NCBI GenBank assembly: GCA_021795465.1
Contig: JAJYPK010000006.1
Coordinates: forward strand, 1 to 48,035
Direction of reading: 5' to 3'
Origin: Bacillota bacterium
Lineage (GTDB): Bacteria > Bacillota > Sulfobacillia > Sulfobacillales > Sulfobacillaceae
DNA: 48,035 nucleotides
Part shown: one piece after another, positions 1-48,035 of the stretch
Position numbering within the stretch: position 1 is the stretch's first letter
How the letters are laid out: every line of letters starts with the position of its first letter
Notes under the pieces: generated by a model
Database searches by the model: none
What the model was told of the DNA's origin: nothing
The model's input: the letters and a program-made list of their open reading frames with translations, nothing else
Position numbers and translations under genes: made by a program

Positions 1-1244
1 CCCTCGCGCCCCATCAATCGGGCTACTAGTCGTTCCAAGCCGATAGCAAATCCTCCATGGGGTGGCATGCCATACTTAAATGACATGAGATAGCCCTGGT
101 AGGGTAATGGGTCAAGCTCTCGGCTGGCTAACGCTGTCAAATAGTCTCCGTAGTGATGCAAGCGTTGCCCGCCAGTCACCAGTTCCTGTCCACGGAAGAG
201 CAGATCAAAGCTTCGCGTGTATTCGGGACGGTTTGGATCGGGATGCGTATAAAATGGTCGTTTGGCAGTCGGATATCCCTCGACAAAGAGAAAGTCGGAC
301 CCATACTGAGTCTTGGCCCATGCGCCCAACCAAGCCTCGTGGGTCGGAGCGAGGTCCGGCTCTTCCCGGAGGTCTTCACCCAACGCGATCGAGAGCCGCT
401 CTAACGCCTCAGTAAAATGAATCACCGGGATTGACTTTGGCACGACGGGCCAAGATTCCAGGTCCATCGCTTCGGATTTCGCCTCCGCGAGCATGGTGCA
501 AAGAGTTCGGGTCAACACATTCATGACGGTGCGATGATCGGTAATAAAGCCGAATTCGACATCGAGCGAGGTGTACTGGCTTAGATGTCTGGCAGTGTCG
601 TGGGGCTCCGCCCGAAACACAGGACCCACTTCAAAAACGCGGCCCAACACACCCACCATCATTTGTTTATAGAACTGGGGGCTTTGCGCCAAATATGCGG
701 GTCGGCCAAAGTAGTCGACGGTAAACACATTAGCTCCGCCCTCAGTCGCGGTGTCCAAGAGTTTAGGCGTATGAATTTCCACGAAATCCTCACGTGATAG
801 CGCGTGACGGAACGCTTCAACGAGACGCGCAGTCAAGCGAAGCCATTGACGGGCTTGTGGGTGCCTAAGCGCTAAGGGCGCCAAATCCAAACGGGTAGGC
901 AGACCTGCTTCAACCCTAGGCAAAGAAAGGTCCAGCGGTATCCCTGCGGTGGGTTCTGCTAAGACCTCAAACAGGGGGTGATGAAGCTCTACCCCTCCGG
1001 GAGCCCGGGACTCTTTGACAACGTCGGCCTCGACACGCACGACCATCTCAGGGCGATAGGGGACGTCTTCAGATTTAACCACCACTTGCACCACATGGTG
1101 CCCGTCCCGCAGTACCACAAAAGTTACCCCACCGAGTCGACGGATGGTATGTACCCATCCTGCGGTGCGAACGCGCCCGGAAATATACTGAGACAGTACG
1201 CCAATGGGACACGGCATGTCTTCGAATTGATGAATGTTGGTCAT
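1..1244 (-). CDS. aspS: Aspartyl-tRNA synthetase, archaeal/nondiscriminating type (3' end off window)
   Basis: Class II synthetase charging tRNA-Asp, and probably tRNA-Asn, with aspartate in the cytoplasm. The frame runs off the left edge after 414 codons; the family is about 430 residues, so only the last few are missing. An N-terminal OB-fold anticodon-binding domain contains GWVHTIRRLGG (near residue 30). Motif 2 is FRAEPHDTARHLSQYTSLD and motif 3 is GFAIGLERL close to the end. It lacks the bacterial GAD insertion domain, so it is the short archaeal form. The histidine after GWV is the residue associated in this family with a nondiscriminating enzyme; that is an inference, and would require a GatCAB amidotransferase elsewhere. 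The start at 1244 is fixed by GGAGG at 1252-1256 with a 7-nt spacer. It is preceded by a T-box leader. Confidence 0.9.
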   Translation of the reverse strand, partial: MTNIHQFEDMPCPIGVLSQYISGRVRTAGWVHTIRRLGGVTFVVLRDGHHVVQVVVKSEDVPYRPEMVVRVEADVVKESRAPGGVELHHPLFEVLAEPTAGIPLDLSLPRVEAGLPTRLDLAPLALRHPQARQWLRLTARLVEAFRHALSREDFVEIHTPKLLDTATEGGANVFTVDYFGRPAYLAQSPQFYKQMMVGVLGRVFEVGPVFRAEPHDTARHLSQYTSLDVEFGFITDHRTVMNVLTRTLCTMLAEAKSEAMDLESWPVVPKSIPVIHFTEALERLSIALGEDLREEPDLAPTHEAWLGAWAKTQYGSDFLFVEGYPTAKRPFYTHPDPNRPEYTRSFDLLFRGQELVTGGQRLHHYGDYLTALASRELDPLPYQGYLMSFKYGMPPHGGFAIGLERLVARLMGRE

Positions 1245-1471
1245 GGGGAGTCCTCCAATTATCCTAACCTTGTGCGGGCGAGGTCAGGACCCGCGGTACC
1301 ACCGCACTTTGTTTGCCAGCTGGAGGCGTTGGCAAACCTCTTGTTTCCGCAGACAACCACGGAAGTAACCATTCCAGAGGGTCTCGACCGTGTCTTATGG
1401 GTCACACTCACACCCCGCGTGACTCGCTGGACCATAAGGCATTCACGACGAATAGTCTCCTTCATCATGGC
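1245..1471 (-). promoter_or_regulatory. T-box leader RNA of the aspartyl-tRNA synthetase gene
   Basis: On the minus strand the leader carries the T-box core GGTGGTACCGCGGG (around 1280-1303), which binds the uncharged tRNA acceptor end. Upstream lies a Stem I arm whose distal part contains AGCGAG and GGTGTGAG (about 1405-1428), the usual apical elements. The specifier-loop position, just before CTCTGGAA, reads GAC (Asp), though the following base is C rather than the usual purine. A 7-bp hairpin (1312-1318 with 1330-1336) has CCTCCA in its loop, complementary to the Shine-Dalgarno TGGAGG at 1252-1257. No U-tract terminator is visible before the start codon, so control may be translational. 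Confidence 0.8.
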
Positions 1472-1477
1472 GCACTT

Positions 1478-1486
1478 ATTATATCA
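1478..1486 (-). promoter_or_regulatory. Extended -10 promoter for the T-box/aspS transcript
   Basis: On the minus strand the bases read TGATATAAT, a perfect extended -10 (TGnTATAAT) just upstream of the T-box Stem I. No good -35 box is visible at the expected distance, which fits an extended -10 promoter. Confidence 0.6.
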
Positions 1487-1562
1487 GAAGATAGTCTGAA
1501 TCGCGTAGCGAGTAACCCCGTTCTGATGAGCGAGTAGCCCCCGGGCAGTTACACCCCAAGGG

Positions 1563-1970
1563 CTGGATGTCTTGGCCGAAACCGAATATTGGCTCCATGG
1601 GACGCCATTTTTCGGCCCGATGTCCGGCCGTGCGGCGAAGGTGGAGGACCCCGTGGCCCGGTATCGGGCGGCGGGGTTTTGCGATGGCTACAATCTGGGG
1701 TCCGCACAAGCTGCCCGCGCCTTGGACACGTTGGATCGCCGCCCAGTCGCCTGGATTTATGCGCACCATATCACCGAAGAACAACTGGACGGCGCGATTC
1801 AGCATGTCATTAATGCGTACAATCGCTTTGCCCTGCCACTATTGGGGGTCCGGGCACCACGTTGCGGCAGATGGCACGAAGTGGGACCTGTACGAGCAAA
1901 ACCTGCTGTCGGACTGCCACATTCGTTACGGCGGCTATGGCGGGATTGGTTATTATCATGCCAGAGTCTC
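1563..1970 (+). pseudogene. Tn3-family transposase fragment, frameshifted
   Basis: Two overlapping plus-strand frames together give a stretch of a Tn3-type transposase (TnpA) catalytic domain. The first frame reads DGYNLG, ITEEQLDGA and VINAYNRFALP. The second continues with WGSGHHVAADGTKWDLYEQ and HIRYGGYGGIGYYH, including the first catalytic aspartate in ADGT. The frame changes at a run of five G around 1843-1847, so at least one base was gained or lost. The match stops abruptly near 1965, before the remaining DDE residues, and no terminal inverted repeat or resolvase is nearby. This is a dead remnant of about 130 codons out of a roughly 1000-codon gene. Confidence 0.75.
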
Positions 1971-2007
1971 AAACAACGCTAATACCATGACAATCTCCTT
2001 CGTCCTA

Positions 2008-3288
2008 CTAAGACTTTGCCCAATATAGGTGGTTTTTTCGATAGTATCCTGGAAGGGGTTGGGGTGGCCCGGAGGAATATTTTTGTCGTATAGCCTTCGC
2101 GCTAGGATTCCCCACCCATTCCATAAAGAGACTGGCATGCAGGCCTTGCTGCAATCGCACCATCGCGGCCGTCCGTAAGGCGACGTCCTGAGAGGGCATC
2201 GGTAATTCATTAGCCCAGAGAATAGACGGTCCAACATCACCATGGTTAAAGTAAGTAGGGCTCTGACTCAAAGCGTTACTGGTGGGAAATCCGTTTCCGC
2301 TTGGGCATGCGCCGGCGCTTTTATCTTTCATCACATAGCAATTCCAAAATTGGGCATCGGCGTTGACCGCATTCCAGGAAGCCTGATTCAACACGTTCAG
2401 GGCCCGGTGGACCCGACTCGTGGTTAGGGTCGATGATGGTTCTCCCTGATAGTGAGGATTTCCGGCCATCACCGGGTTGGTGGGAAATTCTCCGATCCAA
2501 TCCCCGATTCCTATGTACACCCGGTCATGGTTCGCCGCAAAAGCCGGTGCCTGATCCCATAAGGGATACGCCAAGTTCTCAGAATGCGGCCATGGTAACC
2601 CGAAGATTCGGTATTGGCCCGTCGTGACGTTTAGCGCCACCAATCGTTCCCAATGTCGAAAGCCCCATACAAGCGGTAGCAAATTATTTGTGGGATGAGA
2701 AGGCCCTTTCAACGCGACCCAAATCCACGATCCGCTCTGTCCAATCACCTTATTGTCTACTTGGAACGGCTGTCCAAAGGGATTAGCACCCGATAGGTAG
2801 ACGGGGATCGCGGAGGGCCACTTTACAGAAGCCGCTGTATTGCCATCCATGAGTTGAGGAGTCACTTTAGTATAGTTAGTAGTGACGAGCCGATAAACCG
2901 AAGCAGGACTCGACGTGGACGCGGTTCCTGTGGCGATGGATTTCACGGATCGACTCCCGATCTGCCACGACACTTGATGGAGAGTAGGTTTGGCGAAATT
3001 GGCACCGCGATAGGTACCCACTTGCAAGTCTAAACCCGAACCACCACCATTAGGCGAGATTTTTTCAATGAGTGTGGAGCTCCCCAGCATCGTGCGGAGC
3101 GGTAATCGGGTCCATTGGATGGATATCGTTTGGCTGGATGGAACGCGCGCGGTCGTGGATGCCGATGACGACGTCGGAGCAACACTGCTATGCGGGGTGG
3201 GGGTTGGAGATGCCGCACCACTCAGTCCACACCCCGTCAACACCGCACCCAACGCCAGTCCCGTTACCGCGAATCCCTGTTTCTTCAT
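2008..3288 (-). CDS. Secreted lipoprotein of unknown function
   Basis: A 426-residue protein with an N-terminal lipoprotein signal (MKKQGFAVTGLALGAVLTGC); the cysteine at about residue 20 would be lipidated after signal peptidase II cleavage. A low-complexity Ser/Thr/Pro linker (residues 25-50) follows, then a large extracytoplasmic domain with no motif I recognise. It contains segments such as DRVYIGIGDWIGEFP and a possible disulfide pair in WNCYVMKDKSAGACPSGNG. The start at 3288 is preferred over upstream in-frame codons because the signal peptide begins there and GGGAGG lies about 10 nt upstream. It stands alone, without an operon partner. Confidence 0.7.
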   Translation of the reverse strand: MKKQGFAVTGLALGAVLTGCGLSGAASPTPTPHSSVAPTSSSASTTARVPSSQTISIQWTRLPLRTMLGSSTLIEKISPNGGGSGLDLQVGTYRGANFAKPTLHQVSWQIGSRSVKSIATGTASTSSPASVYRLVTTNYTKVTPQLMDGNTAASVKWPSAIPVYLSGANPFGQPFQVDNKVIGQSGSWIWVALKGPSHPTNNLLPLVWGFRHWERLVALNVTTGQYRIFGLPWPHSENLAYPLWDQAPAFAANHDRVYIGIGDWIGEFPTNPVMAGNPHYQGEPSSTLTTSRVHRALNVLNQASWNAVNADAQFWNCYVMKDKSAGACPSGNGFPTSNALSQSPTYFNHGDVGPSILWANELPMPSQDVALRTAAMVRLQQGLHASLFMEWVGNPSAKAIRQKYSSGPPQPLPGYYRKNHLYWAKS

Positions 3289-3557
3289 CGATGCAAATCC
3301 TCCCTGAAGTTGCTGCCTATATAACGCCGTCAACGGTAAAAAGGTTCCCTCCATTAAATGAACCAAAATCATGCCGAGATCCTCACGGTCCCTTTGAAGT
3401 TTGCGAAAACCCCGGATTGCAATCTATTCCAGATCGGGAAAACGCAAGGCAAAAGATACCAACAACGCATAGAGGGTAGCGGGGACGATAAGTGTCATGC
3501 GGCCGGCCTTATCGCAGCCAAAGTATACACCACTCGAGCGGAAACGATGATCGGGAA
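3289..3557. other. Intergenic stretch, no gene seen
   Basis: About 270 bases between the lipoprotein start and the acetyltransferase remnant. It contains short open frames with no ribosome binding site or protein-like composition. It probably holds the lipoprotein promoter, but I see no clear -35/-10 pair. Confidence 0.4.
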
Positions 3558-3793
3558 TTAATGCCATTCACCCAAGTGTTTCAAGCGCCACAAAACGGCA
3601 TCGTCTTCGGCCACAAATTGCAACCCTTCTTGTGGATGCACCAACAAATGACGAATAAAGACATCCAGGCGCTCCGCGCCTGGATGTGGTTCCTTATAGA
3701 AACCGATGATATATCCCACCATAAGGAAATTAAGGCGGCAACGCCACGCACCGTTACGGGTCGAACCTGCAAAGGTGGAGCCTCGCCTTCCAT
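3558..3793 (-). pseudogene. GNAT acetyltransferase N-terminal fragment, frameshifted
   Basis: The first frame starts at 3793 (MEGEAPPLQVRPVTVRGVAA) and resembles the beginning of a GNAT N-acetyltransferase. Around 3690 the recognisable sequence moves to another frame, reading GFYKEPHPGAERLDVF then IRHLLVHPQEGLQFVAEDD, and stops at 3558 without the acetyl-CoA-binding part of the fold. The gene would therefore be both frameshifted and truncated. Its ATG lies one base after the stop of the upstream gene (TAATATG), so it was once the third gene of the SPFH operon. The GNAT assignment is by eye from the N-terminal half only. Confidence 0.45.
3661..3687. repeat. Perfect 12-bp inverted repeat with 3-nt loop
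   Basis: ACATCCAGGCGC, loop TCC, GCGCCTGGATGT. On the minus strand it is followed by CTTTATT, giving it the look of an intrinsic terminator, but it also lies inside the acetyltransferase fragment, where it encodes HPGAERLDV. It may be a chance product of the coding sequence or a terminator for the SPFH operon. Confidence 0.5.
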
Positions 3794-3794
3794 A

Positions 3795-4319
3795 TTAGGG
3801 AATCGGGGCCAAAAGGCGCCGACGTTCCCCCATTAATGCCTCCAATTGATGCATGTTGGTACGAATCTCTTTGAGATTATCGGCGTCTAGAGACTCTCGT
3901 TGTTCTTCCATCTGACGGGCGGTTAAGGCTAGATTGCGATCGATCTCAATCAGGGTCTCCAACAACACATCATTCTTGCGAATCCGGTTATACACACGGT
4001 CATTGGACGGAGCCTCCAACGCCGTCGCCTGGCTTGCCAACTGCGACAACTGATCCGCCACCGCCTTTAGGGCCTTGGCTTGATCCAGTAACCCTCGATC
4101 GGGAAACGGGTGTTCTCGGCTGGGTAGCGGGATTTTAGCGCTTGTGTCTTGATAAAGGGCTCGCCACCTCGATGCCAATTGTGTCAAATCGCCGGACAAC
4201 GTGTTACGAACCGCCTGGTCTAAGGCGCGCATCGTCGCGGCGCTGGCATAGGGGTTGGTATCCAGGCTTTCGGACAAGAACTTGGCGACGATCACCAAAA
4301 CACCTTCATGACGCTCCAC
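3795..4319 (-). CDS. Coiled-coil protein paired with the SPFH protein
   Basis: A soluble, mostly helical protein of about 174 residues and unknown function. The C-terminal half (from about residue 95) is rich in heptad-like segments such as LLETLIEIDRNLALTARQM and EIRTNMHQLEALMGERRRL. I place the start at the GTG at 4319, five bases after the stop of the SPFH gene. The frame is also open upstream to 4370, overlapping the SPFH gene, but those residues are basic and unlike the rest. Close spacing suggests translational coupling and a shared membrane-associated role with the SPFH protein. Confidence 0.6.
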   Translation of the reverse strand: MERHEGVLVIVAKFLSESLDTNPYASAATMRALDQAVRNTLSGDLTQLASRWRALYQDTSAKIPLPSREHPFPDRGLLDQAKALKAVADQLSQLASQATALEAPSNDRVYNRIRKNDVLLETLIEIDRNLALTARQMEEQRESLDADNLKEIRTNMHQLEALMGERRRLLAPIP

Positions 4320-4323
4320 CGGC

Positions 4324-5172
4324 TTACCGCCGCTCTGGTGCGGGTGGCGGCACCGTCTTAGTATAGTCATTGGCGTTCACCAGGGGCGTGGCGCCTTGAA
4401 TGGTAAATCCGGTCCCGCTCACCATGTTAGGAGCCGTAATGAGTCCCCGTTCGGCCATCAGCATCGCAATGTAATAGCGGATTGCCGTCTCTTCGGTGAG
4501 ACCAAACGCGCGCAGAGAGATAAGCTTTTTCATGAGTTCATCGGCGGGTGCCACCAAAACTTTGACATTATTCAAGGTAATGCCATAGATGGTCAGAAAC
4601 TCTTGTAAATGTCCCGTCACCAGGTCGGTAATGTCGTGGATCCTTTCGTTGATTTGCTCCAGGGGGGTAACCTGACATATTTGGTTTATCGCCTGTTCCA
4701 ACACCGGTACCGCATAGTTGTTAACCTCCGGTGTCTTGATGAAATGGCCTTGATAAGGCATATGCTGCACAAGCTTTAAGGCGTCTTCTTTGGAATCTAC
4801 ATGAATGTAGTAATCCACTTGGTAGCGAAGTTGGGCCATCTCCCGCGAAAGCGCTTGACCTTCGGCCCGAATCACTAACTTGGCCCGATTGACATAAATT
4901 GCTTCATACTGCCAGGGAGACTGTCCCCCGTAAAAGGCTTGTTGGATGGCTCCTACCAAGATTTTCTGCGGCGTGTCGACCGAATATTGTCCGGTCTCAT
5001 ACACATTGAGAATTGCCCCGCGGCTTTTCAAGACACAAAAATGATTGGATTCTACCGTTAATAGCGAGCCATTCATGATGTCGTTCCCAGGATAATGATA
5101 AAGTAAAACGTCCGGCCCCATAATCTCCTCACCGGATCCGGTCAAGGTTGAAATCACATTGCGGATTGCCAT
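4324..5172 (-). CDS. SPFH/band-7 domain protein
   Basis: A 282-residue member of the SPFH (stomatin/prohibitin/flotillin) superfamily, of the soluble type without an obvious transmembrane anchor. The N-terminal part has the typical beta-rich start with NHFCVLKSRGAILNVYETG and QYSVDTP. The central band-7 region carries the characteristic late strand YGITLNNVKV (near residue 220). A short proline-rich tail ends in VPPPAPERR. These proteins scaffold membrane microdomains or membrane-stress responses; the specific role here is unknown. The start at 5172 has GGGAGGT upstream. It heads an operon with the coiled-coil gene. Confidence 0.75.
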   Translation of the reverse strand: MAIRNVISTLTGSGEEIMGPDVLLYHYPGNDIMNGSLLTVESNHFCVLKSRGAILNVYETGQYSVDTPQKILVGAIQQAFYGGQSPWQYEAIYVNRAKLVIRAEGQALSREMAQLRYQVDYYIHVDSKEDALKLVQHMPYQGHFIKTPEVNNYAVPVLEQAINQICQVTPLEQINERIHDITDLVTGHLQEFLTIYGITLNNVKVLVAPADELMKKLISLRAFGLTEETAIRYYIAMLMAERGLITAPNMVSGTGFTIQGATPLVNANDYTKTVPPPAPERR

Positions 5173-5214
5173 ATTTTCTACCTCCCATTGACGTAAGATT
5201 TGAATTACTTAAAG

Positions 5215-5223
5215 AGTATAACA
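5215..5223 (-). promoter_or_regulatory. Extended -10 promoter for the SPFH operon
   Basis: Minus-strand sequence TGTTATACT fits an extended -10 (TGnTATAAT with one mismatch), 43 bases upstream of the SPFH start. No clear -35 is seen. Confidence 0.45.
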
Positions 5224-5235
5224 TGATTTCGTCCC

Positions 5236-5907
5236 CTATAATCTGGTATCCCATTGCCGCATCCGCTGATAGACATCCTCTAAACTGTCCCCTTGGGTTC
5301 GATCGCAATGAATCGCATGCATCCCTAATGCCCGTGCCGGATCAACGTCTTTATCCAGCCGATCCCCAATGAATACCGCCCGTTCTGGTGGACATTGGGC
5401 TTGGTCCAAGAGATGATGAAAGATAGCCGGATCGGGTTTGGCTCTGCCAAACTCACCGGAAATTACGATAATAGGAATTAAATCTTGCAGTCCGACGGCA
5501 CGAATTTTGGCTCGTTGTGTCGGCCCATCCCCATTCGTGATAATGCCTAGGGTAAGTCCCTGGGTCCGAAGCCGCACCACCACGGAAAGCGTATCACGAA
5601 AGCACTGCCAACCTGCCTCGTATCCCGCCCGGTACACCAAGAAATACTCGGCAGCGGCTTCTTCGTCCAGGGATTTACCGTACGCACGGGACACATCTTG
5701 CACTCGCCGAATCCGATTCAATTCAAGGCTTTCGGTACCGTTCACGTATTGCTGAAAATGAAACGCTGACGCCTCTTGCCAGGCATCAACCAACCTTTCG
5801 AGATCTAGGGCACCCCATGCCGAAGCTAGACGGCGCACCCCTTCCCTGGTCGCCGAGACATCGTCGATGAGTGTATCATCTAAGTCAAATCCCACCAATT
5901 TAAGCAT
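5236..5907 (-). CDS. HAD-superfamily hydrolase (YjjG-like nucleotidase/phosphatase)
   Basis: A 223-residue haloacid-dehalogenase phosphatase. Motif I is FDLDDTLID (nucleophile aspartate near residue 8), motif II is ITNGD, motif III falls around the RAKPDP lysine, and motif IV is GDRLDKDVDPARALGM. A helical cap lies between motifs I and II, as in subfamily IA enzymes such as YjjG nucleotidases and phosphoglycolate phosphatases; the substrate cannot be told. The start at 5907 is set by GGAG nine bases upstream and by motif I lying at the N-terminus; an upstream in-frame codon at 5949 lacks support. Confidence 0.8.
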   Translation of the reverse strand: MLKLVGFDLDDTLIDDVSATREGVRRLASAWGALDLERLVDAWQEASAFHFQQYVNGTESLELNRIRRVQDVSRAYGKSLDEEAAAEYFLVYRAGYEAGWQCFRDTLSVVVRLRTQGLTLGIITNGDGPTQRAKIRAVGLQDLIPIIVISGEFGRAKPDPAIFHHLLDQAQCPPERAVFIGDRLDKDVDPARALGMHAIHCDRTQGDSLEDVYQRMRQWDTRL

Positions 5908-6057
5908 GAAAATTCTCCTTCTCCCCATCGTCACGTGGACAATACCCATAGTCAGTATGTGGCACCCACGAAATCATTTCAAGAATCGTAACGTAATTAC
6001 ACTAGTAGGCGTTCTACTCTTAAAGATGGGAACCTTTTTCAAAAGGAGCTTGATGTC

Positions 6058-7998
6058 GTGCAGCGAGCCTTCATCGTCACGGTGGTTACCACTGTCCTCA
6101 TAACGGGGTGCGGCGTTACGTCCCAGTCCCCGGGGAAATCCCCCTCCTTTAATTCGGGTCCCGTTCATCCGCACCACGAGATAACCGGCCTGGTGACTAC
6201 CGGGTCGCACAGCGTAACCCGTCAACCCATCGCCGTGGACCCCATTTCCGCTTCATTAGTTTATGCGTTGGCTAATACCGCTCTCGGTACGGTGAGTTTA
6301 ACGAGCCAAAGCGGTGGAAGCCAGTGGCGTATCACCGGCAAAATCGAAGGATCACACCCCACCACCCTTCAGTTCATCAATCAGCAGGATGGATTCGCCA
6401 TCGGCGCGCATAGTATCTGGTCAAGCCACAATGGGGGTCAGACGTGGCAACTCGTTAACCGATCCGGATTAACCCATGTCCATTTTGCGACCGACCACCT
6501 GGGGTTTGCATTACAGGCGAATCAGACTGCTGTCGTCGAAACCAGGGACGGCGGTCACACGTGGCGTCATTGCCTGGTGCCCCAGGGGGTCACGTTTACC
6601 GACCTCTCGGTGGCCAATCCCACCGTTATCTATGCCATCGGTGGCACATCGAGTGGGCCCGCCCTCTATCGCAGTAGTAACGCCGGTGTCACCTGGACAT
6701 TGCTATTTAAGGGCGTCCATACCGCTACTTTGGCCGCACCGTATCAGGCCTATATCAAAGCGATGGGGTTTACGAACAACCGCTCCCCCTGGCCACAGTT
6801 CAAAAATGGGGGGACGGTGGATTTCACCTCCTCTCGTAACGGATGGGTAAGCATCTTTAGCGGAAGCTATCTGGCCGATGCTCAACTGCACACCACCAAT
6901 GGCGGCGGTTCCTGGCATTATGGGTGGGGCAATAACGGCTGCGCTATGGGGTGCCATAGCATGGGTGGTGGACTGTATCCCGCCACCTTTTTGGGAAAAC
7001 AAGACGCGTGGCGTTATGACGGCACCCATATTGACACCTCCACAAATGCTGGGGCCACCTGGAGCCACAGTCAGGCGTTGCCATTTGCCCTACCCCCGAG
7101 TCAAACGGTGAGCGATATGGATATGTTTAGCCAAAAGGTCGGGTGGCTCACCGCACCTGCAGGGATTTATAAGACCACCGACGGTGGCCTCCACTGGACA
7201 CGGCAATGGCCAACGGCTCCCACCTCCGCCGGCAGCATCGCCATGCGGGCTTCTCAGAGCGGCTGGATGGTTAGTCAGACCCTCCCACACACGCTATGGA
7301 TGACGAAGAACGGGGGACGAACTTGGACCTCAACGGCTCATACGTTTCACGCCATTAGTGCCCTCAACCTATGGTCCCATGGCAACGGCGTAGCGATATC
7401 GTTACCCGGACCGAGCGCATTGACCGAAGATGGGGGAAAACGTTGGACAACCTTGGCCTGGCACCCATCGTTTGCGAGCGGAATGACACAAGTTTTCCAT
7501 GCCCAATTTCTCAGCCCACAGCGGGGTTGGGTCGTTAATGCCAGCGACCAACTCTTGTCGACCGCCAATGGCGGTCATTCTTGGCATCCGGTGCATCAGT
7601 TTGCCCCAGGCCCAGTGACCATCGATTTCCTGTCATCTCAGGATGGCTGGGCTCTCAGTGGGGTGAAGAGCCCGGGGGTCGCCCCCCGGCAATGGCACGA
7701 AAGCATTCTGATGACCACCGATGGGGGCACCCATTGGACATCGGTTGGCACCGTCCCCTTGTTAGAAAATCCCAGTTCATTGTCCTTTACATCGATGCAC
7801 ATAGGCTGGATTGCGACCGAATACGGTCTCTTGGCCACGACAAACGGCGGTCATACCTGGTCCCAGGTGACACTTCCTCACATCCACCCATCCTCAGTCG
7901 ACGCGGTGAATGCCAAAACTGTGTACCTCACTACACTGGCCGGCAGGCTCTTAAAAAGCCAGAATCAGGGCACGACATGGACGGTGCTGATCCCCTAA
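6058..7998 (+). CDS. Asp-box (BNR/Ycf48-like) beta-propeller lipoprotein
   Basis: A 646-residue exported protein. The N-terminus has a hydrophobic signal ending VLITGC, a lipobox, so it is probably anchored to the outer face of the membrane. The body carries about twelve Asp-box repeats of the form (N/D)GG.(T/S)W: NGGQTW, DGGHTW, NAGVTW, NGGGSW, NAGATW, DGGLHW, NGGRTW, DGGKRW, NGGHSW, DGGTHW, NGGHTW and NQGTTW. Such repeats build beta-propellers as in sialidases, sortilins and the photosystem II factor Ycf48. No sialidase catalytic arginine triad is evident, so a binding or assembly role is more likely than glycosidase activity. The start is GTG with AAAAGGAG nine bases upstream. It stands alone, head-to-head with the HAD gene. 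Confidence 0.8.
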   Translation: MQRAFIVTVVTTVLITGCGVTSQSPGKSPSFNSGPVHPHHEITGLVTTGSHSVTRQPIAVDPISASLVYALANTALGTVSLTSQSGGSQWRITGKIEGSHPTTLQFINQQDGFAIGAHSIWSSHNGGQTWQLVNRSGLTHVHFATDHLGFALQANQTAVVETRDGGHTWRHCLVPQGVTFTDLSVANPTVIYAIGGTSSGPALYRSSNAGVTWTLLFKGVHTATLAAPYQAYIKAMGFTNNRSPWPQFKNGGTVDFTSSRNGWVSIFSGSYLADAQLHTTNGGGSWHYGWGNNGCAMGCHSMGGGLYPATFLGKQDAWRYDGTHIDTSTNAGATWSHSQALPFALPPSQTVSDMDMFSQKVGWLTAPAGIYKTTDGGLHWTRQWPTAPTSAGSIAMRASQSGWMVSQTLPHTLWMTKNGGRTWTSTAHTFHAISALNLWSHGNGVAISLPGPSALTEDGGKRWTTLAWHPSFASGMTQVFHAQFLSPQRGWVVNASDQLLSTANGGHSWHPVHQFAPGPVTIDFLSSQDGWALSGVKSPGVAPRQWHESILMTTDGGTHWTSVGTVPLLENPSSLSFTSMHIGWIATEYGLLATTNGGHTWSQVTLPHIHPSSVDAVNAKTVYLTTLAGRLLKSQNQGTTWTVLIP

Positions 7999-8043
7999 AC
8001 CCGATAATAGAAGAAACGATGGTCGCCTCAGCGGGATCCATAT

Positions 8044-8400
8044 TCAACCTTGTTTGAGGCCCCAAATGTTACCGAAAGGATCTTGGACTTGGCACACAGA
8101 AGGCCCATCGATACCGACGATAGGCTCGCGATACACCTGACATCCCAGAGCCAGCATCCGTGCTAGTGCCTCGGCTAAGTCCTCAACGCCCCAATATAGG
8201 ACTTGCTGCCCACCAGCCCCAAGAGCTTTGGCATCCGCCGTATGAATGCCTATCTCGATCCCCGGGCCCTCAAACAGCACGAAATCTTTGGAGGAGAATC
8301 GTGGTGCTCCAAAGATCTCGCGATACCACTTTTGGGCCACGGACACATGAGGGACAAAAAACGTTATTTCTCGGGGGCCCAATAGCTTTAGTACCGTCAT
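8044..8400 (-). CDS. VOC (glyoxalase/bleomycin-resistance) family protein
   Basis: A 118-residue single-unit VOC protein. It opens with the typical FFVPHVSVAQKWYREIFG strand-helix and ends with VQDPFGNIWGL, the usual second metal-ligand region of the fold. A Glu in the early FEGPGIEIGIH strand could contribute to metal binding. Members act as glyoxalases, extradiol dioxygenases or antibiotic-binding proteins, and the substrate here is unknown. Its ATG overlaps the stop of the upstream gene by four bases (ATGA), showing translational coupling. Confidence 0.8.
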   Translation of the reverse strand: MTVLKLLGPREITFFVPHVSVAQKWYREIFGAPRFSSKDFVLFEGPGIEIGIHTADAKALGAGGQQVLYWGVEDLAEALARMLALGCQVYREPIVGIDGPSVCQVQDPFGNIWGLKQG

Positions 8401-8747
8401 CGCCTAAACATCGACGCCAACACCATTATTGCGTCCAATGCAAGGACGGCAAAGATGCCAACCCCGTGGTCCACGCCCTTGGCCAAGGCTAAAAGAGGAA
8501 TTGAAAGAGCCAACCCCGGGATAATCGAACTCGAAGAGCCTCTACCGCGATGCTCGCGACGTGCGGCGCGACGTTCTTCCCGCAAGGACCGCCAATCGGT
8601 GCCCTGGTCCGTTCTCGCCACCGGCGCTTGAATACGTTCTAAGATCTGCTCCGCCGTATGCTCATCATACACGGGACCTAACTCACGATTGGCCCGCAGC
8701 ATAGCGACAATCTCGTCCTTGGTGAGCGGCGGTGTATTCTTTTCCAT
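8397..8747 (-). CDS. Small membrane protein of unknown function
   Basis: A 116-residue protein. A charged N-terminal half includes a short helical module (LTKDEIVAMLRANRELG, then HTAEQILERI) and an Arg-rich stretch. The C-terminal half has two hydrophobic segments (about residues 73-91 and 94-113), so it likely sits in the membrane with its N-terminus in the cytoplasm. The start at 8747 has GGAGGG nine bases upstream. It is encoded between a Spo0E-like gene and the VOC gene in one operon. I do not recognise a family. Confidence 0.65.
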   Translation of the reverse strand: MEKNTPPLTKDEIVAMLRANRELGPVYDEHTAEQILERIQAPVARTDQGTDWRSLREERRAARREHRGRGSSSSIIPGLALSIPLLALAKGVDHGVGIFAVLALDAIMVLASMFRR

Positions 8748-8778
8748 GAAAAGACCCTCCAGCACCTTCCGATTGCGA

Positions 8779-8982
8779 CTACCTGGTTCCGTATTTCGAA
8801 TCCCCATCCGCACTGGACTGGGTTCCCGAAAGTTCCTGGCGTAAATACCGAGCAATCAGTTTATCGAGCCGCGTCGACACTGCCATCACTTTGGGATCCT
8901 GGAGACCGGCACCGTCGGCTACTACGTGTTCGAGCTCCTTGCGCAACACTTCAATTCGTTCACGTAACCATTGTTCATCCAT
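8779..8982 (-). CDS. Spo0E-like sporulation regulatory protein
   Basis: A 67-residue helical hairpin protein of the Spo0E family of aspartyl-phosphate phosphatases, which dephosphorylate Spo0A and delay sporulation. The first helix is LRERIEVLRKELEHVV and the second carries the signature VSTRLDKLIARYLRQ, equivalent to the SQELDxLI motif whose aspartate is catalytic. Length and helix spacing fit the family. I chose ATG at 8982, which has GAGG upstream; an in-frame ATG at 9009 is possible. First gene of the operon with the membrane and VOC genes. Its presence supports a spore-forming host. Confidence 0.75.
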   Translation of the reverse strand: MDEQWLRERIEVLRKELEHVVADGAGLQDPKVMAVSTRLDKLIARYLRQELSGTQSSADGDSKYGTR

Positions 8983-9016
8983 TAACACGCCGCCCTCTTC
9001 TAAATCCAATACCCTT

Positions 9017-9045
9017 TATTTTGACGTCGACGGCCATTATGTCAA
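9017..9045 (-). promoter_or_regulatory. Likely promoter of the Spo0E-like operon
   Basis: Minus strand TTGACA (9040-9045), a 17-base spacer, then AAAATA (9017-9022), located 35 bases upstream of the Spo0E-like start. The -35 is perfect and the -10 is weak. Confidence 0.4.
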
Positions 9046-9064
9046 GAGTATTTGTTGATTGATT

Positions 9065-11185
9065 CTAAAGGTACTTTTCGAAAAATTGCGTGCGACGCCG
9101 AACCACGGTGAGCACATTATGATAACCCCGCACGGCATGCCGGGAATACGGCAAGACCACCAGATCGTAATCTTTTTCCGCCCGGTTGAGGGCATCCACT
9201 AACAAGGTGGTATTGCGAAAATGGACATTTTCGTCAAGTAACCCATGAATAATGAGGAGATGACCCGACAACCGATCGACCAGCGGTAGCACCGACCCCT
9301 CGACATATCCTTGCAGATTGGTTTCCTGAGTCTGCATGTAACGCTCGGTGTAAGCTGTGTCATAAAGTCGAAAATCGGTAACTGGTGCCCCTGCCACCCC
9401 CACTTTAAAAAGATCGGACGCTTTTAGGAGTGCCATTAGGGTCATGTAGCCGCCGTAACTCCAACCGTAGATGCCGACTCGGGTGGGGTCCACCCGACGA
9501 TTTTGCACCAACCAATGGACGCCCGCCACTTGGTCCTCAACTTCCACGGTAGAGAAACGCCGATAGAGTGCGCCCTCAAAGTCTTTACCCCGGTGATAGC
9601 TCCCCCGATTATCAAGCTTAAATACCAAAAATCCCTTTTGTCGCAATAACTGCGCCTGCAAATCCACCGTCATCCCCCACGCATTCACTACGGTTTGTGC
9701 GTGGGTCCCCCCGTAGACAGCTATGATAGCGGGAACTTTTTCATGACGGGGCAATGGTTCATAGATTGCCCCGTATAACCTCGTTCCATCTTCCAACGTC
9801 AACGTAACAAATTCTGGGGAGGCAAGCCCCAGATCCGCGGGGCGAATGCGCTCGTGGCCATGCAGAACCTCGCTGTTTTCCGAGGTCAAAGATACCAGGC
9901 GGGTTTGAGGAGAAAGAAAGCTTGACCCAGACTGATCCGCCCAATACCTGAAATCCGGGCTGACAACCGCTTGATGGACCCCCGGTTCTTCTGAAATTCG
10001 GACCATGACGCCCGTGTCCACGTTCACCTGATACACATGGACCTCGATCGGGGTCTCCTTAGTCGCCGTCACATAAGCGGTCCGACCCTCGGCATCGTAG
10101 GCCAGGAGCCGTTGGATCTCAAAATCGCCCTGGGTAATCGGACGCCCGCGGCCGTCTTGGGTATACCACCAGAGATGTCGGTAGCCACTGGCTTCACTCG
10201 TGGTCAGCACATCGCCCGAGGCCAAAAAACGGGTGTCATCCCCGACGTTCACCCATAGCGGGGACTCCTCTTCAAACAACACCCGATAGGTCCCCGTCGC
10301 GACATCGTAAAGTCTCCATTGGAGATGGTGGTGGTCGCGAGATAGCACCATCACCGCCAACTGGTTGGCGGGGGTCCATGCCACGCGTGCAAGATATTGG
10401 TCCTCTTCTCCTAACTCGAACCATCGCACCGCCCCATCGTCTGCGGTCGCAACAACGCCAAGACGGACACGGGCATTGGGCTGTCCAACCAAGGGATAGC
10501 GATGCGTTTCGACAAACGCCTGGTCCGCCTCCCAGTGCACGATCGGGTATTCCGGAATGTGGCGTACATCGGCTTCTTCGAAGGCAATATATTGAGAATT
10601 AGGGCTTACCCAATACCCCTCAGCGCGTCCGAGTTCTTCCTGGGCAGCATACTCTGAGAGCCCATGGCTTACACCCAGCTGCGCCCCATTGGTCACGGCC
10701 CGGGCCTCTCCAGTCCGGGTATCTGCCACCCACACCTCATCCTCAAATACATAGGCTACCCGCGAAGGATCCTCGGGAAATAGGGCGGGATCAATCGCAT
10801 CGTAAACCCCCGGGATTTCTTTTAGCGGCCCCGCCCCTCGTTTAATAAACAGCTTCCCGGCTTGGGGGATCAGAATGGTCTCATCATCCCCGGTTCCCAC
10901 CACCTCATAACTCGTAATGCCTTCCCAAACCATACGGGTGCGTTCGCGCCGCAACTCCTCGTCGGCGGACCATTCCCCCTCGGATTGTGGGCCGGCGATG
11001 CGGGTCACCGTCTTGGTCGCGATGTCGTATCTCCACAGCGAAAGCGCCATGCCGTCCCCGTCGCTCAGCAAATAGAATAAGGCCCGTCCGTCCGGAGCAA
11101 AGCGCATTTGTTGTGGCGCCGCCGATCCAGGTAGCGGCAGTGTAGCGGCCAATTCCGGCGTCAAATGCTCAAATCTTTTGGTCAT
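9065..11185 (-). CDS. S9 family prolyl oligopeptidase / dipeptidyl peptidase IV-like
   Basis: A 706-residue serine peptidase without a signal peptide, thus probably cytoplasmic, cutting short peptides, typically after proline. The N-terminal two thirds form a DPP IV-type beta-propeller with WD-like strands (for example MRFAPDGRALFYLLSD and VVSPDFRYWADQ, and the EE-containing AAQEELGR segment). The C-terminal alpha/beta-hydrolase domain has the nucleophile elbow GWSYGGYM (near residue 577), the acid region GLLDENVHF (near 650) and the catalytic histidine in SRHAVRG (near 683). The EE motif before the catalytic domain is typical of aminopeptidase-like S9B members. The start at 11185 is fixed by GAGAGGAAG. 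Confidence 0.85.
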   Translation of the reverse strand: MTKRFEHLTPELAATLPLPGSAAPQQMRFAPDGRALFYLLSDGDGMALSLWRYDIATKTVTRIAGPQSEGEWSADEELRRERTRMVWEGITSYEVVGTGDDETILIPQAGKLFIKRGAGPLKEIPGVYDAIDPALFPEDPSRVAYVFEDEVWVADTRTGEARAVTNGAQLGVSHGLSEYAAQEELGRAEGYWVSPNSQYIAFEEADVRHIPEYPIVHWEADQAFVETHRYPLVGQPNARVRLGVVATADDGAVRWFELGEEDQYLARVAWTPANQLAVMVLSRDHHHLQWRLYDVATGTYRVLFEEESPLWVNVGDDTRFLASGDVLTTSEASGYRHLWWYTQDGRGRPITQGDFEIQRLLAYDAEGRTAYVTATKETPIEVHVYQVNVDTGVMVRISEEPGVHQAVVSPDFRYWADQSGSSFLSPQTRLVSLTSENSEVLHGHERIRPADLGLASPEFVTLTLEDGTRLYGAIYEPLPRHEKVPAIIAVYGGTHAQTVVNAWGMTVDLQAQLLRQKGFLVFKLDNRGSYHRGKDFEGALYRRFSTVEVEDQVAGVHWLVQNRRVDPTRVGIYGWSYGGYMTLMALLKASDLFKVGVAGAPVTDFRLYDTAYTERYMQTQETNLQGYVEGSVLPLVDRLSGHLLIIHGLLDENVHFRNTTLLVDALNRAEKDYDLVVLPYSRHAVRGYHNVLTVVRRRTQFFEKYL

Positions 11186-11309
11186 TAATGACTTCCTCTC
11201 ACCTATGTTTTGTCCGCAAGGCGGTCGGATCAACCGATGGTTTCACCGCCCGCAACTATTCCTCTTTCCATTGTAGCCGATCCCGTCCATCCGCAGTGTC
11301 GCTATATGG

Positions 11310-12566
11310 CTAGACCGTCTGACCTTCTGAAGTCGGCAGAGGGCCCGGCAAGTCGGGCACTCGGGTCAAAATCATGTAGGTGACAGGAATCGCAGTAGCA
11401 GCACCCAAGAACCAAGCCCAGGAGAGCGGAAGGACGTGCAGTGACACCCCCGCCGCCAAAGTCCCCAAAGGAGTTGCCATCCCGAACAACGTCATGATCA
11501 GTCCCATGACCCGGCCTAAGAGACCTTCCGGCACAATTCTTTGCAAAAAAGTCAGGAATAAGGCGTTGACTAATCCATTGGCAACCCCCGCCAATAGGAG
11601 CATGATAGCGGCAAGCCATGGGTCTCCCGCCAGAATAAATCCAACCGAGAAAGCACTCATCACCAAATTAAAAATACCCACGGCTTTACGTAATGGATAG
11701 CGACCTACGCTCCCACTTAACAGACTTCCAAATAAAAGTCCTAGGGCCCAAGCGCCATCGGCCATCCCAAAGGCGGTTGGCCCAGTATGTAGCACATGAC
11801 GCATCCAGTAGGGCAACATGGTAAACGCCGCCATAAAGGCAAAATTGGATACCACTACGGGTGCCAGCAGGGCCATAAACCAGGGCATGGCCTTGAGCCC
11901 AATCCAGCCATTCTTAAAACTCTGACCAAAGGTTTCATTATGCGTCGAAGGAGAATCGGCCTCCAGTGATGCGAGGTCCGGGGTGGACTTGGGACGTGCG
12001 AGCGATGGCAACATCAGCAGAATAGAGCCGGCGCTCATCCAAAATGAGGCCATATCAAATCCGAAGATGAGTTTGACACCAACGGTCGCGATCGCCGCAC
12101 CGCCAATCCCAGCTCCTATCGCCATCGCGAACTGATTAGTGACCGCACTAAGTCCATTGGCTGAAGCCAAATCATCACCGGATACCAGACGCGGCAACAC
12201 CACCAACTGCGATGGTCCAAAGAGTGCTCCGCCCAACGAATTGACGCTGATGATAGCGATGATGACCCCGATCACCCAACCGGGTTGCCACCATATCAAG
12301 AGAAGACCACCCAAGACCGCCAGTCCTCTCAGCAGGTCAGTACCCAACATCAGCCGCGCCGGTTGATATCGGTCGGCAAAGACTCCACCAGCCACTCCCA
12401 ACAAGGACGGCAAACTCATGCCAAGGCCCGCTATCGAAAGCAAGAACGGCGATTTGAGTTGGATTTCCCATAAGCCCATAACAAGAAACATTGCATTACC
12501 AAACTGCGACAATATTTGGCCAATCCACAACCAACGAAATCCGGGATGACGCAGAGCTCCCCACAT
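11310..12566 (-). CDS. MFS transporter (DHA3/MFS_3-like exporter)
   Basis: A 418-residue integral membrane protein with about twelve hydrophobic segments. It begins ALRHPGFRWLWIGQILSQFG, typical of the DHA3 (enterobactin/macrolide efflux) group, and has the loop 2-3 motif VFADRYQPARLM. Likely a drug or siderophore exporter; the substrate is unknown. The start at ATG 12566 is preferred over an in-frame GTG at 12575, which would leave no spacer after GGAG. A short cytoplasmic loop rich in Ser and Asp lies between the two six-helix halves. Confidence 0.8.
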   Translation of the reverse strand: MWGALRHPGFRWLWIGQILSQFGNAMFLVMGLWEIQLKSPFLLSIAGLGMSLPSLLGVAGGVFADRYQPARLMLGTDLLRGLAVLGGLLLIWWQPGWVIGVIIAIISVNSLGGALFGPSQLVVLPRLVSGDDLASANGLSAVTNQFAMAIGAGIGGAAIATVGVKLIFGFDMASFWMSAGSILLMLPSLARPKSTPDLASLEADSPSTHNETFGQSFKNGWIGLKAMPWFMALLAPVVVSNFAFMAAFTMLPYWMRHVLHTGPTAFGMADGAWALGLLFGSLLSGSVGRYPLRKAVGIFNLVMSAFSVGFILAGDPWLAAIMLLLAGVANGLVNALFLTFLQRIVPEGLLGRVMGLIMTLFGMATPLGTLAAGVSLHVLPLSWAWFLGAATAIPVTYMILTRVPDLPGPLPTSEGQTV

Positions 12567-12605
12567 GCTCTTCACTCCAATGATTTTATTGATATTCTAG
12601 TTCCC

Positions 12606-12634
12606 ACCATACCTTTGATATGCATCAATGTCAA
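12606..12634 (-). promoter_or_regulatory. Promoter of the MFS gene, with a palindrome in the spacer
   Basis: Minus strand TTGACA (12629-12634), a 17-base spacer and TATGGT (12606-12611), about 40 bases upstream of the start. The spacer contains TTGAT-GCAT-ATCAA, a dyad that could be an operator. Confidence 0.5.
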
Positions 12635-12715
12635 GTATTATATTAATAAAATGATGTTTAACTTTAATATTGAAAATATCTTTGTGATTTTTTTGTTGAA
12701 AATCTGTATAGAGGG
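12635..12715. other. AT-rich intergenic patch
   Basis: Roughly 80 bases of very AT-rich sequence between the MFS promoter and the tnpB remnant, far from the base composition of the neighbours. I see no gene in it. It may be an UP-like element or a flank of the decayed transposable element. Confidence 0.4.
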
Positions 12716-13072
12716 GTACTGTTCCAAACCGTGCAAGCCCTCATCGAGAAGTTCTGCGCGACGATTGACGGGGTGCGCACGAAACGCCAGAACGGCGATA
12801 AGACCACACGCTATCCCTATCACAATCTGTGCGGGGTCGGGCGTCCAGGGTGCGTGGATCGTTCCCGCTACAAACGCGATGTGTGTGCCACGCCTAATGA
12901 GATGGTCCATAGTGGTGTTGGCCTGCCAATGGTTTTTAATTTGGTGGCCCTGGGGTCTGCCTAATGAGGGGACGATGATGAGCGTAACGCCTATAATCAG
13001 TCAGCAGGAACGTGGCCGGCGCGAAACGGCGATACGCTCTGTTCGTAGCAGCGTGCGCTTAGAAGGGTTTTA
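12716..13072 (+). pseudogene. tnpB (IS200/IS605-type) 5' portion, degenerate
   Basis: Plus-strand frames resemble the N-terminal and middle part of a TnpB-type RNA-guided nuclease: FQTVQALIEKFCATIDGVRT, KRQNGDKTTRYPYH, then GVGLPMVFNLVALG and, in another frame, GLPNEGTMMSV. The recognisable sequence changes frame at least twice and stops near 13070. No RuvC motif is on this strand. The fragment is not functional. Confidence 0.5.
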
Positions 13073-13251
13073 AGCTCAGCGCAGACGCTGAGGCGCTGTT
13101 TACACGCCGTGCGACAGTTGGCGTATGGCCAGGGCGATTGATGAAGGGCTGCTGACAGCCAACCGGATTGCCAAACTCGAAGAGTCGTCGCCTCTTCAAG
13201 ATCTTCCGCACCATCATCCGGGGCAATTCCGGCGCGACGCGTCGGCGTGGC

Positions 13252-13905
13252 TTAAATCTCGAGAATTAGACTCTGCACTGTGACGTTCCCGTCGATATCC
13301 AACTCCCTCAGAACGGGACGGCTTGGTAGAAAGTCCTGACCAATCGCAGGATCGCCGCACCCCGTCGGGTCCGTTGCCGAACGCGTCCCCACAAGTAGGG
13401 CCGTTTCGGTTGTCAGCCGATGCAAATTCCGTGCGGCATTGATGTCCCGGTCATGGGTCACCACACACGATAAACACGTCCCCTCGCGATCCTTTAAGGT
13501 GAGGTCGTGGTTCAGGTAGCCACAAGTGGTCGGCGACGATGATTTGCGTGCCGTAACGGTCTGCCTGGTATTGTAGCATCGTGAAGAATCGCCCGAAGCC
13601 TTGACCGTCGGCAATGGCTTGGGCGAAATGGTGATTCTTCATGATCCCCGCAGCCGATAACGTCTCGACGCTCAGCGCTAGGTTTTCGCGATTTTGTGGA
13701 GGAAGTCCTGGCGCATATGCGCGACCCGCAAATGACTCCCCCCACACAGAAAGTGGTCTTTGCACGATTGTGGCTCACCGGCAGGTCAGTACCCTTAGAG
13801 ATCGGCGCATTGAGGGCCAGTCCAAGTTGTCCTTTGGCTTCTCCATGGCCCCCAACTACGTTGCTACCACCCGTCCTTTGGCATTTGGAGACGTATTTGC
13901 CCACG
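13252..13905 (-). pseudogene. tnpB (IS200/IS605-type) 3' portion, degenerate
   Basis: Minus-strand fragments of the catalytic half of TnpB. One frame reads QLGLALNAPISKGTD, resembling the RuvC-I region but without its aspartate. A second reads VETLSAAGIMKNHHFAQAIA, the RuvC-II glutamate region, through RYGTQIIVADHLW. A third reads CGYLNHDLTLKD and then THDRDINAARNLHRL, the zinc-finger and RuvC-III aspartate. Frame changes occur near 13540 and between 13700 and 13800. It ends with a stop at 13252. Facing the 5' portion tail-to-tail, it suggests an inverted and decayed copy. Confidence 0.65.
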
Positions 13906-13943
13906 CACTGTCGCTGTAGTCATCGTTGCAGGGGTGGACTGCT

Positions 13944-14951
13944 TCAGTTGACCCCAATGGCCTTTCTCACTTTTCGCATCGTGGCCGCTCCCACAGCCCG
14001 CGCTTTCGGCACTCCCTCGGAGAGAATCCGATCCAGGGTATCCCGGTCGTCCTCTAAGAGTGCATGATAGCGTTCACGTGGACCCGATAATCGGCGGTTA
14101 AGGACCTCATATAATTGATCCTTGGCATCTTTCCAGGCAATCCCCGCCAAAAAGGCCTTGCGGAAGGTGTCGGTCTCGCTTTCGGTCGCCACTAGCCGAT
14201 ATAGGTGAAACACCGTTGACGCATTGGGATCTTTGGGCTCCCCCGGACGCGTCGAGTCCGTAGCAATCCGTGCCACCAGTTTTTGCAAGGTGGCCGCCGG
14301 TGCAAAGATTGGAATCGTGTTTTGGTAGCTTTTACTCATCTTGCGCCCATCTAAGCCTGGGATCACCGCCCCCGATTCATCAATGAGCGCTTCGGGTAGG
14401 GTAAACACCTCACGTTGGTATTGCCGATTAAAGTATTGCGCCACATCACGTGCAATCTCAATATGTTGCACCTGATCGCCCCCAACCGGAACCCACCGCG
14501 CTTGCATCAACAGGATATCCGCAGCCATTAATATGGGGTAGGTGTACACTCCCATGTTCACACCCGCGTCGAGATCGGTTTCTCCGTTTTCCTGATTCTT
14601 TTGAACCGCCGCCTTATAGGCATGTGCCCGATTCATGAGTCCCTTGGGTGAAAAACAGGCCAAGATCCAACTTAATTCAAATACTTCTGGGATATCGGAT
14701 TGCCGGTAGAGAACCACCTGTTCTGGGTCCAGTCCGAGTGCAATCCACGCCGCCGCGATCTCCCGCGAAAATTGAGACAGCTCCTTGGCGTTTTTGAGGC
14801 CGGTCAACGCATGATAGTCAGCAATGAAGTAAAAAGCCTCGGTATCTTTTTTGTGCGACAGGTCGACTGACGGTTGAATGGCCCCAACCAGATTGCCTAA
14901 ATGTGGCATCCCGGTGGGCTTAATCCCGGTTAGGATGACTTCTTGGGACAT
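13944..14951 (-). CDS. trpS: Tryptophanyl-tRNA synthetase
   Basis: A 335-residue class I synthetase charging tRNA-Trp in the cytoplasm. The HIGH-type motif appears as PTGMPHLGNLVGAI near residue 11, the tryptophan-binding region includes FYFIADYHALT, and GGDQVQHIE is the usual segment before the KMSKS loop (GRKMSKSYQNTI). Length matches the family. The start at 14951 follows GAGGTG; the frame is open further upstream, but those codons do not look like the family. A neighbouring ywbE-like gene lies 119 bases upstream. No T-box is seen ahead of it. Confidence 0.92.
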   Translation of the reverse strand: MSQEVILTGIKPTGMPHLGNLVGAIQPSVDLSHKKDTEAFYFIADYHALTGLKNAKELSQFSREIAAAWIALGLDPEQVVLYRQSDIPEVFELSWILACFSPKGLMNRAHAYKAAVQKNQENGETDLDAGVNMGVYTYPILMAADILLMQARWVPVGGDQVQHIEIARDVAQYFNRQYQREVFTLPEALIDESGAVIPGLDGRKMSKSYQNTIPIFAPAATLQKLVARIATDSTRPGEPKDPNASTVFHLYRLVATESETDTFRKAFLAGIAWKDAKDQLYEVLNRRLSGPRERYHALLEDDRDTLDRILSEGVPKARAVGAATMRKVRKAIGVN

Positions 14952-15070
14952 GCGGCACCTCAAATTTCTAGGATTATTGCAATTCCACCTAACTATACCA
15001 AACCACGGTTCGATACCACCAGTGTTCCCCGAACCCAAAAGTCATCCCAAAACTGCGTGCCATGGATGGC

Positions 15071-15280
15071 CTAAGGCTGGATCACGGCTTGTACCCGGCC
15101 CACCTGCCCATCTTGGAGACGCACCTTAATGCCATGCGGGTGAGTCGGCGATTTGGTCAAGATGTCTTGCACAATCCCGCGGGTTAAGGCCCCCGTCGCC
15201 TGATCCTTTTTCAATACGATGTCGACCACAAGACCCGGGCGAATTTGACTTCGCTGTTGTCCTGGACTCCCTCTCATCAT
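15071..15280 (-). CDS. ywbE: YwbE family protein (DUF2196)
   Basis: A 69-residue protein of the conserved YwbE family, known in B. subtilis at about the same size and still without a clear function. It has the family pattern RPGLVVDIVLKKDQATG and LTRGIVQDILTKSPTHPHG, then KVRLQDGQVGRVQ, a small beta-barrel-like fold. The start at 15280 is chosen from AAAGGA seven bases upstream; the next codon is also ATG. Confidence 0.8.
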   Translation of the reverse strand: MMRGSPGQQRSQIRPGLVVDIVLKKDQATGALTRGIVQDILTKSPTHPHGIKVRLQDGQVGRVQAVIQP

Positions 15281-15339
15281 CCCACCATCCTTTAGGCATA
15301 TCTTACGCCATAGAACCGATATATCCAATTTTGATGCCC

Positions 15340-16551
15340 TCAGAGTTCCACTGCTGATGTCGTGTTAACTGGAGAATCGCGGTGGCGAATATTTTTGATT
15401 AGAATGGCTAAACCCATCAAACTGGCTCCCATCGCAGCATAGGCGACCGCCATGTCCCGATTCGCTAACGCCCAACCAAACATCGGGAACATCAACACCA
15501 TACCGAGACTAAACCCCGCACTCGGCATCGACAAAATGGTTGCTCTTTGATCTTCGGGAGCCTCTTGGTTCAGCATCACTTCATAGGCGGGATCGATGGC
15601 ACCATCCACTCCACACGCGGCCACATAGCCGACGATAGATAATCCCAGCGGAGCCACCCCAATCATCCCCACCAAAACCCCCAAAAGGCTGGTGCCAACA
15701 CTAATCCATCGTTCCAGCGACACCTTAAAACGCCGTCCCCCAAGCAGGCTTCCCAAGGCCGACATCAAATCGCCTCCCGCGATAACGAGCGCCACGTCAA
15801 AGACGGATGCCCCCTTGGCCATCAACGTAGCTTGAGCATAGAGGTGGTTGGTGGTGACCAACGACCCAACCAGCGCCCCAAACCCCACCAAAATGAGAAG
15901 GCGTCGATTCCCTTTTAAGATCCCTAGGGTGCGGGATAGTGTCTCCCCAAGCTTTGGTCGACGTTCTGGGGTTCGAGGTGGCATTGCCGTAGATATTCCG
16001 AAGGTCGCGGCGAAGGCCAAGAGACTGGACAGGGCCGACCCGATGAAGGGCCCGCTCCAGCCAATATGGCCCACCATCCATCCGCCGACCGTTACCGCCA
16101 ACGCATAGGTGCTCAGGGACAACGCAGCAATCCGACCATAAGCTTTCTGATACTGGTCTTGACGGTTCTCGACCAAGTTATACAACAAGGCCCGATCCGC
16201 ACCGCCAATGAAGGTCCAGCTCAGGGCGGAAAAGCCGATGCTTAATGTCCCGCCAAGAACACTGCGTGGTGCCAACCAAAACGTGGCCAAGGGCGATAGT
16301 GTCCCTACCAGAAGGCCCAGATCAAGGCTTAATCGGCGCCCATAACGATCCGCCAGCATCCCCGTCGGAACCTCCGACAAGAAACTGACGGCGTGAAATG
16401 CTGCCTCGGCTATTCCGACTTGAAGCAGCGACCAATGGCAGTGAAGGAGATACAAAATCCATAAGCCTTGCGTGAAGTTTGCGGACCATAGTCCCGTAAA
16501 TATGTAGAATGCGCGTAATGCTTGGGCCTGGCCTCGATAATTGGATTGCAT
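15340..16551 (-). CDS. MFS transporter
   Basis: A 403-residue membrane protein with about twelve hydrophobic segments. The conserved loop 2-3 motif is seen as GMLADRYGRRLSLDLG, and GGRRFKVSLERW follows the mid-protein loop. It fits the DHA1-like or tetracycline-resistance-like part of the superfamily; the substrate is unknown. The start at 16551 has GGAGG upstream. A long perfect inverted repeat lies in its leader, 18 bases ahead of the start codon. Confidence 0.75.
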   Translation of the reverse strand: MQSNYRGQAQALRAFYIFTGLWSANFTQGLWILYLLHCHWSLLQVGIAEAAFHAVSFLSEVPTGMLADRYGRRLSLDLGLLVGTLSPLATFWLAPRSVLGGTLSIGFSALSWTFIGGADRALLYNLVENRQDQYQKAYGRIAALSLSTYALAVTVGGWMVGHIGWSGPFIGSALSSLLAFAATFGISTAMPPRTPERRPKLGETLSRTLGILKGNRRLLILVGFGALVGSLVTTNHLYAQATLMAKGASVFDVALVIAGGDLMSALGSLLGGRRFKVSLERWISVGTSLLGVLVGMIGVAPLGLSIVGYVAACGVDGAIDPAYEVMLNQEAPEDQRATILSMPSAGFSLGMVLMFPMFGWALANRDMAVAYAAMGASLMGLAILIKNIRHRDSPVNTTSAVEL

Positions 16552-16569
16552 GAGAATTCGCCTCCGTAA

Positions 16570-16607
16570 TGGAAAATCCCGGGATTTTTGGGTCCCGGGA
16601 TTTTCCA
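16570..16607. repeat. Perfect 15-bp inverted repeat in the MFS leader
   Basis: TGGAAAATCCCGGGA (16570-16584), an 8-base spacer, then TCCCGGGATTTTCCA (16593-16607). It lies between the MFS ribosome binding site and any promoter. In RNA it would form a very stable hairpin just upstream of GGAGG. There is no U-tract, so an operator or a leader structure is more likely than a terminator. Confidence 0.7.
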
Positions 16608-16647
16608 TCGGAGCGCTACCTCATGAGATATTGCGGAGGTGCTCTCT

Positions 16648-16791
16648 ATGACGGAAGTCCGGGCCCAGAAAGCTCTTGGGGCAGACTACTCCCTTTACGG
16701 ATCCCCTCACATGTTCTTGGACTCTCGGCCAAGCCACGTCCGCATAAACTTTCGTCTCGAACACCTCCTTAATGGTTATCGTTCTCGTTGA
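16648..16791 (+). CDS. Possible small ORF, 47 residues
   Basis: ATG at 16648 preceded by GCGGAGG with an 8-base spacer, running 47 codons to TGA at 16789. The product (beginning MTEVRAQKALGADYSLYGS) has an even composition but no recognised motif. It is the only signal in the gap between the MFS and rhomboid-like genes. The opposite strand also has a GGAGG and an open frame of similar length, so neither reading is secure. Confidence 0.3.
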   Translation: MTEVRAQKALGADYSLYGSPHMFLDSRPSHVRINFRLEHLLNGYRSR

Positions 16792-16845
16792 CTCAGTGTA
16801 GCTTAAGATTCGCCCTAGTGACAACACTCATTTTACTTTCCGGGT

Positions 16846-17424
16846 TCAGGATCCAATGTGCATCAAAGAGGCGAGCGCCAACCCTACAACAAAGGCAGTG
16901 ACCTCTCCCGCAAGAATTGCCATTTGAAATCCCGAAAGCACCACGTTAATCCCGAGCAAAATCAATGCCCACTGCGTGGCGCCGCGTTGGTTAAAGTGCG
17001 ACATGCTATAGACGTACGCTCCCGCCAATCCAAAGACGGCCAAAGCTGATCCCGCCCCACCGAAATGGGCAATGACCATATTCGCCACAATGCCCGATCC
17101 AAAAAAGATGACCACATATTGCCATGGCCGCGAGACGGCCTCAATGCTCATGCCAATAATCCACACAAAAATCCCGACAAATAATAAGCTTATGAGACTT
17201 CCTGGCATGATTGTTGAGAGGATGGTGAAAATTGCGGGGCTAAGCGCCGATCCAGCAAGCGGCGCCAAGATTCCCGGGATTAGGTTTTGCACCAACCAAC
17301 CTAATACCAAAAGAATAATGAGGGCTTTCGTCACCGTGCTCCCGCCGGTAGGTCGAGCACGCCGATCCCGTTTCAACATCTCATTGCGTCGCTGACGCCA
17401 AAATTTTTGCGTTTCCCGGTCCAT
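16846..17424 (-). CDS. Rhomboid-fold membrane protein lacking the catalytic residues
   Basis: A 192-residue protein with six predicted membrane segments between residues 33 and 190 and a basic cytoplasmic N-terminus. The order of elements follows rhomboid peptidases: a TM2-like region (SLISLLFVGIFVWIIGMSIE), then GIVANMV and AVFGLAGAYVYSM, like the serine helix. The serine position of the GxSG motif is alanine (about residue 127), the HxxxN oxyanion residues of TM2 are absent, and no histidine is present in the last helix. It is thus an inactive rhomboid relative, possibly a binding or quality-control protein. The start at 17424 has AAGGAG. Confidence 0.6.
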   Translation of the reverse strand: MDRETQKFWRQRRNEMLKRDRRARPTGGSTVTKALIILLVLGWLVQNLIPGILAPLAGSALSPAIFTILSTIMPGSLISLLFVGIFVWIIGMSIEAVSRPWQYVVIFFGSGIVANMVIAHFGGAGSALAVFGLAGAYVYSMSHFNQRGATQWALILLGINVVLSGFQMAILAGEVTAFVVGLALASLMHIGS

Positions 17425-17599
17425 CGCTAAACTCCTTGCTTTCCATAGTCCCAATCGCTAGCTAGGATTCCATTCCATCGACTCGGTTCCGCATCCATTG
17501 GGGCATTCTAAAGGTCACCCCCTATTGTATCGCATCATGCCAAGTCCCCTACGGAACAACCCTCACTCCCACGTCTCTTGCTGCATTCCTTGCGTCTCT
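17425..17599. other. Gap between rhomboid-like and esterase genes
   Basis: About 175 bases with no open frame that looks coding. It likely holds the promoter of the rhomboid-like gene; no clear box pair is seen. Confidence 0.4.
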
Positions 17600-18592
17600 T
17601 TAGGAACGGAATCTTGGTTTTCGGGTCCCCATCAAATGCCGGGTAAGGAATTTTACAACGTTGTGCGCGATAACGGGAATGTTTGGGTTGATGGGATGGT
17701 GCACGGAAATTAACTCGTGTCCCGCATGCTTGACCATAATAAGCTTCTCAGGAACCCCTAAGTGATGAAGTTTAGTAGCCAGTGATCGCGATTGTAGTGG
17801 CGGCACAATCTTATCCTTAGCTCCTTGAACGATGAGAAAGGGGGGAGCACCATGATGCACATAATTAATCGCACTATCCCGCGCAGCATTGCGCTTGGAA
17901 TAGACACCCCAGATGGGGTTGGGCCGAAGTCCAAAGCGTTTACGCCAGGTACTGGCAAAGCTCTCCCGAGTGACGGGACCAAAGAGGTCCACCACTGCAC
18001 GCATGACATTGTGGTGACTCGTCGGGGTATGCATCGTCAAACCCACAAACGTAGAAAGTTCCCCTCCCGCGCTATCACCCATCACCGCCATCGCCGCGGG
18101 ATTAATCCCGAGGGCGTTCGCATGCTGCCGCAAGTATTGGATGGCATGCTTCACGTCGAGAAGTGGTATGGGCCAACGATGTTCGGGAGCCAACCGATAA
18201 TTCACACTGACGAAGTCCCATCCCTTTTGGATAGCCGCTTTCTCGATACTGACGATGAGTCTGTCGTGCGGCGTGGAGCCCGGCGGAATCACCGCACTCC
18301 CATAAATCAGTGCTCCCCCATGAATGTACACAAGAACGGGCCTGGGTTTCGCCGATGCCCTTCGAGGATGAAAAACATAGAGGGTTTCGTAACCCTGGGG
18401 CACATGCTCGTAACGGATCTCTTGGCGCATCCCCATGAGATGTGGATTCCATACCAGGTAGTGAGGTTGGCTATACCCCAAAGCAACTCCATTGCCTCCC
18501 GCGACACCCGTGCCGCAGAGGAAGACCAACGCCAGCACCAGTCCCACCGCGCGCACGGCATGACGACGACCGCGGGGTCGTTGATTTCGCAC
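17600..18592 (-). CDS. Exported alpha/beta-hydrolase, HSL-type esterase
   Basis: A 330-residue hydrolase. The N-terminus is basic then hydrophobic (AVGLVLALVFLCGTGVA), a signal peptide or anchor, so the enzyme probably acts outside the membrane. The oxyanion motif is YIHGGALIYGS (near residue 92), the nucleophile elbow is GDSAGG (near 172), the acid lies in GAKDKIVPP and the histidine in KHAGHELIS. This layout is that of the hormone-sensitive-lipase family of carboxylesterases. The start is GTG at 18592 with GAGGAGGA six bases upstream. Confidence 0.85.
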   Translation of the reverse strand: MRNQRPRGRRHAVRAVGLVLALVFLCGTGVAGGNGVALGYSQPHYLVWNPHLMGMRQEIRYEHVPQGYETLYVFHPRRASAKPRPVLVYIHGGALIYGSAVIPPGSTPHDRLIVSIEKAAIQKGWDFVSVNYRLAPEHRWPIPLLDVKHAIQYLRQHANALGINPAAMAVMGDSAGGELSTFVGLTMHTPTSHHNVMRAVVDLFGPVTRESFASTWRKRFGLRPNPIWGVYSKRNAARDSAINYVHHGAPPFLIVQGAKDKIVPPLQSRSLATKLHHLGVPEKLIMVKHAGHELISVHHPINPNIPVIAHNVVKFLTRHLMGTRKPRFRS

Positions 18593-19025
18593 CGGATTTC
18601 CTCCTCACGTGGCTATATGGAATATCATAGACTATCTATTGGTGTCTTTTAAAGGTTCCAGGATCATCGGGCGCACCTTTAAATTGTGGTAACTCCATTC
18701 TGACAGGGGTACTCATGTGGTGAAAAACTCCTTATCACGAGATGACGTCTAGATAGCCAGCTTGTCTACGCGATTCCGCCCGTTCCACGGGCGGATTTAA
18801 GGCGTCCACCCCAATTGACCGCTCTCTCGGTCAGGCAACGCGCCCCGATGCTAAGATTCCGAATGTCGATAGTAAGCAGCGTAGGTTGAAATCCTGCCAA
18901 CCTGACCTTCTGCATTCTGGGTCTGAGTGAGACGAACGGATCGACATCAGACCACATTTACTTACTTGTCCGGTCAAATTGGCCAGGCTCAACAAAGAAC
19001 GTGTACTTTCAGAAACTTGAAATCA
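18593..19025. other. Gap with a short hairpin and a possible decayed ORF
   Basis: About 430 bases without a supported gene. A perfect 8-bp hairpin (CCGCCCGT-TCC-ACGGGCGG) sits at 18776-18794. A minus-strand open frame (18766-18957) ends within the hairpin region and reads like the tail of some protein (RNLSIGARCLTERAV), but I could not assign it. It may be an insertion-sequence end. Confidence 0.35.
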
Positions 19026-19628
19026 CTAACCATTGAGCAATTGGCGCCAGGCCAGGATGAACGCCCCTACGTCGGCGTGCGCGGTAATCCCCATAGTTAT
19101 TCCCCGAACCCCGACCGCAGGGTAGATAAAGCGCCCCATCGGATCAAGACCTTCGGCCGCTAAGGCGGGGTCGGAGCACCCACGGACGACAGGCTTGTCT
19201 AAAATTGTGTTGAGGAGTTGGAGCACCCGCTGCTCCCGCTCCTCCGGGGTAAGTGCAGGGAGATATAAAAAGACATGCTGACTTTGGCTTACTGGGTTCG
19301 CGCGACCGGACTTGGAGGGCCATACCAGTATTGGAATCTGCCACGAGTGCGCTTGGGTTCTCAGGTCGTTGACGTGGGACGTTATGCGTCGTCCAATGAC
19401 GACGGATGCATGGGGGTTGTCCCAGTCAATTGCAATCCAAGGCTCGACTGGCATCGCGTATCGCTGGTTGGTACCATACCATGCCGAGTCCGGCAAGGGA
19501 GACCAAAGATCGTCACGCCAGGCAAATTTACCGTTATCGGGGGTTCCAACAATAAGACTGGTGGGTTCGGGCCAAATGCTTTGTATGGTTTGACGACCGA
19601 AACGTTGGACCAGTGTATTCCATTCCAT
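19026..19628 (-). CDS. Hypothetical protein
   Basis: A 200-residue soluble protein with balanced composition and no signal peptide. Segments include PVEPWIAIDWDNPHASVVIGRR, HVFLYLPALTPEEREQR and GFILAW-like hydrophobic ends; I recognise no catalytic motif. The ATG at 19628 is the first codon of the frame and has only a weak GGGGG-type binding site. It is isolated between decayed stretches, which may mean it travelled with a mobile element. It could instead be a remnant of a longer gene. Confidence 0.5.
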   Translation of the reverse strand: MEWNTLVQRFGRQTIQSIWPEPTSLIVGTPDNGKFAWRDDLWSPLPDSAWYGTNQRYAMPVEPWIAIDWDNPHASVVIGRRITSHVNDLRTQAHSWQIPILVWPSKSGRANPVSQSQHVFLYLPALTPEEREQRVLQLLNTILDKPVVRGCSDPALAAEGLDPMGRFIYPAVGVRGITMGITAHADVGAFILAWRQLLNG

Positions 19629-20146
19629 CGAGAGTTATACCCCCATGAACGTTCCAAGATTTCGCCTTACGAACTGGTGGCGGCCGTACCGAGCCAGGAT
19701 ACACCTAGGCTAAACCATCCGAATCGTCTTCTGTTCGAAAAAGTAAGTACCAAAAACGCCTGAAGAGAATCATGATAGTTGGTCCGTAGTCTATCACAAC
19801 GCACGCTATTTGGATTTGGGTAACGCAAGAACCCATGCCATTTAAAGCCCTGTTCTCGGCGTTCGGATGTTGCCAAACATTGCGCACAAACAAACAACCC
19901 ATTGGAGTGCCTGATACATCCTTTATTCATGATGCCCTTACACCAGAGCGTGTGGCCGCAGTTCGTCGTCGTCATGACCATGAATTCAGAGACTGCTATC
20001 GCCATGGCGTAAACGGTTACTTGCCGAAAAACCTTCGAAAAATTGCAGAATCGATGCAGATCATTGATGTGGTGGTGAACGGTAAAAACCCGATCTACCC
20101 CATAATCGCCAACGTGGTATTGTCGGACTTCAAGCCCTTGGCCACC
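19629..20146. other. Gap without a supported gene
   Basis: About 520 bases. Both strands have open frames of 60-110 codons, but none has a ribosome binding site or a recognisable motif, and two of them overlap each other on opposite strands. Treated as non-coding or decayed. Confidence 0.4.
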
Positions 20147-20845
20147 TCACTCGCTGGAAAACCTTGACGAAACTCCATAATCGATAGCGTCAAAATTTAA
20201 AACCCCCGAAACCAGCGCGTACATCAGCGCTTGGACGCGATCCCTTACGTCAAACTTGCCGTAGAGATTGGACAAATGATTTTTCACGGTCGACTCGGTA
20301 ATCTTCAACGCATCAGCAATTTCTTTGTTGCTAAGCCCGCGCGCCAGACAGCGCAACACCTCTTGCTCTCGCTCGGTGACGGGCACGGCGGGTAGCCGTG
20401 CGCTAGACCCCGCGGTTACCGCATTGACTAAGCTGGGTGGCCAGACCATATGTCCCGAATGCACCAGGCGAATAATCTGAACCAGATTGTCAGTTTGCAC
20501 ATCCTTGAGAACATAGCCGTGGGCGCCGGCTTCTAAACAGTCGGCAATCAGGGTACGGTCAGAAAAGGTCGTCAAGGCGATTATCTGCGTGTTGGGATAC
20601 TGCTGAGCAATAGCCCGTGTGGCCGCAAGACCGTCGAGTTCCGGCATGCGCAGGTCCATCAAGAAGACATCGACATCGTCTTTAGCCAAGCGCAGTGCGT
20701 CACTACCGTTGTATCCCACGCCTACCACCACAATTCCCGGGTAACGTCTCAAAACCAGTTGGAGGCCGTCAGCAATCAACTGCTGATCGTCGCAGATAGC
20801 GATGCGGATATTTCTGTCCGTATTGATGGCGTACCCTCCTTCCAC
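20147..20845 (-). CDS. NarL/LuxR-family response regulator
   Basis: A two-component response regulator. The receiver domain has the acidic pair ICDDQQ, the phospho-acceptor aspartate in FLMDLRMPELDG, the switch threonine in ALTTFSD and the lysine in YVLKDV. The C-terminal LuxR helix-turn-helix is TEREQEVLRCLARGLSNKEI followed by TESTVKNHLSNLY. It overlaps the end of the histidine kinase gene, its evident partner. The start is uncertain: no ATG lies at the expected place. GTG at 20845 is used here, but AAGGAGGG sits six bases before an ATC at 20827 that would match the usual N-terminus of the family. Confidence 0.8.
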   Translation of the reverse strand: MEGGYAINTDRNIRIAICDDQQLIADGLQLVLRRYPGIVVVGVGYNGSDALRLAKDDVDVFLMDLRMPELDGLAATRAIAQQYPNTQIIALTTFSDRTLIADCLEAGAHGYVLKDVQTDNLVQIIRLVHSGHMVWPPSLVNAVTAGSSARLPAVPVTEREQEVLRCLARGLSNKEIADALKITESTVKNHLSNLYGKFDVRDRVQALMYALVSGVLNFDAIDYGVSSRFSSE

Positions 20846-21543
20846 ATTAATATTACCGTAAATCCTCCACCCGGGTATGAGGTAAACTGGGCGGTCCCGC
20901 CCAATTCCTGCATACGTCGACGCATTCCGGATAAGCCGTAATGGGGAGTCCATTGGTCGGCGCCACAACCGTTGTCGCGGACGACTACAGTCCGTTCAGA
21001 ATCCTTGCACGTCAACTCAATCTCCAGAATCGAGGCATGGCCGTGGCGCAAGGCATTGGTGGCCGATTCCCGAATGCAGGCGAGGATCACTGGGGTCGCG
21101 GATGAACGGAAATCGGTCTCGCTGTGAATGTTCACCGTGATGCATGCCATCTTCTTTAGTTGGTTCGACAAAGCCTGCAAGGAAGCCGTCAGCGAACAGT
21201 TGTCCGTGCTTTCCCGGGTCGGCCGCTGGAGAGCATCCACCACCCCCCGAACATCTCTTAAAGCTGTCTGGGCCGTTTGTTGGAGAGTCTCCAACATTTT
21301 TTGCAGTTCTTTGTGGGCCTCCGTTGATGGTTCCTGGGCCAGGACTTGGCAGGCTTCCGCGCCTCGCAAGAGACCTGTTAAGGCGTATCCCAGAGAGTCG
21401 TGGAGCGTCTGGGACATATCGGAGTAATGCTGCGCCCATTGCAAGTCAAACAGTTGTCGCTCATACTGTCGCATTTCCTCATGTGTTTTTTCCAGCGCTT
21501 GTTGTTGATGACGGGTGTGAAACCAGAGCAGGAACTGTCCTGA
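20776..21543 (-). CDS. NarL-type sensor histidine kinase, N-terminally truncated
   Basis: The cytoplasmic part of a HisKA_3 kinase. The phospho-accepting histidine is in SQTLHDSLGYALTGLL, the N box is CIRESATNALRHGHAS, and the G boxes are VVRDNGCGAD and YGLSGMRRRMQELGG. The frame is open back to 21543, where a stop interrupts it; an ATG at 21474 could serve as start, with GAGGAA close upstream. The membrane-spanning sensor part expected in this family is missing: beyond 21543 the sequence becomes part of an opposite-strand permease. If expressed it would be a soluble kinase; it may be a pseudogene. Confidence 0.7.
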   Translation of the reverse strand, partial: SGQFLLWFHTRHQQQALEKTHEEMRQYERQLFDLQWAQHYSDMSQTLHDSLGYALTGLLRGAEACQVLAQEPSTEAHKELQKMLETLQQTAQTALRDVRGVVDALQRPTRESTDNCSLTASLQALSNQLKKMACITVNIHSETDFRSSATPVILACIRESATNALRHGHASILEIELTCKDSERTVVVRDNGCGADQWTPHYGLSGMRRRMQELGGTAQFTSYPGGGFTVILMWKEGTPSIRTEISASLSATISS

Positions 21544-21944
21544 TCATTACCTTTATCGCTTTTCATGTGCCGGTGCGCGATGAAAAAGCAGGTGTGTTTA
21601 TCCCGATTGCACTGGCGTCTGACGCGATGGGTCTGGCCATTGGGCTGTTCTTGGTGGGCATTGTGCGCTCGTTCAAAACATTGACGGCTCTGGCGCGTTT
21701 CATGCTGTTGGCACTGCTACTTGTTCAAGGGATCTTTGTCAAGTTGGCGGTGTGGCCACATCCGCTACGCATTGTGGCACGCTGGAGTCCCGCCGATGTC
21801 TCGTTGCGATTGTTGTACGCCACGCTGTCCCGCAACCGGTGGACAGCCACCCAATGGCATCTTCTCATGGCCGAGGCCATCTATATAGCGGTGCTAGGTG
21901 GACTCGGCGGGGTATTGTTTCGGAACGTCAGTCCGTCCCGTTGA
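21537..21944 (+). pseudogene. ABC-2 type permease, C-terminal fragment
   Basis: The last 135 codons of a membrane protein whose hydrophobic helices (GLAIGLFLVGIV, ARFMLLALLLVQGIFV, EAIYIAVLGGLGGVLF) and order resemble ABC-2 type permeases. The frame before 21537 is antisense to the histidine kinase, so the 5' part has been lost and no ribosome binding site is present. Two-component and ABC-2 genes are often neighbours, so the junction may be a deletion or inversion within such a locus. The permease call is by hydropathy pattern only. Confidence 0.45.
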
Positions 21945-22114
21945 GACGCGTCGCTCTAATCGTCGGTGGTATCGAGGTGTCGCACAGGCGACAACACCCT
22001 CCGCTCCGGCGCCGGGGCACAGTGCATCTCCTAAACATTCCGAATCGATGGGGCGCCTTCGTCCCAATCCCACATGATTGCTCTGCTCTCCGCCTGCTGT
22101 AGCTTGCCATGAAT

Positions 22115-22304
22115 TCACGGGCAGTGGATTCCCATGTGCACCATTAACCGCTCCGCAATCAAGCCAAAATTGCCGCTTTTGCCTAGTTGTGTCAGGTAGC
22201 CCCCCTTAAAAGCGATGGTTGCGGGCGACACCATGCCGTACAAGGCATCTCCATGGAGCCACAGTGCCCGCCACCTCAGGGCCGATTGAGCATCTGTTAT
22301 CCCG
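22115..22304 (-). pseudogene. Unidentified ORF remnant behind mmsA
   Basis: A minus-strand frame continuing past the end of mmsA reads GDALYGMVSPATIAFKGGYL and GNFGLIAERLMVHMGIHCP before a stop at 22115. It has protein-like composition but no start codon with a ribosome binding site. It may be the 3' end of a gene whose 5' part was replaced. I do not recognise the family. Confidence 0.3.
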
Positions 22305-23756
22305 TTATTCGGACCACCAGCGGGTAGTCATCACACGGCGCTCCGTATAAAACATGAAGGCATCTGTGCCCGTAGCATGTAAATCGCCGTAAAACGAATG
22401 CTTCCAACCAGAAAACGGAAACCAGGCAACAGGTGCTGGAACACCAATATTGACGCCGACCATGCCGGCTTGAATGTGGTCGCGAAAATATCGTGCAGCA
22501 GCGCCTGAATTCGTGTAAATGGTCGCGGTATTGCCGAAATCCGATTGGTTAGCCACGGCTACCGCGGTAGCCAAATCAGGGTGCCTCATAATGCTTAAGA
22601 CCGGACCAAAAATCTCTTCCCTGGCTATAGCCATCTCCGGTGAGACATGGTCAAACAGGGTCGGCCCCAAAAAGAATCCCAAACTAGGATAGCTCCCCTT
22701 TCGGCCATCAACCACCAACGTGGCACCCTCTTCGATTCCGCGGTCGATATAGCTGGCCACCCGTTGACGATGGACAGGTCGGATTAAGGGACCCATCTCT
22801 GTTTCAGGCATCGTACCCGATCCCACTCGCAAAAGCTCGGCCTTGGAGCGCATTGCCTCCACGAGTCGGTCCGCAATATCTCCCACCGCGACCACGACAG
22901 AACCCGCCAAACAGCGTTCCCCCGCCGACCCGTATGCCGACGCCACCAAGGCCTCCACAGTCCGTGCAAGGTCAGCATCCGGCATGACCACGTGGAAGTT
23001 TTTTGCACCGCCTAAAGCCTGCACCCGCTTGCCAGTAGCCGCGGCCGTGCGATACACATGCTCGGCCACTGGTTGAGATCCCACAAAGGAAATGGCACGT
23101 ATTCCCCGATGCTGGAGCAAAGCATCCACCACCACGCGCCCTCCATGGACCAAATTAATCACCCCAGGGGGAAGACCCGCCGCATAGAGTAGTTCTAACA
23201 GCCGCAATGAGGTTAGCGGTGTTCGCTCGGAAGGTTTTAAGACAAATGTGTTTCCCGACACGATGGCTGGGGGAATCATCCACAATGGAATCATAGCGGG
23301 AAAATTGAACGGCGTAATGCCCGCCACCACACCGAGCGGCACACGGAGCATCATCGCGTCAACGCCATGGGCTACTTCTTGCAGCACCTCACCTTTGAGA
23401 AGACTCGGCGCACCCGCGGCGAGTTCAACCACCTCAATGCCGCGACCCACTTCTCCTAACGCGTCCGACAAGATCTTCCCATGCTCTCGGGTCACTAAAG
23501 CGGCAAGTTCCTCGCGATGGGTCCACAGCAGCTCCCGATATCGAAACATCACCCGCGCCCGCTCCAAAATCGGAGTTTGGGCCCACGATGCAAATGCTGC
23601 GTGGGCGGCGGTTACCGCACGATCCACTGCCCCTTCGTCATCAATCGGCACTTCACCTATCACCTCAGCGGTTGCTGGGTTGTATACGACATCCCACTCG
23701 GTCGCTTGAGCGGGGGTTGGTTGCCCCCCAATACTATGCTGCAGTCGTTCTGCCAC
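22305..23756 (-). CDS. mmsA: CoA-acylating (methyl)malonate-semialdehyde dehydrogenase
   Basis: A 483-residue aldehyde dehydrogenase that oxidises malonate or methylmalonate semialdehyde to acetyl-CoA or propionyl-CoA with CO2 release and NAD+ reduction. The catalytic cysteine is in GSAGERCLAGS. The usual general-base glutamate of the family (MELGG) is replaced, giving QALGGAKNFHVV, a hallmark of the CoA-dependent MmsA branch. ITPFNFPAMIPLWMIPPAI is also typical. The start is GTG at 23756 behind repeated GAGGAGGAGG. It lies 32 bases after the aminotransferase gene, so the two form an operon and catalyse the last two steps of pyrimidine catabolism. Confidence 0.9.
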   Translation of the reverse strand: MAERLQHSIGGQPTPAQATEWDVVYNPATAEVIGEVPIDDEGAVDRAVTAAHAAFASWAQTPILERARVMFRYRELLWTHREELAALVTREHGKILSDALGEVGRGIEVVELAAGAPSLLKGEVLQEVAHGVDAMMLRVPLGVVAGITPFNFPAMIPLWMIPPAIVSGNTFVLKPSERTPLTSLRLLELLYAAGLPPGVINLVHGGRVVVDALLQHRGIRAISFVGSQPVAEHVYRTAAATGKRVQALGGAKNFHVVMPDADLARTVEALVASAYGSAGERCLAGSVVVAVGDIADRLVEAMRSKAELLRVGSGTMPETEMGPLIRPVHRQRVASYIDRGIEEGATLVVDGRKGSYPSLGFFLGPTLFDHVSPEMAIAREEIFGPVLSIMRHPDLATAVAVANQSDFGNTATIYTNSGAAARYFRDHIQAGMVGVNIGVPAPVAWFPFSGWKHSFYGDLHATGTDAFMFYTERRVMTTRWWSE

Positions 23757-23788
23757 GTGTTTCGTCCTCCTCCTCTTCCTCCCCCACC

Positions 23789-25114
23789 CTATTGATATTG
23801 AATCCGGGTAGAGGGCACATCATGAATCTCCTGGTGGGCGGCATATAGCGATGATAAGGCGTCGTCCATCATCGCCAACGCTTCGTCGACCTCGCTGATG
23901 GTCACCGTCATCGGGGGTGCAATGCGAATAACATTGCCGTACAGGCCCCCTTTCCCCAGCAACAAGCCCCGGGCTTTAGTTCGCTCTAAAAATTCTCCCG
24001 CTAAATCGGCGGCGGGCACCTTATCGTGGCGTACCATCTCGACGCCTTGCATGAGTCCTTTACCCCGCACGTCTCCAAAAATAGGATAGCGGTCCGCTAA
24101 CATGTCTAGTCCTTGTCTCAAATGGTCTCCCGTGACACGGGCATTTTCGGTCAGATTTTCATTCTCCATCACATCGAGGGTGGCCAACGCCGCCCGCATT
24201 GACACGGGATTGCCACCGAACGTGGAGATGGTTGGTCCAACATAATGTTGAGCCACGGCTTTCGTGGCAATCGTAGCTCCAATAGGAAATCCGTTGGCCA
24301 TACCCTTAGCAAAAGTCATGATGTCCGGATTGACGCCGTAGTGGTTAATCCCGAAGGGTTTCCCCGTGCGCCCAAATCCGGTTTGCACCTCATCGTCGAT
24401 AAAAAGTGCCCCATACTTCTTGGCAATACCCACCGTTTCTTGAAAAAACGCTGCAGGTGGTGTAATAAACCCACCCACTCCTTGAATCGGTTCGGCAATG
24501 AATGCCGCTATATGCCCCGACGTCGTGGTACGAATGAATTCATCCATATCCTGTGCGCATTCCAAGCCACAATGGTCTGGCGTCTTGCCAAAAGGGCAAC
24601 GGTAGCAATACGCGTTATAGGCATGACGGATTGGCAGTGACATGCCTGCCCCTCCCAATTTCCACGCCGATTGTCCAGTAAGACCCATAGCCCATTGCGA
24701 GCGTCCGGAATAGCTGTGACGAAGTGCAATGACTTCACCGTGACCAGTAGCCAATTGCGCCATCGATATCGCTGTTTCATTGGCTTCGGTGCCGCTGGTG
24801 GTAAAGAAGCTTTGATGCAATTCCCCTGGCGTAATTTTTGCCAGCCGTTCGGCTACATCCACCATAGGTTCGGTCAGGTATAACGTCGAGGTGTGCACTA
24901 GACGCTTCACTTGGTCTGTTACCGCGGCCGTCACAGTTGGGTGGGCATGCCCAATGGAGACCGTTAAAATTCCCCCAAAAAAATCGAGGTAACTTGATCC
25001 TCCCAGGTCCACCACACGCCGTCCCTCGCCATGGCTCAAGATCAGGGGGTCCTGGTAGTAGGTAGAGATGCCGGGGACCAGGTACTCCTTTTGCTTATCA
25101 CCAACTTCGCTCAT
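23789..25114 (-). CDS. Class III aminotransferase, probable beta-alanine/3-aminoisobutyrate:pyruvate
   Basis: A 441-residue PLP enzyme, fold type I. FFTTSGTEANETAI lies in the cofactor phosphate site, IDDEVQTGFGRTG carries the aspartate that contacts the PLP nitrogen, and TFAKGMANGFPIG carries the Schiff-base lysine. The overall pattern resembles AGXT2-like alanine-glyoxylate/beta-alanine aminotransferases. An unusual Cys-rich segment (YCYRCPFGKTPDHCGLEC) sits in the middle, also seen in that subgroup. Context with mmsA and the pyrimidine genes points to beta-alanine and 3-aminoisobutyrate as amino donors. The start at 25114 has GAGAGGGA; an in-frame ATG at 25159 is less likely. Confidence 0.85.
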   Translation of the reverse strand: MSEVGDKQKEYLVPGISTYYQDPLILSHGEGRRVVDLGGSSYLDFFGGILTVSIGHAHPTVTAAVTDQVKRLVHTSTLYLTEPMVDVAERLAKITPGELHQSFFTTSGTEANETAISMAQLATGHGEVIALRHSYSGRSQWAMGLTGQSAWKLGGAGMSLPIRHAYNAYCYRCPFGKTPDHCGLECAQDMDEFIRTTTSGHIAAFIAEPIQGVGGFITPPAAFFQETVGIAKKYGALFIDDEVQTGFGRTGKPFGINHYGVNPDIMTFAKGMANGFPIGATIATKAVAQHYVGPTISTFGGNPVSMRAALATLDVMENENLTENARVTGDHLRQGLDMLADRYPIFGDVRGKGLMQGVEMVRHDKVPAADLAGEFLERTKARGLLLGKGGLYGNVIRIAPPMTVTISEVDEALAMMDDALSSLYAAHQEIHDVPSTRIQYQ

Positions 25115-25174
25115 CGGTTGTTCCCTCTCTTCTCGAAATTTTTGTCCCTGGAACTTCATCGTAGCAATACGGGG

Positions 25175-25203
25175 CTTATAATTTTATCAGTCATTTTGTA
25201 CAA
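25175..25203 (-). promoter_or_regulatory. Promoter of the aminotransferase-mmsA operon
   Basis: Minus strand TTGTAC (25198-25203), a 17-base spacer, and TATAAG (25175-25180). The -35 overlaps a TTGTACAA palindrome (25196-25203) in the divergent region shared with the PucR regulator gene, a plausible operator. Confidence 0.5.
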
Positions 25204-25243
25204 TTTGGTTAGATTGATAGGACACATTGTCTAGGAGAATCCA

Positions 25244-26788
25244 ATGATTACTGTGCAAAACGTCCTCACTCGCCCATTGTTTCAGACCGCATACGTTGCG
25301 GCTGGTATTGACGGTACGGATCGCAGGATTCATTGGGTTCATGTGGGCGAGGTCCCCGACTTAGGGAACTTCCTGCAAGGACACGAGCTCGTTCTTGCCA
25401 CGGGTGTCGGTCTGACGAGCCGAGAACTGAGAACACGATTCCTCATGGGACTCATCGAAGCCAATGCGTCAGGATTAGTGATAGAGCTCGGAGGATATTT
25501 ACACGAGATTCCCAGCGACATGATTGCGTTGGCCAATCAATACCGGTTTCCCATTGTGGTCTTCCCCCAAACTGTCCGGTTCTTGGACTTATCCCAGGAT
25601 ATCAACGGTCTCGTTATTAGCCAGCATCATCGGACGATGGATGACTTAGAAACGCTCTCGTTAAAAATTCGCCAAGCTCTACTCAATACGGAAGGATCAG
25701 CCAAAATTGTTCAGTTGCTCTACGAAAGCATTCTTCGTCCCACCATATTTCGATCTCGTGATGACCTGGACCCGCCTATCGTCTTTGGACCATGGCCAAC
25801 CATGCCCGGGCCCTTTGAGGACATCGCCTTGCACCCTGTCGTCCTAGGGCCTCCTCATCCAGCGATTCGGCAGACCGTCCTGGTATTCGAAAAACCCATC
25901 GGAGATCTCCTGATTGGAGAGCCTGGCAACCCTATTGACGAACGCATCTACCTAGCCGTAGATCGTACCACCGCCGCCTTGGCACAGGATTTTATCCGCA
26001 CCGAAAGTCTGGATCGCACCCGACGTCGCGAGGAAGCTGCCCTGCTTGAGCACTTATTGTTCGAAGCGGTTCCGGCTCCCTATCAAATTCAACGTTTTCG
26101 CTCCCGTTTCAACCTCAATCTCGGCCAATCCTACCGCGTTATTGTATTGGATCAAAATTCTCCCGCACTGCTATCCCGAATTCGCCAGCAGCTTACTCCT
26201 ATACTCACCCTCGTCGAACTGGATCAGACGGACCGCATCATCTTGGTCGTTATTGGCGGCTCCAAATATATAGCGAGTTTACCCAACACCCTGACCCTCC
26301 TCCTAGTGCGTCACAAGATTACCGCCTCGGTGGGCATTTCAACGACCTACACCGATCCTGCCAACTTGCACGAAGCCTTTTCCGAGGCTAGTGACGCTGC
26401 AGCCACCTCCCGATGCCAACATAAAAGCCCCATCTGTTACAACACCATGGGCATCTTTCGCTGGATCTTGGCTACCAGCCATCATGACTTAGAACGCCTG
26501 GTTATTGCCCCCGAATTAGGTTCCTTGCTTCAACGAGCGGATGCCGCTCGATTGCTTTCAACCCTGGAGGCGCTGTTAGTCCACATTGATTCCAAGCAAG
26601 CCGCCAGTGTGGAATTAGGCATCCACCGCCAGACGCTGTATGCCCGGATGCGGACGTTAGCACACATTTTAGGAGACAATTTTTTGGATCCCGAACGCCG
26701 TTTGGCGCTACAAGCTGCACTGGCGGCCTGGCATTTCACGCACCAACCAGAAACCGATCCCACGCCGTTGATTCCACCGTCTGTTTAG
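25244..26788 (+). CDS. PucR-family transcriptional regulator
   Basis: A 514-residue regulator. The N-terminal PucR domain (residues about 5-125) has the signature WVHVGEVPDLGNFLQGHELVLATG; a less conserved middle region follows. The C-terminus carries the PucR helix-turn-helix (residues about 440-500) with SKQAASVELGIHRQTLYARM. In B. subtilis PucR activates purine catabolism; relatives control pyrimidine and amino-acid catabolism. It sits between the two operon arms, divergent from the aminotransferase and convergent with hydA, its last codons overlapping hydA by four bases. The start follows AGGAGA. It is the likely sensor and regulator of the whole locus. Confidence 0.85.
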   Translation: MITVQNVLTRPLFQTAYVAAGIDGTDRRIHWVHVGEVPDLGNFLQGHELVLATGVGLTSRELRTRFLMGLIEANASGLVIELGGYLHEIPSDMIALANQYRFPIVVFPQTVRFLDLSQDINGLVISQHHRTMDDLETLSLKIRQALLNTEGSAKIVQLLYESILRPTIFRSRDDLDPPIVFGPWPTMPGPFEDIALHPVVLGPPHPAIRQTVLVFEKPIGDLLIGEPGNPIDERIYLAVDRTTAALAQDFIRTESLDRTRRREEAALLEHLLFEAVPAPYQIQRFRSRFNLNLGQSYRVIVLDQNSPALLSRIRQQLTPILTLVELDQTDRIILVVIGGSKYIASLPNTLTLLLVRHKITASVGISTTYTDPANLHEAFSEASDAAATSRCQHKSPICYNTMGIFRWILATSHHDLERLVIAPELGSLLQRADAARLLSTLEALLVHIDSKQAASVELGIHRQTLYARMRTLAHILGDNFLDPERRLALQAALAAWHFTHQPETDPTPLIPPSV

Positions 26789-28167
26789 GGATTTTTAAAA
26801 GAGCTCCTCTTTAAGAATTGGCCACGCCCGTCACGGCCACAAAACGTCTCTCCGTCCACAATGACCTCTCCACGCGACAACACCATCCGCACGGATCCCA
26901 CTGTGGTACGACCCTCATAGGGATTGTAGTCCACCCGCATATGGGCCGTTTTTGTGCTCCAGTAGGTAGACCCGTTCGGATCGAACAACACAATGTCGCC
27001 ATCAGAGCCCACCGCAATGGTGCCTTTTTTGGGGAACATACCAAACAGTTTAGCCGGAGCGGTCGCGGTAATCTCCACAAATCGATTAAGTGACAACCGC
27101 TGTTGAGCTACGCCGCCGTCGTATACCAGACTCATGCGTGTCTCTACTCCCGGTGCTCCGTTAGGAATCTTGGCGAAGCTGTCGCGTCCCAAGGCCTTTT
27201 GCTCTTTCATGCAAAAGGGACAGTGATCGGTTGACACCACTTGGAGGTCATTGGTTCCCAAGCCTTTCCACAACTTGGCCTGATGCTCCTTCGGACGGAG
27301 TGGAGGAGACATCACATATTTAGCACCGTCAAAACCCGGTTCTTCATAATTGTCGTAAGACAAAAACAGATATTGCGGACACGTTTCCGCAAAGACGAGT
27401 TGCCCTCGGTCGCGGGCTTGGACCACCTCGTCTAGCGCATGATAAGACGATAAATGAACAATATAAAGCGGTGCGTTCGCCAAGGATGCCAGAACAATTC
27501 CGCGGTGAGTGGCCTCGGCTTCCGCTTCGGGTGGTCTGGTCAGCGCATGGTACTTAGGTGCGGTGTGCCCCTGCGCCAGCGCCTGTTCGACCAGCACATC
27601 AATCACGCTACCATTTTCAGCGTGCATGGCAATCAGTCCACCTATGTCGGAAGCCCGTTGCAGCGCTTTGAAAATGCCACCGTCATCAACCATAAATACC
27701 CCGGGATAGGCCGTAAACATCTTAAAGCTGGTGACCCCCTGATCAACCATACCCTGCATATCATGCAGCGTGGCGGATGTAGCTTCGCTTAAAATCATGT
27801 GAAAGCCATAATCTATGGTCGCTTTACCCTCTGCCTTGCCAAGCCACGTTTCAAATGCTTCTTGGACTGAATGTCCGCGTTGTTGAATGGCAAAATCCAC
27901 AATGGTGGTGGTGCCTCCAAACGCTGCAGCACGGGTGCCAGTCAAAAAATCGTCAGATGAGGTCGTCCCTCCAAACGGCATGTCAAAATGCGTATGCGCA
28001 TCAATTCCACCTGGCATAACCAGTAATCCTGCAGCGTCAATTTCCCGGTCGGCTTCGACTAATAAGGTTTTACCAATCTGTTCGATAACACCATCCACAA
28101 TCAGAATATCCGCATGGTAGTCATCGGTGGCCGTCACCACGTGGCCATTTCGAATCAATGTCTTCAT
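26785..28167 (-). CDS. hydA: Dihydropyrimidinase / D-hydantoinase
   Basis: A 460-residue amidohydrolase opening dihydrouracil or dihydrothymine to the N-carbamoyl beta-amino acid. Metal ligands are visible in order: DAHTHFDMPF, the carboxylated lysine in TSFKMFTAYPG, the histidine in AMHAENG, IVHLSS, and the aspartate in STDHCPF. Length fits the family. The start at 28167 is preceded by a GGGGGG binding site. The gene is last in the large minus-strand operon and 31 bases behind preA. Metal-bound enzymes of this family also take hydantoins, but context supports the pyrimidine role. Confidence 0.92.
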   Translation of the reverse strand: MKTLIRNGHVVTATDDYHADILIVDGVIEQIGKTLLVEADREIDAAGLLVMPGGIDAHTHFDMPFGGTTSSDDFLTGTRAAAFGGTTTIVDFAIQQRGHSVQEAFETWLGKAEGKATIDYGFHMILSEATSATLHDMQGMVDQGVTSFKMFTAYPGVFMVDDGGIFKALQRASDIGGLIAMHAENGSVIDVLVEQALAQGHTAPKYHALTRPPEAEAEATHRGIVLASLANAPLYIVHLSSYHALDEVVQARDRGQLVFAETCPQYLFLSYDNYEEPGFDGAKYVMSPPLRPKEHQAKLWKGLGTNDLQVVSTDHCPFCMKEQKALGRDSFAKIPNGAPGVETRMSLVYDGGVAQQRLSLNRFVEITATAPAKLFGMFPKKGTIAVGSDGDIVLFDPNGSTYWSTKTAHMRVDYNPYEGRTTVGSVRMVLSRGEVIVDGETFCGRDGRGQFLKRSSFKNP

Positions 28168-28198
28168 CTTAGAACCCCCCTTTTTACGAGATCTGTCC

Positions 28199-29455
28199 TC
28201 AAGGAAAACTGGTCAAGCGTTCTTGCCGTTGCCGCCAGGTTTCTGGGACTCCGTGCTCAACCGGAACCATTTCAATGCAATCGGGCACCGGGCAGACCAA
28301 GGAACAGAGATTGCACCCCACACAGTCCGCTTCACGCACTATCGGCGCTTTTTGCCCCGGGACCCGATCAATGCATTGATGGGCGCCATCTTCGCAGGCG
28401 ACGTAGCAAAGATTGCATCCGATGCATTGGTCGTCATGAATGTGGGCGACCAATTGGTAGGAATAGGATAGCCGCAAATCGTTCCAATCCCCTACCCGCG
28501 TCGCCGCTTTGCCTACAATCTGGTTGACTTGAGCTATTCCACGCTGATCCAAATAATCGTTTAAACCTTGCGTCAAATCTTTGACGATGCGAAATCCATA
28601 ATGCATAGCGGCGGTGCAAACCTGCACGGCTTCGGCCCCTAACAGCATGAACTCTACCACGTCGCGCCAGGTCTCAATGCCGCCAATTCCGCACAAAGGC
28701 ACCCGCACCGCTCTGTCGTTATAGAGGCTAGAGAGCATATGGAGCGCTATCGGCTTGACGGCAGGACCACAATATCCACCGTGTGAGCCCCGTCCATCGA
28801 CTTGCGGAATGGGCATCCATGAGTCAATATCGACACCCATCACACTGTTGATGGTATTGATTAACGAAAGCGCATCCGCCCCGCCTTGTATGGCCGCTTT
28901 GCCTGGAGGCCTGACGTCAGTTACATTGGGTGTGAGTTTGACAATCACCGGTAGTGAAGATCCTTCCGCCGCGTAACGCGTAATCGTTTGGGCATATTCG
29001 GGCACTTGCCCGATGATCGACCCCATCCCGCGCTCACTCATTCCATGCGGACATCCAAAGTTTAATTCGATGCCATCGGCACCGGTATCTTGCACCCTTT
29101 TGACCATCTCGGCCCAAATTTGCGGGTTGGACTCAAACATCATCGATACTATCACGGCGCGATGGGGAAACCGTCGCTTGACCTCCGCAATTTCCCGCAA
29201 ATTGTCGTCAAGGGGCCGATCGGAAATCAACTCAATATTGTTCAGACCCATCATACGACGTCCCCCATAATCGAGAGAGGCCAGTCTAGCACTGACATTG
29301 ATGACGGGCTCGCCAATAGTCTTCCAAACTGCACCCCCCCATCCTTCATCAAAAGCTTTACTGATTTGATATCCGGTGTTGGTCAAAGGTCCAGACGCCA
29401 GCCAAAATGGATTAGGAGACTTAATGCCCGCAAATTCAATGGATAAATCGGCCAT
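28199..29455 (-). CDS. preA: Dihydropyrimidine dehydrogenase, catalytic subunit PreA
   Basis: A 418-residue FMN- and iron-sulfur-containing subunit that reduces uracil and thymine with electrons from PreT. The N-terminal dihydroorotate-dehydrogenase-like barrel carries NPFWLASGPLTNTGYQI, IELNFGCPHGMSERGMG, the active-site cysteine segment and VPLCGIGGIETWRDVVEF for flavin phosphate binding. Two 4Fe-4S motifs close the protein: CIGCNLCYVAC and CVGCNLCSLVCP. The domain order and length match bacterial PreA. The start at 29455 has GAGGAGG. It lies behind preT in the operon. Confidence 0.93.
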   Translation of the reverse strand: MADLSIEFAGIKSPNPFWLASGPLTNTGYQISKAFDEGWGGAVWKTIGEPVINVSARLASLDYGGRRMMGLNNIELISDRPLDDNLREIAEVKRRFPHRAVIVSMMFESNPQIWAEMVKRVQDTGADGIELNFGCPHGMSERGMGSIIGQVPEYAQTITRYAAEGSSLPVIVKLTPNVTDVRPPGKAAIQGGADALSLINTINSVMGVDIDSWMPIPQVDGRGSHGGYCGPAVKPIALHMLSSLYNDRAVRVPLCGIGGIETWRDVVEFMLLGAEAVQVCTAAMHYGFRIVKDLTQGLNDYLDQRGIAQVNQIVGKAATRVGDWNDLRLSYSYQLVAHIHDDQCIGCNLCYVACEDGAHQCIDRVPGQKAPIVREADCVGCNLCSLVCPVPDCIEMVPVEHGVPETWRQRQERLTSFP

Positions 29456-29544
29456 GGTTGTTGTCCTCCTCTGAAACAGAGCATTTTTTCATCCAACGGA
29501 ATGCGCATCCCTAAGAGCTACGGCATCACCTTTTGCAGTACTCC

Positions 29545-30894
29545 TTAAACGCTTCGTTTGTTAGCGTGGGTCAGTTGTTGATGCACCGCCCAAGCCACCT
29601 TTTTTCCGTCGGCAACGGCTGCCACAACCGTCGCTTCTCCATCACGCCCCAGGCAGTCACCGATGGCATAGACTCCAGACAAGGAAGTCGAAAAGGTTTC
29701 GTCATCCACTACCGCCCGGTGATTGCGGGTCTGCACGCCAATCTCATCCCAGAGCGTACTGGGTTTTGTTTGCCCAATGGCCCGTATCACGGTATCCACC
29801 GGCAACACGAATTCACTTCCAGGTATACGCTGCAGATTCGCTGACCTACGATTTTTGTCCTCTCCCGCCAACACCCCAGTGCGCGCACATCGAAGGCCTT
29901 GTACCCGGTGATTGCCCAACACTGCCACAGGAACTGTCCACCACTTGTAAGACACCCCCTCCTGTTTGGCGAATTCATATTCGTATTGGTATGCGGACAT
30001 GGCCGTCCGGTCCCGGCGGTAGACAATGGTGACCTCCTCGGCGCCCAAACGCTTAGCACAGGTCGCGGCATCGACGGCGGTATTGCCAGCGCCGATAACC
30101 GCAACCTGGCGCCCTATGTCAATGTCGTCCAGCGCCATGGTTTTCGTGGCTTCCACTAAATCGAGCGCATCCCACACACCCGCCAGGTCTTCGCCTTCAA
30201 TGCCCATCTTAGGTACTCGTCCCAGCCCCACGGCGATAATCACTGCATCAAACTGGGCCCGGAGGTCATCCCAATCGATGTCTCTCCCAACTCGCGTACC
30301 AAAGTGAAACGTCGTCCCCAGTTTATGGACCATGTCCACTTCCCATAGACTAACCGACAACGGTTCGCGATAGGAGACAATGCCATAGGTATCCAAACCT
30401 CCACCTTCGGGCTTTTCTTCAAACACCTCGACAAGATATCCCATGCGAGTCAGGGTAGCCGCAGCACCCATGCCTGCGGGTCCCGCTCCCACCACGGCCA
30501 CCCGACCTTGGCCGCGAACCCCAATATCCGGCAATGGGAGATAGTCCGAAGTCATGGCATGATCCATGGCTACCCGTTGCAAGCGGCCAATACTGACGGG
30601 ACGGCTGTCTTCCTTGCGTACGCACCCCCCCTCGCAAAGCGCTTCCGTGGGACAAATTCTGGCGCACGTGGCCCCTAGAATATTGGCATCCATAATCGTC
30701 CTGGCAGCAGCCTTCACATCACGGTTAGCAATTTGGTGAATGAATACCGGAATGTCGATACCGGTGGGACATGCCTTGATGCACGGTGCATCGTAGCAGT
30801 AATAGCATCGAAGTGCCTCGTCCATTGCCTCGGCAGGCTCAAAGGGAGGCACCACCTCCTCAAATCGATTGTCCTGATCTAACACTTTGGCCAT
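29545..30894 (-). CDS. preT: Dihydropyrimidine dehydrogenase, electron-transfer subunit PreT
   Basis: A 449-residue GltD-like FAD/NAD(P) oxidoreductase. The N-terminal cysteine cluster (CYYCYDAPCIKACP, CARICPTEALCEGGC) binds the iron-sulfur centres. The FAD-binding Rossmann motif is VAVVGAGPAGMGAA, the NAD(P)-binding motif is VAVIGAGNTAVDAA, and the C-terminal FAD contact is VYAIGDCLG. It passes electrons from NAD(P)H to PreA. The start at 30894 follows GGGAGG. It is encoded 18 bases after the aldehyde dehydrogenase gene. Confidence 0.93.
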   Translation of the reverse strand: MAKVLDQDNRFEEVVPPFEPAEAMDEALRCYYCYDAPCIKACPTGIDIPVFIHQIANRDVKAAARTIMDANILGATCARICPTEALCEGGCVRKEDSRPVSIGRLQRVAMDHAMTSDYLPLPDIGVRGQGRVAVVGAGPAGMGAAATLTRMGYLVEVFEEKPEGGGLDTYGIVSYREPLSVSLWEVDMVHKLGTTFHFGTRVGRDIDWDDLRAQFDAVIIAVGLGRVPKMGIEGEDLAGVWDALDLVEATKTMALDDIDIGRQVAVIGAGNTAVDAATCAKRLGAEEVTIVYRRDRTAMSAYQYEYEFAKQEGVSYKWWTVPVAVLGNHRVQGLRCARTGVLAGEDKNRRSANLQRIPGSEFVLPVDTVIRAIGQTKPSTLWDEIGVQTRNHRAVVDDETFSTSLSGVYAIGDCLGRDGEATVVAAVADGKKVAWAVHQQLTHANKRSV

Positions 30895-30911
30895 ACCTCT
30901 CGCCTCCCTGT

Positions 30912-32375
30912 CTAATACACATTTCCGGTTCGGCTACTTCCGCTGTAGTCGAAAAATACCGTCTTGGTCTCCGTAAAGAACAACGTGCCTTCATGTCCCA
31001 TCTCCCGTGGACCCAATCCCGACGCCTTTATGCCACCAAACGGCAGTTGCGCCTCTCCTCCGATGGTAGGATTGTTGACATGCACCATCCCCACCGCGAC
31101 GTTATGGATAAAATGCTGGGCCTCAATCAAATCTCGCGTATAGATGGCCGCAGACAGGCCATAAGGTACGCTGTTGACCCAGGCTATCGCTTCATCCAGC
31201 GAATCATAGGCAATCATGGCCAACACAGGACCAAATATTTCCTCGCTCGCTACCGGCATATCCAGGGTCACGCCGTCCAAGATGGTTGGGGCTACGAAAT
31301 ACCCTCCTTCTTGCCCGATGCGGTGGCCGCCCACAACAACCTGGGCGCCACGGGCTTGAGCGTCTTCAATATAAGTCAGGCTACGCGTGACTTGACTTTC
31401 AGATATTAAAGGCCCTACCGAAGATTTTGGACTATCGGCGGCCCCTACTACCATCTGACTGGCTTTTTCTACACACACGGCACGGAACTCGGAAAATATG
31501 CTGTGGTGGACAAAAACCCGGCTGGTGGCGGTACACCGTTGACCGGCGGCCCCAAAAGCTCCTTGCACTACGCCCGCTGCAGCCAGTGCCACATCGGCTG
31601 AAGGAGACACAACCACCGCATTTTTCCCGCCCATTTCCATGGTTAGTTTGATAGGACGCCCTCCGAGACGCTCGGCTAGAAGCTGACCAACTTCGTTAGA
31701 TCCGGTAAAAGATAGCGCGCGGATGCGTGGATCCATCGCCAAGGACTCGCCAGCTAGGGACCCGTCTCCTAGGATGAGATTACATACGCCCGGTGGAATT
31801 CCTGCTGCCACCAGATCTTCCATCAGACGTACGGCAATCCACGGGGTATATGACGCGGGCTTGAAAACCACGGTGTTTCCCGCCACCAACGCGGGACACA
31901 TCTTCCACAATGGGATGGCAAATGGAAAGTTCCATGGTGTGATGATAGCTACCGTTCCTAGCGGCTCTCTCACCGTATAGGTGAAGTTTCGTGCAATTTC
32001 CGAGGGCATGGTCTGCCCATCCAGTCGCATGCCTTCCCCGGCAAAAAACTCCACCAGATTCAATCCCTTTTGAAATTCACCATCCGCCTCGCTACGAGTC
32101 TTGCCTTGTTCGGCCATCATCAGGTTCACATACTCCATTCGATGGCCATCTAAGATGGCATGCAAACGCAGTAGCATCCGTCCACGAGTGGGCGCCGGTG
32201 TGTTTGCCCAGTTGGAAAAGGCTTCCTCGGCCGTTGTTATGGCAAAGTCGACATCGGCCGCCACGCTGTTATGTAACTCGGCTAAAATCTGGTCGGGATG
32301 ACTAGGATTAATGTCGTTGGTCAAAGGACCTCCACCCGGCATCCATTGGCCGCCAATATAGTTGGATAAACGCAT
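30912..32375 (-). CDS. NAD(P)-dependent aldehyde dehydrogenase (hydrolytic type)
   Basis: A 487-residue aldehyde dehydrogenase with the full classical active site: glutamate in MEMGGKNAVVV, cysteine in AAGQRCTATS, and oxyanion asparagine in TPWNFPFAIPLWK. Because the catalytic glutamate is present it should release a free acid, unlike the CoA-acylating MmsA in the same locus. It resembles succinate- and 2-oxoglutarate-semialdehyde dehydrogenases. Its substrate in this operon is not certain: possibly a semialdehyde made by side reactions or from another degradation route. I place the start at the second ATG (32375), seven bases after GGGGG; the first ATG at 32381 is only one base after it. Confidence 0.88.
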   Translation of the reverse strand: MRLSNYIGGQWMPGGGPLTNDINPSHPDQILAELHNSVAADVDFAITTAEEAFSNWANTPAPTRGRMLLRLHAILDGHRMEYVNLMMAEQGKTRSEADGEFQKGLNLVEFFAGEGMRLDGQTMPSEIARNFTYTVREPLGTVAIITPWNFPFAIPLWKMCPALVAGNTVVFKPASYTPWIAVRLMEDLVAAGIPPGVCNLILGDGSLAGESLAMDPRIRALSFTGSNEVGQLLAERLGGRPIKLTMEMGGKNAVVVSPSADVALAAAGVVQGAFGAAGQRCTATSRVFVHHSIFSEFRAVCVEKASQMVVGAADSPKSSVGPLISESQVTRSLTYIEDAQARGAQVVVGGHRIGQEGGYFVAPTILDGVTLDMPVASEEIFGPVLAMIAYDSLDEAIAWVNSVPYGLSAAIYTRDLIEAQHFIHNVAVGMVHVNNPTIGGEAQLPFGGIKASGLGPREMGHEGTLFFTETKTVFFDYSGSSRTGNVY

Positions 32376-32386
32376 GGGCATGCCCC

Positions 32387-33274
32387 CTATAAGTCCGTCA
32401 AGCGTTCATAAGTTTCCGGTCTTCTGTCGCGAAAGAACTGCCACGTGTTGCGCACCTCGCGAATTACTTCCAGGTCGGCATCCCCAATCACGACTTCCGA
32501 CTGGTCTGAGCTTCCCATCGCGACAAACTGCCCACGTGGATCCACCAAATAGCTTTCACCGTAGAATTCTCCCATGTTCCAAGGTGCTTCCACCCCTACC
32601 CGGTTAATCGCGCCCAGGTAGTATCCGTTGGCCACCGCATGCGCAGGTTGTTCCAGTTTCCAAAGATATTTGGAAAGTCCTGCAACCGTCGCAGATGGAT
32701 TGAAAACAATTTCGGCGCCGTTGAGCCCCAGCGCACGGGCGCCCTCTGGGAAATGCCGATCATAGCAGATGTATACACCAATGCGCCCGACCGCTGTCTC
32801 GAATACCGGATACCCCAAATTACCTGGACGAAAGTAATACTTTTCCCAAAATCCGGTAGCCATGCTTTGACCGGCCTGTACATGCGGCAGGTGGTTTTTT
32901 CGGTATTTTCCTAAAAACCTGCCATCGGCGTCAATGACCGCCGCTGTATTGTAATAGAGGCCGGTCATTTCCTCCTCATACATAGGAACAATCAGCACCA
33001 TGCCCGTTTCACGGGCTACCGACTGCATCAGTTGAGTGGTCGGTCCATCCGGAACTCGTTCCGTCAGATCATACCAGCGGGCATTTTGTTCCGCGCAGAA
33101 GTATGGGCCATAAAAAAGTTCTTGCAGGCAGACAACCTGGGCACCTTTATTTTTAGCCTCATAGATCATCCCTAAATGCTTATCCGTGGCCGACTTTTTA
33201 TGCTCATCCAAGGGACGATCTCCGGATACGTCGTGATGTGCCTGAATTAATCCGACTCGAACAATATGACTCAT
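32387..33274 (-). CDS. Beta-ureidopropionase (nitrilase superfamily)
   Basis: A 295-residue carbon-nitrogen hydrolase converting N-carbamoyl-beta-alanine to beta-alanine, CO2 and ammonia. The Glu-Lys-Cys triad is visible: VVCLQELFYGPYFC, KYRKNHLPH and IGVYICYDRHFPEGAR. It resembles beta-ureidopropionases and N-carbamoylputrescine amidases; the neighbouring dihydropyrimidinase decides between them. The start at 33274 follows AAAGGAGG. It lies directly behind the permease gene with a strong palindrome between them. Confidence 0.88.
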   Translation of the reverse strand: MSHIVRVGLIQAHHDVSGDRPLDEHKKSATDKHLGMIYEAKNKGAQVVCLQELFYGPYFCAEQNARWYDLTERVPDGPTTQLMQSVARETGMVLIVPMYEEEMTGLYYNTAAVIDADGRFLGKYRKNHLPHVQAGQSMATGFWEKYYFRPGNLGYPVFETAVGRIGVYICYDRHFPEGARALGLNGAEIVFNPSATVAGLSKYLWKLEQPAHAVANGYYLGAINRVGVEAPWNMGEFYGESYLVDPRGQFVAMGSSDQSEVVIGDADLEVIREVRNTWQFFRDRRPETYERLTDL

Positions 33275-33307
33275 AATGGTCCTCCTTTTGTAATGAAGTG
33301 ATACCTT

Positions 33308-33337
33308 GGCAACGCCTAGGAATTCCTAGGCGTTGCC
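33308..33337. repeat. Perfect 30-bp palindrome over the permease stop codon
   Basis: GGCAACGCCTAGGAA immediately followed by its exact complement, with no spacer. The permease stop codon (TAG) lies inside it. In RNA it would form a strong hairpin between the permease and ureidopropionase genes. No U-tract follows, so it may attenuate, protect the 5' message end, or serve as a protein site. Confidence 0.8.
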
Positions 33338-34767
33338 GTGTCGACTGGGTTCGAATAGCGCGACCGCATCAGGGCGATGTAGACCAAGAAGGACACCGCA
33401 AATCCCACAAACCAAGCATAGTTGAATAACCAACCCAACGCCGGGACCACCTTGCCGATTAAAGCCACCACAATGCCGGCTATTAGAGCCCAGATTGCCA
33501 AGCTGTTGTAGCCTTTCCCGTAATAATATCGCCCGGTCTTTTCGTAGAGTTCGACAACAGCCAGGGTTTGGTGGCGAAAGACCCAGTAATCCGCAATCAA
33601 AATCGCAGCAATCGGTCCCAGGAAACCCGAATACACATCAAGCCAACTAAAAATGTAAATGTGCGGATTGGAAATCAGGAGCCAGGGCATCATCAAAATG
33701 CCCAAGATCCCTGTAATCAAACCTCCAAGTTTGAAGTTCAAGTGCTTAGGGAAGAGCTGGATAAAATCATAGGCCGGTGATACCACGTTGGCAGCTACGT
33801 TGACTGATAAAGTGGCTACAACCACGGCGCCTAGCGAAATAATCAGCACAAACACATTATGAAAGTGTCCTAACAAAGTCACTGGGTCGGCAATCGCGTG
33901 GTGAAACACCACAATTGTCGCCGAAGTTACCAAAACCCCTATGCCAGAAAAAATAGTCATGGTTGTAGGCAAGCCCAATGCCTGGCCCCATATCTGTGCC
34001 TTTTGGCTTTTGGCAAAACGAGTGAAGTCAGGAATATTGAGGGATAAGGTCGCCCAAAACGCAACCACGCTGGTTAGTGAAGGAATTTCTACCGCCCACA
34101 AGGCCGACCCATGCACCGTGGACGGTTGGCTCAACATTGGCCCAAATCCGTGGGCCGCAGTATAGGCCCAAATGAGAAGACCAATGCCCAGTGCCAGTAC
34201 CATAGGTCCCGCCCATGCTTCAAAGCGTTTGACTGCATCAATGCCATGAAAAATAATCCAGATGTTTAAGAACCAAAAGATCATAAACCCGATCCAGTTT
34301 CCTAGATTCATTCCAATAAACGTGAAGGCAGAAGAAAAGTGAGCCCAGCCCGGAACTAAGATCAATAAGAAAGTCTGGATGGCCTGCCCTCCGATGGCCG
34401 TTTCAATACCGAACCATCCCGCTGCCACCAAAGCTCTCAGCAAAGCGGGTAGGTTTGCTCCCACCACCCCGAACGAAGCACGGGCGAATACCGGAAATGG
34501 GATCCCATACTTGGTTCCGGGATGTGAATTGAGCAAAATCGGGATCAGCACAATGAGGTTGCCGACTAGTACGGTAAGAATAGCTTCCCACCAGCTAAGT
34601 CCTAGAGCAATAAATCCGCCCGCCATCAGGTAGGTCGGAATGTTGTGCGCCATCCCAATCCATAGACTAAGATAATTGTATAATGTCCAGTTGCGTTGGG
34701 ATTCTTCGGCTGGCGCAATGTCCTTGTTATAGCGGATTAACTCTTCGTTAGGCACTTCACTAACCAC
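33316..34767 (-). CDS. NCS1-family nucleobase permease
   Basis: A membrane protein of about 483 residues and twelve predicted helices, of the nucleobase:cation symporter 1 family (uracil, allantoin, cytosine or hydantoin uptake). Typical features are the N-terminal EESQRNWTLYNYLSLWIGMAHNIPTYL, NSHPGTKYGIPFPVFARASFG, and ARASFG-like helix 1-3 contacts, with NIPDFTRFAKSQKAQIWGQ in the middle. In this operon it likely imports uracil or thymine. The start is uncertain: ATG at 34785 has no spaced binding site, while GTG at 34767 has AAAGGAG eight bases upstream and is used here. It is the first gene of the large operon. Confidence 0.88.
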   Translation of the reverse strand: MVSEVPNEELIRYNKDIAPAEESQRNWTLYNYLSLWIGMAHNIPTYLMAGGFIALGLSWWEAILTVLVGNLIVLIPILLNSHPGTKYGIPFPVFARASFGVVGANLPALLRALVAAGWFGIETAIGGQAIQTFLLILVPGWAHFSSAFTFIGMNLGNWIGFMIFWFLNIWIIFHGIDAVKRFEAWAGPMVLALGIGLLIWAYTAAHGFGPMLSQPSTVHGSALWAVEIPSLTSVVAFWATLSLNIPDFTRFAKSQKAQIWGQALGLPTTMTIFSGIGVLVTSATIVVFHHAIADPVTLLGHFHNVFVLIISLGAVVVATLSVNVAANVVSPAYDFIQLFPKHLNFKLGGLITGILGILMMPWLLISNPHIYIFSWLDVYSGFLGPIAAILIADYWVFRHQTLAVVELYEKTGRYYYGKGYNSLAIWALIAGIVVALIGKVVPALGWLFNYAWFVGFAVSFLVYIALMRSRYSNPVDTATPRNS

Positions 34768-35491
34768 TGCGTACTCTCCTTTCATATTAACACCAACAAA
34801 CAGACTTCGCCGACGCAAACAACCCCACAAGCTCTATTGATTAAATTAGTCATCGACGTGCTGTTACCCTTTATACAAAGATACGAATTTATCTGTAATG
34901 TCTGTACACTCTGACTAATGGTCAATAACTTGTAGGTCCCGCAGCGCACCACATAAGAATTCCCAGCACCTCACCACAACACCGAATCGGGGTCAGCCCC
35001 AAGACTTCGAGTAAAAATATTATGCAAGGAAGATAAAAATGATCCGGGTGCAAACCATCCGTCACCCAAAACCCAATGAAGTTTTCTAAAACCTACCGGA
35101 ATTTTATTCTATTGTGTCATAAACATCAACATACAATTTACATGATGTCATGTATGTTATTGCACTTTCGCAATCTATGTAAGCTCTTTAAGATACTCTT
35201 GTCATGTTTGTGTTTCTTACTATTATTCCCGGCCAGATGGACTACTCATAATGCCAGCGTGATGGTTTTCGCGTAGTGCAACAAATATTTCAGATGGGCG
35301 CCGTCCCCTCATAATCCAGACGACTTAGGTCATGAGTTGTGGTTCGCGCTATGATTTCCATTGCGTACTAGGTTAGGTTTCCTCGAATGCTCGGAGCTAG
35401 CGCACCGGTGGACCAGGGCTCAACAGGACGCGAGTGCGTTTAAAATCTACCCGTGAGGCAGTGGGCCTAATCTGAAAATAGCCCGATTTTG
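34768..35491. other. Intergenic region upstream of the pyrimidine operon
   Basis: About 720 AT-rich bases with no supported gene. A weak minus-strand promoter is possible (TTGACC at 34920-34925, 17 bases, GACATT). A TGTACA hexamer at 34903-34908 matches the core of the TTGTACAA palindrome in the aminotransferase promoter region and might be a shared operator. A plus-strand frame (35076-35276) has no binding site and is not called. Confidence 0.4.
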
Positions 35492-36697
35492 TTACCCGTT
35501 ATCCGATGCCACCTTCGTCACCCGATCTCCGAGAGCGGTCGGATGCAACGCCCACCAACCTCCGACAAGACCCAGGCACAGCAGTATGATGGCGGCTCCG
35601 CCCCAAAAGAGCACCGTCACCGGAAAAATCACTAATGCTCCACCGGCAAGCCCAATCGATACCGGCCCTCCCACGGTGGTAGCCATCCAGAGTGTGGACA
35701 TCACCGGCCCTAACTGCCAGCCGCTAAACCAGTGTTGGATGATCGACAGGGATTGGACATTGGCCCAGGTAAAACACGCCATGCTTAAGCCAATCGCTCC
35801 AAAGGCCCACCAGACATTCGCAACAACGGACAGCGTTCCCCAGAGAGTCGCACCTACGCCCATACTCGTCAGCAACCACACCAACGGAGTCGAGTGATGG
35901 CTGGGCAGCATGAGCACCCCAATCGCCAAGACCGCTCCCAACGCCTCGGCCATCACCAGTCGCGCATAGACGGCCCCGGACGCATGCAATACGCTGTGTA
36001 CAAACAATGGCAAACCCACGACGGTGGGCCCCATATACCCTAATGTCACCCCAGTGGTCAAGGTCACCAAGACCAACCAACGGGCATCCCGCCACGGTAC
36101 GTGAATGGCCGTTTCGCGAAGGGTGTCACCGTCGTCGGCGGGGGTTTTTCGCACCCACCAACCTGGCAACAGCAAGGCCGCGACTGCCATGACAGCGGCC
36201 GCCACAATCAGCCAACCCCGTGCGGGGAGGAATACCCACAACGCGGTAACGCCCCCCGCAACAGCCACCCGACCCAGCTGATAGGTGCCCTGGAAAATGG
36301 TGTTGGCCAAGCCCCAGTGCGATTCGGTGGCCACCTGTGGCACGACCGTCCCTATCGCCGGAAAATACAATCCTTCGGCAAAGGACAACAGTGCTGCGCC
36401 GGCAATCACGGCCACCAGGGGAACCCCATGCCACCCCAGCACGACCGCCAAATAGGCGAGTGCTAGCGATGACAGACCCGCAGACGCAAGCAGTACGCGC
36501 AACGCCGGCCAACGTTTCGTCAACCGCCCGGTGATCCAGGTACCCACCGCCCGGGGCACGGTGTACAGCATCAAAGCTTCACCGTACCAAGCCGGATTCG
36601 GCACGAGGTGCAAGATGAGCCACGGCAATAGAATCGTCGCGGTCTGGCCCGCAATCACGCGGGCAATCTCACTGACCCAAACGCGATAGAAGGCCAC
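35492..36697 (-). CDS. MFS transporter
   Basis: A membrane protein of about 401 residues with twelve hydrophobic segments. It begins VWVSEIARVIAGQTATILLPW and carries GRLTKRWPALRVLLA as the loop 2-3 basic motif. It looks like the enterobactin-exporter/DHA3 part of the superfamily; the substrate is unknown. GTG at 36697 is used as start, seven bases after AGGAG; the ATG at 36703 overlaps the end of that binding site. It is isolated, next to the insertion-sequence region. Confidence 0.7.
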   Translation of the reverse strand: MAFYRVWVSEIARVIAGQTATILLPWLILHLVPNPAWYGEALMLYTVPRAVGTWITGRLTKRWPALRVLLASAGLSSLALAYLAVVLGWHGVPLVAVIAGAALLSFAEGLYFPAIGTVVPQVATESHWGLANTIFQGTYQLGRVAVAGGVTALWVFLPARGWLIVAAAVMAVAALLLPGWWVRKTPADDGDTLRETAIHVPWRDARWLVLVTLTTGVTLGYMGPTVVGLPLFVHSVLHASGAVYARLVMAEALGAVLAIGVLMLPSHHSTPLVWLLTSMGVGATLWGTLSVVANVWWAFGAIGLSMACFTWANVQSLSIIQHWFSGWQLGPVMSTLWMATTVGGPVSIGLAGGALVIFPVTVLFWGGAAIILLCLGLVGGWWALHPTALGDRVTKVASDNG

Positions 36698-36703
36698 CGT
36701 CAT

Positions 36704-37246
36704 TCTCCTATCTAGCCCCCGTTAAATGAACACAAGCGATCTCTCTCGACGATTTTCTTACAATTTCATTGATTTCTGGATTTCACGAACTTCGCGCTGC
36801 ACGAGAATCGATTTATCGCGAAGTTTTTGGTGGACAAGGCATCCAATGTCCGAACCCTCCCTTCTCTGCCGAGCGTGTGTTGGAGCCTGGGGAATGTCGA
36901 CGAAAAGCACCGCCCTCTGGGCGGGGACTCCGGTTTCGGACGTTCGCGATGCGAGACGCCTCGAAACCGGAGTGATAAGGGGATAGCACATCGGAGCCCG
37001 GACGACAGGGGTGACCCCGGGTCGATGGGCGGGTAGGAAGTCGAGAGGCCGAGGCGCTTCGCGCCATGCGAAGAAAACGCTCGGGCATCGCTGAGACGGG
37101 AACGGGCAGGGCACCATGGTGGTGAAACGGTTCATAAACAAGCGGCTCGTTTCCTCATTTGTATCCCATGTATCCCATGTATTACATGTATCCCATGTAT
37201 ATCGATGGGTCGGGGCACTTCCCGCGCCATCGTACCCCTGCACCGG
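36704..37246. other. Accessory spacer left of the IS3 element, no gene called
   Basis: About 540 bases. Long frames on the minus strand have low-quality composition and no binding site. An imperfect stem with CCGGTTTC/GAAACCGG arms lies near 36930-36970. Four tandem 9-bp units occur near its right end. Confidence 0.4.
37161..37196. repeat. Tandem 9-bp repeat, four units
   Basis: Units GTATCCCAT, GTATCCCAT, GTATTACAT, GTATCCCAT in direct tandem, followed by a partial GTAT. The third unit has two changes. Confidence 0.8.
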
Positions 37247-37291
37247 TGTCTATCGCGTCCTCCTGAGAGTCATGCGGGACGCCCGTCATAC

Positions 37292-38257
37292 CTAGACGCG
37301 CAAGGGAATCCACCGGGCCAGTCCCGCCGCCACCCGGGCCCGCATTTCCATGGGGGACCGGTAATCTAACCGACGATGAATGCGGATCGTGTTGTAGTGG
37401 TGGATCCACTGGGTGACGACGCGATAGGCTTCTGCGTAGGTCATAAACTCTTGACGGGCCAAACATTCCCGTTCCAATTGGGCATGCCACGATTCGATAT
37501 AGGCATTGTAATTCGGACTATGGACCGGGATCCGTTCATGGTCCAAGCTTAACGTGTGACACTGCTGTTCAAACTTCGCCGCAATGAATTGCGGCCCATT
37601 ATCCGTCCGAATGACCGGCGGTTCCTCCCATTCGGCCTGCCGTACGGCGACGGCCTGAGCCAGGATCCGGGCGGCATCCGCCGCTTTACAGGTCAATCCG
37701 ATGTGATACGCAATAATACTGCGGTCGCAGACATCAATGATCCCTTGCAGATAGAAAAATCGATCTTCCCCGACGATGTAGCCATATTTCAAGTCGGTCT
37801 GCCACAGCTGATTCGGTCGCGTAATCACCCAATTGCGCGGCAGTCGCCGCGGATGCACGGTTTTCCGCTGTCGTTGCGGCCACAGGAGTTCCATCTCGCG
37901 ACAGAGGCGGTACACTTTCTTTTTGTTAATGGTGAGACCGTACCGCCGTCGCAGACGCCACGTTAATTTCTCATAGCCATAGGCGGGATTCTCGTCCTCC
38001 AAAATTTCAGTAATCCACTCCATCACCTGTCCATCGGGCACCTTTTGTCCCTGCTGGGTCAGACTGTATCCGGGCACGAGTCGTCCCCGGGGTAGCTCCC
38101 CCTTTGCGCCGCCATCGCGGATGAGGCGATGGCGCCACGCATAATAGGTGCCCCGGGATAATCCGAGGGCGGCGCACACGCCGCTCACCGGTTTACCGTT
38201 TCGTACCCAGCTGTCCGCCCATTGGCACAATTCTGTTACCGCGGGATCCCCTTTTTT
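37292..38257 (-). CDS. IS3-family transposase, orfB (DDE integrase part)
   Basis: The catalytic frame, read after -1 frameshifting from orfA. An HTH_21-like segment (residues about 65-125, including PAYGYEKLTWRLRRRYG) precedes the rve integrase core. The acidic triad is in QTDLKYGY, VIRTDNGPQFIA and NAYIESWHAQLERE. It ends with the usual HHYNTIRIHRRLDYRSP. No independent start with a binding site is seen before the frame, which fits production as an OrfAB fusion. Confidence 0.88.
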   Translation of the reverse strand, partial: KKGDPAVTELCQWADSWVRNGKPVSGVCAALGLSRGTYYAWRHRLIRDGGAKGELPRGRLVPGYSLTQQGQKVPDGQVMEWITEILEDENPAYGYEKLTWRLRRRYGLTINKKKVYRLCREMELLWPQRQRKTVHPRRLPRNWVITRPNQLWQTDLKYGYIVGEDRFFYLQGIIDVCDRSIIAYHIGLTCKAADAARILAQAVAVRQAEWEEPPVIRTDNGPQFIAAKFEQQCHTLSLDHERIPVHSPNYNAYIESWHAQLERECLARQEFMTYAEAYRVVTQWIHHYNTIRIHRRLDYRSPMEMRARVAAGLARWIPLRV

Positions 38258-38505
38258 CGCAACGCATCTTGGAGGACCGCGATTTGCAAATCACGATCGA
38301 TCACCAAACGTTTCAGTTGGGCATTTTCTTCTGCGAGCGATAACCCTCCGGCACTTTTCCCCGTGTCTTGTCGTACTTCGCGGCTCCACCGCCGCACCAT
38401 ACTGGGGCTCAGTTGATGGCGGCGGGCCACCAGGGTGGCATTCTGCGTCTCCTGGACTTCATGAATTACCTGAGTTTTAAACTCTGCGGTATACGATTGA
38501 CTCAT
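38236..38505 (-). CDS. IS3-family transposase, orfA (helix-turn-helix)
   Basis: An 89-residue protein with an HTH_Tnp_1 domain (YTAEFKTQVIHEVQETQN, then LVARRHQLSPSMVRRW) followed by a leucine-zipper-like tail LAEENAQLKRLVIDRDLQ. Near its end the heptamer A AAA AAG (38257-38251) sits in the correct register for -1 slippage into orfB. The start at 38505 follows AAGGAGGG. Confidence 0.88.
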   Translation of the reverse strand: MSQSYTAEFKTQVIHEVQETQNATLVARRHQLSPSMVRRWSREVRQDTGKSAGGLSLAEENAQLKRLVIDRDLQIAVLQDALRKKGIPR

Positions 38506-38612
38506 GCTCACCCTCCTTATTTTGACCGTTCTTACCCTATCAAAAGGAGGCCGCACGTGTCACGTTTCATTAGGGGGTGGAAAAGCTCTGCGGGGCTGAG
38601 TCCTCCATCGCT

Positions 38613-39137
38613 CTATTCATCTGACACCTCCTCAGATTCGGCTAGTAGTTTCTGCATCCGCTCTAGCCAATCCCGTTGCAAGGTAAACCATTCGACGCCG
38701 TAGCGGAACAATTCATTGTGAAAAACATCGGGTCCAGTGTAGGTCCGAATTTCCTTAAGTGCCTCGTCGAGCCAGACGGTGCGTTCCTTGAGACGGGCGG
38801 ACAGTTCGGTGGCATGACCAAAGGGTGCGAACAAGATGCGCAAGAACAGTTCGTCCGTTTGGGCGGGTGTCGACAATGGAGACTCCAACCACTGCTCCAA
38901 CTCAACCCGGCCTCTATCGGTAATGTGGTACTCCTTGCGGAGTGTCGCGCGGCCCTGGTGTTGCACCGAGACTGTGACAAGCCCACCGGCCTGCAACTGG
39001 CGCAGAGCCGGATAAATGCTGCCGTAATTCAATCCCCAGAGAAATCGCATCCCATGTTGCTCGACGGACTGGCGGATTTCATACCCAGACATGGGCTGAA
39101 TACTCAAGAGTCCTAAAATTGCGTGGGTTGATGCCAT
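38613..39137 (-). CDS. PadR-family transcriptional regulator
   Basis: A 174-residue regulator with the PadR winged helix at the N-terminus: ILGLLSIQPMSGYEIRQSVEQ, then GSIYPALRQLQAGGLV and KEYHITDRGR. A C-terminal helical dimerisation part of the Vir_act_alpha_C type follows. These proteins repress neighbouring efflux or detoxification genes. The start at 39137 has GGGAGG. The gene that would follow it is replaced by the IS3 element. A palindrome upstream may be its operator. Confidence 0.85.
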   Translation of the reverse strand: MASTHAILGLLSIQPMSGYEIRQSVEQHGMRFLWGLNYGSIYPALRQLQAGGLVTVSVQHQGRATLRKEYHITDRGRVELEQWLESPLSTPAQTDELFLRILFAPFGHATELSARLKERTVWLDEALKEIRTYTGPDVFHNELFRYGVEWFTLQRDWLERMQKLLAESEEVSDE

Positions 39138-39179
39138 AGTACCTCCCGGACAAATCAGATTTGTTACAGTGGTAGTATA

Positions 39180-39191
39180 CGATATATATCG
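39180..39191. promoter_or_regulatory. Palindrome CGATATATATCG upstream of padR, possible operator
   Basis: A perfect 12-base palindrome 43 bases upstream of the PadR start, overlapping where its promoter should be. Autoregulation is common in this family; the assignment is an inference. Confidence 0.4.
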
Positions 39192-39694
39192 AACCGATAG
39201 TAAATGATACACTCGGTTTGGTTTAAACCCAACAGGGTTTCGGCGTATAGAGGAGTCGCACCGTGTACCGCAAAACGCTTTTCGCGTTTCTTGACTGAAG
39301 GGATTTCCCGAGGTTCCTGTTTCCCCCAGTGCGGGGAAAACTTCAGGTGGTCGTGTTCGCTGACCCAACCAGCGTTTCAGATTGGTGCGTGGTGAGGCCA
39401 TCCCACACAAAAATGTACGGCGCATCCGGTTGGGGTTTACGACCGTGGCAATGGGCTACACGACATCGGCTTCGGTGCTCCCTTCGCGATGGACACATGA
39501 AAGGCATTGAGCAATTCTAACCACGCCGTCTCCCGCGCTGTTGCCCTTTGCATTAATGCTTATCATCAATCCCACGCGTTGAGAAACTTTCATGACCACG
39601 ACTGTGATGTCTCGCCCCTCATCTTGATACGACTTGATCGCGCACTCGTGAAGGTAGGACGCTCGTCATGGGGTAGCGATGGCGAGCCGTGCCA
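39192..39694. other. Gap with a transposase-like fragment
   Basis: About 500 bases without an intact gene. On the minus strand around 39380-39450 one frame reads HCHGRKPQPDAPYIFVWDGL and TTHQS, resembling part of an IS630-type transposase core, cut off on both sides. A 7-bp hairpin (39320-39326 with 39333-39339) lies nearby. Confidence 0.3.
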
Positions 39695-40040
39695 TTACGC
39701 ACGGTCTGGTTCTTCCTCTCGGATTTGAGGTTTAGCCCGCCGTTCCATCCGAACGCCCAAGACGAATGAAGCGTTCCCGACACGAAGGAGACCGGCTCCG
39801 GAACCCGCCATCAGGCGTGGGATTCCCATGCGGGATAACACGATTCCCGCGCTGTTAAGTGAAATCACTTGGCCCAAGGCCGACCCGAAAAATATTAGGG
39901 AGAAAACCGAAGTTTGCACTGTGGTACTGATGTAAAACGGTTCAACTTAGGGCAACGGGGAGGAATTGACCCCCAAGAGCCAGCACGAATTGCATTACAA
40001 AATAGACACGGAACGGGATATTCCTGCACAACTCTGTCAT
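39695..40040 (-). pseudogene. MFS exporter, N-terminal fragment with in-frame stop
   Basis: From ATG 40040 the frame reads MTELCRNIPFRVYFVMQFVL, then VEPFYISTTVQTSVFSLIFF, then LNSAGIVLSRMGIPRLMAGS, matching the first three helices of an MFS transporter. A TAA at 39947-39949 interrupts it and the similarity ends after about 115 codons. It is coupled to an upstream small ORF by an ATGA overlap and lies behind a TetR gene, so it was probably the pump controlled by that regulator. Confidence 0.55.
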
Positions 40041-40165
40041 AGTAGCCACCCTGCAAATCGCAACGGTGGACCCTCGACGGCGTTCTTTGCTGCGAAAAAG
40101 TCTCCTTTGAGCACATGAAGAAAGCTCATTATTGTGCCGCTTAACGCTAGAATGGGATACGCCAT
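40037..40165 (-). CDS. Possible small ORF, 42 residues, coupled to the MFS fragment
   Basis: ATG at 40165 has GGGGAGG eight bases upstream. The product begins with a hydrophobic segment (MAYPILALSGTIMSFLHVLK) and ends at a TGA that overlaps the ATG of the following frame. It could be a small membrane protein or leader peptide of the exporter, or a remnant. Confidence 0.4.
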   Translation of the reverse strand: MAYPILALSGTIMSFLHVLKGDFFAAKNAVEGPPLRFAGWLL

Positions 40166-40375
40166 TGGTTGATTCCTCCCCAATAAAAATTCTCGGGAGA
40201 CCCAGTATAGAGGCGAGAAGGGTTTTCGCCCTTTTTGGCTGATAGTAATTTCCAACGCGCCGTCCGTCGAACTAGGCCATTTGGGTTCTATGTCCTCTAA
40301 TTCGGCGGCACTGACGAGGCGCAAGGTTTACGTGTCTGCCCTTTTGATTTGTTCTTGTTCGTCATTCATTTCATC

Positions 40376-40999
40376 TCAGGGAGACGCAAAGATTCGTTGC
40401 GTTAGCAAAACTATAGTATTGCGAAGTTGCTGACGTTCATTCGATGACGGGGTCGTTCCATGGACAATCCAGTTGAGTACGAGGCCATCAATTGCCGCCC
40501 ACCATAGTCGGGCAAGACTGGAATAATGCGTCTCTGACATTGTACTCGGCGCAGATTCCTCAAGAATCGTTTCCACGAGACGCAGGCTACGCAATGACCG
40601 CGAGTCCATAACTTCTTGCAATCGGGCGTTACGGGACGACTGGGTCCAGATTTCCAACTGGAGTTTGAGGCGACTTAGGCTTTCGCCTGACCACTGATCT
40701 GCAATGGCATCCCACAAGGCGATCAGGCGGTGTTCCACTGACATACCCCTGGTGCTGGTGATGGTGTCGGTTAGCCGATCCCAGCGACTTGTCGCGTTGT
40801 CGAAATCTCCGACCACCCCGAAGAAAATGTCTTCCTTCGTCGGGAAATATGTATATACGTAGCCCTTACTCACACCTGCTTCGTGCGCAACATCGTCGAT
40901 GGTGGCTTCTACGAAACCTCTACGTGAAAAAACTGTTTCTGCTGCCCGTAACACGGCTTGTCGTCTATCTGAACGTTGTGCTTCCGATATTCTTGGCAA
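40376..40999 (-). CDS. TetR-family transcriptional regulator
   Basis: A 207-residue repressor. The N-terminal helix-turn-helix is ETVFSRRGFVEATIDDVAHE followed by AGVSKGYVYTYFPTKEDIFF; the C-terminal helical domain would bind a ligand. The start is most likely TTG at 40999, with GGAGGG seven bases upstream; the frame extends to another TTG at 41014. It is followed by the small ORF and the broken MFS exporter, the usual partner arrangement. Confidence 0.85.
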   Translation of the reverse strand: MPRISEAQRSDRRQAVLRAAETVFSRRGFVEATIDDVAHEAGVSKGYVYTYFPTKEDIFFGVVGDFDNATSRWDRLTDTITSTRGMSVEHRLIALWDAIADQWSGESLSRLKLQLEIWTQSSRNARLQEVMDSRSLRSLRLVETILEESAPSTMSETHYSSLARLWWAAIDGLVLNWIVHGTTPSSNERQQLRNTIVLLTQRIFASP

Positions 41000-41012
41000 T
41001 AATCTTCCCTCC

Positions 41013-41030
41013 AAACCGACTGTTCAGTTT
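41013..41030. promoter_or_regulatory. Imperfect 18-bp dyad upstream of tetR, possible operator
   Basis: AAACCGACTGTTCAGTTT, symmetric at AAAC.GA and TC.GTTT, directly adjoining the ribosome binding site of the TetR gene. Its position fits autorepression. No experiment is implied. Confidence 0.45.
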
Positions 41031-41458
41031 TTATTATGGACTACGCGTTAATCTCCTGCAAGTCCGTTGATGAAAGGTGGCTTAACATTTTTACAGAGAA
41101 GGCCCACCTGATCCGAAGCGCCGAGACCGTCGATACTGCAACGAAGACCTTATTATCGATCTCAGGCATACGGACGCGCGCCCTTGCGCCAAATCATCGG
41201 ATCGAGACTTTAGCCCCCATTCAAACTACGATGTCTTTCCATGCTGGAGCCACTCCCAAGTACCGACCATCATCGCAAAACGGATCTTTGGTCTGGAGCA
41301 ACGTGGCATCATTCAAGAGGGATGCTGCACCAAATTGGTCGTATTTGACCCAGCTTTTAGCCATCCCTCTTGATTTTCCCCCGCCAACACTCCTAATATT
41401 TCGGTTCGGGGGTTCTCGCCCGTATACTGGGAACATCCATATTTGAAAGGGCGATGTC
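41031..41458. other. Intergenic stretch between tetR and the GGDEF-EAL gene
   Basis: About 430 bases. A plus-strand frame covers most of it but lacks a binding site and has no recognisable motif, so it is not called. The region should contain two divergent promoters. Confidence 0.4.
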
Positions 41459-43837
41459 TTGCAAAAGAAGCATGTTAAATCCTGGACCATTTTCCGTTGG
41501 ACCATGCTCACCATGTGTTGTGTGTGGGTGCTACTTGGCATGGCCTTTTTTTCGATCACTATCAGTCAGGATGCCACCATGGCCCACAATGCCGTCCTGG
41601 CCCGGATTCGTGACCGCTTGCAGTTCCTGAGACAGGAACTGTCCACGGCAAAAGCGCCAAACCTCATTCATTGGGCTAAACCATGGGAAACGATTCGGGT
41701 CCTGAATACCCAATCTATTTCTATCCAATACACGCTAACGTCCAGAACAGGCCATCTCCTACAAACCACCAAGACTCGCGGCCAAACTGTCTCGATGCCA
41801 TCGTCGCTGATAAGCCAATGGCTCCATGCGAATCACGGCAACTTCGTATACTCACCGAGATCTGGTCACCAGACACTTTTCGTTTTTACGCAGTTATTGC
41901 ATCGCCACGACATGCTCGTGGCGTCCATTCCTGATAACCTCATCACCCAAGTAGCACTTCAAACCTTGACCCGCGATCGCGGGTTGTTGGGCCTTTTCAT
42001 GGTCCTCATCACCACCACAGCTGCTTGGTTGCTCGCCCGTCGCTTACATCATGAGTTTGTGCCTTTACTCGCGGTTCGAAGCCGGACTGATGCCGACCAG
42101 GTTGCTCAAAAGAGCCGCGTCACTGAAATTTCCCAAGTTGCACATTCATGGGCGGAGACCCTGCAAACGGTCACAGAGGAAACCCTCCGGGCCTCATGGC
42201 TTGCCACCCACGACCCCCTTACCGGCTTACTGAACCGACGAGGGCTCTGGGACCGCATGACGTCCCGAGCCGAAGACCCCATGCCGAGAACCTTGGCGTT
42301 TATCCTGATGGATATCGACCATTTTAAGCATGTGAACGACACCTATGGGCATGGAGCAGGTGATCAGTTGTTGCAGGACGCAGGACATGCCATGCTTGAA
42401 GGCACGCGCGATTATCCCGATATTGCCCGCATTGGGGGTGATGAATTTGCCATCCTCCTGGAATCACCGTCACTCAATGAAACTACGTTGACTCCCCTAG
42501 TCCAACAGATCGTATCCCTGGTGCGGTCTCAGTTGTCCGTCTCCTCAACGTCTTCGCCGTTCGCGGTGACGTTTAGTGTGGGTGCCACCATTTGGAGCCC
42601 CAACCGCACATCTATCGACGAGACCTTTTATGAGGCTGACCTCGCCCTCTATGCGTCTAAGGATCGAGGGCGAGATAGAATTACCTGCTACTCCGAAGAC
42701 CTCTACCACGAGGCCCAGGCGAAATCTCTCATGACTAAGCGAGTCTTGGAAGCTATTTCACGGCGCGATTTTTGGTTTCGCTACCAGCCCGTGGTCAACC
42801 TCCAATCCGGTGAAATTCTGGGCGTGGAGGCCTTACTTCGTTGGGGACAGGGGCAAGAAGAAAAGCAGCCTGAGCAATTTTTGCCGTATATCGTCGATCC
42901 TGACATCATGATTCAGTTGGAAGACTATGTCCTCGAAGAAGTGATCATGCAGGCCCACACCTGGCATGAACAAGGAATCCGGCTATCCGTGGGCATTAAC
43001 ATCTCTCCCCAATATTTCCTATCCTCGACGCTCCCTGCCAAACTTGAGAAGTTATTGAAACTAGCCGATTTGCCGCCCCAAACGATTTCCCTTGAGATCA
43101 TCGGCAATGCTGATTTGAGCCACATGGCGGCTGCCATTCAGCAAATTCGACGCGTCCAAGACCGTGAGGTCGCAGTCGCGATAGACAACTTTGGGACGGG
43201 ATACGCTTCCCTCTCGTATTTGCTCGAGCTTCCGGTTAACTATATCAAATTGGACCCATCATTTACGGCCGGCGTGAGACCCGGAAGCGACTCTTGGATT
43301 ATGGTCAGTGGCGTTGTGGCATTATGCCAGGCCATGGGTAGAAAGGTAATCACCGAAGCCATTGAAACGCCATTGGCGGCGAGCGTCCTATCCAACATGG
43401 GCGTCTTGGCTGGTCAAGGTGAATGGTTTGGTGGACCCATGACCCCGGATGTGCTGGTCGAATGGCTCTCGGTTCCCCACGACACACCCGAACCCAATCC
43501 CGCCCGCATGTCTCGCAATTTAGTCGTAATGATTCCCTACCAAGTGATGCAATGGACTCAGCAAGTGAGTTTATACGCTCAGTATCGCGGCACAGACGAA
43601 GAAAAGGAGCGCCTCTTGGACCAGGTCCATTGTCTTTGTGGTGTTTGGCTGGAGCAATTGGACACCCGAAACCCCAAAACCCGATGGCTGGAAATCGAGA
43701 ACCTTCACCGCGATATGCACCATGCGGCAAGAGACTTGTTGGGGGATCCCACCCAAATGACCGCACATGAGACATTCGTTGTATGCGTCGATACATTTTT
43801 AAAGAGACTCTATCAAATGGCTGCCAAAGGTGTCTAA
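41459..43837 (+). CDS. GGDEF-EAL protein with a C-terminal CZB-like domain
   Basis: A 792-residue c-di-GMP signalling protein. Two membrane helices (residues about 13-35 and 176-196) frame an extracytoplasmic sensor region. The GGDEF domain (about 245-405) has HDPLTGLLNRRG, DIDHFKHVND and an intact RIGGDEF, so cyclase activity is likely. The EAL domain (about 430-680) has VEALLRW, NISPQ and GQGEWFGGP, but the metal-binding pair reads IDNFGTGYASL (usual DDFGTG) and the ELTE strand reads EIIGN, so phosphodiesterase activity may be weak or lost. The last 100 residues resemble the zinc-binding CZB domain, with HCLCGVWLEQL and LHRDMHHAARDLL. The start is TTG with AAAGGG upstream. Confidence 0.85.
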   Translation: MQKKHVKSWTIFRWTMLTMCCVWVLLGMAFFSITISQDATMAHNAVLARIRDRLQFLRQELSTAKAPNLIHWAKPWETIRVLNTQSISIQYTLTSRTGHLLQTTKTRGQTVSMPSSLISQWLHANHGNFVYSPRSGHQTLFVFTQLLHRHDMLVASIPDNLITQVALQTLTRDRGLLGLFMVLITTTAAWLLARRLHHEFVPLLAVRSRTDADQVAQKSRVTEISQVAHSWAETLQTVTEETLRASWLATHDPLTGLLNRRGLWDRMTSRAEDPMPRTLAFILMDIDHFKHVNDTYGHGAGDQLLQDAGHAMLEGTRDYPDIARIGGDEFAILLESPSLNETTLTPLVQQIVSLVRSQLSVSSTSSPFAVTFSVGATIWSPNRTSIDETFYEADLALYASKDRGRDRITCYSEDLYHEAQAKSLMTKRVLEAISRRDFWFRYQPVVNLQSGEILGVEALLRWGQGQEEKQPEQFLPYIVDPDIMIQLEDYVLEEVIMQAHTWHEQGIRLSVGINISPQYFLSSTLPAKLEKLLKLADLPPQTISLEIIGNADLSHMAAAIQQIRRVQDREVAVAIDNFGTGYASLSYLLELPVNYIKLDPSFTAGVRPGSDSWIMVSGVVALCQAMGRKVITEAIETPLAASVLSNMGVLAGQGEWFGGPMTPDVLVEWLSVPHDTPEPNPARMSRNLVVMIPYQVMQWTQQVSLYAQYRGTDEEKERLLDQVHCLCGVWLEQLDTRNPKTRWLEIENLHRDMHHAARDLLGDPTQMTAHETFVVCVDTFLKRLYQMAAKGV

Positions 43838-44174
43838 TCCCCGGATCACGACACGTCATCACATGAAACAGGGTTTAATCAAAAGGGATTCATGGGTATT
43901 CTAAGGGAGATCGAAGGCTAGGCCTGGCATATGGTGTAGTCCTGCGGCACTTGGTAATCGTTTTCCGAACTAGAATAAGTCAAAGGCGATAGGAAAACCC
44001 GGTGCTCCCTGCCCGCAATATCCATCGAATTGTTGCATCTGTACCTCAATCGCCTTACATGTCACGGATACCGCCAATGTTAGGATCCGTATAGTAATCG
44101 AGACCGGATCGTCCTACAATGAAGGCTGGCAGCATCACCCATGAAAACACGCTCGATGAGAGGATCGGAAATCA
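43838..44174. other. Intergenic stretch, nothing recognised
   Basis: About 340 bases upstream of the VKOR-like gene. No RNA gene, repeat or convincing open frame was found. Confidence 0.4.
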
Positions 44175-44561
44175 TTGAAGCACATCTATCGCTTCGGCCT
44201 TGCGGTATTCGTCGCGGCTTTGGGCCTTTATTTGACTGTCCTCCATTATACGGAAACCCCGGTCGGATGCCCTCCGATTCCTGCTGTCGGAGGGCTCGTC
44301 AACTGCCAAGCCGTATTAACCTCCCCCGGCAGCGTGGTTTTAGGGGTTCCTTTAGCCCTCTGGGGAAGCCTTTGGGCCCTAGCCAGTCTCTGGCAACGCG
44401 CGCGCCTGTTATGGCTCGGAATCGGAGGTTTGGGGCTTTTGTGGGCTTGGCTTCACGAGTGGCAGGTCGGACATCTCTGCCTCTGGTGCACCGCGATGCA
44501 AGCCGGTGTGCTCCTCATTCTCGTTGGTTTGTGGCGACCTCACCCAGGAGCTCAGACTTAA
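44175..44561 (+). CDS. VKOR-family thiol-disulfide oxidoreductase
   Basis: A 128-residue membrane protein with four predicted helices, of the vitamin K epoxide reductase family, which reoxidises periplasmic or extracytoplasmic thiol oxidases with quinone. The loop cysteines are in VGCPPIP and VNCQAVLTSPGSVVLGVPLA, and the quinone-side CxxC is HLCLWCTAMQ. Length matches the single-domain bacterial form. The start is TTG at 44175 behind GAGAGG. Its stop overlaps the end of the convergent oxidoreductase gene by four bases. No fused or adjacent thioredoxin partner is present. Confidence 0.8.
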   Translation: MKHIYRFGLAVFVAALGLYLTVLHYTETPVGCPPIPAVGGLVNCQAVLTSPGSVVLGVPLALWGSLWALASLWQRARLLWLGIGGLGLLWAWLHEWQVGHLCLWCTAMQAGVLLILVGLWRPHPGAQT

Positions 44562-45508
44562 TAAGTCATGGCATGATCCGCATCAACCACGATCCCGATC
44601 TTACCTTGGGGATGCCCCTCTTGACTTAACCGATGCGCGGCGCCTATCTCTCCCAGGGGGAACACGTGTCCAATAGCGGGTCGCATCTTCCCTTGCTCAA
44701 AGAGACGACCGAGCGCCTCTAACTTTTTGCCATCCGGTTCGAGAAAGAACCAATGTGCCGAGACCTCATGCGCCTTTGCCACTTCCGGATCGGGAGGTTT
44801 GGCGATCGACACCAAGGTCCCTCCGGGTTTTAATACGGTGTAGCTTTGGTCTTGAACCGAGCCGCCGACGGTATCGAATACCAGGTCCACATTGTGGACC
44901 ATATCCGCAAAAGATTCACGCTGATAATCGATGACCTGGGTCGCTCCTAGTTTTCGGACATCGTCTCGCCGTGCCGCGCTAGCGGTCGCAATGACCTCGG
45001 CACCATAAGCGCGGGCCAGTTGCACCGCATAGCTCCCAACTCCCCCGCCCCCGCCATGCACCAATACCCGATGATGGGCCCCGATCTTGCCGATTTCCAC
45101 CAGAGTTTCCCATGCCGTAAGACCCGCCAGCGGAATGCTGGCCGCCTCGAGGTAGGTCAGATTTACCGGCTTTCGCGCCACCAACGACTGATCCACCACG
45201 GTCAGTTCCGCATAGGTACCGGGGCGATGGATGGCAGGACGACTAAACACCGGATCCCCCACGTTAAATTGGGTGACACCCGACCCGACCTCTACGACGA
45301 TCCCAGCCGCATCCCAACCCAGAATGGCGGGAAACCGAGAAGGAAGTCTCGGGGCCAATTTTCCCTGTCGCACTTTCCAGTCCACGGGATTGACCGACGT
45401 CGCATAAATCCTTATGACGAGGTCTTCAGGGCCCATGGCATCGGGTTCCAATTCCGCTGCATAGAAGACCTCAGGTTCTCCATATTTATCAATAACCATC
45501 GCGTGCAT
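44558..45508 (-). CDS. Zinc-free MDR oxidoreductase (quinone-oxidoreductase-like)
   Basis: A 316-residue member of the medium-chain dehydrogenase/reductase superfamily. The N-terminal GroES-like domain contains SVNPVDWKVRQG and ILGWDAAGIVVEVG, and the Rossmann domain has VLVHGGGGGVGSYAVQLARA for NADPH binding. Zinc ligands of alcohol dehydrogenases are absent, so it is of the quinone oxidoreductase type. The substrate is unknown. The start at 45508 follows AGGGGGA; an in-frame start at 45535 lacks support. It lies behind msrA on the same strand with a 36-base gap. Confidence 0.85.
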   Translation of the reverse strand: MHAMVIDKYGEPEVFYAAELEPDAMGPEDLVIRIYATSVNPVDWKVRQGKLAPRLPSRFPAILGWDAAGIVVEVGSGVTQFNVGDPVFSRPAIHRPGTYAELTVVDQSLVARKPVNLTYLEAASIPLAGLTAWETLVEIGKIGAHHRVLVHGGGGGVGSYAVQLARAYGAEVIATASAARRDDVRKLGATQVIDYQRESFADMVHNVDLVFDTVGGSVQDQSYTVLKPGGTLVSIAKPPDPEVAKAHEVSAHWFFLEPDGKKLEALGRLFEQGKMRPAIGHVFPLGEIGAAHRLSQEGHPQGKIGIVVDADHAMTY

Positions 45509-45544
45509 CTCATGTCCCCCTCTATTTCGCAACAACTTCCAGGT

Positions 45545-46090
45545 CTAATCGCGGTCCCAGTGGTAGGCAATAAAGCTATCCCGCCCCGACCCGCGCCGAT
45601 AACGAGCGTAGTGTGCCTGGTTGGTCTTGTAAAAATCTTGGTGGTACGCTTCTGCCTCGTAGAACGGTCCGGCGGGTAAGACCTCGGTCACAATTGGCGA
45701 TGCAAAACGATGACTCTGGTCCAGCGCCATCTTAGAGGCTTGGGCCTCTATGCGTTGCGCCTCAGTCGTATAGTAGATCGCCGTTTGATAGGAGTCCCCT
45801 CGATCATGAAACTGGCCCCCAGCGTCCGTCGGATCAACCTGATGCCAAAAAATGTCTACAAGTTGGGCATACGTGATAATCTCGGGGTCAAAGGTAATCC
45901 GCACCGCCTCCCGATGTCCCGTAGTATGGGAGCAGACTTCTTCGTAGGTGGGGTTCTCCTTATGACCGCCAGTATAACCAGATACCACCCGGAGGACGCC
46001 TGGCCAGGCATCGAAGGGATGTACCATGCACCAAAAACAGCCTCCCGCAAAAATCGCTGTATGGTATCCGTTTGGATTGTTTTCCGCCAA
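45545..46090 (-). CDS. msrA: Peptide methionine sulfoxide reductase MsrA
   Basis: A 181-residue enzyme reducing the S-epimer of methionine sulfoxide in proteins. The catalytic cysteine is in AGGCFWCMV, and [16 protein letters not shown] plus [11 protein letters not shown] follow as usual. No C-terminal resolving cysteines are seen, so resolution may use the second Cys of GCFWC or an outside thiol. The start is TTG at 46090 with GGTGGG six bases upstream. It may be co-transcribed with the MFS gene 31 bases upstream and the oxidoreductase downstream. Confidence 0.93.
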
Positions 46091-46121
46091 CGATATCCCA
46101 CCTTTCCCACATATCTCATCC

Positions 46122-47273
46122 TTATTCTACTTGACCTGGCGCTATCATAGGGTGTTTGCCATAAACCCCGGTGGCAACCGCCAGGCCCATCGCCACTAGT
46201 GTTGCCGCCGTCCACGGCATAAAATGTGGACCGACTCGCGCCTCGACGCCCCCGATGAGGACCCCACCCAAAAAGGTAGCGAGACCGCTCGCTCCATTTA
46301 TTATGCCCATGGCAGCACCATGGGCTTCGCCAGGAATGGACTCTGCAACCGCCCGTTGAACACCAAGATTTAGAAAAGGATAGAGTGGTAACGAAAACGC
46401 GCCCACCACAATCCATGTATAGGGTACGATCGACATGACCACATACATCATGACGTAGATGGCTAGCACGCGGATGAGAAGATTTTTGCCTCCCCAGTGG
46501 TCCGACCATCGCCCAATCTTAGACGCCAGGATCCAGCCGAGTCCCGTACTAATGGCGGCGCTCCATCCGACCCAGCCCACAGGAATCTTCAAAACTCTGA
46601 GGAAAACCCCAAAATTGGTAAAAAACCCTTCGTTGCCTGCATACGCCAAAAAGAACGGTAAAACGAGTAGAAAAATAAGGGTACGATGCCCCGATGTACC
46701 CTGGGGCAGGGTTTGTTCCCGAGTCGCCGGTCCCCGAGTCATTTTCGGCTCGCGGGCGACCAAAATTAGAGCCATCCCCATCATTGCCGCCAGGGCCAAC
46801 ATCAGATCTTCATAGCTATGGGTGGCAAGGCCGAAAATGTATCCCCCCAACAGCCCTCCTGTCATCCAGCCACTGCTCTGCCACTGCAGACGAGTAGCCA
46901 GCCGGCGTCCCATATCGCCCCCTGCCTGGGTCAAAAAGGCCAGAGTCGCTGGGGCCAAAGCCGTCGAAAACACGGTGGCTACGCTCACTCCAACAATATA
47001 TTGGATGGGATCGCGGACCATGAAGATGGTAAGTCCGGATACTAGGTAACCGCATAGGCCAACCATTGCCAGGATTCGAAGACCCATGCGGTGTGTTAAT
47101 TGGCCCCACAAGATCGAGCCCAAAAAGGTGACTAAGGCCGGGACCGCCGCCGCTTGACTAGAGACAAAATATCCTGCATGCAGTCGCTCATGGACGTACA
47201 GAGGTCCATATCCCAACAAGATCAATAAGAAAAAAGCTTCAATTGCGGACGCGAACAGGAGGCCACGACGCAT
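46122..47273 (-). CDS. MFS transporter
   Basis: A 383-residue membrane protein with about twelve hydrophobic segments. Loop 2-3 reads [17 protein letters not shown] and the equivalent loop in the second half reads [17 protein letters not shown]. It resembles the AraJ/YdgK-like sugar or drug efflux members; the substrate is unknown. ATG at 47273 follows GGAAGGA by 11 bases. It is the first gene of a likely operon with msrA. Confidence 0.75.
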
Positions 47274-47417
47274 ACGGGATTCAATCCTTCCGGCACAAAT
47301 ATTTCAGATGAAGTCTGTTCCCAGGGGTCCATAACGCCCCGTCACGTACCCTATCCATTTCTCAGGGTCAAATCGGACATTTGAGCCTGGATGGCTCGAC
47401 GGGATGCGGTCCCAGGA
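47274..47417. other. Short gap, nothing recognised
   Basis: About 145 bases between the ATP-grasp gene and the MFS gene. No repeat or terminator with a U-tract was found. Confidence 0.4.
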
Positions 47418-48035
47418 TTAGATGGGGGAGGTCCAATCCTGGGATTGTAACAAATTGGTGACCAGGGTCGGATACGACCAACCTCCTGCCTCTGCGGCCA
47501 TGGCCACTAGTGACGTCTGCCGACCGCATCCCGGTCGACCCGGCCCGGTCAAATTGGGCTTAAAATTCACATCGATGATGCGATACACGCCCGCAATATC
47601 TTGTCGGGCATCGATTCGTAACCACGCCCGACTACAAAGCTCACGGGCGACGGCTTGAGAAACCTTCATGAAATGCTCTAGATCTTTAGACATCTGAGGA
47701 TCGACAAAACTGTTGTCGAGCACGGGTACATCACCGCTATAGGGGATGACGCCCTCCTGATGATTTGTGCGCGTGACGGCAGGTAGCGCCCAGTATCCAT
47801 CGGATCGAACGTTGCCATAAGATCCGGGGGGCAGGACAGTCACGGTCACTTCCTCACCTGGAAGAAATTCTTCGAGGACAAAACCTGTGTCCTGCCCCTC
47901 AAGGTGCCATTGGCGTACATGGGTGAGGCGTTTGACGCCTTGACTCCCGCGTCCTCGCCGGGGTTTCAGTATGAGGGGCGTCGACCCGTCAAAGGAATCT
48001 AAAGAAGACACCTCCCACATTCTCGGCACCGGAAA
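47418..48035 (-). CDS. ATP-grasp domain protein, 5' end off window
   Basis: The last 205 codons of an ATP-grasp enzyme, a family that makes C-N or C-S bonds with an acyl-phosphate intermediate. The ATP-binding lysine is in LILKPRRGRGSQGVKRL, the second part of the nucleotide site is FVLEEFLPGEEVTVTVL, and the metal ligands lie in LRIDARQDIAGVYRIIDVNF followed by KPNLTGPGRPG. It resembles D-Ala-D-Ala ligase-like or carbamoyl-phosphate-type grasp domains. The frame is open to the right edge, so the start is not seen. The product cannot be named further from this portion. Confidence 0.75.
   Translation of the reverse strand, partial: FPVPRMWEVSSLDSFDGSTPLILKPRRGRGSQGVKRLTHVRQWHLEGQDTGFVLEEFLPGEEVTVTVLPPGSYGNVRSDGYWALPAVTRTNHQEGVIPYSGDVPVLDNSFVDPQMSKDLEHFMKVSQAVARELCSRAWLRIDARQDIAGVYRIIDVNFKPNLTGPGRPGCGRQTSLVAMAAEAGGWSYPTLVTNLLQSQDWTSPI

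Follow-up and report, generated by a model that had tools for sequence, protein, structure and literature searches.

How might a T-box leader that shows no transcription terminator control the gene behind it? The question is raised by a leader of about 230 nt on the minus strand of the window (the whole 48,035-nt stretch of DNA that we analysed, from a Sulfobacillus relative), which runs from just past a TATAAT sequence (1483–1478) to the start codon of aspS (1244). The first-pass annotation had placed a T-box at 1245–1486, giving no strand, and the interval proved right: the Rfam covariance model RF00230 matched positions 1474–1271 of the minus strand over its full length (model positions 1–219) with 56.5 bits and an E-value of 1.2e-11, and it was the sole Rfam family with a match at the leader at E ≤ 10. 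Rfam lists nothing in the window at the gathering threshold, the 56.5 bits lying below the RF00230 gathering score of 93; 10 of the 13 RF00230 matches in the window's genome likewise fall short of it, some of them with clear U-tracts downstream. The leader contains the T-box core GTGCGG-TGGTACC-GCG...CCGCAC and is a T-box by every feature examined. Its parts and the gene that it precedes are as follows.

1478–1483, minus strand: probable promoter −10 box, TATAAT (sequence reading)
1369–1468, minus strand: Stem I with k-turn (GAUGAAGGAG..CUCUGGA), specifier loop, AG bulge and GGGGUG distal loop (full-length RF00230 alignment)
1381–1383, minus strand: specifier GAC (Asp) (RF00230 alignment with a one-base deletion; frame as GAAGAC in relatives)
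1338–1342, minus strand: AAGAG, fitting the RRRxG flank of Stem III (sequence reading; motif as given in the available text of PMC7583486)
1311–1337, minus strand: Stem III hairpin, GTTTGCCA..TGGCAAAC (fold; arms covary in 13 relatives)
1321–1326, minus strand: proposed cis anti-Shine-Dalgarno, CCTCCA, in the Stem III apical loop (no variation among the 13 leaders)
1302–1307, minus strand: helix A1 5' strand, GTGCGG (RF00230 alignment, folds)
1295–1301, minus strand: T-box bulge TGGTACC, in which TGGT faces the tRNA 3' end, G-CCA (RF00230 alignment)
1281–1290, minus strand: alternative helix 5' strand, GTCCTGACCT, overlapping the A2 loop and the A2 3' strand (duplex energy, covariation)
1272–1277, minus strand: helix A1 3' strand, CCGCAC (RF00230 alignment, folds)
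1261–1270, minus strand: alternative helix 3' strand, AGGTTAGGAT, ending 3 nt before the Shine-Dalgarno (SD) sequence (covariation)
1252–1257, minus strand: SD, TGGAGG, exact complement of 1326–1321 (duplex energy, comparison of 13 leaders)
3–1244, minus strand: aspS, for an archaeal-type aspartyl-tRNA synthetase of which the contig end leaves the first 414 aa (NF003483)

A TATAAT-like box also lies just 5' of Stem I in most relatives; no −35 box at the leader promoter passed a consensus scan. The second flank of Stem III is formed by AA at 1310–1309, giving the arrangement AAGAG-Stem III-AAA that agrees with RRRxG-Stem III-AA. Between 1370 and 1343 on the minus strand 40 positions of the model are passed over in the RF00230 alignment, which suggests a reduced Stem II and F-box region; a CGUUA F-box is retained in other relatives.

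The contig begins at base 1 of the window, truncating aspS, and the archaeal type proposed for its product was borne out by a match to NF003483 above the cut-off (465 bits against 353), together with matches to tRNA-synt_2 and the OB fold. The family comprises 34 genomes, in which we found 14 aspS loci of archaeal type. Because a bacterial-type AspRS occurs in 30 of these 34 genomes and an AsnRS in 32 (the genomes without a match are incomplete), the leader-bearing gene is, judged from sequence, one for a second, accessory AspRS beside the normal bacterial enzyme. Asparagine supply was discarded as the reason for a second AspRS, since all 34 genomes have a match to AsnB. The tRNA-Asn of the window's genome, read from its sequence, starts with U1, paired to A72, a pair that the available text of PMC4206432 describes as required for the tRNA-dependent route; it is therefore possible that the second AspRS is non-discriminating. 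In L107 (G031) aspS lies in frame-shifted pieces without a T-box match, pointing to gene decay or an assembly error, and this copy was excluded from the 13 leaders compared below. All 13 come from the one family, and L099 and L101 were counted as two of them despite being nearly identical over the compared stretch.

No terminator-like site was found in a scan of the minus strand, in keeping with the initial claim that no terminator with a U-tract precedes the start codon. Likewise, none of the 13 leaders has a U-tract between the alternative hairpin and the SD, where T runs do not exceed 3. By eye, 11 of the 12 other T-boxes of the window's genome do have U-tracts, and among 20 T-boxes taken from the best-scoring family matches, 19 show the core, 18 of these with a run of at least 5 T within 75 nt.

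The complementarity first noticed between the loop CCTCCA (1326–1321) and the SD TGGAGG (1257–1252) is exact, with a duplex energy of −8.6 kcal/mol, and it exceeds chance, recurring at the corresponding position in 13 of the 14 family aspS loci: these 13 loci have a T-box matching the full RF00230 model, and all carry CCUCCA in the Stem III loop and a UGGAGG SD. In every one of the 13 leaders the CCUCCA-bearing Stem III is the hairpin directly before the antiterminator. Folded alone, it exposes CCUCC in its apical loop, with the first C partly paired in G000 and G028 and the final A of CCUCCA able to close the loop in seven leaders. The arms of the hairpin diverge among the 13 leaders yet covary, matched duplexes averaging −14.3 kcal/mol versus −8.2 kcal/mol when arms of different species are mismatched (0 of 20000 permutations as good), and within the Stem III alignment no column other than the six loop bases is invariant. 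Among 136 family start sites, the 13 leaders included, just 40 have a U before GGAGG, so that UGGAGG in all 13 agrees better with the loop than with ordinary SDs. The six loop/SD pairs never vary in the 13 leaders, and hence show no covariation. Nested folding of the 13 leaders gave no conserved partner for the SD, whose accessibility was erratic; a pseudoknot lies beyond nested folding.

A second element distinguishes two states of the leader. In the window, 1290–1281 and 1270–1261 can form an alternative helix of 10 bp (−15.8 kcal/mol), which pairs the A2 loop and the start of the A2 3' strand with the strand just 5' of the SD. Covariation supports it: matched pairs average −11.9 versus −8.6 kcal/mol for mismatched ones, with 0 of 20000 permutations as good among the 13 leaders, the helix being weak in G030 (−7.6 kcal/mol) and G023 (−6.8 kcal/mol). 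It reaches the SD in seven to eight leaders and stops 2–7 nt short in the others, lying 3–7 nt away in G000, G007, G030 and G018. By geometry the helix would be incompatible with A1 and A2 together, the 2–3 nt linker being too short for the antiterminator. The difference in fold energy between the antiterminator and the alternative state ranges from −5.4 to +5.6 kcal/mol in the 13 leaders, with both signs represented and neither state dominant, as expected of a reversible switch.

This layout is highly restricted. The 34 family genomes contain 391 RF00230 matches at E ≤ 0.001, about 378 of them besides the aspS leaders. A family search for CCTCC upstream of a T-box core returned 34 sequences, namely the 13 aspS leaders, 8 other T-boxes and 13 that were not T-box-like (assigned mostly by eye); of the 8 other T-boxes, 7 have CCTCC within a stem arm and 1 has it straddling the loop and the stem, so that it is wholly free in a loop in 0 of the approximately 378. 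Across the class (154 genomes) the loop/SD pattern occurred 41 times, 13 of them the aspS leaders, the other 28 being, by eye from the matched letters, either no T-boxes or cases in which CCTCC belongs to a stem arm and T runs come after it. Among 398 genomes sampled from the phylum, the pattern was found in the window and once more, in G176, and the reversed pattern gave 4 matches. The match in G176 was rejected as a further case, being taken as coding from its sequence, which looks like rho. Finally, a T-box-like core lies upstream in 43 of 80 aspS relatives taken from named genomes, and a loop/SD match of at least 5 nt is present in two of the 43, L014 (the G007 locus) and L022, which makes one in 42 outside the group. 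L022 is the T-box of a Chloroflexia aspS (2173–2408); its Stem III loop contains CCCUCC, its SD is GGAGG, and a terminator-like hairpin with UUUU is present. We did not accept it as an instance of the layout, as the hairpin with UUUU follows and a single case in 42 was taken as chance.

With a probability of roughly two in three, we favour a translational T-box whose Stem III loop would capture the SD when uncharged tRNA-Asp is absent. Uncharged tRNA-Asp would pair through its anticodon with the GAC specifier and through its GCCA end with the T-box bulge, stabilising the antiterminator (A1 and A2); Stem III would be held in the discriminator while the tRNA is bound, the SD would be free and the accessory AspRS would be made. 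With tRNA-Asp charged, A2 would open, and its loop and 3' strand could then pair with the strand just 5' of the SD to form the alternative hairpin. The SD, now beside this hairpin, would pair with the CCUCCA tip of Stem III, closing the ribosome-binding site, and the loop/SD duplex could stack on the adjoining alternative helix, with a tether to Stem III of about 19 nt of single strand. Because the alternative hairpin alone leaves the SD uncovered, another element must close it, a role for which the Stem III loop is the conserved candidate. Since the tether seems to let the loop reach the SD in the antiterminator state as well, reach alone does not explain the coupling to the tRNA. The comparison of leaders shows a T-box with its Stem III, an alternative helix, a loop/SD complement that never changes and no terminator. 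That this complement pairs in the RNA, that it does so chiefly in the alternative state and that tRNA-Asp is the ligand are inferences. The direction of the switch, ON with uncharged tRNA and OFF when free of tRNA, would be that of all known T-boxes.

Other explanations assign the SD, the hairpin or the loop to different roles. The A2 strand GGGUCCU (1292–1286) could pair with AGGACUC (1254–1248), overlapping the SD, and thereby act as a classical sequestrator to which the Stem III loop would be secondary. This 7-bp duplex has an energy of −11.3 kcal/mol in G000, and sister G007 has GACCU/AGGUC, changed on both sides; however, the pairing is confined to these two leaders of the window's genus, has no counterpart by eye in the 11 others and competes with the stronger alternative helix (−15.8 kcal/mol). 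We consider it unlikely, although in G000 and G007 the extra helix GGGUCCU/AGGACUC may hold the SD. It is more doubtful still that the leader controls transcription, with the alternative hairpin serving as an unusual terminator, either U-poor or Rho-dependent. A 10-bp hairpin does sit at the terminator position, and downstream of the SD G007, G029 and G018 have runs of 4 to 7 T, but the interval from hairpin to SD is free of U-tracts in all 13 leaders, the minus-strand scan was empty, and such a terminator would leave the invariant Stem III loop unexplained.

To that loop a different partner could be assigned, be it a trans RNA, a protein, a tRNA or the UGGAG of the Stem I base, and we rate this as the least probable of the explanations. 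The invariance of the loop by itself names no partner, and UGGAG is found at the Stem I base in several relatives; yet it is missing there in G007 and G018, for which reason we dropped pairing of the loop with the Stem I base, whereas UGGAGG stands before the start codon in 13 of 13.

Which tRNA the leaders read is a separate matter. For the window, the RF00230 model puts GAC (1383–1381) on the specifier columns with one deletion, in agreement with the first-pass annotation, and the covariance-model search which that annotation had named as a check yielded neither a canonical terminator nor a different specifier. The base following GAC is C in the window, and relatives in other phyla have, by eye, GAAGAC-A at the specifier position. 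A tRNA-Asp with anticodon GUC, matching the specifier, is present in the window's genome. As read from the model alignment for the window and ten others and by eye for the leaders of L095 and L098, the specifier is GAC or GAU in 5 of the 13 leaders (G000, G007, G030, G029 and G018) and GGC (Gly) in the other 8 (L098–L101 and L103–L106, in G003, G024, G022, G025, G023, G028, G027 and G006). The T-box bulge is UGGC in 11 of the 13, UGGU in the window and UGGA in one. In the subset of each genome's tRNAs that we read, tRNA-Asp and tRNA-Asn genes end in GCCA and tRNA-Gly genes in UCCA, so that the UGGU of the window would make merely a G-U pair with G73 of tRNA-Asp. Of the eight GGC leaders, seven keep a UGGC bulge that fits this G73; their codon suits tRNA-Gly and their acceptor-end bulge tRNA-Asp. 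We have tentatively set aside the idea that the GGC leaders bind tRNA-Gly, because its UCCA end misfits the UGGC bulge in those seven. The neighbours in 9 loci, inspected by eye, suggest no glycine link, and operon logic was dropped as an explanation of the GGC specifier. The window's genome contains two different tRNA-Asp(GUC) genes (L128, 1587–1664 and 1763–1839); the corresponding tRNA-Val/tRNA-Phe gap of G028 is empty, and we saw one tRNA-Asp of the second type in that genome.

A wider proposal falls somewhat short of even odds in our estimate. It holds that the leaders represent a second translational platform, in which the Stem III loop would be an anti-SD docking by pseudoknot, via a tRNA-controlled alternative hairpin, and in which the specifier would have drifted from GAC to GGC with the acceptor-end contact still made by tRNA-Asp, so that identity may be read by a middle-base G-U or mainly by the bulge. 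If true, the Stem III loop of T-boxes gains a job, and a T-box could shift from termination to translation by altering one hairpin tip and one short strand. The 13 leaders with their two specifier types are natural variants for studying tRNA choice, and the loop/SD layout offers a clean route to translational T-boxes overlooked by terminator-based annotation.

It had initially been supposed that a translational T-box on an Asp enzyme would be unusual. A T-box before an archaeal-type aspS is in itself no rarity: GAC-reading T-boxes precede this gene in Actinomycetota, Chloroflexota and other Bacillota. Some of them are apparently translational and of another design. Those of the Actinoplanes type share with the window leader the type of enzyme, the GAC specifier and the lack of an obvious U-tract, but carry ACCUCC at the 3' strand of helix A1 and not in Stem III; in L019, L027, L038 and L040, all reading GAC, the A1 3' strand runs into ACCUCC, likely a classical SD sequestrator. 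Archaeal-type aspS also has T-box-like leaders in L016, L024, L026 and L039, in which Stem I is apparently ultrashort (for example, GTTGACGGAGCAGACACTCCCGAG in L039). The aspS2/gatCAB T-box of C. acetobutylicum resembles our case in placing an accessory archaeal-type AspRS under T-box control; it is reported (Saad 2012, 2013) to be transcriptional and to read Asn/Glu.

With the canonical T-box (RF00230) the window leader shares the Stem I k-turn, specifier, AG bulge and distal loop, the Stem III flanks, A1, A2 and the bulge. It differs in that a terminator is lacking, that the Stem III loop is complementary to the SD and that, in the window's genus, the model skips the Stem II region. Review and database passages, including those of PMC7583486, present Stem III as an element whose stem and loop vary and whose flanks are conserved, and the passages on the T-box database indicate that sequestrators are not predicted there. 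A T-box before DAHP synthase in the window's genome (C18; L006, 1710–1790) has no U-tract, and a hairpin of −29.5 kcal/mol engulfs its GGAGG; a 16-codon ORF (MCWNELARHLKKAGFS) follows the hairpin and overlaps the DAHP synthase start. The arrangement resembles that of a classical translational T-box, and the ORF may encode a leader peptide.

No action of the Stem III loop on the SD is described in the portions available of the literature searched (PMC7583486, PMC7778990, PMC1262725, PMC10651847, PMC2494555, PMC4206432 and PMC2916919), whose coverage leaves subscription journals largely outside. The actinobacterial ileS T-boxes, in which hairpins sequester the SD according to the accessible text of PMC1262725, are among the nearest known systems: as far as this text and that of PMC7583486 describe them, they have no terminator, control at the start site is proposed and there are two folds. 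The window leader likewise has no terminator before its start codon, whereas a conserved SD-sequestrator hairpin is not found among the 13 leaders and is possible in G000 and G007 alone. In place of the SD-sequestering hairpin described for the ileS type, these leaders have a long Stem I and a Stem III loop as the conserved partner of the SD, a design that is best read, from the sequences compared here, as a new expression platform and not as one of the ileS type.
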